Position numbers and translations under genes: made by a program
Notes under the pieces: generated by a model
Database searches by the model: none
The model's input: only the letters and a program-made list of their open reading frames with translations
What the model was told of the DNA's origin: nothing
Assembly (NCBI GenBank): GCA_004293485.1
Contig: RDYW01000050.1
Coordinates: forward strand, 1 to 42,576
Source: Sphingobacteriales bacterium
GTDB lineage: Bacteria > Bacteroidota > Bacteroidia > Sphingobacteriales > Sphingobacteriaceae
Length of the DNA stretch: 42,576 nucleotides
Direction: 5' to 3'
Part shown: positions 1 through 42,576 of the stretch, one piece after another
How positions within the stretch are numbered: the first letter of the stretch is position 1
Layout: each line of letters begins with the position of its first letter

Positions 1-171
1 TTGTTTTTGAAATCAACAAAAAATGTAAAAATAAATAATTTATTATCAACATTTTACACAATTATAAAATTCGTTTTTGAGTTTTATCGGACAATAATGT
101 AAATAAATAGTTTATTATCAGTATTTTACAGAATTATAAAATTCGTTTTTGAGTTTTATCGGACAATAATG
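1..171. repeat. Tandem ~73-bp direct repeat upstream of ald
   Basis: Two adjacent copies, about 22-99 and 96-171, each run from AATGTAAA through TTTATTATCA and ATTATAAAATTCG to GGACAATAATG. The 3' halves are identical; the 5' parts differ by a 2-base indel and a few substitutions, so the offset is 74 at the left edge and 72 at the right. Bases 1-25 (TTGTTTTTGA, then AAAATG) look like the tail of a third, more degraded copy that starts left of the window. No ORF is present. The rest of the stretch to 241 is A+T-rich leader DNA in which I find no TAnnTTTG box. Confidence 0.85.
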
Positions 172-241
172 ATTAATAAATTAAATACTTTATTAAATTA
201 GTAAAAAATTTTATTATACATTACTAAAATCAAATTAAAAC

Positions 242-1366
242 ATGGTAATTGGCGTACCCCGAGAAATAAAAAACAACGAAAACCGTGTAGGCTTAACCCC
301 TGCTGGAGCCCACGAACTTATTAGAAGAGGGCACAAAGTTATTGTAGAAACCCATTCGGGGGCGGCAAGTGGGTTTAGAAACGAAGATTATGAAGAAGTA
401 GGTGCCAAGGTGGTATTGGACGAGGTAGAAATATGGGCTACTGCCGAAATGATTATTAAGGTAAAGGAGCCAATAGGCAAAGAATTACATTTGGTAAAAA
501 AAGACCAATTGATTTTTTGCTTTTTTCACTTCGCTTCTGATTTAAAACTTACCAATGCCATGATAGATAGCGGGGCAGTATGTTTGGCCTACGAAACGGT
601 TGAAAAAACTGATAAATCATTGCCCATACTGGTACCTATGAGCGAAGTAGCAGGCCGAATGGCCATACAACAAGGGGCCCGATATTTAGAAAAACCAGTA
701 ATGGGGCGAGGCATTTTGCTAGGCGGTGTGCCTGGTGTAACGCCAGGCAAGGTATTAATTATAGGCGCAGGCGTGGTGGGTGTGCAGGCAGCTAAAATGG
801 CGGCAGGCCTTGGGGCGCATGTAACTATTTTAGATACCGATTTACAGCGTTTAAGGTATGTAAACGATGTGCTACCTTCGCATGTGGTTACCATGTTTAG
901 TAGCGAATATAATATACGCCGCTTGGTAGGAAACCACGATTTAATAGTGGGTGCCGTATTAATAGCTGGCGCCAAAACGCCTAAAGTAATTACCCGCGAT
1001 ATGCTAAAACTGATGCGCCCTGGTACCGTAATTGTAGATGTATCGGTGGACCAAGGTGGCTGTATAGAAACCTGTAAGCCTACCACACTAGAAGACCCTA
1101 CCTATATTGTAGATGGTATATTGCATTATTGTGTTGCCAATATGCCTGGTGCTGTACCCTTTACATCAACCACAGCACTTACCAATTGTACGCTTCCTTA
1201 TATTTTAGAACTGGCCGATAAAGGCTGGAAAAAAACCTGTTTAGATAGTTACGAGCTTTTGAAAGGATTAAATATTGTACAGGGCGAAGTAGTACACCGA
1301 GCCGTTGCTTCGGCCTTTGACTTGCCTTACAAGGGGGTGCACCATTTTTTAGATACCGCCGATTAA
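242..1366 (+). CDS. ald: Alanine dehydrogenase
   Basis: NAD-dependent alanine dehydrogenase (EC 1.4.1.1), interconverting L-alanine with pyruvate and ammonia in the cytoplasm. The 374-residue protein has the normal family length. The N-terminus MVIGVPREIKNNENRVGLTP is the family signature; the substrate-binding Lys (K75 in KVKEP) and catalytic His (H96 in FFHFASD) sit at their usual positions. The Rossmann motif GAGVVG (175-180) ends in an acidic residue pattern typical of NAD, and catalytic D270 is in DVSVDQGG. It stands alone on the plus strand, downstream of a tandem repeat and convergent with miaA 54 bp away. The ATG is preceded by A-rich sequence without a Shine-Dalgarno, as usual in Bacteroidota. 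The related NAD(P) transhydrogenase alpha subunit is excluded by the presence of the full Ald motif set. Confidence 0.96.
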   Translation: MVIGVPREIKNNENRVGLTPAGAHELIRRGHKVIVETHSGAASGFRNEDYEEVGAKVVLDEVEIWATAEMIIKVKEPIGKELHLVKKDQLIFCFFHFASDLKLTNAMIDSGAVCLAYETVEKTDKSLPILVPMSEVAGRMAIQQGARYLEKPVMGRGILLGGVPGVTPGKVLIIGAGVVGVQAAKMAAGLGAHVTILDTDLQRLRYVNDVLPSHVVTMFSSEYNIRRLVGNHDLIVGAVLIAGAKTPKVITRDMLKLMRPGTVIVDVSVDQGGCIETCKPTTLEDPTYIVDGILHYCVANMPGAVPFTSTTALTNCTLPYILELADKGWKKTCLDSYELLKGLNIVQGEVVHRAVASAFDLPYKGVHHFLDTAD

Positions 1367-1420
1367 GGAAATAATTTTTAAAAATGTGTAATATACCTCG
1401 CAATTTTTTTTCGCCAAACT

Positions 1421-2329
1421 TTAGATAATAAAATTATTTAAAACAAATTTTATAATTTGGTTTTCGTTTTCTATATCACACCAGTGTATATTATCATCTC
1501 GCCTAAACCAGGTTAATTGTCGTTTGGCAAACCTACGGGTATTTTGTTTAATAAGTTCTACGGCAGTTTTTAAACTAGTTTTCCCATCTAAATAATCAAA
1601 CAATTCGCAATAACCTACTGTTTGAAGTGCGTTTAAGTGTTTGTAGGCTTGCGCCGATTTTACTTCGGCCAATAAGCCGTTTTGCATCATTACATCTACT
1701 CTTTCATTTATACGTTGGTATAATTTTTCTCGGGTAGTGTTTAAGCCAATTTTTAATATTTTAAAACTTCTTTCGTTTTTTTTATTGCTTTGATACGATG
1801 AAAAAGTATTACCAGTACTTCTAATAACTTCCAAGGCTCTTATTATACGTTGGGGGTTTTGGGTATCTATTTTATGGAAATAATTAGGGTCGTGTTGTTG
1901 TAGTTCGTGTTGTAGTTTAGCAATACCAGATTGTTGTAGTTCGTGGTTTAGTTGATTTCGTATAGTTGGTGTTACAGTGGGCAGTTCATCAAAACCTTCT
2001 AAAACTGCTTTAATATACAAGCCTGAGCCGCCTACCATTACCACTGTATGGTTTTTTTTTAAAAGGTTTTCGATAATTTGTAAGGCTTGTTTTTCGTATA
2101 AACCTACATTTACAATATCGGTAATCGAGTGCGAATTTATAAAATGATGTTTTACCGCTGCTAGCTCAGCTTCGCTAGGCTTGGCTGTGCCAATACTAAT
2201 TTCTTTGTAAAGTTGTCTCGAATCGGCCGATATAATTTCGGTATTTAATTGTTGTGCTATTTTTATGCCCAGTGCTGTTTTGCCTATAGCTGTGGGGCCT
2301 AACACGCAAATTAGGGTTTTAGTTTTCAT
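1421..2329 (-). CDS. miaA: tRNA dimethylallyltransferase MiaA
   Basis: Transfers a dimethylallyl group from DMAPP to N6 of A37 in tRNAs reading UNN codons. The 302-residue length is typical. A P-loop GPTAIGKT spans residues 11-18, followed by ADSRQLYKEISIGTAKP, the family signature containing the catalytic Asp-Ser-Arg. The C-terminal region carries the conserved RRFAKRQLTWFRRD tRNA-binding/catalytic segment. It is the last gene of a minus-strand run cca, pRiA4b-like, miaA; its ATG lies 47 bp after the stop of the preceding gene. No separate promoter is obvious in that gap, so cotranscription is likely. Confidence 0.97.
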   Translation of the reverse strand: MKTKTLICVLGPTAIGKTALGIKIAQQLNTEIISADSRQLYKEISIGTAKPSEAELAAVKHHFINSHSITDIVNVGLYEKQALQIIENLLKKNHTVVMVGGSGLYIKAVLEGFDELPTVTPTIRNQLNHELQQSGIAKLQHELQQHDPNYFHKIDTQNPQRIIRALEVIRSTGNTFSSYQSNKKNERSFKILKIGLNTTREKLYQRINERVDVMMQNGLLAEVKSAQAYKHLNALQTVGYCELFDYLDGKTSLKTAVELIKQNTRRFAKRQLTWFRRDDNIHWCDIENENQIIKFVLNNFII

Positions 2330-2376
2330 GGCTTGGGCAGGATATAAATTAATACAGGGCTAATACGATGCAAAGC

Positions 2377-3000
2377 CTACATTTCCTTAAAATCTTCATC
2401 GTCAAAATCTTCGTTATCCGAAAATTCATCACCAAATTCACCTTCTACCTCTTCATCGTTTTCGGTATCGCCCTCTAAGCCTTTTAGTTCGCTAAGTTCA
2501 TCTTCATCGGCAATGGTGGCATCGTTTTCGTCTAATAAATCTAGTGCGTCTGTTTCGTCGTATATATTTTCGTCGGGGTTGGCCAATACAGGGCTTATGC
2601 GTGGTGCTTCGCCTACACTTTTAAATAAGCAAGGAAAAATAGTGTTGGGTTGGTTATCTAAAATTTTTATTAGCTCTACGTGAAACTCAAGCGGTTTTTC
2701 GAAATTGTAGATGTAGTAAAATTTTTGATGTGGGTCATCAATAAAGCGGCTTAATTTTGCATCCTCCATTAGGGTGATTTTATCTAAGCTTTTTTTGGCG
2801 TTAGGCAAATAAGCAATTTCTTCGTTTTTTATCCAATAATCGTTGCTTACATAAAACGATGATGGTTTTTCGGGTGTATAACCCGTAGCTTGGTGAATGG
2901 CAAAATGTAAATCGTTAAAAGTTTGGGTCGATTTTATATCAATTTCCCTAATCACATCGTCGTAATCTTCAAACGAAACTCTAAATCTATACACTGCCAT
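2377..3000 (-). CDS. pRiA4b ORF-3-like (IS1096 passenger TnpR-type) protein with acidic tail
   Basis: A 207-residue protein resembling the plasmid pRiA4b ORF-3-like family (PF07929): an N-terminal MAVYRFRVSFEDYDD strand, then FNDLHFAIHQATGY and a F-Y-V-S-N-D-Y-W-I block, a pattern I associate with this family. Biochemical function of the family is not established. Residues 141-207 form a very acidic tail (long runs of D and E, only a few lysines), which may mediate contact with a basic partner or mimic nucleic acid; this is inference. The open frame extends to 3051, but the start at 3000 (MAVYRF) is preferred because it begins at the conserved domain and avoids overlapping cca. The gene sits 43 bp after cca and 47 bp before miaA, probably in one transcript with both. 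Confidence 0.8.
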   Translation of the reverse strand: MAVYRFRVSFEDYDDVIREIDIKSTQTFNDLHFAIHQATGYTPEKPSSFYVSNDYWIKNEEIAYLPNAKKSLDKITLMEDAKLSRFIDDPHQKFYYIYNFEKPLEFHVELIKILDNQPNTIFPCLFKSVGEAPRISPVLANPDENIYDETDALDLLDENDATIADEDELSELKGLEGDTENDEEVEGEFGDEFSDNEDFDDEDFKEM

Positions 3001-3043
3001 TTTGTAAAAATATTTATTATTTGCAAAATCCCAAAAAACTATT

Positions 3044-4450
3044 TTATCCAAGTACCGAAATTAACCCAATTTCTTCACCTTTTTTTAACATAAAAGCAAG
3101 GGCGGCGGCGTGGTTATTGTTTATTTCGCCTTCTAAAATAGCTTCACGTATTTGGTTTTTGATGATTCCTACTTCTTTACCTGCTTTAATACCAAATGTT
3201 TGCATAATATCTTCGCCCGTAATGGGTGGTTGCCAATTGCGTATCTGGTCTCGATCTTCTACATCTTTTAGTTTTTGTTTTACCAGCTCAAAGTTATTGC
3301 GGTATTTTTTTATTTTGTATTCGTTTTTGGTGGTAATATCGGCTTGGCACAATTTCATCAGGGCTTCAATATCATCGCCAGCTTCAAAAAGTAGGCGACG
3401 TACTGCCGAGTCGGTTACAATTTCTTGCGCCAGCACAATGGGGCGTAAGTGTAGTTGTACCAATTTTTGCACAAAACGCATTTTTTCGTTTAGTGGGAGT
3501 TTTAGGGCATCAAATATTTTGGGTACCATGCGGGCACCTTTATCCTCGTGGCCGTGGAAGGTAAAACCGTGGCCAGGCTCGAACCGTTTGGTGGCCGGCT
3601 TGGCAATATCGTGTAAAATTGCTGCCCAGCGCAACCATAAATCATCGGTAGTGGTGCATATATTATCCAGCACTTCTAGGGTGTGGTAAAAGTTATCCTT
3701 GTGCGATTTTCCGTTTATCGTATCTACACCATACAATCCCGCCATAAGCGGAAAAATAAGGTGTAGCAAGCCAGTATCAAACAAATAGTTAAACCCTATG
3801 GATGGCTTGGGCGATAATATTATTTTATTGAGTTCGTGGGTAATGCGTTCTTTTGATACTATATTAATGCGTTCTTTATTGTTTTTTATGGCTTCAAAGG
3901 CTTCATTATCAATAGTAAAATTAAGTTGGCTTGCAAATCGGATGGCCCGCATCATACGCAAAGGGTCGTCGCTAAAGGTAATATCAGCGGCAAGCGGCGT
4001 TTTTATCTTTTTATTTTGTATGTCATTTATCCCACCAAAAGGGTCGATTAATTGCCCATAATTATCTTCGGATAAGCCAATAGCCATGGCGTTAATGGTA
4101 AAATCTCGGCGGTTTTGGTCGTCGGTTAAAGTGCCGTTTTCTACAATGGGTTTGCGTGATTCGGCCCGGTACGATTCTTTACGGGCACCTACAAATTCTA
4201 CCTCTAAATCGTTGTATTTTAGCATGGCTGTACCAAAGTTTTTAAAAACTGCTACGGGTACTTTAAGGTGCTTGCCTATTTTTTCGGCAAAAGCTGGGCC
4301 GTTGCCTATTACCAAAATATCAATATCTTTTGATGGGCGGTTTAAAAAAATATCCCTAACAAACCCCCCAATTACATATGCTTTTGTATGGTTACTATCG
4401 GCAAGTTTACCTACAGTAGCAAAAATAGGGTGGGTTAAATGTTGCTTCAT
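3044..4450 (-). CDS. cca: CCA tRNA nucleotidyltransferase, class II, with HD domain
   Basis: Adds or repairs the 3' CCA of tRNAs, or, in species with split activities, adds part of it. The 468-residue protein starts with the polymerase-beta-like head: GGFVRD (28-33) and the catalytic D42-I-D44, then RRDFTINAMA (114-123), the class II nucleotide-selecting region, followed by the RNA-binding neck and body. A C-terminal HD-type domain is visible as the LHDIAKPATK motif near residue 270 with a downstream HGHEDKGA metal-site motif. HD-containing versions can have 2',3'-cyclic phosphodiesterase or phosphatase activity; whether this one does cannot be told. It heads the run cca, pRiA4b-like, miaA. 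I take no second paralogue into account because none is in the window. Confidence 0.93.
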   Translation of the reverse strand: MKQHLTHPIFATVGKLADSNHTKAYVIGGFVRDIFLNRPSKDIDILVIGNGPAFAEKIGKHLKVPVAVFKNFGTAMLKYNDLEVEFVGARKESYRAESRKPIVENGTLTDDQNRRDFTINAMAIGLSEDNYGQLIDPFGGINDIQNKKIKTPLAADITFSDDPLRMMRAIRFASQLNFTIDNEAFEAIKNNKERINIVSKERITHELNKIILSPKPSIGFNYLFDTGLLHLIFPLMAGLYGVDTINGKSHKDNFYHTLEVLDNICTTTDDLWLRWAAILHDIAKPATKRFEPGHGFTFHGHEDKGARMVPKIFDALKLPLNEKMRFVQKLVQLHLRPIVLAQEIVTDSAVRRLLFEAGDDIEALMKLCQADITTKNEYKIKKYRNNFELVKQKLKDVEDRDQIRNWQPPITGEDIMQTFGIKAGKEVGIIKNQIREAILEGEINNNHAAALAFMLKKGEEIGLISVLG

Positions 4451-4508
4451 TTAATTAAGATTGTTTTGATTGCAAAATCGGGCATAAGTTAAAAATAAGG
4501 TTGTTAAG

Positions 4509-4516
4509 CAAAATTA
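4509..4516 (-). promoter_or_regulatory. Putative -7 box of the cca operon
   Basis: On the minus strand this reads TAATTTTG, a full match to the Bacteroidota -7 consensus TAnnTTTG. It lies about 60 bp upstream of the cca ATG and just downstream of the hairpin that appears to end the mdh transcript. A TTTG element is present further upstream (complement of 4531-4534) but the spacing of 14 is shorter than the usual ~19-21, so only the -7 part is well supported. Confidence 0.3.
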
Positions 4517-4531
4517 CAATATTGAAAAAAC

Positions 4532-4569
4532 AAAAAATTTCACAAGTTTTTAGTTTTGTGAAATTTTTT
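4532..4569 (-). terminator. Hairpin terminator between mdh and cca
   Basis: A perfect 14-bp stem (4532-4545 with 4556-4569) and a 10-base loop. On the minus strand the stem ends in a run of six T, then G and six more T. It lies 200 bp beyond the mdh stop codon and upstream of cca, so it would end mdh read-through and insulate the cca promoter. A-tracts on the other side make it structurally bidirectional, but no plus-strand gene enters here. Confidence 0.7.
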
Positions 4570-4671
4570 TACAGAAAGAAAGAAAAAGTTTTTAAGAGTT
4601 TAATTTAATGAACATGTTGAGTTAAACCTTAATGTAAAACAATTTAACCAAATACATTAACTATTTTAGGT

Positions 4672-4707
4672 GCGTTAACGATGCCTGCCTGCACAGGCAG
4701 GTAACGC
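4672..4707. repeat. REP-like nested palindrome
   Basis: Inner arms CCTGCCTG (4684-4691) and CAGGCAGG (4694-4701) are separated by 2 bases; outer arms GCGTTA (4672-4677) and TAACGC (4702-4707) extend it with a 6-base bulge on one side. The G+C-rich inner core contrasts with the very A+T-rich surroundings. It lies in the 318-base gene-free stretch 4451-4768, downstream of mdh. There is no adjacent T-run on either strand, so it is not a standard terminator. It looks like a dispersed palindromic element. Apart from this, the -7 box at 4509 and the terminator at 4532, I see nothing else in that stretch. Confidence 0.6.
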
Positions 4708-4768
4708 CCAAATTTTTATCTTGAATATTAAATTTAATGAAAACTTAAATAGCAAATTTTTTAAAGCA

Positions 4769-5707
4769 TTAAATATGCTTATCGTCGATCAATACTTGGT
4801 TCATGCTGCGTACGGCTTCGGCACTTTTGTTAAATGAGGCCTGCTCATCGGCACTTAGTTTAAAATCTAATATTTTTTCCCAGCCGTTTTTGCCCAATAT
4901 AACGGGTACTACTAGTGAAATATCGCTTTGACCATATTCGCCATTAAGCGATACGCCGCATGAAATTAGTTTTTTTTCATCGCGTACTATAGCTTCAACC
5001 ATGGCTGCTGTACCTGCACCTGGGGCATACCAAGCCGAGGTACCTATAAGTTTGGTAAGCGTGGCGCCACCTACCATGGTTGCGGCAATTATTTTTTGTT
5101 GCTGTTCGGGGCTTAAAAATTGGGTAACAGGTATGCTGTTCCAAGTTGCGTGTTGTATAAGGGGTATCATGGTGGTATCGCCGTGGCCACCTATTACCAT
5201 AGCGTTAAGGTCGGCGGGCGAGCATCCAAGTTCTTGGCTTAAATAATACCTAAACCTTGCCGAATCTAATGCACCGCCCATACCTAAAATACGTTCTTTG
5301 GGTAAGCCCGAAGTTTTTAGGGTTAGGTAATTCATGGTATCCATAGGGTTAGATACCACAATAATAATGGTGTTGGGCGAGTATTTTAATATGTTTTCGG
5401 TAACCGATTTTACAATGCCTGCATTGGTTCCTATAAGTTCTTCACGTGTCATGCCTGGTTTGCGGGGTAAGCCCGATGTTATTACTACCACTTGGGAGTT
5501 GGCGGTAGCAGCATAATCGTTTGTTACGCCTTTTATTTTAGTATCAAACCCTAATAAAGCGGCGGTTTGCATCATATCAATGGCTTTTCCTTCGGCAAAA
5601 CCTTCTCTGATATCTAATAAAATTAATTCTTCGGCTAATTCTTTTCTGGCAATATTGTCGGCACAGGTAGCACCTACGGCTCCAGCACCTATTACGGTAA
5701 CTTTCAT
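4769..5707 (-). CDS. mdh: Malate dehydrogenase (LDH-like type)
   Basis: NAD-dependent malate dehydrogenase of the TCA cycle, interconverting malate and oxaloacetate. The 312-residue protein starts with the nucleotide fold VIGAGAVG and has an aspartate (D32) at the end of the second strand, which indicates NAD rather than NADP. The mobile loop LPRKPGMTR carries the two arginines R82 and R88 that select a dicarboxylate, distinguishing it from lactate dehydrogenase (Gln at the first position). The catalytic pair is D148 and H175 (GGHGDTTM). The gene is a single unit: 314 bp upstream and 318 bp downstream lack genes, and a hairpin 200 bp downstream ends the transcript. Confidence 0.97.
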   Translation of the reverse strand: MKVTVIGAGAVGATCADNIARKELAEELILLDIREGFAEGKAIDMMQTAALLGFDTKIKGVTNDYAATANSQVVVITSGLPRKPGMTREELIGTNAGIVKSVTENILKYSPNTIIIVVSNPMDTMNYLTLKTSGLPKERILGMGGALDSARFRYYLSQELGCSPADLNAMVIGGHGDTTMIPLIQHATWNSIPVTQFLSPEQQQKIIAATMVGGATLTKLIGTSAWYAPGAGTAAMVEAIVRDEKKLISCGVSLNGEYGQSDISLVVPVILGKNGWEKILDFKLSADEQASFNKSAEAVRSMNQVLIDDKHI

Positions 5708-5775
5708 ATATTTTTTTTATTTATTATTTCGAAGTTCGAAGGTAGTAAAAATGAGGGTTAAAAAATATTTTTATC

Positions 5776-5950
5776 TAAAGTTTCGGAAGGAAATAAAGAA
5801 GTGTTTTTTTAGTTTGTATCATTAAGATGGTGCATATAACTAACTTTATGTGTTTTTACACCAAGCTAATTTTTTTAAAAGGTTGCTTAATAAAAACATA
5901 TGTAGGATTTTAGTTAAAAAATATAAATATTTTAATCTTCCGAAAGTTTA
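5776..5950. repeat. Separated inverted repeat upstream of mdh
   Basis: Arms 5776-5790 (TAAAGTTTCGGAAGG) and 5936-5950 (TCTTCCGAAAGTTTA) are reverse complements at 13 of 15 positions and enclose about 145 bp of A+T-rich non-coding DNA. The element fills most of the 314-base gene-free stretch between mdh and the 57-residue protein gene (5708-6021). The arrangement could be a small non-autonomous element with terminal inverted repeats, or a pair of operator sites upstream of mdh. I see no clear target-site duplication. Confidence 0.4.
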
Positions 5951-5967
5951 ATTTTTTAAAAAACAAA

Positions 5968-6003
5968 AAATGCCAATGTTATTATAAAATAACATTGGCA
6001 TTT
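5968..6003 (-). terminator. Rho-independent terminator of the tRNA-Cys / small-protein unit
   Basis: A perfect 15-bp stem (5968-5982 with 5989-6003) and a 6-base loop, containing the core TGCCAATG/CATTGGCA. On the minus strand it is followed by T-rich sequence (six T, G, six T). It starts 18 bases beyond the stop codon at 6022, the standard position for terminating the transcript of the 57-residue protein gene. Confidence 0.88.
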
Positions 6004-6021
6004 AAGGGTATTAAAATAAAA

Positions 6022-6195
6022 TTAACCTTTGGCTACTTCGGCCAATATAGCGTTGTTTTTTACAACTTGGCTATGTTTAGGCTCGGTTGAGCGGCTACCG
6101 TTTTCGATATTGGTAGCGTTTTTTAAAAACTGTACTTCTAAGCGAGATACGGTTTTATTTCTTCTGTCTTTTCTTTTTAAACGTGTTACTGCCAT
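6022..6195 (-). CDS. 57-residue basic protein, function unknown
   Basis: A small ORF read on the minus strand: it begins MAVTRLKRKDRRNK, continues with a VSRLEVQFLKNATN segment and ends ILAEVAKG. The N-terminal third is strongly basic (arginine/lysine-rich, no acidic residue except one Asp), suggesting contact with RNA or the ribosome; the rest is more neutral. I believe small proteins with this kind of N-terminus recur in Bacteroidota, but I cannot name a family and it is not a ribosomal protein that I recognise. It is supported as a real gene by its position: its ATG is 26 bases after tRNA-Cys on the same strand and a strong terminator follows 18 bases after its stop. The antisense open frame across it is less credible. 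Confidence 0.75.
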   Translation of the reverse strand: MAVTRLKRKDRRNKTVSRLEVQFLKNATNIENGSRSTEPKHSQVVKNNAILAEVAKG

Positions 6196-6221
6196 AATAT
6201 TTTTTTTAATTGTTACTGTTG

Positions 6222-6292
6222 AGGTCGAGAGCGGATTCGAACCGCTGTAGAAGGTTTTGCAGACCTCTGCCTAGCCACTCGGCCACTCGACC
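6222..6292 (-). tRNA. tRNA-Cys (anticodon GCA)
   Basis: On the minus strand the acceptor arms GGTCGAG and CTCGACC pair over 7 bp, the D-arm is GCC...GGC, the anticodon loop reads CTGCAAA (anticodon GCA) and the T-arm is GCGG-TTCGAAT-CCGC. The base after the acceptor stem is T, the expected U73 discriminator of tRNA-Cys. CCA is not encoded, so the cca product, also in this window, must add it. A perfect -7 box lies 18 bases upstream. Confidence 0.96.
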
Positions 6293-6309
6293 TTTTTATT
6301 TTAAGTTTG

Positions 6310-6317
6310 CAAAAGTA
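6310..6317 (-). promoter_or_regulatory. -7 box for tRNA-Cys and the 57-residue protein gene
   Basis: The minus strand reads TACTTTTG, a full match to TAnnTTTG. It ends 17 bases before the first tRNA base, giving a short tRNA 5' leader. No TTTG at the -33 position is visible. It lies in the gap between trmH-like (stop at 6342) and the tRNA, so the unit has its own promoter. Confidence 0.5.
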
Positions 6318-6341
6318 ATAAAAATTATATAGTGTTTATAT

Positions 6342-7094
6342 TTATTTATCTAAATTTCTTTGTATTTCGGCACAAAATATTGCAGCCGCAACGGCAACAT
6401 TTAACGATTCGGTACTTCCTTTACCGGGGATGGTTACTGGGTGAGTTATAAATGGCAATAAATCAGGTGATATACCTTTGCCTTCGCTACCTAAAAGTAA
6501 AAAAGCAGCATTTTTCCAAGTGGTATGGTATATATTTTTCCCTTGCAATAACCCCGCATACACAGGTAGTTTACACTCGACTAAAAGCTTTTTTAAATCG
6601 GTATAAATTATTTTAACTTGCGAAAGCGCCCCCATAGTAGCTTGCACTACTTTAGGGTTGTAGGCATCCACAGTATCGGCCGAACAATATATATGCCTGT
6701 AGCCAAACCAGTTGGCAGTGCGTATAATGGTGCCTAGGTTGCCGGGGTCTTGCACACCATCAAGCAATATATGTATTTTAGCTACTTGGTTTGTAAGAAT
6801 AGTGTGGCTTGTTGGCGCTTTTACCAAAGCTATAATACCCTGTGGGTTTTGTAAAGCCGATATTTTTTTTAATTCTTGTTCGTTTATTTCTAATATTTTG
6901 ATATTTTGGGGTAAATTTGGCAATTGTATAGCTATTTCTGCGGTAGTAAAAATAGTATCTATATTATAATCGGAATGTATAAATTCTAAAATTGATTTTA
7001 ATCCTTCAACCATAAACAAACCCTGTTGTTTGCGGTATTTTTTGTGTTGAAGGCTGTTAACTAAACTTATTTGCGACTTTGAAAGCATATACAT
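6342..7094 (-). CDS. TrmH-family (SpoU) RNA 2'-O-methyltransferase
   Basis: A SPOUT-superfamily methyltransferase that transfers methyl from S-adenosylmethionine to a ribose 2'-OH in rRNA or tRNA. The 250-residue protein has an N-terminal substrate-binding domain (LVNSLQHKKYRKQQG...VEG, about 11-31) and the three SPOUT motifs: DPGNLGTIIRTANWFG (116-131, catalytic Arg 125), LLLGSEGKGIS (199-209) and PGKGSTESLNVAVAAAI (223-239), which builds the trefoil knot. The substrate cannot be told from sequence; it is nearer the RlmB/RNA-methylase group than to TrmL, which lacks the N-terminal domain. Start is at 7094 or 7088 (both ATG, in frame); either overlaps the divergent tamL start. Confidence 0.92.
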   Translation of the reverse strand: MYMLSKSQISLVNSLQHKKYRKQQGLFMVEGLKSILEFIHSDYNIDTIFTTAEIAIQLPNLPQNIKILEINEQELKKISALQNPQGIIALVKAPTSHTILTNQVAKIHILLDGVQDPGNLGTIIRTANWFGYRHIYCSADTVDAYNPKVVQATMGALSQVKIIYTDLKKLLVECKLPVYAGLLQGKNIYHTTWKNAAFLLLGSEGKGISPDLLPFITHPVTIPGKGSTESLNVAVAAAIFCAEIQRNLDK

Positions 7095-9409
7095 ATTATA
7101 CTTTTACAATATTAATTTTTTTTATATTAATTGTAGGGTGCCGTTCAACAAAAAAATTAAGTATTAACGAAGCTTTAATTACCAAGTTAAAACTAAAAGG
7201 TTTTGATAAGCAATTTGAAGAACAAGCAAAAGCTTATGTTGCATTGGATATTAGGCCAAACTCGCCTTTTAACTTATTTATTTACAATACTTTTAGTAAA
7301 AAGGGAAAACTTAAACTAGGCGAAGCACCTCATTTAGTTGATAGCGCTTTAATTGAAGTATCGCGTAAGCAAATTAAAAAATTTTTAAACTCCAAAGGGT
7401 TTTTAAATGCTGATGTAACTTATGCTTTAAAAATTAAGAAAAAGCGAGCCAGCTTAGTTTATACCGCCATACTTGGTCCCACTTTTAGGTTTAATAACAT
7501 TAATTTTACTATAAAAGATAGCACCATAAAAAATATTTACCTTAGCCAAAGAAGTATGTTTACGCAAATTACCAAAGGAGCTAGGTACGATGAAGATAGC
7601 ATAGCCTACGAACGCGAAAAAATATTTTTGTTGATGAAAAGTAACGGGTATTATAATTTTTTAAGGCAATATGTAAGGCCAGTAGTAGATACCAATACCA
7701 ACAAAAGCCTTGCCAATATTGATATATCTATAGTAAACCCTAGCGATAGTGTAAGGCACAAACAATATATTATTAATAATACCTATATCAATATTCAATC
7801 GGCTGGTGTACAACAAAAAAAAACCGACACTACAGTGTTAGGTTCGCAATTTTTTTTCTACGATAAATCTACCTATTTTAAAGCCAAGCGTATTGCTAAT
7901 TATATTTATTTTAAACCAAAAGATGCGTATAGTATCGAAAAAACAGAGCTTACCAACCAACGACTTTACGACTTAAACGTGTTTAAAAGTGTTAATATTT
8001 CTTTCAAAAAAACCAACGACAGTACGCAACGCCTAAATGCCTTTTTAGATATTGTACCTTTAAAACGAAAGTTTAATAGAATAGACGCCGAATATACCTT
8101 TAATGCCAGCATTACCGGGTTAAACTTGGGTTTAACCTATCAAAATCGAAATGCATTTGGTGGCGGCGAAGTATTTGAAGTAAAAGGGCGAAGTGGTTTT
8201 CAGTTCGACAGAAATTTATCAGGTCAATTTATAGATAGGGTTTTAAGTAGAGATTATCAGATAGGTACCAGCCTATCGTTTCCTAGGTTAATAAGCCCTT
8301 TTCGTATCCCATTAATTGGTAAAAATGGTATACCTCGTACTAGGATAGGGCTTAGTTATCAGATATTTAATTTAACCAATACTTATCAACGCAATACACT
8401 TGGTGGTACTTTTACCTACGATTGGATAGAAACCAAGAACAAATTACATTCGGTTACACCTATAAATATACAATACTCGCAAGGCAAAATTAAGCAATCG
8501 GTTGCCGATAGTTTAGAAGCGCAGGGTGAACGTTTTTTTTTAACTACTTTGCGTTCGCAATTGGTATCAAGCAGTTTATACACATATACGTACAACCTAA
8601 TTAAACTTAACGAATACCGAAATTTTAGTTTCTTTTTAGGAAATATTGAGATAGGTGGAAACACCGCTGCATTATTAGCCAATGTTTTGGGCGAAAAACC
8701 CGATGACCTAGGGCAAAAAAAAATATTAAGAGTGCCTTATTATGAGTTTATAAAAATAGAAACCGATTATAGGTATTACAAATCATTGGGTGGCGAAAAG
8801 CAATTGATAATACGCTTAAACCCCGGTATTGGCTTTTCGTATGGCAATGTAAAGGCTTTGCCTTTCGAAAAACTGTTTTTTGCAGGAGGCTCTACGGGTA
8901 TAAGGGCTTGGCAAGCCCGCACATTAGGGCCAGGAAACTATAACCGAAGCAGCTTACAAAACGAAACCAGCAGGCTAAATTTGCGTAACTTAGACCAACT
9001 TGGCGATTTAAAAATCGAAGGAAATATTGAGTACAGGTTTAAGCTATTGCAAAACTTTTTTGGCTCAAAAGTTAAAGGAGCAACTTTTATTGATTATGGT
9101 AATATATGGCAACTGCGTGATGAAGGGCAGGCGCAAAACCGCGAGTTTAAGTTTGATAAACTATGGTCGCAAATGGCCGTTGGGATAGGTTTTGGCCTTA
9201 GGTTTGATGTAAGTTTTTTTGTATTTAGATTAGATGCTGGCTTTAAATTTAAAGACCCTCAATTTATAGGAAACAACCAGTGGGTAGCAAAATATTGGTT
9301 TGATAAAAACCTTAGAAACGAGTTTAAAAACATGTATAATAACGTAACTAATAAACCCGATAATTATACATTTACACAAATACAGTTTGGTATAGGTATG
9401 CCTTTTTAA
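7079..9409 (+). CDS. tamL: TamL-type BamA/TamA-family outer-membrane lipoprotein
   Basis: A 776-residue Omp85-superfamily protein. The TTG at 7079 is the only start that keeps the lipoprotein signal: hydrophobic residues 8-20 then LIVG-C with the lipidated Cys at 21. This Cys distinguishes Bacteroidota TamL from proteobacterial TamA. Periplasmic POTRA-like repeats occupy roughly 25-340; the C-terminal half is a beta-barrel with the FAGGSTGIRAWQ motif (about 601-612), the counterpart of the BamA loop-6 VRGF/Y motif, and a terminal Phe (GMPF) as a beta-signal. The family works in outer-membrane biogenesis; F. johnsoniae TamL is linked to gliding and T9SS. No tamB lies next to it here. Its stop codon interlocks with the convergent gene's stop at 9406-9409. 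Confidence 0.88.
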   Translation: MKAYTYYTFTILIFFILIVGCRSTKKLSINEALITKLKLKGFDKQFEEQAKAYVALDIRPNSPFNLFIYNTFSKKGKLKLGEAPHLVDSALIEVSRKQIKKFLNSKGFLNADVTYALKIKKKRASLVYTAILGPTFRFNNINFTIKDSTIKNIYLSQRSMFTQITKGARYDEDSIAYEREKIFLLMKSNGYYNFLRQYVRPVVDTNTNKSLANIDISIVNPSDSVRHKQYIINNTYINIQSAGVQQKKTDTTVLGSQFFFYDKSTYFKAKRIANYIYFKPKDAYSIEKTELTNQRLYDLNVFKSVNISFKKTNDSTQRLNAFLDIVPLKRKFNRIDAEYTFNASITGLNLGLTYQNRNAFGGGEVFEVKGRSGFQFDRNLSGQFIDRVLSRDYQIGTSLSFPRLISPFRIPLIGKNGIPRTRIGLSYQIFNLTNTYQRNTLGGTFTYDWIETKNKLHSVTPINIQYSQGKIKQSVADSLEAQGERFFLTTLRSQLVSSSLYTYTYNLIKLNEYRNFSFFLGNIEIGGNTAALLANVLGEKPDDLGQKKILRVPYYEFIKIETDYRYYKSLGGEKQLIIRLNPGIGFSYGNVKALPFEKLFFAGGSTGIRAWQARTLGPGNYNRSSLQNETSRLNLRNLDQLGDLKIEGNIEYRFKLLQNFFGSKVKGATFIDYGNIWQLRDEGQAQNREFKFDKLWSQMAVGIGFGLRFDVSFFVFRLDAGFKFKDPQFIGNNQWVAKYWFDKNLRNEFKNMYNNVTNKPDNYTFTQIQFGIGMPF

Positions 9410-9945
9410 AAAATGTTACGCAAGCCATCAAACACCGATTGTAAAAAAGTACCTACCGTTAGGCCACCGCTATAGTTAAAATAAAAAAATGCCACTAATA
9501 AAAATATAGCATAGCCAATTATTTTTTTAAACATATAGCCCATAAGTATTAAGCCAATAGGTATGGCCATTAGTATATACCAACTAATTTTAAAAGGGTT
9601 TAGCCTATTATCATACTTGTAAACAAAATATAAATTGCTGGGGTTGCTGGTTTCGTTTTCGTGTTTAAAATACACAAAAGATGATTTTTTTAGCTTTAAT
9701 TCGCAAATGGCTATTCCGTTTTTAAATTCAAGTACTTTGGTAAAACCATTTATATAAAAAGTAAACGTTCCGTTTATACTCGTGTTTTTTTGTTTGGTCG
9801 TATCAATGGCTTGTACCCATACTTGTTTTGGGTTATTTTCCTCGATCTTAAAGTTGTAAATGCTTATGTTTGGTAATATAGTTTGTGCTTTTGCGTATGC
9901 AAAAATTAAAAAAAATAAACTTATAATATAAGTTTTTACATGCAT
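9406..9945 (-). CDS. Membrane-anchored periplasmic protein, function unknown
   Basis: I do not recognise this 179-residue protein. Residues 1-20 are a signal peptide ending AYAKA-Q. Residues 21-115 form a soluble beta-rich region (alternating hydrophobic pattern, FTFYINGFTKVLEFKNG) that may be an immunoglobulin-like or carboxypeptidase-regulatory-like fold. Two membrane helices follow, about 121-139 and 141-158, separated by FKK, then a short glycine-containing tail. The topology therefore places the beta domain outside the cytoplasmic membrane. It lies 87 bp downstream of the serine hydrolase gene on the same strand, and its stop codon shares the four bases TTAA with the stop of convergent tamL. 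Confidence 0.7.
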   Translation of the reverse strand: MHVKTYIISLFFLIFAYAKAQTILPNISIYNFKIEENNPKQVWVQAIDTTKQKNTSINGTFTFYINGFTKVLEFKNGIAICELKLKKSSFVYFKHENETSNPSNLYFVYKYDNRLNPFKISWYILMAIPIGLILMGYMFKKIIGYAIFLLVAFFYFNYSGGLTVGTFLQSVFDGLRNIF

Positions 9946-10032
9946 TAATTGTAAGTTAAAAAAAGTAAAACGTATGGCGTAAAGCTAAATTTTATAATAA
10001 CGCCATGGTTATAAAAATTTAAAAAGTTTATG

Positions 10033-10944
10033 CTATTCTTCATATTTTTCTAACCCTTTGGCGGGTTTCCATTGGCTATTAGGTTCGAAATAATGCCACA
10101 ATAAGGCCGATATTTTGCGCAATAACACAAAGCCATCGTTGCCATGTTGGTAGCCTATATCGGTTTGGTTTTTGGTAATTATGCAAAATACATAATCGCC
10201 GTGGGGGGCATTTACTAGCACCACTTCTGAGCGTGATTTATCTACAGCACCCTGTTTTGAAGCTACTTGGTAATAAGGCGGTATGGCCGATAAAGCCTCT
10301 CCATCCCAATATATACGCACTAAGTTGCGGTACATACGTTCGCTGGCAGCTTTGTTTACAGCTTTGCCTAAGCGTATTTTTTCTAGCAAGGTAGCCATTT
10401 CACGCGGCGTAGTTACGCCCCAGCCGTACTTGGTGTACATCGCTTCGCGTCCTGGTGTAATGGCATTTATTCGGGTATGTGTAAAGCCATTGACTTGCAA
10501 CCAATTATTTATATTTTGGCTTCCAGCTAATTTTTGTAACCAAAGGCTGGCGGCGTTATCGCTGGTGGTAATGCTTAACATTTGTACTTTGCTAAGGCTT
10601 ATTTTTTCGCCATTTTTAAACGAACCTAATATATCGTCGCCTTCGCGGTATAGGCTATCGCTATACGTTAATTGTTGGTGATAGTTTAAATTTCCTTTAC
10701 CTATCTCATTAAAAACCCCACACATTATAGGTACTTTTATAAGGCTAGCGGTGGGGAATAAGCTATCGGCATTTATGCAGGCTATTTTACCTGTTTTAAG
10801 GTTTTTTACGTAAACCCCAACAATACCTTTAAAATTTTTAACTTCATTGGTAAGCAGTATTTTTAGTTTGGTATCGTTAGGTTGTGCGTGTAATACATTG
10901 CAAATCAGCGTAAGCGTTAAAATTAAATTAAATAAAAATTTCAT
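10033..10944 (-). CDS. Class A beta-lactamase-like serine hydrolase
   Basis: A 303-residue secreted penicillin-recognising enzyme fold. Signal peptide 1-20 (cleavage after LHA). Catalytic motifs: S67-L-I-K70 (SxxK), SDN at 128-130, and KQG at 230-232 where class A enzymes have KTG. An omega-loop ExxLN motif is absent, though E167 in GREAMY is near the position of the class A general base. These deviations, and the broad presence of such proteins in Bacteroidota, make a resistance role uncertain; a peptidoglycan-directed or other hydrolase is equally possible. It is 68 bp from the divergent lpxK. Confidence 0.82.
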   Translation of the reverse strand: MKFLFNLILTLTLICNVLHAQPNDTKLKILLTNEVKNFKGIVGVYVKNLKTGKIACINADSLFPTASLIKVPIMCGVFNEIGKGNLNYHQQLTYSDSLYREGDDILGSFKNGEKISLSKVQMLSITTSDNAASLWLQKLAGSQNINNWLQVNGFTHTRINAITPGREAMYTKYGWGVTTPREMATLLEKIRLGKAVNKAASERMYRNLVRIYWDGEALSAIPPYYQVASKQGAVDKSRSEVVLVNAPHGDYVFCIITKNQTDIGYQHGNDGFVLLRKISALLWHYFEPNSQWKPAKGLEKYEE

Positions 10945-10992
10945 ACCAAATAATTTGATTTTAATTAAACTAAATTCTAAGGTAACAATTCT

Positions 10993-11000
10993 TACTTTTG
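10993..11000 (+). promoter_or_regulatory. -7 box of lpxK
   Basis: TACTTTTG, a full TAnnTTTG match, ending 12 bases before the lpxK ATG at 11013. Initiation at the usual distance would leave a leader of only about 5-8 bases, i.e. a nearly leaderless mRNA. No TTTG is found at -33. Confidence 0.42.
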
Positions 11001-11012
11001 TAACAAAAATAT

Positions 11013-12068
11013 ATGCAATTTATTCGTTACCTATTATATCCTTTATCTGTTTTATACGGCTTAGGGGTTGTTATCAGAAACAAATGTTATGATGCAGGAT
11101 TGCTAAAATCCAAAAAATTTGATACGCCAGTAATTGTTATTGGCAACCTAGAAGTAGGTGGCAGTGGAAAAACTCCCTTTACCGAATACCTTGTAAATTT
11201 AGTACAAACCAATAATAATGTAGCTACATTAAGCAGGGGTTATGGGCGTATTACACAGGGTTTTAGGTGGGTAGATATGGATGACGATGCAAGCCTTTGC
11301 GGCGATGAATCTTTACAAATAAAAAATAATTTTCCTGATATTGGGGTGGCCGTATGTGAAGATAGGGTAATGGGAATACAAACTATTAAAGATAATTACG
11401 AAATTATAATTTTAGACGATGCTTACCAGCACCGGGCTGTAAAAGCAGGTTTAAGTATTTTATTGTTTGATTATAATAGCTTAAAAAATAGCCGATTATT
11501 GTTACCCACAGGAAATTACAGAGAGCCATTTTGGGGCAGAAAACGAGCCAATGTACTTGTAATAACCAAATGCCCTAGCGATATTTCGGAAAGCGAAAAG
11601 GCTACAATAATTAAAAATATAAAGCCATTTGCCCACCAAAAGGTATTATTATCGGGTATTGCTTACGCAGATGAATGCCAAGCTTTAATACCTAAAAAAG
11701 ATAATTATTTATTAAGCAATATAAGTACCGATACAACTGTACTACTTTTAACAGGTATTGCCAAGCCCGAATTATTATATACCGAAATTAAGCGTAAAAC
11801 TAGCCTAGTAACACATATACAATTTGCCGACCATTACCTTTATACACAAAGCGATATAAATAAGCTATTGCGTGAATTTAAAGCCATAAAATCACCCAAA
11901 AAAATAATATTAACCACCCAAAAAGATGCGATGCGCTTAAAAAGTGCAACTTTCGAAAAGCAATTATTAGCTTTGCCAATTTTTAAAGTAAATATTAAAA
12001 TGGTTTTTTGGGGCGATGATAAATTAATTTTAGAAAACACAGTATTAGATTATGTTAACAAGTATTAA
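11013..12068 (+). CDS. lpxK: Tetraacyldisaccharide 4'-kinase
   Basis: Phosphorylates the 4' position of the lipid A disaccharide precursor using ATP, at the inner-membrane face. The 351-residue protein has a hydrophobic N-terminal segment (6-21) for membrane association, the family signature PVIVIGNLEVGGSGKTPF with the P-loop at about 48-55, SRGYGR (74-79), and the D135-D136-A-Y-Q-H-R motif that corresponds to the conserved DDGFQHR containing the catalytic Asp-His pair; here Gly-Phe is replaced by Ala-Tyr. It overlaps punA by 17 bases and likely heads lpxK-punA-porin. Confidence 0.96.
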   Translation: MQFIRYLLYPLSVLYGLGVVIRNKCYDAGLLKSKKFDTPVIVIGNLEVGGSGKTPFTEYLVNLVQTNNNVATLSRGYGRITQGFRWVDMDDDASLCGDESLQIKNNFPDIGVAVCEDRVMGIQTIKDNYEIIILDDAYQHRAVKAGLSILLFDYNSLKNSRLLLPTGNYREPFWGRKRANVLVITKCPSDISESEKATIIKNIKPFAHQKVLLSGIAYADECQALIPKKDNYLLSNISTDTTVLLLTGIAKPELLYTEIKRKTSLVTHIQFADHYLYTQSDINKLLREFKAIKSPKKIILTTQKDAMRLKSATFEKQLLALPIFKVNIKMVFWGDDKLILENTVLDYVNKY

Positions 12069-12870
12069 AGAAGCAGTAGCATTTATAACCAAACGCATTG
12101 GCGATTTTAAACCCGAAATAGGCATTATTTTAGGCACAGGCTTAGGTGGCTTGGTAAACGATATTGAGGTAGCGCATCAATTAATGTATAGCAATATTCC
12201 TAATTTCCCGATTTCTACCTTAGAGTTTCATTCGGGAAAATTAATATTTGGCACCTTATCGGGCAAAAAAGTAGTGGCCATGCAGGGCCGCTTACATTAT
12301 TACGAAGGCTACGATATGAAACAAATTACCTTCCCCGTAAGGGTATTAAAAGCACTAGGTATTAACACTTTATTGGTATCAAATGCAAGTGGTGCTATTA
12401 ATACGGCGTATAAAAAAGGCGATTTAATGGTAATTGAAGACCATATAAACCTGCAACCATACAACCCTTTAATAGGGGCTAACTACGAGGAACTGGGCCC
12501 ACGTTTTCCCGATATGAGCCAACCTTACAATAAAAAACTTATTGATAATGCATTACAAATAGCACAGCAAAAAAATATTACTTGCCATAAAGGCGTTTAT
12601 GTAGCCGTAACTGGCCCTAATTTAGAAACAAGGGCCGAATACCGTTATTTACGCATTATAGGTGCCGATGCTGTGGGTATGAGTACCGTACCCGAGGTAA
12701 TAGTAGCCAACCATGCAGGCTTGCCTGTGTTTGCCATTTCGGTATTAACGGATGAGTGTAACCCCGATACTTTGCAGCCCGTATCGGTAGAGGAGATTAT
12801 TAAAATTGCCACTACTGCCGAACCTAAAATGACGGCAATTTTAAAAGAACTGATTAAAACGTTAACCTAA
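12052..12870 (+). CDS. punA: Purine nucleoside phosphorylase (trimeric, class I)
   Basis: Cleaves inosine and guanosine (ribo- and deoxy-) with phosphate for purine salvage. At 272 residues it matches the low-molecular-mass trimeric PNP class. Visible motifs: ILGTGLGGL phosphate-binding loop (26-34), FHSGKL, MQGRLHYYEGY (80-90), SNASGAIN (purine-site loop), GPNLETRAEYR and VGMSTVPE. The purine-contacting Asn of mammalian PNP corresponds to a region reading LTDECNPD. The ATG lies inside the end of lpxK (17-base overlap), and the next gene starts immediately after its stop codon, so translational coupling is likely. Confidence 0.95.
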   Translation: MLTSIKEAVAFITKRIGDFKPEIGIILGTGLGGLVNDIEVAHQLMYSNIPNFPISTLEFHSGKLIFGTLSGKKVVAMQGRLHYYEGYDMKQITFPVRVLKALGINTLLVSNASGAINTAYKKGDLMVIEDHINLQPYNPLIGANYEELGPRFPDMSQPYNKKLIDNALQIAQQKNITCHKGVYVAVTGPNLETRAEYRYLRIIGADAVGMSTVPEVIVANHAGLPVFAISVLTDECNPDTLQPVSVEEIIKIATTAEPKMTAILKELIKTLT

Positions 12871-14961
12871 ATGTTTTTTAAAATCCTTATATTTTATTTT
12901 TTTATGCTGCTTTCGCAAGCTACATGGGCGCAGTTTAGGGGGCAAAATACGCAGCAATCAAACCCAAATGATGGTAGAGGGAACAATGTAAGGTACGATA
13001 GAAACGGACAACCTATACCCGAAATTACCGAGCCACAGCAAGAGAAAGAAAACAATATAGATTCGCTAAGGGCTAAATTAGATAACCAAGTAAAAGCCAT
13101 TAACTATACCGCAAAATATATAAAATACACCAAACAGGAGTTTTTAACCGATAGTACACGCTTGTTTTTACTAGATACATCGGCCACCGATTTCCAATAC
13201 CAAAGTATTTTAAACCAACCCAAACATCCCACCATGAACCTTGGCCTATTGGGTTTATCGGCCAGGCCAATGCTTTTTGAACCCCGTAAAAGTATTGGCT
13301 TTGATGTGGGTTACCATTACCTAGATGTATATTTACAAAAACCCGACGATGTAATATACTACCAAGCCCGAGCACCCTTTACCGATTTGTATTACAGTAC
13401 ACCCGCCTTTAGCCGTATTACCGAGCAAACTTTTTACGGCATACATAGCCAAAATATAAAACCAAACTGGAATGTGGGAGCCAACTTATACAAAACAGGT
13501 GCCCGCACTTTTTACGGTTCGCCTTTTAGGCGAGCGCAAGATTTGGTTGCAAATAATTTAAAAGCTGCAATATGGAGCTGGTACGAATCGCCCAATAAAC
13601 GCTACACATTATTGGCAAGCGGTACCTTTAATAATCTTAAAACATCCGAATACGGCTCTATATTAAACGATTCTGTTTTTACAGTTCCTACTTTGGTAGC
13701 CCCCGAGTTTGAAGCCGTACGCTTATCATTGGCAAGGCATAACTGGCGTAACAATAGCATATATGTAAAGCAATTTTATAACATAGGTAAAATAACTAAT
13801 AATACCAATGGTGCCGTATTGCCCAGCCAGCGTGTAAGTTACAGCTTGCTTTACAACACCCAAAAATTTACGTTTAAAAATACCGAGCCCGATACCACGG
13901 GCTTATTACAACATTATTATATTTTTCCTGATTCATCACGTACCAACGATTCTACAGCCTTAAAACATATACAAAACGATTTTACCTATAGTTTTTACCT
14001 GCGAGGCAAAAGCATTTCGTTTTTAAAAAACGAGTTGAAATTAAACGTAGGCCTTGTGCATGATTTGTACGATTATAACCAATTTAACATCAACCTAAAG
14101 TTTCAAAACGTTAGCGCAAAAGCAAATTTAGATTATAGTTTTAACGATAAAGCAAGCCTTTACGGCGATTTTAAGCAGATAATACAAGGCCGCAATGCAG
14201 GCGATTTTTTTTACCAAGCGCAATTGGCCATTAAACTTAGCAATAAAGTGGGTAAGGTAATATTTGGTGCTTACTCGCAAAATCAATCGCCATCGCTGCT
14301 TTTTCAACAACTACTATCTAACCACCATAAATGGAACAATAGTTTTGAGAAAGAAAAAACCCAAAATGTTTCGTTTAGTTACCTCAACGATAAGTTAAAA
14401 CTTATTGCCAATGCCCAATATTCGCTAATAACCAACCACGTATATTTTACCCAAATTCCATATATTACCCAAAAAAAAATAGGTACCGATATTGCCCCAG
14501 CACAAAATACAGGCATTATTAATTTTTTGAAACTTACCCTAGAAAAGGATTTTAATTTCGGAAAATTTACCCTTAAAAATTATTTGGTATATCAAAAAAC
14601 CGATTTCGAAACCATTATACGTACCCCCGAGCTTTATACCTACCAAAGTTTTTATTTTAGAAACGTGTATTTTAAAGTATTAAAAGCCGATATTGGTATT
14701 GATGTACGCTACTTTAGCAAGTATTATGCGCCATCGTATGCCCCTGCAATAGGGCAATTTTATAATGGTAACGAAATTAAATTTGATACCTACCCCATTG
14801 CCGATGTATGGATACGCACCACATGGAAACGTACCAACTTATTTTTAAAATACGAATATGCCAATAGGGGATTACAATCAAACGGGTACTACACCGTTAA
14901 TCGGTACCCCATGCAATATGCGCAAGGAAAATTTGGCGTAAGCTGGAAATTTTATGATTAG
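12871..14961 (+). CDS. Putative outer-membrane porin (Porin_10 type)
   Basis: A 696-residue outer-membrane beta-barrel protein of the Bacteroidota 'putative porin' family. Residues 1-20 are a signal peptide (cleavage after QATWA). A Gln/Asn/Arg-rich linker (21-60) and a short charged segment (about 61-100) precede the barrel, which shows alternating hydrophobic strands rich in Tyr, Phe and Asn with turns up to the end (FGVSWKFYD). Substrate unknown. The ATG follows the punA stop with no gap, which places a porin in translational coupling with a nucleoside-salvage enzyme; a role in nucleoside uptake is possible but unproven. No TonB box or plug domain is visible. Confidence 0.78.
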   Translation: MFFKILIFYFFMLLSQATWAQFRGQNTQQSNPNDGRGNNVRYDRNGQPIPEITEPQQEKENNIDSLRAKLDNQVKAINYTAKYIKYTKQEFLTDSTRLFLLDTSATDFQYQSILNQPKHPTMNLGLLGLSARPMLFEPRKSIGFDVGYHYLDVYLQKPDDVIYYQARAPFTDLYYSTPAFSRITEQTFYGIHSQNIKPNWNVGANLYKTGARTFYGSPFRRAQDLVANNLKAAIWSWYESPNKRYTLLASGTFNNLKTSEYGSILNDSVFTVPTLVAPEFEAVRLSLARHNWRNNSIYVKQFYNIGKITNNTNGAVLPSQRVSYSLLYNTQKFTFKNTEPDTTGLLQHYYIFPDSSRTNDSTALKHIQNDFTYSFYLRGKSISFLKNELKLNVGLVHDLYDYNQFNINLKFQNVSAKANLDYSFNDKASLYGDFKQIIQGRNAGDFFYQAQLAIKLSNKVGKVIFGAYSQNQSPSLLFQQLLSNHHKWNNSFEKEKTQNVSFSYLNDKLKLIANAQYSLITNHVYFTQIPYITQKKIGTDIAPAQNTGIINFLKLTLEKDFNFGKFTLKNYLVYQKTDFETIIRTPELYTYQSFYFRNVYFKVLKADIGIDVRYFSKYYAPSYAPAIGQFYNGNEIKFDTYPIADVWIRTTWKRTNLFLKYEYANRGLQSNGYYTVNRYPMQYAQGKFGVSWKFYD

Positions 14962-15035
14962 TTTTATAAGTTACTTGCATTTAAATTATTCCTGTAAATA
15001 TTTTCCTTATTTTCGTTACAAAATTTTTTAATTAA

Positions 15036-17069
15036 ATGAACATCGAAAATAAGCCAGTACTTAAAGGAATATATTGTAATTCGCTAAATCAATACTCAAG
15101 GTTTGCTACACAAGATGTAAACATAGGTGGGGTAGCCCTTGGCGGAGATTTTCCTATCCGCGTACAATCAATGACTACCACCGATACCATGGATACACAA
15201 GGATGTGTAAACCAAAGCATTAAAATGATACAGGTTGGTTGCGAGTATATCAGACTTACGGCACCATCATTAAAAGAAGCCCAAAACCTAGCCCTTATTA
15301 AAAGTGAGTTAAAAAACAAAGGCTACCAAGTACCCCTAATTGCCGATATACATTTTACCCCAAATGCTGCCGAACTAGCCGCAAAGCTAGTTGATAAGGT
15401 AAGAATAAACCCAGGCAACTATGCCGATAAAAAAAAATTTGAAGATTTAGAATACACTCCTGAAGCCTACCAAAAAGAGCTTGATAGAATTAAAATAAAA
15501 TTTGCACCGCTGGTAAATATTTGTAAACAAAATGGTACAGCCATGCGCATAGGCACTAACCACGGCTCCCTATCCGACCGTATCATGAGCTGGTACGGCG
15601 ATACCCCAAAGGGAATGGTAGAATCGGCCATGGAATTTATACGTATTTGCCACAGTATGGATTACCACCAATTGGTTATCTCTATGAAATCAAGCAACCC
15701 CCAAGTAATGGTGCAAGCCTATCGCCTTTTAGTAAAAACCATGGTAGCCGAAGGTATGAATTACCCATTGCACCTAGGCGTAACCGAGGCTGGCGATGGC
15801 GAAGATGGCCGCATTAAATCGGCCGTAGGCATAGGTACCCTGCTCGAAGATGGCTTGGGCGATACCATTAGGGTATCTTTAACCGAAGACCCCGAATTTG
15901 AAATACCCGTAGCCAAAGCATTAGTAAATAGATATATAAACCGAGCACAACAAAGCCTAAATACAGCACAAATTAAGGGTGAAACTGTTGAAGTTCCTGA
16001 AAACTTTTCGCCCTTTGCTTATACTAAACGCTTAAGTACCGAGATTAATACATTTATTGGCGGCCACCAAGTACCTCGCATAATCGTTGATTTATCGCAC
16101 CAAAACTTAATAAATCCTGCCGTTTTGGATGCCACAGGATATATATACGCTCCATTGCTTGATAAATATAATATGGGCGAGCAATCTATCGATTTTGCTT
16201 ACTTAGGTGATAACTTACCTTCATTTAGCTTCCCTGGTAACCTAAAGCAATTGTATAACTACCGCACCTGGAAAACATTAAGCAACAAAAAAAACTGCCA
16301 TCCATTATTTTCGTTAGATGAATATGTGGCATGCGCCGATGATAAAGATGTTCACTTAAATTTGGTTACTTTAAGCGATAACGATTTTGATAGTTTTGCG
16401 CAGTTACCTTTAGATAATACCTTGGTTTTAGTGCTAGAAACCAATGCTATACATGGTATGGCGCAACAGCGGGCTTTCTTTTTTAAAATGATGAATGCTG
16501 GGATAAATACACCTATTATTATAAAACGTAGCTATAATTATTTACCTGTACCGCTACCAATAGCCAATAAAATGGACGAAAACGACCCCGTTTCGTTATT
16601 GCAATTATATGCAGGTGCCGATGTGGGGGCACTACTAATTGATGGCTTGGGCGATGGAATTTGGCTAGAGGCGCAACATATTCCCACAAAAAACATAGTT
16701 TCTACCACCTTTGGCATATTGCAGGCAACACGTTCACGCATTTCTAAAACCGAATATATATCATGCCCTTCGTGTGGGCGCACTTTATTTGATTTACAAG
16801 AAACCACCCAAATGATACGTAGCCGCACCGACCATTTAAAAGGTTTAAAAATAGGTATTATGGGTTGCATTGTTAATGGCCCAGGCGAAATGGCCGATGC
16901 CGATTATGGTTATGTAGGTACAGGGCCAGGCAAAATTACCCTTTACCGTGGCAAAACGGTGGTTAAAAAAAGTGTAAACTCCGATAATGCTCTTAACGAT
17001 TTGATAAATATTATTAAAGAAGACGGCTTGTGGGTAGAAAAAGAAAAAGGCATTAACACAAATATTTGA
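15036..17069 (+). CDS. ispG: 4-hydroxy-3-methylbut-2-enyl diphosphate synthase, long form
   Basis: Penultimate enzyme of the MEP isoprenoid pathway: reductive ring opening of MEcPP to HMBPP using a [4Fe-4S] cluster. At 677 residues it is the long form found in Bacteroidota, Chlamydiae and plants, with an extra domain between the TIM barrel and the cluster domain. TIM barrel about 1-300 (GGDFPIRVQSMTTTDT, ADIHFTPNAA, RINPGNY, GTNHGSLSDR, GVTEAGDG). Inserted domain about 300-570. C-terminal domain holds the cluster cysteines C577-P-S-C580 and C611 and the catalytic Glu of NGPGE (E618). Needs a low-potential electron donor; a ferredoxin/FNR pair is encoded 1.5-3 kb away. It follows the porin by 74 bp. 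Confidence 0.97.
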   Translation: MNIENKPVLKGIYCNSLNQYSRFATQDVNIGGVALGGDFPIRVQSMTTTDTMDTQGCVNQSIKMIQVGCEYIRLTAPSLKEAQNLALIKSELKNKGYQVPLIADIHFTPNAAELAAKLVDKVRINPGNYADKKKFEDLEYTPEAYQKELDRIKIKFAPLVNICKQNGTAMRIGTNHGSLSDRIMSWYGDTPKGMVESAMEFIRICHSMDYHQLVISMKSSNPQVMVQAYRLLVKTMVAEGMNYPLHLGVTEAGDGEDGRIKSAVGIGTLLEDGLGDTIRVSLTEDPEFEIPVAKALVNRYINRAQQSLNTAQIKGETVEVPENFSPFAYTKRLSTEINTFIGGHQVPRIIVDLSHQNLINPAVLDATGYIYAPLLDKYNMGEQSIDFAYLGDNLPSFSFPGNLKQLYNYRTWKTLSNKKNCHPLFSLDEYVACADDKDVHLNLVTLSDNDFDSFAQLPLDNTLVLVLETNAIHGMAQQRAFFFKMMNAGINTPIIIKRSYNYLPVPLPIANKMDENDPVSLLQLYAGADVGALLIDGLGDGIWLEAQHIPTKNIVSTTFGILQATRSRISKTEYISCPSCGRTLFDLQETTQMIRSRTDHLKGLKIGIMGCIVNGPGEMADADYGYVGTGPGKITLYRGKTVVKKSVNSDNALNDLINIIKEDGLWVEKEKGINTNI

Positions 17070-17127
17070 CCACTTTGTACATCCTTACTAATTTTCTAAA
17101 ATACAAACATCAAAATAATATCAGAAT

Positions 17128-18426
17128 CTAAATTGCTGCATCGGCCTCTTTCATGGTTTGCCTATTAAATTTTCGGATAATTACCCGTGTGCCTCTATCG
17201 TAACTAAAATAATTTACAATCCAGTTTATTAGCGTAACCAGCTTGTTTCTAAATCCTACCAAAAATAAAAGGTGAATAAACATCCACGTTAGCCAAGCAA
17301 AAAAGCCTTGGAAACGCCAAAATTTTAAGTCAACCACAGCTTTATTACGCCCTATGGTTGCCATACTTCCTTTATCGAAGTACCAAAAATCTTTAGTGGG
17401 TTTTTTGTTGATGATATTAATAAGGTTTACGCCCAGTTGTTGTCCTTGTTGTATAGCCGTTTGTGCTACGCCAGGGTGGCCGTGTGGGAAATCTTTAGTT
17501 TCCATGTAGGCTAAATCGCCTATAGCAAATACGTTATGGTAACCTTGCACTTGGTTTATAGCGTTGGTTTTTATGCGTCCGCCACGAACTATTTCGGCAT
17601 TATCTAAGCCCGGTATAACTGCCCCTTTAACACCAGCACCCCAAATTACGGTTTTTGTAGCAATGCTTTGGGTATCGTTATAGGTTATATGTTTGCCATC
17701 GTAAGCGTTTACGCGTGAGTGTAAAATAATTTTTATGCCCATTTTTTCTAAAAATTGTTTGGCTTTCGCCGATGCCTGCGTTGAAAAAGGTGCTAGCACC
17801 CGTGGTTCGCCTTCTATGAGGTAAATGTTCATTTTACTTATATCAAGCTCGGGGTAATCGTTTGGCAATACATGGTTTTTAAGTTCGGACAAGGCACCTG
17901 CGGTTTCAACGCCTGTGGGGCCGGCACCTACTACCACAAAGTTCATTAATGCGGCTTTTGTATCAGGGTTGGTTTCGGTAACTGCTTCTTCAAAATTTTG
18001 TAATATTAGCGAGCGTAGGTTTAATGCCTCGGGTACGGTTTTCATAGCCATGGCAAAATGTTCTATTTCTTTTTGGCCAAAAAAGTTTGTTTCGCTGCCT
18101 GTAGCTAACACCAAATAATCGTATCCAAATTCGCCAATATCGGTAATTACTTTATTTTCGGAAGCTACAATTTGGCTAACATTTGCTACCCTAAACGTAA
18201 AATTGCTTTGTGCTTTAAAAATTTTTCGTAACGGAAAAGCAATAGAATCGGGTTCTAGGCCACCTGTAGCTACTTGGTACAGTAGAGGTTGAAAGGTGTG
18301 GTAATTATGCCTATCTAGCATTAAAACTTCCACCGTTTTATTTTTTAGTTTTTTAGCCAATTGTATACCACCAAACCCCCCACCTATTATAAGTACTTTT
18401 GGGATATTATTTGTATTTTTTTGCAT
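17128..18426 (-). CDS. ndh: Type II NADH:quinone oxidoreductase (NDH-2)
   Basis: A 432-residue FAD enzyme that passes electrons from NADH to quinone without pumping protons, at the cytoplasmic membrane face. Two Rossmann motifs: GGGFGG (15-20) for FAD and VVVGAGPTGVETAG (164-177) for NADH. NFHTFQPLLYQVATGGL-type sequence (HNYHTFQPLLYQVATGG, 40-56) and AQTAIQQGQQLG (quinone-site AQxAxQ motif) are NDH-2 hallmarks. A hydrophobic stretch near the C-terminus (about 372-398, FFAWLTWMFIHLLFLVGF) and a basic end provide membrane attachment. It is convergent with ispG (58 bp apart) and 200 bp downstream of the ferredoxin gene; that gap has no recognisable promoter or terminator. Confidence 0.94.
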   Translation of the reverse strand: MQKNTNNIPKVLIIGGGFGGIQLAKKLKNKTVEVLMLDRHNYHTFQPLLYQVATGGLEPDSIAFPLRKIFKAQSNFTFRVANVSQIVASENKVITDIGEFGYDYLVLATGSETNFFGQKEIEHFAMAMKTVPEALNLRSLILQNFEEAVTETNPDTKAALMNFVVVGAGPTGVETAGALSELKNHVLPNDYPELDISKMNIYLIEGEPRVLAPFSTQASAKAKQFLEKMGIKIILHSRVNAYDGKHITYNDTQSIATKTVIWGAGVKGAVIPGLDNAEIVRGGRIKTNAINQVQGYHNVFAIGDLAYMETKDFPHGHPGVAQTAIQQGQQLGVNLINIINKKPTKDFWYFDKGSMATIGRNKAVVDLKFWRFQGFFAWLTWMFIHLLFLVGFRNKLVTLINWIVNYFSYDRGTRVIIRKFNRQTMKEADAAI

Positions 18427-18626
18427 CGGGATGTTATGATTAACTAATTTACATTTAGTAGTTTATGAAAGCAATTAACGTTGATTTTTTTGATTTAAAT
18501 TCCGAATAGACATCTTTGTTTAAAATAGTGATTGGCAAGAACCTAATACTATTTTAAAAGCCATTTTGTACACCCGCAAGAAGTAATACCCTAAAAATTA
18601 TACTAATTTAAAAATCATAAAAAAAA

Positions 18627-18947
18627 TTACTGCAAAGCACCTTTAATTTTAATGGTAATATCGGCTAAGTTTTCGTTTACCTTTAGCTGACAGGCTAGTC
18701 GGCTATCGCTGGTAGCATCGGGCAGGGTATCAAGCATATCTAATTCGGCATCTTGTGCTTCGGGTAGTTTATCAAAACCATCAAGTACTTGTACGTGGCA
18801 GGTGGCACAAAGTGCCATACCTCCGCAGGTAGCTAATACATCGTAGTCGTAAGCTTTTAACACTTCCATTAAATTAAGGTTAATATCGGTAGGTACTTCA
18901 ATAAGGGCACTGCTATCGTCTCTGTCAATTACGGTTATATTTATCAT
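18627..18947 (-). CDS. [2Fe-2S] ferredoxin, adrenodoxin-like
   Basis: A 106-residue electron carrier. The cluster ligands C41-x5-C47-x2-C50 and C86 follow the adrenodoxin/ISC-ferredoxin spacing (CGGMALCATC, then LAC). The region between them is acidic (EAQDAELDMLD), typical of docking to a reductase or P450-type partner. Its ATG is 3 bp after the FNR gene's stop codon, so FNR and ferredoxin are cotranscribed and are likely partners. IspG, nearby, is a possible downstream acceptor (inference). Confidence 0.93.
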   Translation of the reverse strand: MINITVIDRDDSSALIEVPTDINLNLMEVLKAYDYDVLATCGGMALCATCHVQVLDGFDKLPEAQDAELDMLDTLPDATSDSRLACQLKVNENLADITIKIKGALQ

Positions 18948-18950
18948 ATT

Positions 18951-19964
18951 TTAAAAGCCATTAACACCGTAAACGGTGGTGTATTTAAAAGAAAGTTTTT
19001 GGTCGGGGTAAACGTATTTAAAGGCGCTGTGGCACATTAAAGCGGCTTCGTGAAAGCCGCACAATATCAATTTTAATTTATTGGTATAGGTATTAATATC
19101 GCCTATGGCATAAATACGTTCTATATTGGTGCTGTAATCTTCGGTGTTTACGGCTATGGCCGATTTTTCGATATTTAAACCCCACTCGCCTATTGGGCCT
19201 AATTTAGGGCTAAGGCCAAATAAAGGGATGAGGTAATCGGTTTGCATAATGGTTTCGGTTTTGGTTTTATCAACCAAAGTAACTTCGTTTAAATGCCCGT
19301 TTCCGTTTATTTTAGTTAGGTGTGATGATAAAACTAAATTTATAGTACCTGCTTCGGCAAGTTTAAAAACTTTTTCGGCCGAGTCGGGCGCACCTCTAAA
19401 GGTATCGCCACGGTGTACTAGGGTTACTTTTTTGGCTACCTCGGCTAAAAATATCGTCCAATCTAAAGCCGAATCGCCACCACCTGCTAAAACTACATTT
19501 TTATCACGATAAAGCTCGGGGTCTTTTACCATGTAGCTAACGCCTTTGCCTTCAAAAAGTTCTAAGTTTTCAATATCAGGTTTACGAGGCTCAAAACAGC
19601 CCAATCCGCCGGCAATGGCTACTACTTGGCAATGTATGCTGGTGCCATCGCTGGTGCCTACTATAAAACTTCCATCGGCTTGTTTTTGTAGGCTTTCTAC
19701 ACGTTCGCCTAGGGTAAAGCCAGGCTCAAAAGGTTTAATTTGTTCCATTAGGTTATCTACCAGTTCTTGTGCTTGTATGGTAGGGTAGCCGGGTATATCG
19801 TAAATGGGTTTTCGGGGATAAATTTCTGATAATTGGCCGCCTACTTGTGGTAGGGCATCTACCAAATGGCAACGCATTTTTAATAAACCCGCCTCAAAAA
19901 CGGTAAATAAACCAACCGGGCCTGCGCCTATAATACATATGTCGGTACTAATTTGGGTGTTCAT
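18951..19964 (-). CDS. Ferredoxin--NADP+ reductase, thioredoxin-reductase-like type
   Basis: A 337-residue flavoenzyme of the YumC/TrxR-like FNR class that moves electrons between NADPH and ferredoxin. FAD motif GAGPVG (13-18) and NAD(P) motif GGGDSALDW (161-169), with HRGDTFRGAPDS supplying the NADPH phosphate contact (HRxxxFR). The CxxC redox pair of thioredoxin reductase is absent at the expected position between the two domains, which separates it from TrxB. The C-terminal IYAIGDINTYTNKLKLILCGFHEAA is the usual FAD-closing segment of this class. It overlaps the marR-like gene by 4 bp (ATGA) upstream and abuts the ferredoxin gene downstream. Confidence 0.93.
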   Translation of the reverse strand: MNTQISTDICIIGAGPVGLFTVFEAGLLKMRCHLVDALPQVGGQLSEIYPRKPIYDIPGYPTIQAQELVDNLMEQIKPFEPGFTLGERVESLQKQADGSFIVGTSDGTSIHCQVVAIAGGLGCFEPRKPDIENLELFEGKGVSYMVKDPELYRDKNVVLAGGGDSALDWTIFLAEVAKKVTLVHRGDTFRGAPDSAEKVFKLAEAGTINLVLSSHLTKINGNGHLNEVTLVDKTKTETIMQTDYLIPLFGLSPKLGPIGEWGLNIEKSAIAVNTEDYSTNIERIYAIGDINTYTNKLKLILCGFHEAALMCHSAFKYVYPDQKLSFKYTTVYGVNGF

Positions 19965-20395
19965 ATTTGTAAAGTTTGATATATGGTGTCTAAAATTCTT
20001 TTTAAATCGTTGTAATCGTTTTCGCTTAGGTTTTCCCAGGCTTTCATTCTTATTGTAGCAACTAAAGGCGTTAATTGTTTTACTGTTTGTTGCCCTTGGG
20101 CGGTAAGGGTAACTAAAAAACTCCGCCTATCGGTAGGGTGTTGGGTACGTAAGGTTAATTTTTTTTTGCAAAGTAAATCAATTATTCGGGTAAGTGTGGG
20201 GTTATCTTTGCCTGTAAGTTCGGCTAGGTCGCTTTGGTTTTTGTGGTTATCAATGGCTAGGTGTTTTAAAATATGCCATTGTTCTACGGTAATATCAATG
20301 TTAGCTTCTTTAAACCGCTGTGTTGCGAATTGTTTTATACGGCGAGAGGTACGGTCGAGTAGATGGGAATAAGTACCAAATTTTTCGCTTGTCAT
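19961..20395 (-). CDS. MarR-family transcriptional regulator
   Basis: A 144-residue winged-helix repressor-type protein. Helix-turn-helix NQSDLAELTGKDNPTLTRIIDLLCKK (about 53-78) and the wing motif TDRRSFLVTLTAQGQ (88-102) with the conserved DRR. N- and C-terminal helices form the dimer interface. A single cysteine, C76, sits at the end of the recognition helix and could be redox-sensitive (inference). It is the first gene of marR-FNR-ferredoxin with a 4-bp overlap to FNR, so it most likely controls this redox operon, and a palindrome lies at its own promoter. Confidence 0.92.
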   Translation of the reverse strand: MTSEKFGTYSHLLDRTSRRIKQFATQRFKEANIDITVEQWHILKHLAIDNHKNQSDLAELTGKDNPTLTRIIDLLCKKKLTLRTQHPTDRRSFLVTLTAQGQQTVKQLTPLVATIRMKAWENLSENDYNDLKRILDTIYQTLQI

Positions 20396-20403
20396 ATTAA
20401 TTA

Positions 20404-20420
20404 TTAGTGCAACAAATATA
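20404..20420 (-). promoter_or_regulatory. Promoter -7 box with overlapping palindrome (MarR operator candidate)
   Basis: The minus strand reads TATATTTG at 20413-20420, a full TAnnTTTG match, 18 bp upstream of the marR-like ATG. An imperfect palindrome TTagTGCAacAA (20404-20415) overlaps its edge and the likely start site, where a repressor would block initiation. No -33 TTTG is visible. Autoregulation is inference. Confidence 0.38.
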
Positions 20421-20466
20421 TTTATATTTTGGTTTTTTTTATGATTAATATTTTTAAAAGTGTGTA

Positions 20467-20604
20467 GCTGCTGCGTGAGGGATAGTATTGGAAATCAATT
20501 TTGTGTGTTTTGGGTACTTTGCGTGGGGAAACAAAATTATTGCAACGAATAGCCCGACCCCGTGTGAGGGGTTTTTAGGTGTTGGGCAACAGGGGGACAC
20601 GCCC
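20467..20604. repeat. Structured intergenic element, repeat-like
   Basis: A 138-bp non-coding block, more G+C-rich than its surroundings, running from CTGCTGCGTGAGGGAT to GGGGGACACGCCC. Inside, GCCCGA (20552-20557) pairs with TTGGGC (20582-20587) and CCCC (20558-20561) with GGGG (20568-20571), giving a 10-pair interrupted hairpin; GCGTG at the left edge can pair with CACGC at the right edge. The style is that of a dispersed Bacteroidota intergenic repeat or small structured RNA. Strand is undetermined. It lies between the marR promoter and the end of the T9SS cargo gene. Confidence 0.45.
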
Positions 20605-20626
20605 TAAAAAAATAATACTTTGAAAA

Positions 20627-20658
20627 AAAATGCCCACTTGGTTACAAGCAGGCATTTT
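20627..20658 (-). terminator. Terminator of the porV / T9SS cargo unit
   Basis: Stem AAAATGCC (20627-20634) with GGCATTTT (20651-20658), a 2x2 internal loop, then CTTG/CAAG around a 4-base loop. On the minus strand it is followed by a run of T (complement of the A8 at 20623-20630). It begins 20 bases after the cargo gene's stop codon. Confidence 0.78.
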
Positions 20659-20678
20659 AAAACTACGTTTTATGTGGT

Positions 20679-23600
20679 TTATTTTACAACCAGTTTTAAT
20701 TCATCGGTTATTAGGTCGGTTATGTGTGCCGATACAGTTTTTATTTTAACAATGTAAGTGCCTGGTTTTAATTGTGGTATATCGAAACTTTCTTCTTGGA
20801 TATCATCTGAAAGCATGGTTACACTTTGATTAAAAACTAATCTGCCTAAGGCATCATAGATAAATACTTTGTTTACTTGGCCTTTATTAGGTGTTGTAAA
20901 CCTAATGCTAAACTGGCCATTGGTAGTTGGGTTAGGAAATAATACAGTTAAGTTGGGGTTAATTTCTACATCATAACTTATAGAGGTAATATCGCTAACT
21001 ATGCCTTCTTTTATAGCTATGGCTTTTATGGTTACGGCCTTATCAATGCTAATGGGCAGTGTGTATAGTGTGGAATTTGCCGTAGGGGTGCTACCATCTA
21101 AAGTGTAGTAAATAGCGGCATTAGTTATGCTACACTTGATGGTTATTTTAACTATTTTATTGAATTTTTTACTTGCGGCGGGGTCTATGGTTAGGGTAGG
21201 CTTAGCTATGGTAAAAACGGCTTGTTTAACTGCTCCCGATAGGTTATTTTTTATAGCAATTGCTTTTATTGTAGTGCTAAACTGGTTAATAGGGATAGGG
21301 CTATTATATACAGTAGAAGCAACAGTAGGTGTACTGCCATCTAGGGTATAATAAATGGTGTATCCTGCTAAAGTGGCTAGGCTAGCATTGGTTACATCGG
21401 TAAAATTACCTCCGTTTGGTGTAATGGTAACTTCGGGGCCTGTAATAGTAAAGTTTGCTTGTTTAACTTCGCCCGATAGGTTATCTTTTATAGCAAATGC
21501 TTTTACTAAAGTATTTTGCGTTATGGCAATAGGAGCGGTGTATTTGCTTGATGCGGCGGTGGGTGTATCGCCGTTAGTGGTATAATAAATATCTAAACCA
21601 GGGGTTGGCGAGCTTAGTGTTACATTTACGTTTTCTACAAAACTACCACCATTGGGGTTAAAATTTACCAATCGGTTGGTAATATTAAAGGTAGCAGTTT
21701 TTATATCGCCTAGTTTGCTATTTACTTCTGCTATAGCTTTAATAGTGGTATTGCCATTAATTACAATTGGAGCGGTATATAAGGTTGAAGTTTGGCTAGG
21801 GTCGGTACCGTCAAGGGTGTAGTAAATTTTACTTCTATCGGCATTGGCTGATAGGGTTACGTTGGTAACTTCTGTAATACCGCCACCGTTGGGCGATATG
21901 GATACTGTAGGGCCAACAATGGTGTAGTTGGCTGATATTACCGGGCTTTGTATCCATTTACCAAAAGCGGCTGCTTTAAGTGTTGAGGTTTGAGAGATTA
22001 ATACAAATGAATTTAAGGTTTCGGATGTTCGTGTAGGTTCGGTACCATCAAGGGTGTATTTAATAATTACATCTTTATCTGGCGATGAAAGGTAAACAAA
22101 AGCCCTACCTATATGTGTAGTTCCCGAAGCTGGCCTATCAATATTTACACTAATGGGTGGAATTTCGGATAATTTTGTTACCCAGATATTAGCTGTAGAT
22201 GTTTCGGTTACGGCTACACCTGTAACGAAAACGCTTGCTTTTACTATAGTGGTATCGGTTAAGTTAATAGGTAAAGTATAAATAGGAGAAGTAAGATTAG
22301 GTTCTTTACCATCAAGGGTGTAGCGTATTTGAGCACCGGGAATGTCTGATGTTATGGTAATTTCTTTAGAATTAAGATACTCGCCGCTATTTGGGAAAAT
22401 AATGGGCGGTAATTTATCGGTTTTTCCTGATTGCCATGCAGTTGCGCCATATTCAAAAGCACCTAAATCTACATTAGTACCTACAATAGGGTCGTTAAAA
22501 AGGTAATCGTTTACGCCTTTATCAATAGCGGTGGTAGCTGTGGCTTTTAAACGATAATCTTTTGCTGCAACGTTTTCAAAAATATCGTTTTGTGTTTCGC
22601 CAAATGCGTTAATAATGTTATTGGTAAAAATAGCTCGCCATAAATTAAAAAAGCCAGGTTGGTTAATGCGGTAGCTTAAAATATTATTTTTTATGGTTAT
22701 GGTTTCGCCGTTACCACCCACAGCATCAATAATACTGGCCTCGTTTAGTTTATTGCTAAGTAGCGTATTATTAAAAATTTGAACATTTTTAACTTTATTA
22801 ACCAATACACCATGCCTAAGAGAATAAATTAGGTTATGGTCTAGCAAATAACTTCCTTGATTATAATCTAAATAAATACCGTAAACATCTTGTTCGGAGC
22901 GGGTGGTATTAAAGGTTTTAAAAATTTCGTTATGGTCTATCCTAGCCCAGTTGCCAAAAGTACCTGCATCATCAATGGCACCACTATCGTTTGACCGTAA
23001 TAAAAAATCGTAAATTTTATTATGGTGAATACGGGCTATTCCTTTATTATTGGCGTTTGAGTTTACCCATCCTCCATAATTTAAAGCCATATGCGGGGTG
23101 TTGTAAATGGTATTGTAGCCTACTTCGCCATCAATACAAATAGCACCTAAACATAATCCACCAGCATTACTAGCCGAATAGTTTACCTCATGAATGGTGT
23201 TGTTAAAAGCTTTTTCGCCTTCGCCTAGTAAACATAAGCCTGGCCCAGCCGAGTATTGTATGGTACAATTTTTTATCACGTTATTTCTACCACTTACCAC
23301 AATGCCTGTTCGACCATAAAATTCTTGTTGCCAGTTATCGGTTTGCGATTTAAAGTGCGAGGCATATTTTACGTTTAAATTATCTATAACAATACCTTGT
23401 GCATCTTCTCTTACTTTTCTATAATCTTGTCTGAAATTAATGTCGGTGGTGATGGCAGCACCAAAAATATCTAAGTTTTTAATGGTATAAAAGCTTTTAT
23501 TGGTTAGGTTAGGTACAAAAGCAAACTCTCGTTTTTTTGCTTCTACTACATTTGTACCTTCTGGTAATGCGCTAGGTGCTAAGTTATTAGGTGTTCTTAC

Positions 23601-24422
23601 ATATAAGGTATCATTATCTTTGTACCATTCGCCCTCGCCTAAAATAGCGTTTATACCTCCAGTGGCATCTATTGCATTTTTTTTAGGATTAAATAAGTAG
23701 TATTCGGTACCAGCCCTTACTGTCCAAGGTTGATTACCTAGCCTTACGGGTGCTCTAAAATCGTAAGTGATGGTTTTTTTTACCCTATCGGTGGCTATTA
23801 CAACGCCAGTCCAGCCTTGCCCGTCTAACGAACCATTAGAGAGGTTAATGTAAATAGATGCACCTACCCATCTGCCGTCTGGCTCATCAAACTGTAAATC
23901 GGTAAGCACTCCGTAACTTGTTCTTGTAGGCAATCTATCGGCATTTTCTGCAAAAGCATCGGTAGGCATCGATAAGTTGCTTGATGTTTGTTTAGGCCAT
24001 CGTACCAGTTCAATCATTTTTTGATCTACAAAAATTTGGTTTGAAGGGTATTGCTCGTAATTTACAGGGGCATTAAAATTCATTATGGTTTTGTAAACGC
24101 TACCGCCAGGTACGGCTGTCCAAGTGTTTAGTATTTCGGTGCCATTTAAAATTACTTTTTCTCCCGAGAATGATTGATATGTTACCCCATTAGTCATAAT
24201 TTTAACTTCTTCACGGTAAACCCCTGCTCGTATGGTTATTACATCGCCAGATACGGCAACATTTGCAGCCTGTTGTATGGTTTTGTAAGGGTTAGCCAAA
24301 GTTCCATCGCCTTCGGTGGTATTTGCCGAGGATACAAATATTTCTTTTGCTGATAATGTTGCTATTCCAATTAAAAAGAAAAAGCTAATTAAAAAAGTAT
24401 ATTTTTTGTTTAAAAAACGCAT
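20679..24422 (-). CDS. T9SS-secreted beta-helix protein with six chitobiase C-terminal-like repeats
   Basis: A 1247-residue secreted or surface protein. Signal peptide 1-25 (FLIGIATLSA-K). Residues about 27-680 form a right-handed parallel beta-helix of the pectate-lyase type: DUF1565-like start (DGTLANPYKTIQQAANVA, GDVITIRAGVYREEV), then repeated N-x-I rungs such as IARIHHNKIYDF and VQIFNNTLLSN. Six repeats of about 77 residues follow (about 690-1155), each with Y-Y-T-L-D-G-x-x-P-T, Y-T-x-P-I and T-I-K-A-x-A, the CHB_HEX_C-type fold. The last ~85 residues are a type A T9SS sorting domain (FPNPTTNGQFSI, YDALGRLVF, LKPGTYIVKI). Polysaccharide binding or cleavage is likely but the substrate and catalytic residues are not clear. 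It is 32 bp downstream of porV. Confidence 0.88.
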   Translation of the reverse strand: MRFLNKKYTFLISFFFLIGIATLSAKEIFVSSANTTEGDGTLANPYKTIQQAANVAVSGDVITIRAGVYREEVKIMTNGVTYQSFSGEKVILNGTEILNTWTAVPGGSVYKTIMNFNAPVNYEQYPSNQIFVDQKMIELVRWPKQTSSNLSMPTDAFAENADRLPTRTSYGVLTDLQFDEPDGRWVGASIYINLSNGSLDGQGWTGVVIATDRVKKTITYDFRAPVRLGNQPWTVRAGTEYYLFNPKKNAIDATGGINAILGEGEWYKDNDTLYVRTPNNLAPSALPEGTNVVEAKKREFAFVPNLTNKSFYTIKNLDIFGAAITTDINFRQDYRKVREDAQGIVIDNLNVKYASHFKSQTDNWQQEFYGRTGIVVSGRNNVIKNCTIQYSAGPGLCLLGEGEKAFNNTIHEVNYSASNAGGLCLGAICIDGEVGYNTIYNTPHMALNYGGWVNSNANNKGIARIHHNKIYDFLLRSNDSGAIDDAGTFGNWARIDHNEIFKTFNTTRSEQDVYGIYLDYNQGSYLLDHNLIYSLRHGVLVNKVKNVQIFNNTLLSNKLNEASIIDAVGGNGETITIKNNILSYRINQPGFFNLWRAIFTNNIINAFGETQNDIFENVAAKDYRLKATATTAIDKGVNDYLFNDPIVGTNVDLGAFEYGATAWQSGKTDKLPPIIFPNSGEYLNSKEITITSDIPGAQIRYTLDGKEPNLTSPIYTLPINLTDTTIVKASVFVTGVAVTETSTANIWVTKLSEIPPISVNIDRPASGTTHIGRAFVYLSSPDKDVIIKYTLDGTEPTRTSETLNSFVLISQTSTLKAAAFGKWIQSPVISANYTIVGPTVSISPNGGGITEVTNVTLSANADRSKIYYTLDGTDPSQTSTLYTAPIVINGNTTIKAIAEVNSKLGDIKTATFNITNRLVNFNPNGGSFVENVNVTLSSPTPGLDIYYTTNGDTPTAASSKYTAPIAITQNTLVKAFAIKDNLSGEVKQANFTITGPEVTITPNGGNFTDVTNASLATLAGYTIYYTLDGSTPTVASTVYNSPIPINQFSTTIKAIAIKNNLSGAVKQAVFTIAKPTLTIDPAASKKFNKIVKITIKCSITNAAIYYTLDGSTPTANSTLYTLPISIDKAVTIKAIAIKEGIVSDITSISYDVEINPNLTVLFPNPTTNGQFSIRFTTPNKGQVNKVFIYDALGRLVFNQSVTMLSDDIQEESFDIPQLKPGTYIVKIKTVSAHITDLITDELKLVVK

Positions 24423-24454
24423 AATAATATATTTTAAAGTGAATAGAGTAAAAA

Positions 24455-25579
24455 CTAATTTTCTGTTTTTGGTGCTGATGATTTAGCTAAATTAAATATC
24501 AAATTTAATCTTATCGTATTTGCAAGTGGATTAATATTGGTAGTGGTTTGTATGGGTATGATATACGATGCATTTAAACCAAATTTATCATAATTTATAC
24601 CTAAACCTGCGGTTAGGTATTGGCGGTTGCCTTGGTTTCGGTTTTCGTAAAAAAAACCTGTTCGTAAAAAAAACATATCATTATAGTCGTACTCTACTCC
24701 CAAAGAACCATTGTATGATTTATTGGGTTTAAACCAACTTTCAACCACGCCATAACTTCTGTGTTTAGCAAGTTCAACTTGATCTTGTTGGGCATTGCCA
24801 GAACTTTTATAATCGGGTACCAATAACTTATTTACATCTAAAGCAAAATTTAACTTATTACTACCATCTAAAACTGTTGTGTATGAAGTACCTAAGCCTA
24901 AGTTGGCTGGTATAAAATCTTTTTGTGAAGCATCTGTTGAATATCCAATTTTACTACCCAAATTAGATGCAGTAAAACCAAAATTAAAGCCTTCGCCCTC
25001 AGTATTTTTAGCATCGTAAAATAAAGATACATCTGCCGCAAAAGCAGTACCTGCTTTATAATTATCGCCGCCAATAGATGCACTAGTTAAATTAGAATTT
25101 ATGTACCTAAATGCAACCCCTAAACCCAATTGATTGCCCAATTTTTTAGAATATCCTATATCTACCGAAACTTCGCGGGGTGTAAAAGCTTCGATGTTTT
25201 GCCCGGTAGCATTGGTAAATTGTATGTTTCCTAGGTTGAAATATCTTAACGAAGTAGATATAGCCTGCCCATTGGCTAAGTGTAAATAGCCTGTAAATGA
25301 ACTTAAACTTACATCTTTGGCAATAGAGCGTAACCAAGGGCTATAATTTACAGAAAATGAGGTTTTTTGTGATGAAAAAGGAATTTTAGCAATATTCCAA
25401 AAGGCAGCATTGGCATCGGCACTGGTTGCAATACCAGCCTCGCCCATACCGCCAGCTTTTGCATCAGGCGAAATTCTTAAAAAAGGTACCGAATTGTTAG
25501 TTAAATTAATGTTTTGAGAAAAAGTACTTAAACCACAGGAAGTAAATAACAAAAATAAAATGTAAGCTTTTAAGTTCAT
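24455..25579 (-). CDS. porV: T9SS outer-membrane protein PorV
   Basis: A 374-residue outer-membrane beta-barrel of the PorV/PorQ (FadL-like) family. Signal peptide 1-21 (GLSTFS-Q). The mature start SVPFLRISPDAKAGGMGEAGIATSADANA is the PorV signature, and the protein ends in barrel strands (IRLNLIFNLA). In characterised T9SS, PorV binds the C-terminal sorting domain of cargo at the SprA translocon and delivers it to the PorU sortase. In many Bacteroidota porV follows porU; here porU is not adjacent and instead a cargo gene follows 32 bp downstream, probably in the same transcript. It could be the main PorV or a cargo-dedicated paralogue. Confidence 0.9.
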   Translation of the reverse strand: MNLKAYILFLLFTSCGLSTFSQNINLTNNSVPFLRISPDAKAGGMGEAGIATSADANAAFWNIAKIPFSSQKTSFSVNYSPWLRSIAKDVSLSSFTGYLHLANGQAISTSLRYFNLGNIQFTNATGQNIEAFTPREVSVDIGYSKKLGNQLGLGVAFRYINSNLTSASIGGDNYKAGTAFAADVSLFYDAKNTEGEGFNFGFTASNLGSKIGYSTDASQKDFIPANLGLGTSYTTVLDGSNKLNFALDVNKLLVPDYKSSGNAQQDQVELAKHRSYGVVESWFKPNKSYNGSLGVEYDYNDMFFLRTGFFYENRNQGNRQYLTAGLGINYDKFGLNASYIIPIQTTTNINPLANTIRLNLIFNLAKSSAPKTEN

Positions 25580-25673
25580 AAGTTTTTTGGATAGCTAATT
25601 GCGAAATTTTACAATTAAAAATAGTGAAAAAAAATAGCTATTAATTTTTTAATAAATAAGAATTGGTTTGTAA

Positions 25674-25681
25674 CAAAACTA
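25674..25681 (-). promoter_or_regulatory. Putative -7 box of porV
   Basis: The minus strand reads TAGTTTTG, a TAnnTTTG match, about 95 bp upstream of the porV ATG in the 222-bp gap below rodA. No TTTG at the -33 distance, so support is limited to the one box. Confidence 0.28.
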
Positions 25682-25801
25682 ACAAGCCTTTTAAATATAT
25701 ATAGCGCATTAATTGGCAATTTTTGGTACTATATAAGCATCGATTTTGTGGTAAAATACCTTTTTTACCCAGTTGCAACCTTTTAAGTTTAGGCTATTTT
25801 C

Positions 25802-27064
25802 TTAAATAATTCCCATTCTATTGGCATCTAGTTTTAATAAAATAAATAGCAGTATTGTAAAACTTATTAATGATGAGCCGCCATAACTTATAAATGGTAA
25901 AGGGATGCCTATTACTGGTACCAAACCTATTGTCATGCCAATATTTATAAAAAAATGACAAAAAATTATGCAAGCTACGGTATATCCGTATATCCGAGAA
26001 AAGGAGGAACGTTGTCTTTCGGCGATAAATATTAGCCGTAAAATTAAAAATAAGTAAAGCGAAATTACGGTGGATGTACCAGCAAAACCCCACTCTTCGC
26101 CTATAGTGCAAAAAATAAAATCGGTGCTTTGCTCGGGTACAAAGTTAAATTTAGTTTGAGTGCCTTGTAGGTATCCACGGCCAAGTAAACCACCCGAACC
26201 AATGGCTATTTTAGATTGGTTTACATTATAACCTGCGCCTTTGGGGTCGTTAATTAATCCTAACAATAAATCGATACGGCTTTTTTGGTGTGCTTGCAGT
26301 ACATTATTATACACAAAATCAACACTAAAAATAAATACTACCGAAAGTATAAAAGTAGCTATGGTAGTGGCTACAATACGTTTATTTTTTTTATAAAAAT
26401 AATAAATGATGAAAGCCGATACGAAACTAATGACAATAATTACTACCAATTTGGTAAATAATAAGGTACACACAAATAGTATTATCATCATAAAACCTGC
26501 AACTAAAAAATAAGGCGATAAGCCTTCTCGGTACAAGGTAAATACCAGTGCTAAAAATACCAAAGCCGAGCCCGTATCGGGTTGTAGCATAATTAACAGC
26601 ATCGGAAAAATTAAGATAACGATAGCAGGCAAAGCGTTACTAAAATCGTTTAACTTACCTGTTAACGAACTTATATACCTGGCTAATAATAAGCTGCTTG
26701 CCCATTTTGCAAATTCGGATGGTTGTAACCTAAAGCTGCCAATAGGTATCCAAGCTTGGTTGCCACCTACATTTCGACCAATTAGTAATACAGCTACCAA
26801 CAACATAATAGTTAGGCCATAAAATACAGGAGAAAGAACATAAAAAAACTTAGAATCGAGCAGTAGTATTACCACACCTAGCATGATAGAAACCATAATA
26901 AATAGCAATTGCTTACCAGAATTTGAAGAAAAATCAATTATATAAACAGCGTTTTCATCATATACAGCTGCATAAATGCTAAACCACCCTATAGTTATAA
27001 GAAATAAAAACAAAAGAATGCTCAGCCAATCTACATTAAAAAAAAAGCTACGTTGGTTTATCAT
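25802..27064 (-). CDS. rodA: Elongasome peptidoglycan polymerase RodA (SEDS)
   Basis: A 420-residue polytopic membrane protein with about ten transmembrane helices. SEDS glycosyltransferase that polymerises lipid II for cell elongation together with PBP2. Family segments: GNQAWIPIGSFRLQPSEFAKW (about 110-130), a LQPDTGSALVF segment with the conserved Asp, GGLLGRGYLQGTQTKFNFVPEQSTDFIF (about 300), and PVIGIPLPFISYGGSS near the C-terminus. It overlaps mrdA by the 4 bases of an ATGA and is the last gene of the mre cluster, which supports RodA over FtsW. Confidence 0.96.
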   Translation of the reverse strand: MINQRSFFFNVDWLSILLFLFLITIGWFSIYAAVYDENAVYIIDFSSNSGKQLLFIMVSIMLGVVILLLDSKFFYVLSPVFYGLTIMLLVAVLLIGRNVGGNQAWIPIGSFRLQPSEFAKWASSLLLARYISSLTGKLNDFSNALPAIVILIFPMLLIMLQPDTGSALVFLALVFTLYREGLSPYFLVAGFMMIILFVCTLLFTKLVVIIVISFVSAFIIYYFYKKNKRIVATTIATFILSVVFIFSVDFVYNNVLQAHQKSRIDLLLGLINDPKGAGYNVNQSKIAIGSGGLLGRGYLQGTQTKFNFVPEQSTDFIFCTIGEEWGFAGTSTVISLYLFLILRLIFIAERQRSSFSRIYGYTVACIIFCHFFINIGMTIGLVPVIGIPLPFISYGGSSLISFTILLFILLKLDANRMGII

Positions 27065-29073
27065 CGGCTTGGCTTGGGTTTTAATGTTTCATATAATGTA
27101 TCTTTTAATTTTTTTATCGAAGGTTTAGGGATCTTGATTTTTAAAGTATCGTTTAACTTAGGTTTTAATTTAGGCAGGATATTTTTTTTAATCGAATCGG
27201 CTTTAATTTTTTTGTTTATAGAATCAATAGCCGTAAGGCTAATTTTTAGCGCTGGTTTTTTAGGCAATAAGTTTGCATTAAGTAACCTATCGGTATAATA
27301 TTTGGGGCGGGTAATGCTATCGCGTAAGTATTTTTCGATAAGTAAACTGGCTATCGGGGCCGACCACGTAGCCCCATAGCCTGCGTTTTCTACCACTACA
27401 GCAATAGCTATTTTTGGATTAATGCGTGGTGCAAAAGCAAAAAATACCGAATGGTTAGCACCATGCGGGTTTTGAACGGTACCCGTTTTGCCACATATTT
27501 CTATATCGTTAATTTTTGAGTAATACGCTGTACCTTGTTTTACTACCCTGCTCATGCCTTCAATTACGGGCGAAAAATACTGGGTATCAATACCTACATA
27601 GTTTTTTTGGGTAAACTCGGGCCGTATAATTTTTTTATTGCCAATGGCTTTAATCAAATGTGGTTTGTAATAATAACCCTTGTTGGCAATTATTGCCGCT
27701 ACATTGGCCATTTGAAGTGGTGTTATGCCAAGTTCGCCTTGGCCGATACTTAACGAAATATTAAAACCCGACCCCCATTTTTCGCTTTTCCAGCGTTTGG
27801 TATATAGTTCGGCGGTGGGTAGTAATCCTTTACGTTCGGCAGGTAAATCAATATTAAGTTTGCTACCAATACCAAATTTACTTACGGCTTCACGCCATTT
27901 ACGGTAGCCATTTATGGGGCGTAAACCCGATTTATCAACCATTTTGGCATAAGTATAACCGAAATAAGTGTTGCATGATTCTTGTATTGCACCAATTAAA
28001 TTTAAACTACCGTGTACATGGGTACATTTCATAAAACCACGGTAACCGTAACGGTAGCCGCCAGGGCAACTACACACTGTGTTATAATCAACGGTTTTAA
28101 ACTGTTGCGCTACAAGTGCATTAATTACTTTGAAAATTGAACCTGGTGGGTATTCGGCTTGGGTAGGGCGTATAAACATAGGCTTTGTTCCCTCGTTTAA
28201 TAATTTCATGTAATTATTGCCACGTTGGCGGCCTACCATCATATTGGGGTTATAACTAGGGCTGCTTACAAAAGCCAGTATTTCGCCAGTTTCGGGTTCG
28301 ATAGCAACAATACTACCAATTTTATTGTTCATTAACTGTTCGCCAAATTGTTGAATTCTTTTATCTAACGACGAAATAAGGTTGTCGCCTGATACAGCCA
28401 AAGTATCGTATTTACCTTCAAAAAAACTACCTTTTTCGCGGTTGTGCACATCTACCATAATATTGCGTACACCACGTTGCCCACGAAGCAAGTCTTCGTA
28501 CGATTTTTCGATACCCGATTTGCCTATATAATCGCCTTTATTGTAAAACGAACCCGATTTTTCTATTTCCTTATCGTTTACTTCGCCAATATACCCTAAA
28601 AATTGTGCAGCTATACTATCAGGATAATACCTTACCGAACGGTTTTGTACATAAAAACCTGGGTATTCAAATAATCGTTCTTGCAAAGCAGCAGCGGTTT
28701 TTGCAGATAGCTGTTTTTCGAAAACCGAAGCCCTGTAAAGTGAGTATTTTTTAGATCTGACGAATTGGCTATCAAATATATTTTTTTGTATGCCTATTAA
28801 GTTACAAAAAGCCAAGGTATCAAATGCTGCAACTTGCCCTGGTATTACCATTAAATCGTACACGGGTTCGTTTTGTACAAGCACTTTTAGGTTACGGTCT
28901 AAAATAATGCCCCTTGCGGGATAAATAATTAATCGTCTTAATACATTGTTGTTGGCAGATAGTAGGTACTGCTTATCTATTACTTGTATATAAAAAATAC
29001 GTATTAGTAGTGTAAGTGTAATAACAATAAAAATGGTTTGTATTACGTACTTTCGGTTAAAAAAACTATCCAT
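27061..29073 (-). CDS. mrdA: Penicillin-binding protein 2 (elongation transpeptidase)
   Basis: A 670-residue class B PBP that cross-links peptidoglycan in the elongasome. One N-terminal membrane helix (about 9-29), a pedestal domain (YPARGIILDRN, 51-61), then the transpeptidase domain: S312-I-F-K315, S366-C-N368 and K529-T-G-T532. A cysteine/histidine cluster (C334, C336, C350, H352, H354) between the first two motifs resembles the metal-site region of E. coli PBP2. Residues about 601-670 are an unusual lysine/proline-rich tail in the periplasm with quasi-repeats of DTLKxK / DTLYETLK type. Overlaps mreD by 8 bp and rodA by 4 bp. Confidence 0.96.
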   Translation of the reverse strand: MDSFFNRKYVIQTIFIVITLTLLIRIFYIQVIDKQYLLSANNNVLRRLIIYPARGIILDRNLKVLVQNEPVYDLMVIPGQVAAFDTLAFCNLIGIQKNIFDSQFVRSKKYSLYRASVFEKQLSAKTAAALQERLFEYPGFYVQNRSVRYYPDSIAAQFLGYIGEVNDKEIEKSGSFYNKGDYIGKSGIEKSYEDLLRGQRGVRNIMVDVHNREKGSFFEGKYDTLAVSGDNLISSLDKRIQQFGEQLMNNKIGSIVAIEPETGEILAFVSSPSYNPNMMVGRQRGNNYMKLLNEGTKPMFIRPTQAEYPPGSIFKVINALVAQQFKTVDYNTVCSCPGGYRYGYRGFMKCTHVHGSLNLIGAIQESCNTYFGYTYAKMVDKSGLRPINGYRKWREAVSKFGIGSKLNIDLPAERKGLLPTAELYTKRWKSEKWGSGFNISLSIGQGELGITPLQMANVAAIIANKGYYYKPHLIKAIGNKKIIRPEFTQKNYVGIDTQYFSPVIEGMSRVVKQGTAYYSKINDIEICGKTGTVQNPHGANHSVFFAFAPRINPKIAIAVVVENAGYGATWSAPIASLLIEKYLRDSITRPKYYTDRLLNANLLPKKPALKISLTAIDSINKKIKADSIKKNILPKLKPKLNDTLKIKIPKPSIKKLKDTLYETLKPKPSR

Positions 29074-29584
29074 TACCTTGTTTTTTGTAAAATAATAGTT
29101 CGGTAATAAAAACTAAAAAAAGAGTAAGTGTAGTGGTTAAAAGTACTTTGCTAAACAAATTAAAAGCTGTATTTACATCAAAAACTTCGAATAAATACAA
29201 ACAAAAATGATGTGTAAAAGTAAGCAATAGTGTATAAATAAAAAACCACCTAAAGCCCATAGTACTTAAATTAGGTGTAATTATAGTTTCTTGGCTTTCG
29301 TTTTGTACTGTAATACTGATATATAAAATTCTTAAAAAAGCAATAAGCGTACATGCCGCTGCATGTAAACCCAATGTATTACTAAAAACATCAACCCCTA
29401 AACCTATTGTAAATGATAAAAAAAACAAGAAAAATTTGGGTGTTTTAAATGGCAATAAAAAAATAAATAAAATATACAAAAAAGGAATATTAAGATTATA
29501 CATGGTAATATTTTTAAGCAATACTACTTGTACAAATACCAATATAAAAAACCGTAAAAAGTTATAAACAATAATTTTATTCAT
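29066..29584 (-). CDS. mreD: Rod-shape-determining membrane protein MreD
   Basis: A 172-residue, very hydrophobic inner-membrane protein with about five helices (for example 6-24, 29-45, 50-66, 115-135, 145-165). Sequence is poorly conserved in the family, so the call rests on size, topology, the GLGVDVFSNTLGLHA segment resembling the MreD GLxxDxxxxxxxGxxA pattern, and its place between mreC and mrdA. Overlaps both neighbours by 8 bp. Confidence 0.92.
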   Translation of the reverse strand: MNKIIVYNFLRFFILVFVQVVLLKNITMYNLNIPFLYILFIFLLPFKTPKFFLFFLSFTIGLGVDVFSNTLGLHAAACTLIAFLRILYISITVQNESQETIITPNLSTMGFRWFFIYTLLLTFTHHFCLYLFEVFDVNTAFNLFSKVLLTTTLTLFLVFITELLFYKKQGNG

Positions 29585-30416
29585 CTGTAGGTTTTTTGTT
29601 TAGGTTTTCGAGGTTTTGCTGTTCGGGAGCAAAAGTATTTTTAATTACATACACGTATTGCAAGGCATAAAAATTGGTAGCCAACTGTACGGTAACGCTT
29701 AAAAAACTTCCTCCACCTTTTACGCCTGCTTTTAATACTTTGCCTACTGCTATCCCTTTAGGAAACGTTACACTTAGCCCCGAAGTACTTATTTTTGTAC
29801 CTTTTTTTAGGTTAATTTGATTAGGAATATCGGCCAAAGTAGCTACATTTGGGTTTTCGCCATCCCATAGTAATGGGCCAAAATAAGGTGTACCTTCAAT
29901 AGAGGAAGTAATTTTAGTGTCTTCGTGTAATACCGATTGTATGGATGCAAAATCGGGCGAAACATTCCAAACTATACCTACCACACCTGTGGGGCAAACC
30001 ACACCCATTCCTTTTTTAATACCATGCTTACTTCCGCGGTTTATGGTTATATAATTGTTGCGGGCATTTACCGATTTGTTAACTACCTCGGCACTTATGT
30101 ATTGGTATTGTACACGGTTAATGGTATCATTTACAGTGTTTAAAACTAGGCTATCATCAAAATATGCGTTTTTTAATTGGTTTCGTAATAGTGTGTTTTC
30201 GGCTACCAATTGTTTATTTACTTCGTCTAGTTGTATGTATTTAGTGATATTGTTTACTTGGGTATAAAATTTCCCTATCCATTCGTTAGAGGTATTAAGG
30301 GTGCTTACCCGTTGAAAATCGTTGTTTCTAATAATAAGTACTATCGAGAAAATAAAAAATATCGTAAACAAAAATAGGGCGCTGTATTTATTTATGAAAC
30401 GCCATAGATTGTTCAT
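29577..30416 (-). CDS. mreC: Rod-shape-determining protein MreC
   Basis: A 279-residue bitopic protein: short cytoplasmic N-terminus, one membrane helix (about 14-29), a periplasmic coiled coil (about 50-80, YIQLDEVNKQLVAENTLLRNQL) and two small beta-barrel domains (about 100-265) with the family segments SVNARNNYITINRGSKHGIKKGMGVV and FPKGIAVGKVLKA. It links MreB filaments to PBP2 and RodA. It is 26 bp downstream of mreB and overlaps mreD by 8 bp. Confidence 0.95.
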   Translation of the reverse strand: MNNLWRFINKYSALFLFTIFFIFSIVLIIRNNDFQRVSTLNTSNEWIGKFYTQVNNITKYIQLDEVNKQLVAENTLLRNQLKNAYFDDSLVLNTVNDTINRVQYQYISAEVVNKSVNARNNYITINRGSKHGIKKGMGVVCPTGVVGIVWNVSPDFASIQSVLHEDTKITSSIEGTPYFGPLLWDGENPNVATLADIPNQINLKKGTKISTSGLSVTFPKGIAVGKVLKAGVKGGGSFLSVTVQLATNFYALQYVYVIKNTFAPEQQNLENLNKKPTDE

Positions 30417-30442
30417 TATTTTATGTTAAAAGTTATACTTGG

Positions 30443-31474
30443 TTAACGTCCTTCTTGCATTAAAAACTTAAAGTTATCTAAGTTTTTTAATGATATACCT
30501 GTACCACGTACCACGGCTCGTAATGGATCGTCGGCAATATGAACGGGTAATTTTGTTTTCGAATTAATTCTTTTATCTAAGCCTCGTAACAAAGCACCGC
30601 CACCAGTGAGGTATATACCTGTTTGGTAAATATCGGCCGAAAGTTCGGGTGGGGTAATTTCTAATGCTTTTAAAATTGCTTCTTCAATTTTAGAGATTGA
30701 TTTATCTAAACATTGGGCTATTTCGGTGTACGAAACGGTAATTTGTTTGGGTACACCTGTCATTAAATCTCGGCCTTGTACGGCAAAATCGGCAGGGGGG
30801 TCTTGTAGGTTAGGCAAGGCCGATCCTACTTCAATTTTTATGCGTTCGGCAGTACGGTCGCCTATCATAATGTTGTGTTGGCGGCGTATGTAATTTACAA
30901 TATCCGAATCAAAGTTATCGCCAGCTACCCGAATAGATTGGTCGCATACAATCCCCGAAAGGGCAATAACTGCAATTTCGGTAGTGCCACCACCTATATC
31001 AATAATCATATTGCCCATAGGTTCTTCTACATCAATACCTATACCTACAGCTGCGGCCATAGGTTCGTGTATTAAGTAAACATCTTTGGCACCCGCTATT
31101 TCGGCCGATTGCCTTACGGCTCTTTTTTCTACCTCGGTAATGCCCGATGGAATGCATATTACCATACGAAGATTAGGAAAAAACCAGCCTTTACCGCCGT
31201 TTATCATTTTTATCATGCCACGTATCATGTGTTCGGCAGCGTTAAAATCGGCTATTACACCATCTTTAAGTGGCCTTACAGTTTTAATGTTATCGTGGGT
31301 TTTGCCCTCCATTTGCATGGCTTGCTTACCTATGGCGATAACTTTATTGGTGGCTCGGTCTATCGCTACAATCGAGGGTTCATCTACCACTACTTTATCG
31401 TTGTGTATAATAAGGGTATTTGCGGTACCTAAATCTATTGCTATTTCTTGTGTAAACCAGTTGAATAAACCCAT
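30443..31474 (-). CDS. mreB: Rod-shape-determining actin homologue MreB
   Basis: A 343-residue bacterial actin. Phosphate-1 loop DLGTANT (14-20), phosphate-2 loop DIGGGTTE (159-166) and the adenosine segment LTGGGALLRGLD (about 290-301). The N-terminal GLFNWFTQE can act as a membrane-binding amphipathic segment. It organises lateral cell-wall synthesis and heads the mreBCD-mrdA-rodA run. purH lies 91 bp upstream on the same strand; no TAnnTTTG box is visible in that gap, so mreB may be read from the purH promoter. Confidence 0.98.
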   Translation of the reverse strand: MGLFNWFTQEIAIDLGTANTLIIHNDKVVVDEPSIVAIDRATNKVIAIGKQAMQMEGKTHDNIKTVRPLKDGVIADFNAAEHMIRGMIKMINGGKGWFFPNLRMVICIPSGITEVEKRAVRQSAEIAGAKDVYLIHEPMAAAVGIGIDVEEPMGNMIIDIGGGTTEIAVIALSGIVCDQSIRVAGDNFDSDIVNYIRRQHNIMIGDRTAERIKIEVGSALPNLQDPPADFAVQGRDLMTGVPKQITVSYTEIAQCLDKSISKIEEAILKALEITPPELSADIYQTGIYLTGGGALLRGLDKRINSKTKLPVHIADDPLRAVVRGTGISLKNLDNFKFLMQEGR

Positions 31475-31565
31475 TTATTTATTTTTTTTAAGATTGTAAA
31501 GTTTGTAAAAAAAACTGCTTAATGCTAATCTAATATTGCCTTTAATAACTAATTTTTTATAAATT

Positions 31566-33095
31566 TCAGTGTTTAAAGTGCCTAACCCCTGTAAGTACCA
31601 TGGCAAGCCCTTTTTGGTTGGCCATAGCAATAGAATCTTGGTCTTTTATAGAACCGCCTGGTTGTAAAACTGCGGTAATACCAGCTTCGGCGGCAAGTTC
31701 CACACAATCCGGAAACGGAAAAAACGCATCCGAGGCCATTACTGCTCCTTGTAAACTAAAACCAAAACTATTGGCTTTTATTATGGCTTGCCTTAAACTA
31801 TCTACCCTCGAGGTTTGCCCTACACCACTGGCCATTAATTGGCTATTTTTTACAAATACTATGGTGTTTGATTTGGTGTGTTTTACCACTTTGTTGGCAA
31901 AGTGTAAATCGTTAAGTTCTTTTTGGTTGGGTATAGCTTTGGTAACGGTTTTCATTAAATCTATACCTTCAACAGTATTGTCTTTATCTTGCTCTATAAC
32001 ACCATTTAACAAAGTTTTAAATTGTTTTAGGGGTAAAGGGGTTTGTTTTCTTAACAAGATAATACGATTTTTTTTAGCCGATAATATTTCTATGGCTTGC
32101 GCCGAGTAGCTGGGTGCTATTAAAACCTCAAAAAATAAATGGCTTATTTCGGTAGCTGTAGGCGCATCAACATCGCTATTGCAAATTAATACGCCACCAA
32201 ATGCCGATACAGGGTCGCAAGCTAATGCTTTTTGCCAAGCATCAAATAAATTTGTATCGCTTGCAATACCGCATGCATTGGTATGTTTTAAAATGGCAAA
32301 AGTTGGTTCGCTAAATTCGTCAATCAAGGCTACTGCTGCATCAATATCTACTAAGTTATTGTACGATAATTCTTTGCCGTTAAGCTTGGTAAACATAGCA
32401 TCTAAATCGCCATAAAAAACACCTTTTTGGTGCGGGTTTTCGCCATAGCGCAATACGCTGTGCTGTTGTATGCTTTGTTTAAAAATAGGCTCTTGGGCAT
32501 CGTTATTAAAATAGTTAAAAATTGCCGCATCGTAGTGCGACGATACGTTGAATGCATTTTTAGCAAACGTTTTACGTTGTGCTAAAGTGGTACCGCCATT
32601 TTGCGCTATCAAAATATCGTTTAAAGTGCAGTAATCTGTTTTTGATGAGATGATAACCACATCGTTATAATTTTTGGCCGCTGCCCTTATAAGCGATATG
32701 CCGCCAATATCAATTTTTTCGATAATATCGGCTTCGGTAGATGTTTTATCTTTTAAAGTTTCTTCAAATGGGTATAAATCTACAATTACCAAATCAATCT
32801 CGGGTATTTGGTATTCGGCAATTTGTTGTTTATCGCCTTCGTTATTTCTACGGTTTAATATACCACCAAAAACTTTGGGATGCAATGTTTTAACCCTGCC
32901 ACCTAAAATAGAAGGGTAGCTGGTTAAATCTTCTACCGCAATTACATTTATATCTAAATCGTTTATAAATTTTTGCGTACCACCTGTAGAGTAAATGTTT
33001 ACACCTTGTTTGTTTAAAGTTTGTATGAGGTTTTCGAGCTTATCTTTATAATAAACAGATATTAAGGCATTTTTAATTTTTAGGGTATTGCTCAT
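31566..33095 (-). CDS. purH: Bifunctional AICAR formyltransferase / IMP cyclohydrolase
   Basis: Last two steps of de novo IMP synthesis. The 509-residue protein has an N-terminal MGS-like IMP cyclohydrolase domain (about 1-190: YSTGGTQKFI, GGRVKTLHPKVFGGIL, IDLVIVDLYPFE, IDIGGISLIRAAAKN) and a C-terminal AICAR transformylase domain (LRYGENPHQKG about 216, LKHTNACGIA about 265-274 with the catalytic Lys-His, ASDAFFPFPD and QPGGSIKDQDSI near the end). Full length. A perfect -7 box and a heptanucleotide repeat lie immediately upstream. Confidence 0.98.
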   Translation of the reverse strand: MSNTLKIKNALISVYYKDKLENLIQTLNKQGVNIYSTGGTQKFINDLDINVIAVEDLTSYPSILGGRVKTLHPKVFGGILNRRNNEGDKQQIAEYQIPEIDLVIVDLYPFEETLKDKTSTEADIIEKIDIGGISLIRAAAKNYNDVVIISSKTDYCTLNDILIAQNGGTTLAQRKTFAKNAFNVSSHYDAAIFNYFNNDAQEPIFKQSIQQHSVLRYGENPHQKGVFYGDLDAMFTKLNGKELSYNNLVDIDAAVALIDEFSEPTFAILKHTNACGIASDTNLFDAWQKALACDPVSAFGGVLICNSDVDAPTATEISHLFFEVLIAPSYSAQAIEILSAKKNRIILLRKQTPLPLKQFKTLLNGVIEQDKDNTVEGIDLMKTVTKAIPNQKELNDLHFANKVVKHTKSNTIVFVKNSQLMASGVGQTSRVDSLRQAIIKANSFGFSLQGAVMASDAFFPFPDCVELAAEAGITAVLQPGGSIKDQDSIAMANQKGLAMVLTGVRHFKH

Positions 33096-33120
33096 TGCGG
33101 TGCTTATATTTTTAAAGTCG

Positions 33121-33128
33121 CAAAGATA
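33121..33128 (-). promoter_or_regulatory. -7 box of purH
   Basis: The minus strand reads TATCTTTG, a full TAnnTTTG match, 25 bp upstream of the purH ATG, giving an expected leader of about 15-20 bases. The tandem heptamer at 33138-33172 occupies the place of the -33 element; no TTTG is present there. Confidence 0.5.
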
Positions 33129-33137
33129 GTAAAATTA

Positions 33138-33172
33138 TGATTTTTGATTTATGATTTATGATTTTTGATTTA
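33138..33172. repeat. Five tandem copies of the heptamer TGATTT(T/A)
   Basis: Five uninterrupted 7-bp units with last bases T, A, A, T, A. The array fills the space between the ribD stop codon (33175) and the purH -7 box (33121-33128), about 10-45 bases upstream of that box. Short arrays of this type can change copy number by slippage, which here would change promoter geometry. Unit length and the lack of spacers exclude CRISPR. Confidence 0.9.
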
Positions 33173-33174
33173 TC

Positions 33175-34218
33175 TTAAAAAGGAATAATTATTTTCAGTT
33201 TTTCATCCCCAACATTATCCACCGAAACTGTATTGCCTTTAATATGTGGCACTTTAATACCTGTTGATAAATTTTTAGCACTGGTAAACACACGGGCTTC
33301 GTCCCACAAGCCGGCATCAATAAAGGTTTGGAGGGTTTTTGCACCGCCTTCAATTATCAACGATTGCACATCGTTAAGGTATAGTTGGTATAAAATATAT
33401 TGTGGCAGCAGGTAGTCAAAATCTTCAATGGCTATATATTTGGTATTGCCTTGGGTGGTAGTTTTTTTGCAGTTAAATACAAAGGTTTTTTGGCTATTAT
33501 CCAGTAAAAAAAAATCTTTGGGTAACGATAAATCTCTATCAATAAAAGCTCGTTTGGGGTTTCGGCCTGCTACCAAGCGTACATTTAGCTGTGGGTTATC
33601 TATTTTGGCGGTGTGGGTGCCTACCAAAATACAATCTTCTTGGGTTCGCCATTTATGTACTAAGGTTTTGGCTGGGGCCGATGTTATCCAATGTTGTACA
33701 CCATTAGCTGGGGCAAAAAAACCATCGGCCGTTTGCGCCCATTTTAAAATAATATAAGGGCGTTGCTTGTTAATGGAGGTAAAAAACCGTTTGTTTAAAG
33801 CCATACATTCTTTCTCCAAAACTCCTACCGAAACCTCAGTACCAGTATTTTTTAATAATTCAATTCCTTTTCCGCTTACCGTAGGATTAACATCGGTACA
33901 GCCAATTACCACTTTGTGGATTTTGTATTTAATAATTAAAAGGGCACAAGGCGGTGTTTTTCCATAATGGCTACAAGGCTCTAAACTTACATAAAGGGTG
34001 CTTTGTTGTAGTAAAATTTGCGCATCGGGATATTTTTCCAATACAGCGTTAATAGCATTTACCTCGGCATGTGCTTGGCCATATTGCTGGTGGTAACCTT
34101 CGCCAATAATGTGCCCATGGTGTACAATTACGGCACCTACCATGGGGTTTGGGCTTACACTTCCTGCGCCTAATTTGGCCAAATTAATGGCCCGTAGCAT
34201 ATAGTTTTCGGGTGTCAT
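33175..34218 (-). CDS. ribD: Bifunctional riboflavin biosynthesis deaminase/reductase
   Basis: Deaminates diaminohydroxyphosphoribosylaminopyrimidine and then reduces the ribosyl chain with NADPH. The 347-residue protein has an N-terminal cytidine-deaminase-like zinc domain: H50-A-E52 plus P-C82-S-H-Y-G-K-T-P-P-C91. The C-terminal DHFR-like reductase domain (about 150-347) contains LKWAQTADGF, VGTHTAKIDNPQLNVR and LIIEGGAKTLQTF. Other rib genes are not adjacent. No FMN (RFN) riboswitch is recognisable in the 98 bp upstream, which it shares with divergent prmC. Confidence 0.96.
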   Translation of the reverse strand: MTPENYMLRAINLAKLGAGSVSPNPMVGAVIVHHGHIIGEGYHQQYGQAHAEVNAINAVLEKYPDAQILLQQSTLYVSLEPCSHYGKTPPCALLIIKYKIHKVVIGCTDVNPTVSGKGIELLKNTGTEVSVGVLEKECMALNKRFFTSINKQRPYIILKWAQTADGFFAPANGVQHWITSAPAKTLVHKWRTQEDCILVGTHTAKIDNPQLNVRLVAGRNPKRAFIDRDLSLPKDFFLLDNSQKTFVFNCKKTTTQGNTKYIAIEDFDYLLPQYILYQLYLNDVQSLIIEGGAKTLQTFIDAGLWDEARVFTSAKNLSTGIKVPHIKGNTVSVDNVGDEKLKIIIPF

Positions 34219-34316
34219 ATTGTGGTACGAAGGTAAATTTCTAAATCTTTAAAAAAAATTTAAAATATTTATCGCCTTACGCTGATTTTAATTGTTTACA
34301 ATCGCTAAAATTGTAC

Positions 34317-35111
34317 ATGCTTATCCCCACCTCCTTTTACCATCATTTAGCCCACTTATACAGCCACGATGAAATAACTGTATTGCTAAAATGGATTGTG
34401 GAAAGCAAAGGTAAAAAGGAAAGCGAAGGTTTTTATCAGCATATTTTAACCCAACTACAATCGGGGCAACCCATACAATACATACTAGGCGAAACCATAT
34501 TTTATGGCTTACCATTTAAGGTAAACCCCAGCGTACTTATACCCCGCCCCGAAACCGAGGAACTTATAGATTTGATAATCAAAGAAAATAAAAACCGTAA
34601 AGTTTCTATTTTAGATATTGGCACTGGCAGTGGTTGTATAGCCATTACACTACAAAAAAAACTACCACTAAGTAAAGTTTTTGCTTTAGATGTTGATAAA
34701 AATACCATCGATTTGGCAACTCAAAATGCGATTTTAAATGCCGTAGAAATTGATTTTATAACAGCCGATGCTTTAAATCTAAAATCCCAAAACCACCCCA
34801 TATACGACATAATTGTAAGCAACCCACCCTACATAGCCCATGCCGAAAAACAGGGCATGAGCCCACAAGTATTGGATTTTGAACCGCATTTGGCCCTATT
34901 TGTTGCCGATGAAAATCCTTTGATTTTTTATGATAAGATAAGTGATTTTGCGCTTACAAATTTATCGCCCCAAGGCAAATTATATGTTGAAATTAACCAA
35001 AATTTAGGCATTGCTACCCAAACTATGTTAGCCCACAAGGGCTTTGCGGCCATAGTTATTAAAGATATTAACGGCAACGATAGGATAATTTCGGCTCAGC
35101 TACGGGGATGA
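34317..35111 (+). CDS. prmC: Peptide chain release factor N5-glutamine methyltransferase
   Basis: Methylates the Gln of the GGQ motif in release factors RF1 and RF2 with S-adenosylmethionine. 264 residues from the ATG at 34317; a TTG two codons earlier is in frame but adds nothing conserved. N-terminal helical domain (1-70), SAM motif LDIGTGSGCIAI (about 99-110), NPPY catalytic motif (169-172) and the IPRPETEEL segment (about 75-83), all diagnostic. The last 16 bases overlap the convergent xerD-like gene. Confidence 0.96.
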   Translation: MLIPTSFYHHLAHLYSHDEITVLLKWIVESKGKKESEGFYQHILTQLQSGQPIQYILGETIFYGLPFKVNPSVLIPRPETEELIDLIIKENKNRKVSILDIGTGSGCIAITLQKKLPLSKVFALDVDKNTIDLATQNAILNAVEIDFITADALNLKSQNHPIYDIIVSNPPYIAHAEKQGMSPQVLDFEPHLALFVADENPLIFYDKISDFALTNLSPQGKLYVEINQNLGIATQTMLAHKGFAAIVIKDINGNDRIISAQLRG

Positions 35112-35995
35112 TATTGGGTAATGGTTTGTTTTAAAAACGCACTATCCAAGTGGGTATAAATTTCGGTGGTGGTAATACTTTCGTGGCCTAGCATTTCTTG
35201 TATGGCCCTTAAATCGGCACCGCCTTCTATTAAATGTGTGGCAAACGAATGCCTAAAGGTATGAGGGCTAATGGTTTTGCTAAGGCCAATAGCAGCTGCT
35301 AAATCTTTAATAACCATAAATACCATAATGCGGCTTAGCTTAGTACCTAATCGGTTTATAAAAATATAATCTTCGTTTCCGGGTTTTATTTTTACGCTAT
35401 TGCGGATGGTGCTTAAATAAATTTCGAGGTGTTTTATGGCCGATGCGCCCATGGGTACTAGCCGCTCTTTGTTGCCTTTGCCTGTAATTTTTAAAAACTC
35501 GAGCTCGTTAAAATAATTGGATAGCTTTAAGTTTACCAACTCCGATACCCGCAATCCCGAGCCGTACATTACCTCTAGCATGGCTTTGTTGCGTATGTTT
35601 TCGGGGCGAGATAAGTCGAGGCTATCTATCAGTTGGTTAATTTCGGCAAGGCTTAATACATCGGGTAGTTTACGTATGGTGCGTGGGGCTTCTATTGTTT
35701 CGCAAGGGCTGCTGCTTATTACATTTTCCAATACCAAATATTTAAAAAATGCTTTTAAGCCGCTAATTATGCGGGCTTGGCTGGTACCTAGCATACCCAA
35801 TTGGTTTACCCATGCCAAAAAATCTTTAATATCTTGTGCTGTTACCTCGCTAGGCGATTTCTCTCGCTTTGCGGCATCCAAAAACTGTAACAGTTTATCT
35901 ATATCGGCAAGGTATGCGGCTACCGAATTTTTGGCTAGCGATTGCTCTAGTTTTAAATAGGCTTTAAAACCCTTGGTGTACGATTGCCAGTTCAT
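35096..35995 (-). CDS. xerD: Tyrosine recombinase XerC/XerD
   Basis: A 299-residue site-specific recombinase, probably resolving chromosome dimers at dif during division. N-terminal SAM-like core-binding domain (about 5-90), then the catalytic domain with all six residues: R149 (GLRVSEL), K173 (GKGNKERL), H245 and R248 (HTFRH), H271 (LGHESI) and Y280 (IYTHL). The frame stays open to 36043, but the start at 35995 (MNWQSYTKGF) matches the family N-terminus and leaves a 13-bp gap to sixA. XerC and XerD cannot be separated with certainty. Housekeeping length and context argue against a phage or element integrase. Confidence 0.92.
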   Translation of the reverse strand: MNWQSYTKGFKAYLKLEQSLAKNSVAAYLADIDKLLQFLDAAKREKSPSEVTAQDIKDFLAWVNQLGMLGTSQARIISGLKAFFKYLVLENVISSSPCETIEAPRTIRKLPDVLSLAEINQLIDSLDLSRPENIRNKAMLEVMYGSGLRVSELVNLKLSNYFNELEFLKITGKGNKERLVPMGASAIKHLEIYLSTIRNSVKIKPGNEDYIFINRLGTKLSRIMVFMVIKDLAAAIGLSKTISPHTFRHSFATHLIEGGADLRAIQEMLGHESITTTEIYTHLDSAFLKQTITQYHPRS

Positions 35996-36008
35996 AAGAT
36001 GGATTGTG

Positions 36009-36515
36009 TTATTGATTTTGAGCCGTATTATTGGGGTAATCAATCCATTTTAGCTGCCCTGTATTGCCCGATACTTCAGCCCAATTATTGGTATCAAAAT
36101 CTATACATACCATACCACAAGTGGGTAAGCTGTATATACTGGCATTGCACAAATAGTTGGCAAACTCGCTTATACCTGGGTTGTGCCCAAATAAGGCTAC
36201 AACGTTTAAAGCGTTATCAAATTGGTTTACAACGGATAGCAAATCTATTTCGCTAGCTTGATATATGCTGGGGTTTTGTATAATTTTTTTGGGGGCGAAA
36301 TTTATTTTTTCGGCTATTAATTGTGCCGTTGTTATAGCCCGTAGTGCAGGGCTGCTAACTATGGCATTGGGCATAATATTTTTACAAAGCAGCCTTTCGC
36401 CCATTTCGCGAGCATTGGTAAATCCTCGAGCATTTAATGGGCGGTCTAAATCTTTTAAGCCTACGTTTTCCCAGTCTGATTTTGCGTGGCGTACCAGTAA
36501 TAATTGCTTTTTCAT
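36009..36515 (-). CDS. sixA: SixA-type histidine phosphatase
   Basis: A 168-residue single-domain member of the histidine phosphatase superfamily. The phosphohistidine motif LLLVRHAKSDW has the nucleophile H10 and R9; the second histidine is H111 (LFGHNPG). The RHAKS form and the size match SixA, which removes phosphate from phosphohistidine proteins; the substrate here is unknown. 4-bp overlap with the GT9 gene upstream. Confidence 0.85.
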   Translation of the reverse strand: MKKQLLLVRHAKSDWENVGLKDLDRPLNARGFTNAREMGERLLCKNIMPNAIVSSPALRAITTAQLIAEKINFAPKKIIQNPSIYQASEIDLLSVVNQFDNALNVVALFGHNPGISEFANYLCNASIYSLPTCGMVCIDFDTNNWAEVSGNTGQLKWIDYPNNTAQNQ

Positions 36516-37489
36516 TGGTTTAAAAAATTTATAATAGGTTGTTCATCAATGGTATGCATGCAATTAAAATGGCCTTTGGGGCAAGCGGCTAAACCAAATT
36601 TAGAACAAGGCCGGCAAGGTAAATCAACTTCGGCTTCGTAATGCTGGCTTACCAAATAAGGCTGTACGCCCAATAATTGTGCTACGGTGCTGCCCCATAT
36701 AGTTACTAATGGCTTATTAAAGGCTTCGGCAATGTGGGTTAAACCAGTATCAAAACCTATTACTTTACTGGCATTTTTTATCAAAAAAACCGAGTGGTTA
36801 AGGTTAATATCCCCGCAAAGGGAAATCACATTTGTACAAGCTGCAGCAATTTCTATTCCGTTTTGTGCTACATCTTTACCGCCCAATAGCACCACGGGCA
36901 AATTTATTTTTTGCAAAATAGAAATTACTTTACTGTTGGGCATACGCTTGGTAAAATGCGTGGCCCCTATTACAAAGGCAATATAGTTAGGGCAAAAATG
37001 GGGCGGTAAAAAATCTTCTATTTTAAAATTATCAGGGGGCAAAAAATAATCGATAGGTAAATTATCGTTTTTAACGCCCAAAAATTCAACGGTTTTTAAA
37101 TACCTATCTATCAGTTGCGTTGGCGCAACCCAATTAATTTTAAATTTTATGGCCAACCATTTTTTAAAACGTTGTTTGTTATAAGTGCTGGCTTTTACAT
37201 TCAAACTCATTTTTACCAATACCGACCGTAGGCTGCTGTGCAAATCAATAATGTAATCGAAATTTTGGGTTTTAAGGTCGATTACAGTATCGCTTAGTTT
37301 TGGTTTAAGCAAGTGTAATTGGCTTATATAAGGATTGTTTTCTACCAAATATTTAAAGTTGGGTTTGGTTAAAAAATGTATTTCGCAATGGGGCAATTGC
37401 TTTTTTATACAACGTATTACAGGCGTGGTATAAATAATATCGCCCATGGCGCTAAAGCGGATAATGAGGATTTTTAATGCTGGTTTCAA
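36512..37489 (-). CDS. Glycosyltransferase family 9 (heptosyltransferase-like)
   Basis: A 325-residue GT-B fold glycosyltransferase. N-terminal ILIIRFSAMGDIIYTTPVIR (7-26) is the GT9 signature with the catalytic Asp, and the C-terminal GFDTGLTHIAEAFNKPLVTIWGS binds the sugar nucleotide. A C-terminal cysteine pattern (CRPCSKFGLAACPKGHFNCM) is common in this family. Likely adds a heptose or other sugar to lipopolysaccharide core at the cytoplasmic membrane face; the exact sugar cannot be read from sequence. ATGA overlaps (4 bp) with both polX and sixA. Confidence 0.9.
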   Translation of the reverse strand: MKPALKILIIRFSAMGDIIYTTPVIRCIKKQLPHCEIHFLTKPNFKYLVENNPYISQLHLLKPKLSDTVIDLKTQNFDYIIDLHSSLRSVLVKMSLNVKASTYNKQRFKKWLAIKFKINWVAPTQLIDRYLKTVEFLGVKNDNLPIDYFLPPDNFKIEDFLPPHFCPNYIAFVIGATHFTKRMPNSKVISILQKINLPVVLLGGKDVAQNGIEIAAACTNVISLCGDINLNHSVFLIKNASKVIGFDTGLTHIAEAFNKPLVTIWGSTVAQLLGVQPYLVSQHYEAEVDLPCRPCSKFGLAACPKGHFNCMHTIDEQPIINFLNQ

Positions 37490-39168
37490 ATTTTTATACC
37501 TTGTTTTTTTGCTGTAAAGTACGCAATCATCTCATCTAAATTAAAAGCATTTAAACAATTTTGTTTGTTTAAGCCCCCTTTGCGGGCAATGTATATGCCG
37601 TAGTGCATATCTAAAAAGCCTTCCAGTCGGTGAGCATCGGGGTTTATACACAGCTTAACCCCTTTATCTAATGCGTATTGGTGCCAGCGCCAGTCTAAAT
37701 CTAAGCGCAATGGGTTGGCATTTATTTCTATGGCCACGTTATTATCGGCGCAAGCATCAATTACTTTTTTATAATCAATGTCGTACCCTTTTCGGCTCAA
37801 TAGTAGGCGACCTGTGGGGTGGCCCAAAATGGTGGTATGTGGGTTTTCTATCGCTTTTATTAATCGGTTGGTAGCTTTTTGTTCATCCATTTTTAGGTTT
37901 TGATGGATGGATGCTACCACAAAATCAAATCGAGATAAAATTTCGTCGGGATAATCTAAACTTCCATCGCCTAATATATCCGACTCGATACCTTTAAATA
38001 TTTTAAACGGAGCAAGTTTTTTGTTCAAGCTATCAATTTCCTGGTGTTGCTGCAGTACCCGTTCAATACTTAACCCTTTGGCATACACCGCCGATTTAGA
38101 ATGGTCGCACAGGCCAAGGTATTGCAGTTTTAATTCATCTCGGCAATAAATGGCCATTTCTTCAATACTGTTTACGCCATCGCTCCAGTTGCTGTGGTTG
38201 TGTAAAGTACCTTTAAGGTCTTGGTAAACAATCAGTTTTGGCAAAGTGTTTTGTAGTGCTTTTTCAATTTCGGTAGTGCCTTCTCGTAGTTCGGGTTCTA
38301 TGTAGGCCATCCCCGCAAGGGTATAAATTTCGTTTTCGGATGCGTAATTTTTTTGTAAATCAAGCCGTTCGCTCATTTTTAAAATATGTGCTGGGCTACC
38401 TGTTGCTATAAATAATTGGGTAAAAAGGGCTTCGGGCGTACAAAGCAAAATATTAATGGTGGCATTGTTACTATCTTTAAATACAATGTTTTGTGGAGTA
38501 GTTTCTAGTATTTCAATATCGGGCAGGGCTATAATTAGCTGGTGTAATAGGAAAATATCTGCGGTAGCAATTACATAAACCAGCTGGTTAATAATTTCGC
38601 ATTTGCGCCTAAATTCGCCTGCTTCGTAAACTTTGGCATCGTTTGTTAAATCGCCCAAAAGGCTTACATAATATTGGTTTAGGTTTTCGATTTTGGCGTA
38701 CAAAAATTTGCCATTGCTGGCCATTTTAAATTCTATAGACAGCTTAATATCTTCCTGTGTTTTTAAACCGAAACCTTTGGCTTCAATCAATCGGTTTTCG
38801 TTGCAGGCGTAATACAATTCGCCTATATTATCAATACCTAAAACGTTCCAAATAATATCAATTTTTTTAGGGCCTAGGCCTTTTATGGCCAACATTTCTA
38901 TTATGCCTAGGGGCGTTTGGGCTATTAAGTCGTCGAGTTCTTGTAGCTTATTGGTTTGTAAAATTTCTACTATTTTGGCCGCAAGGCTTTTTCCTATGCC
39001 TTCAATAGTTTCTATTTCGGCCAATGTTTTTTCGGCAAGTTTAAAAGGCAGTTTATCTATTTTAAAGTAGCTATTGGCTATGGATTTTATTTTAAATGGA
39101 TTTTCGTGGTGTAGCTCCATCAGTTGCGAAAGCAGTTTTAGGTGCGATGCTATTTTTTTGTTTTCCAT
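37486..39168 (-). CDS. polX: PolX-family DNA polymerase/PHP exonuclease homologue, polymerase site degenerate
   Basis: A 560-residue two-part protein. Residues 1-320 have the PolX layout: helix-hairpin-helix elements (IEGIGKSLAAKI about 55-66, IKGLGPKKIDII about 95-106, AKGFGLKTQED) and a palm-like region. The palm motif that should read GSxRRx...GDxD appears as AGEFRRKCEIINQLVYVIAT (183-202), with no Asp pair. The C-terminal PHP domain (about 318-560) keeps its metal ligands: LHNHSNWSDG (H323, H325, D330), CDHS, GIESDI, ASIHQ, LGHPTGR, INPDAH. So 3'-5' exonuclease or AP-endonuclease activity is plausible and polymerisation doubtful. First gene of polX-GT9-sixA-xerD. Confidence 0.88.
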   Translation of the reverse strand: MENKKIASHLKLLSQLMELHHENPFKIKSIANSYFKIDKLPFKLAEKTLAEIETIEGIGKSLAAKIVEILQTNKLQELDDLIAQTPLGIIEMLAIKGLGPKKIDIIWNVLGIDNIGELYYACNENRLIEAKGFGLKTQEDIKLSIEFKMASNGKFLYAKIENLNQYYVSLLGDLTNDAKVYEAGEFRRKCEIINQLVYVIATADIFLLHQLIIALPDIEILETTPQNIVFKDSNNATINILLCTPEALFTQLFIATGSPAHILKMSERLDLQKNYASENEIYTLAGMAYIEPELREGTTEIEKALQNTLPKLIVYQDLKGTLHNHSNWSDGVNSIEEMAIYCRDELKLQYLGLCDHSKSAVYAKGLSIERVLQQHQEIDSLNKKLAPFKIFKGIESDILGDGSLDYPDEILSRFDFVVASIHQNLKMDEQKATNRLIKAIENPHTTILGHPTGRLLLSRKGYDIDYKKVIDACADNNVAIEINANPLRLDLDWRWHQYALDKGVKLCINPDAHRLEGFLDMHYGIYIARKGGLNKQNCLNAFNLDEMIAYFTAKKQGIKI

Positions 39169-39186
39169 TAATTTTATTTAAGAAGT

Positions 39187-39194
39187 CAAATATA
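39187..39194 (-). promoter_or_regulatory. -7 box of the polX operon
   Basis: The minus strand reads TATATTTG (TAnnTTTG) 18 bp upstream of the polX ATG. A hairpin-rich element follows upstream at 39216-39261. No -33 TTTG is visible. Confidence 0.42.
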
Positions 39195-39210
39195 GTGATA
39201 TTAATTATTT

Positions 39211-39275
39211 GGGCGTGTAGCCGAAAAGGGGAGGAGCTACAGGTACCATCTTTTTGATGGTTGCTTACAAAAATA
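39211..39275. repeat. Hairpin-rich intergenic element between polX and the HI0933-like gene
   Basis: In the 170-bp gap 39169-39338. Two small hairpins: TGTAGC (39216-39221) with GCTACA (39236-39241), and ACCATC (39245-39250) with GATGGT (39256-39261). On the minus strand the block ends CTACACGCCC followed by AAA; the element at 20467-20604 also ends ACACGCCC followed by an A-run, suggesting one repeat family. Nothing else is seen in the gap apart from the -7 box. Confidence 0.38.
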
Positions 39276-39338
39276 ATTCTACTACAATCCCACACGTAAA
39301 ACTACTTTGGTAATAATTAAAAACATCCCAAAAATAGT

Positions 39339-40538
39339 TTATAAATTTTGTGCAATTACATAACCACTAGCCCAAGCCCATTGAAAATTATAGCCGCCCA
39401 GCCAGCCAGTTACATCCACACACTCGCCTCCAAAATATAGGCCTTTAACTTTTTTTGTTTCTAATGTTTTAGACGATAGCTCATTGGTACACACGCCGCC
39501 CCGCATTACCTCGGCTTTATCGTAGCCTTTATTGCCTGCTGGTGTAACTGTAAATTGGTGTATAAAATTATGGATAGCCTCCATATCGGCATTGCTTAAC
39601 GAAGCTAAGTTTTTTTGGATAGGTAAAATCCCCGTAAGGGCATCTACAAATTTTCGGGTATAAAACAAGGTAAGGTAATTTGATAATAGCTTTTTACCGT
39701 TTGTTTTTCTTTCTTCTTCAATCAATATTTTTATTTGCTGCTTGGGCAAAAGGTTGATGGTAAATGTTTCGCCGGGTTGTAGGTACGATGATATTTGCAA
39801 TATAGCTGGCCCACTTAATCCCCAATGGGTAAACAAAATGTTTTCTTCGAAACTTATTTTACCATTGCTTACTTGCGCAAAAACCGAGTTGCCCGATAGG
39901 TGGGCGTACCAATCCAATGCCTTGCCTGTAATGGTAAGCGGCACCAGTGCGGGGGCGGTATGGGTAATGGCTAACCCAAATTGTTTAGCTATTTTTAAAC
40001 CAAAATCGCTAGCTCCCATTTTGGCAATAGGCAAGCCTCCGCTGGCTATTACTACGTTATTGGTTTGTATTACAGTATTTTGCCCATTGGCGTGGTAGTT
40101 TACGTTAAAAATATCTTGCGTTTTGTTTATCCCCGTAAGGGTAGCATTTAGTACTATGGTTTGTTGTAATTGCTGGCATAAATCAATAAAAACTTGTACA
40201 ATATCTTTGGCGGTATTGCTGGTGGGAAAAAGCTGGCCTAGCGTTTTCTCTTGCCCTATAATGCCGTAGGTTTCAAAAAATTGTACGCTATCGTTCACCG
40301 TCCAGGCGGCCAAAGCCGATTTTATAAAATGCGGGTTTTCGGAAATAAAGTTTTCGCTACCGCAATGCAGGTTGGTATAATTACACCTGCCACCACCCGA
40401 AATTAAAATTTTGGCCCCCACTTTATCGTTTTTTTCGATAAGCAAAACACGCTTACCCAAAAAACCCGCCTGCACAGCACACATTAATCCGCAAGCACCC
40501 GCTCCTATAATTACGGCATCGTAATCTAAATTATCCAT
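39339..40538 (-). CDS. HI0933/BaiN-like NAD(P)/FAD-dependent oxidoreductase
   Basis: A 399-residue flavoprotein of the HI0933 family (also annotated as BaiN/RdsA or aminoacetone-oxidase family). FAD motif GAGACG (12-17) and the family signature KILISGGGRCNYTN (about 43-56), plus VVIASGGLPIAKMGASDFGL and, near the end, LYFGGECVDVTGWLGGYNFQWAWASG, which closes the FAD site. The physiological substrate of most members is unknown. Single gene, divergent from purK (89 bp) and 170 bp upstream of polX on the same strand. Confidence 0.9.
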   Translation of the reverse strand: MDNLDYDAVIIGAGACGLMCAVQAGFLGKRVLLIEKNDKVGAKILISGGGRCNYTNLHCGSENFISENPHFIKSALAAWTVNDSVQFFETYGIIGQEKTLGQLFPTSNTAKDIVQVFIDLCQQLQQTIVLNATLTGINKTQDIFNVNYHANGQNTVIQTNNVVIASGGLPIAKMGASDFGLKIAKQFGLAITHTAPALVPLTITGKALDWYAHLSGNSVFAQVSNGKISFEENILFTHWGLSGPAILQISSYLQPGETFTINLLPKQQIKILIEEERKTNGKKLLSNYLTLFYTRKFVDALTGILPIQKNLASLSNADMEAIHNFIHQFTVTPAGNKGYDKAEVMRGGVCTNELSSKTLETKKVKGLYFGGECVDVTGWLGGYNFQWAWASGYVIAQNL

Positions 40539-40627
40539 GCTTCAAAAATGAGATTTAATTTAAAATATACCGCAATAAAAAACAATTTCATATTTTAGGT
40601 AAGATAAAGTATTTTTAGCCTCATAAA

Positions 40628-41764
40628 ATGAAAACCATTACACAAACCCGATTGGGGATTTTAGGCGGAGGCCAACTAGGCCGTATGCTTATACAAGAAG
40701 CTATAAACTACAATATTAACGTTTCGGTGTTAGACCCCGATGCCAATGCGCCTTGTAAAAACCTGTGTAATAAATTTACCATTGGTGCTTTAAACGATTA
40801 CGATACGGTGTATAATTTTGGCAAAAACCTTGATTTAATTACCATAGAAATCGAAAAAGTAAATGTAGAAGCCTTAGAACAATTAGAAAAAGAAGGCGTT
40901 GCCGTTTATCCGCAACCACGTGTAATTAGGTTAATACAGGATAAAGGCTTACAAAAACAGTTTTTTAAGCTAAACGATATTCCTACCGCTGATTTTGAGT
41001 TGATACAATCTATCGAGCAATTACAAGCCACAGGCTTCGATTTTCCGCTGATACAAAAAATACGTAAAGATGGTTACGATGGCAAAGGTGTGGTAAAATT
41101 ACACAGCCGAAACAAGCTCGAAAACGCATTTACCGCTCCTAGTATTATAGAGCAATGTATTGATTTTGAGAAGGAAATAGCCGTAATAGTAAGCCGAAAC
41201 GAGCGTGGCGAAATAGCCACTTTCCCGATGGTGGAAATGGATTTTAACCCCGAAGCCAATTTGGTAGAATTTTTAATTTCGCCATCGCAATACCCCGAAG
41301 CTATACAACTACAAGCACAACAAATAGCTACCCAAATAATTATAAAGTTAAATATGGTAGGCTTGCTAGCCGTAGAAATGTTTTTAACCAAACAGGGTAC
41401 ATTGCTGGTGAACGAGCTTGCACCACGGCCGCATAATAGCGGCCACCAAAGCATAGAGGGCAATTATACCTCGCAGTTTGCACAGCATTTAAGGGCAATT
41501 TTTAATTTGCCACTAGGCGATACCAAAACCATAACCCACGCTGTAATGATTAATTTACTGGGCGAAAACGATTACGATGGCATAGCCCAATACCAAGGTT
41601 TAGAAAAAATATTGCCCTTATCGGGCGTATATGTACACCTGTACGGAAAAATATTTACCAAACCGATGCGTAAAATGGGACACGTAACTATTATAGATGA
41701 GGATAGAACCCAAGCCATAGCAAGAGCAAAATTTGTACAACAAACCTTAAAAGTAATAGCTTAA
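40628..41764 (+). CDS. purK: N5-carboxyaminoimidazole ribonucleotide synthase
   Basis: ATP-grasp ligase that carboxylates AIR to N5-CAIR in purine synthesis. 378 residues. N-terminal GILGGGQLGRML (9-20), the DGYDGKGVV ATP-binding loop (about 143-151), IEQCIDFEKEIAVIVSR, and LVNELAPRPHNSGH with the metal-binding Glu-Asn region. Full length. purE follows 22 bp downstream and uses its product, so the two form an operon. Confidence 0.98.
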   Translation: MKTITQTRLGILGGGQLGRMLIQEAINYNINVSVLDPDANAPCKNLCNKFTIGALNDYDTVYNFGKNLDLITIEIEKVNVEALEQLEKEGVAVYPQPRVIRLIQDKGLQKQFFKLNDIPTADFELIQSIEQLQATGFDFPLIQKIRKDGYDGKGVVKLHSRNKLENAFTAPSIIEQCIDFEKEIAVIVSRNERGEIATFPMVEMDFNPEANLVEFLISPSQYPEAIQLQAQQIATQIIIKLNMVGLLAVEMFLTKQGTLLVNELAPRPHNSGHQSIEGNYTSQFAQHLRAIFNLPLGDTKTITHAVMINLLGENDYDGIAQYQGLEKILPLSGVYVHLYGKIFTKPMRKMGHVTIIDEDRTQAIARAKFVQQTLKVIA

Positions 41765-41786
41765 AAAGCAGATAAAAAAACATAAA

Positions 41787-42263
41787 ATGGATATTAAAGT
41801 AGGAATTATAATGGGTAGCCAATCGGATATGGGTATAATGCAAGATGCCGCCCAAGTGCTTACCCAACTAGGCGTAGGTTTTGAAATAACGGTGGTATCG
41901 GCCCACCGCACCCCCGAGCGTATGTTTACTTATGCCCGTACAGCCGCCACCCGAGGCCTAAAAGTAATTATTGCTGGTGCTGGCGGAGCGGCGCATTTGC
42001 CCGGTATGGTAGCCTCCATTACGCCATTGCCCGTAATAGGTGTTCCCATAAAATCTAGCAATTCTATAGATGGTTGGGATTCGATACTTTCCATATTACA
42101 AATGCCCAACGGTGTACCCGTGGCTACGGTAGCCTTAAATGGGGCAAAAAATGCAGGCATTTTAGCGGCCCAAATTTTGGCTTGCGCCGATGCACAACTA
42201 CTGGCCAATGTGATAGCTTTTAAAGAAGAGTTAAGACGTAAAGTAGAAGAACATTTGATGTAA
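41787..42263 (+). CDS. purE: N5-carboxyaminoimidazole ribonucleotide mutase (class I PurE)
   Basis: Moves the carboxyl group of N5-CAIR to C4, giving CAIR. At 158 residues it is a class I PurE, as expected with a partner purK. Motifs: GSQSDM (10-15), SAHRTPER (38-45, active-site His-Arg) and GAGGAAHLPGM (65-75), then PVIGVPIKS and the end of the fold. It is the last recognisable housekeeping gene before the sequence changes character. Confidence 0.98.
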   Translation: MDIKVGIIMGSQSDMGIMQDAAQVLTQLGVGFEITVVSAHRTPERMFTYARTAATRGLKVIIAGAGGAAHLPGMVASITPLPVIGVPIKSSNSIDGWDSILSILQMPNGVPVATVALNGAKNAGILAAQILACADAQLLANVIAFKEELRRKVEEHLM

Positions 42264-42508
42264 CTAGCGGGTATTAATGAGTTAGCAGGTAAGCCTAGAG
42301 AACGACAGAGCAACCATAAACCGACAGAAAAACTACCCGAAATGCCAGCCGCACAAATGGCACATTTGGTTTTGCCCGACACACAATCCGACCCTTCTCA
42401 AAACCAAAAGAGTCATTTTTTGCCACCGCACCAAAGACGATTTCGGGTATATTAAAACTATCTTTACCGACAAAAAAACAATTAATAATTAAAGGACAAA
42501 TGTTATAA
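42264..42508. other. Non-coding stretch with composition unlike the rest
   Basis: About 245 bp without a credible gene. It is richer in C and poorer in T on the plus strand than the other gaps, with many CCGAC, ACCGACAG and CACAxxxG words, and includes AAATG-gca-CATTT (about 42354-42366). No terminator for purK-purE is evident. It may be repeat or island-border DNA. Confidence 0.4.
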
Positions 42509-42576
42509 ATGGCGACACATAAACTTTCACTTTCCAGTTTACAAACCTTTCTTGAAGGAGCTTGCGAAAGTTTACG
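42509..42576 (+). CDS. 5' end of a possible type I restriction-modification methylase subunit (partial)
   Basis: An ATG at 42509 opens a frame that runs off the window after 22 codons, reading MATHKLSLSSLQTFLEG then ACESL. The pattern LSLSSLQTFLxxAxxxLR is like the N-terminal helical segment of HsdM (N6-adenine methylase, HsdM_N), which normally continues RG-x-DASEFK. Only this short stretch is visible, so the call is tentative. If correct, hsdS and hsdR should follow to the right. Confidence 0.4.
   Translation, partial: MATHKLSLSSLQTFLEGACESL

Follow-up and report, generated by a model that had tools for sequence, protein, structure and literature searches.

A compact unit of tRNA-Cys and a conserved small basic protein gene in the Sphingobacteriales is probably transcribed as one RNA

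The window analyzed here, a 42,576-nucleotide stretch of a draft Sphingobacteriales genome (contig RDYW01000050.1), carries a tRNA-Cys gene closely followed by a 57-codon open reading frame (ORF) for a small basic protein. This compact tRNA-Cys/ORF unit is real and order-wide, and in it the transcript of a housekeeping RNA apparently also encodes a protein that probably binds RNA. It is proposed to be a dicistronic tRNA–mRNA unit encoding a ribosome-associated RNA-binding protein, an explanation that, taken as a whole, has in our estimate slightly better than an even chance. Should this hold, a gene conserved throughout an order would be expressed only through tRNA maturation, and the unit would offer a natural test bed for how mRNA supply is linked to the processing of tRNA in bacteria with no reliance on Shine-Dalgarno sequences. 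A search limited to the open-licence literature found no description of the unit or its peptide. The tRNA–mRNA unit is apparently undescribed, the arrangement itself being of a known type.

Organization of the unit

An earlier note on this DNA had placed a -7 box, a tRNA-Cys, a 57-residue ORF, and a terminator within 350 bp, and all of these parts were confirmed on the minus strand between 5968 and 6317 (Table 1). The 26-base gap that it gave between tRNA and ORF matches the tRNA end set by Rfam, and the ARAGORN end gives 25 nt. The -7 element (6317-6310) agrees with both TANNTTTG and the refined TAHHTTTG of PMC6847099. No TTTG box at -33 was evident by eye upstream of the tRNA-Cys; this element is weak in Flavobacterium johnsoniae according to the same paper (PMC6847099). 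CCA is not encoded in the tRNA-Cys, and CAA follows the discriminator base. The Rfam scan returned nothing but the tRNA above the gathering score, and the tRNA-Cys had one BLAST match in its own genome.

Table 1. Features of the tRNA-Cys/ORF unit and its flanking genes in the window
Feature	Position	Strand	Basis or remark
-7 promoter element TACTTTTG	6310..6317	-	Sequence; sole such motif of the tRNA-ORF unit
tRNA-Cys (GCA)	6222..6292	-	Rfam RF00005, 61.7 bits; ARAGORN end at 6221
Short A-rich leader from tRNA to ORF	6196..6221	-	A at -3, -6, -12, and -13 largely conserved in 78 units
57-codon ORF plus stop, small basic protein MAVTRLKRKDRRNKTVSRLEVQFLK...	6022..6195	-	ORF translation
Codons 6-14, TTA AAA AGA AAA GAY AGA AGA AAY AAA	6154..6180	-	Near-frozen synonymous sites
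Intrinsic terminator (16-pair stem, 4-nt loop, T tail)	5968..6003	-	
SpoU-type RNA methylase gene, flank of the unit	6342-7094		Pfam
Malate/lactate dehydrogenase-family gene, other flank of the unit	4769-5707		Pfam

Conservation and coding character of the ORF

A contig scan yielded 306 relatives of the ORF, including those of Pedobacter, Mucilaginibacter, Sphingobacterium, and Olivibacter (Sphingobacteriales). Eighty were kept, and in 80/80 loci the reading frame is intact from ATG to stop, with lengths of 54–59 residues. With profile A1, which comprises 48 of the 81 sequences, every genome searched in the window's order proved to contain the ORF (300/300, from 17/17 genera); these genomes were at least 90% complete and all of one family, which has further, less complete genera. 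Every listed row shows a single A1 match per genome, save one genome with two.

Rates like those of non-coding DNA, which the earlier note had named as the argument against its ORF, were not found. The pN/pS between the window copy and its eight closest relatives (L001–L008) is 0.061–0.194, and the median over 1064 pairs is 0.36, a weak number because the distant pairs are near-saturated at synonymous sites. Residues 1–26 are the most constrained part (median pN/pS of 0.19 vs. 0.47 elsewhere in the ORF). Among the 59 columns of the alignment of 48 sequences, 19 are invariant, and 12 of these fall in residues 1–14. Third positions vary over the rest of the ORF outside codons 6–14. By this substitution pattern, the 57-codon ORF is a conserved protein-coding gene.

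Linkage to tRNA-Cys across the order

The tRNA-Cys lies directly upstream of the ORF, 14–42 nt before the ATG, in 77/80 loci, and in the other three (L016, L025, and L056) the contig ends 6–44 nt before the ATG. A second set of loci, in which some species are common to the first, gave the same linkage in 57/57, and the conservation and tRNA-Cys linkage that the earlier note had put forward for checking both hold within the order. A tRNA match was obtained in 134 of the 149 class genomes searched; of the tRNA-Cys loci in such genomes, 30 were read, and the ORF was present in 5/5 of the window's family and 0/25 elsewhere.

The unit is kept together while the neighbor genes change: a SpoU methylase gene and an Omp85 gene were each found near it in 61/80 loci (54 of the 69 longest), and a malate dehydrogenase gene in 1/80. 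In the genome of the window, profile A2 matched only the tRNA-borne gene, with no second version, and in 11 family genomes no second match of the A2 search was better than E 0.05.

Promoter, leader, and terminator

The 45 nt ahead of the tRNA contain TAnnTTTG in 78/78 units (77 loci and the window), at -21 to -28 in 77 of them and at -38 in one, with a background of 110/6659 windows of 35 nt; a promoter motif also precedes the tRNA in the 57/57 further loci. Between the tRNA and the ATG, the motif occurs in 0/78 units. Behind the ORF, a terminator-like hairpin is present in 78/78 units vs. 14/348 control windows, and a terminator lies between tRNA and ORF in 0/78. The layout of a tRNA–mRNA dicistron, as defined by motif matches and not by mapped starts, is present in all 78 units, and the self-contained character that the earlier note had seen in the window extends to all of them. 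With its sole promoter motif ahead of the tRNA and no intervening terminator, the sequence strongly implies cotranscription of tRNA-Cys and ORF, as the earlier note had also proposed.

The leader carries A at -3 in 62/78 units (G in the rest), at -6 in 72/78, at -12 in 74/78, and at -13 in 65/78. In F. johnsoniae, A at these four positions is a positive determinant of translation (PMC6847099), and such a favorable leader suggests that the ORF is strongly translated.

In the proposed mechanism, which bears out that of the earlier note in its outline and would still have to be proven, a strong sigma-ABfr-type promoter would give one transcript containing tRNA-Cys, a leader of about 25 nt, the ORF, and the terminator. 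Maturation of the tRNA, by RNase P in front and, since CCA is not encoded, probably by tRNase Z at the 3' cut, would free a short mRNA whose leader already holds favorable Bacteroidota translation signals, allowing strong translation. The 54–59-residue basic product would use its first ~25 residues as an RNA-binding helix, and use of the tRNA-Cys promoter would place its synthesis under growth-linked control of the kind that serves stable RNAs. The sequence itself shows the parts and their conservation, one promoter motif, one terminator, coding selection, and the shared N-terminal segment; we infer joint transcription, RNA cleavage, strong expression, and the binding of the protein to RNA and ribosome.

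Cousins in other Bacteroidia families

The first ~25 residues of the protein are common to a wider group, here called cousins (HHalign 96.4%, E 1.3e-9, residues 1–25 of both profiles), a match to be read with the caveat that short Lys/Arg-rich segments can align by composition. The N-terminal signature of the wider family is MxVTxLKRK, with reciprocal matches and a profile match that starts at Met1. Three families (f8, f9, and f10) have a cousin of 47–107 residues in which KPVxKNVDxExxK mostly follows the shared segment. Further cousins, of 45–181 residues and with other C-terminal halves, occur in f65, f98, f100, and f105; that of f78 is more doubtful, and f88 is known from search matches only. 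The 181-residue cousin of f100 (L244, 1501-2046 on its strand) consists of the N-terminal segment and a long Lys/Ala-rich tail.

Chance matches were removed from both searches: 6/25 matched genomes (L095, L100, and L103–L106) in the first search outside the family and 12/37 (E 0.006 or worse) in the later cousin search. Of the 39 genomes matched by the cousin profile, 23 lie outside f1, f8, f9, and f10, and 14 of these 23 loci were read, none of them from f88. The signature pattern was found in 46/395 genomes vs. 7 for the reversed control, its single matches in f5, f6, f59, and f87 being probably due to chance. At E 0.01, the cousin profile had no match in 208/247 class genomes; by this search, the ORF protein is not detectably universal as core ribosomal proteins are.

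The cousins appear to have promoters of their own. TAnnTT[T/C]G lies within 70 nt of the ATG in 26/27 cousins vs. 38/964 control windows (of 28 cousins in the test, L240 was left out because of a start that could not be aligned with the others); L249 lacks the motif, and that of L257, at -70, may be chance. Inspection of about 1.5 kb around the cousins revealed no tRNA-Cys, either in 14 loci of f8, f9, and f10 or in 14 of the other cousin families; two of the latter have a tRNA-Leu on the opposite strand.

In the f8, f9, and f10 loci under study, a HisS gene stands beside the cousin in 11/14 (L138, L140, L141, L098, and L143–L149; by motif, with Pfam tRNA-synt_His for the one tested), and L145 has a Metallophos_2 gene opposite the cousin. 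The other three of the 14 have a beta-eliminating-lyase-type gene instead of HisS (Pfam for L142). The cousins of L241, L250, L254, L257, and L258 lie just 3' of a pyridoxal-dependent decarboxylase-like gene, called by Pfam Orn_Arg_deC_N for L254 and by eye for the others.

Because the cousins have their own promoter motif and no tRNA-Cys nearby, the tRNA-Cys link is, on this comparison, a lineage-specific mode of expressing the protein and not its function. The functional coupling of protein and tRNA that the earlier note suggested is weakened accordingly by the cousins: judged from them, tRNA-Cys is not a general requirement of the protein, and a special bond between the two is not supported. 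The simplest history would be that one gene came behind tRNA-Cys in this order and took its promoter. The protein family is spread over several Bacteroidia families, using its own promoter elsewhere and the tRNA-Cys promoter in the window's order, and the cousin comparison would present a gene that moved between promoter types.

Database, structure, and ribosome comparisons

The protein family is without a name in the libraries searched. The window protein drew no match from Pfam, NCBIfam, or PADLOC, individual sequences among the 48 reached no better than E 0.017 in Pfam and NCBIfam, and PHROGs gave one match at E 0.2 and no useful hit. A defence or phage link was rejected on the PADLOC and PHROGs results.

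AlphaFold predicts for the window protein a helix at residues 5–28, a flexible middle, and a helix at 43–56, with moderate confidence (pLDDT 72.9, pTM 0.32), and for a cousin the same first helix (mean pLDDT 82.5). A fold search with either model found no match in the PDB. Neither the protein alone nor its profile matched a PDB sequence, in a copy that includes the Bacteroidota ribosomes 7jil (F. johnsoniae) and 9i5t/9i5v/9i5x; the cousin profile gave one chance match at E 1.3. The 9i5t/9i5v/9i5x entries represent another ribosome that resembles those of Bacteroidota and contains DUF4295 as well as a chain of the bS22 type; no paper naming 9I5T was found in the open-licence literature. The bL34 of 9i5t is unlike the 30 bL34 sequences of the window's family, and neither Bacteroidota ribosome in the PDB seems, from such sequences, to come from that family.

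Two small proteins of Bacteroidota ribosomes were tried as candidates. The chain 7jil_4, named '50S ribosomal protein L38', matches DUF4295 (PF14128), which identifies DUF4295 as bL38. The window protein has no match to PF14128 or 7jil_4, and DUF4295 is a separate gene in 5/5 family relatives (G635, G690, G002, G080, and G099), all of which carry the ORF too; bL38 was therefore rejected. Across the genomes tested other than that of the window, DUF4295 was present in 10/10, five of them family members (L193, L195, L196, L199, and L201; the others are L194, L197, L198, L200, and L202). The draft genome of the window itself gave no DUF4295 match, which is probably an assembly gap. The identity with bS22 was likewise rejected, as protein and profile searches with E up to 10 list none of 7jil_5, 9i5v_10, and 8fmw_V; these chains were confirmed among the PDB sequences searched, a 30-residue chain being a hard target. 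The Pfam model PF08213 (COX24_C) reaches its cut-off in 0/10 Bacteroidota genomes and therefore cannot serve as a bS22 test here. The bS22 protein may be under-annotated in Bacteroidota.

Possible function of the protein

Since the protein is short, basic, family-wide, and conserved from residue 1, and has a favorable leader and codons like those of ribosomal proteins, the chance that it is ribosome-associated, and perhaps ribosomal, may be put at about one half. With bS22 and bL38 as precedents, it makes a concrete candidate for a ribosomal component that has escaped notice. A fuller version of this reading falls a little short of even odds: the protein would be an undescribed component of ribosomes or of their assembly in some Bacteroidia, anchored by a helix that starts at residue 1 and ending in a C-terminal half specific to the lineage. 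Its mRNA would exist in this order only as the 3' trailer of tRNA-Cys, making tRNA maturation obligatory for expression.

The codon usage was compared with that of bL34 from the window's family (30 genomes). In the ORF, TTA at L6 and AAA at K9 are found in 81/81 sequences, and AGA in 81/81 at R8 and 80/81 at R11; this freeze of codons 6–14 persists in loci of up to 49% GC and is absent in GC-rich cousins. In bL34, AGA is found in 30/30 at R12 and 29/30 at R39, while other Arg codons vary, and AAA is found in 21/30 at both K11 and K15, the TTA at L6 and AAA at K9 of the ORF being stricter. The freeze in codons 6–14 of the ORF, which had looked like a further RNA signal, thus has a similar though weaker counterpart in the Lys/Arg runs of bL34. 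Much of the freeze may be a general codon habit of Lys/Arg runs.

The basic N-terminus, which also fits non-ribosomal RNA- or DNA-binding proteins, counts against the ribosomal reading. A non-ribosomal basic protein, such as an RNA chaperone, a nucleoid protein, or an RNase-associated factor, for which the tRNA promoter is merely convenient and strong, is less likely but deserves serious weight. It would account for the absence of the protein from every ribosome structure of the PDB copy, for the 208/247 sampled class genomes in which it was undetected, and for C-terminal halves that differ between families, which is unusual for a core ribosomal protein. However, a single copy in nearly every genome of the order, a codon freeze like that of ribosomal proteins with a favorable leader, and a basic conserved segment beginning exactly at residue 1 are all expected of a small ribosomal protein, if not exclusive to one.

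An action on tRNA itself, for example in the maturation or quality control of tRNA-Cys, would turn the linkage into a functional feedback loop and would fit the finding that, wherever upstream sequence is available, the linked tRNA is always of this one isoacceptor. We consider it improbable, given that the cousins share the N-terminal segment with no tRNA-Cys nearby and that tRNA-Cys stands without the ORF behind it in 25/25 loci of other families. In addition, the ORF has no Cys codon, so attenuation by Cys-tRNA is impossible inside it. A regulatory 3' trailer RNA with an incidental ORF, similar to the rtT RNA, would explain the strong hairpin ending the tRNA trailer and the near-frozen synonymous sites, but is very improbable in view of the low pN/pS, the variable third positions over the rest of the ORF, the start, frame, and stop kept in all 80 loci, and the protein segment kept in cousins that lack the tRNA.

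Comparison with known systems

The ribosome-associated reading invites comparison with two small proteins that had gone unnoticed. Like bL38, the ORF product would be a small lineage-specific protein of Bacteroidota ribosomes, but it has no sequence match to bL38. Like bS22, an analogue of mS38 found in Flavobacterium and Borrelia, it is very short and rich in Lys and Arg; in contrast, bS22 chains have 28–30 residues (MPSGKKRKRHK... in 7jil_5). A bS22 would be expected to bind in the 16S pocket of h2/h27/h44/h45. In PMC10618245, bS22 is described as not annotated in Borrelia until it was found in the ribosome, and bS22 and bL38 are both reported as not annotated in the Borrelia genome (PMC10618245).

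The arrangement of the unit has its own precedents in the likeness and difference it bears to bacterial tRNA operons. Genes of the translation apparatus are cotranscribed with tRNA genes in operons of the thrU-tyrU-glyT-thrT-tufB and trpT-secE type. There, as proposed here, a protein that serves translation or export is expressed from the promoter of a tRNA; those operons carry EF-Tu or SecE, whereas the present protein belongs to no described family among those searched. In Escherichia coli, the tyrT operon encodes the protamine-like protein tpr and gives rise to rtT RNA, a 3' trailer RNA. As in the unit described here, a tiny ORF for a basic protein stands close behind the tRNA gene in tyrT-tpr; the work of Altman et al. 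1981 and of Bosl & Kersten 1991 is cited in PMC11623569. The tyrT-tpr operon differs in its tRNA and its phylum, and the ORF described here shows clear coding selection and is present in 300/300 genomes of the order.
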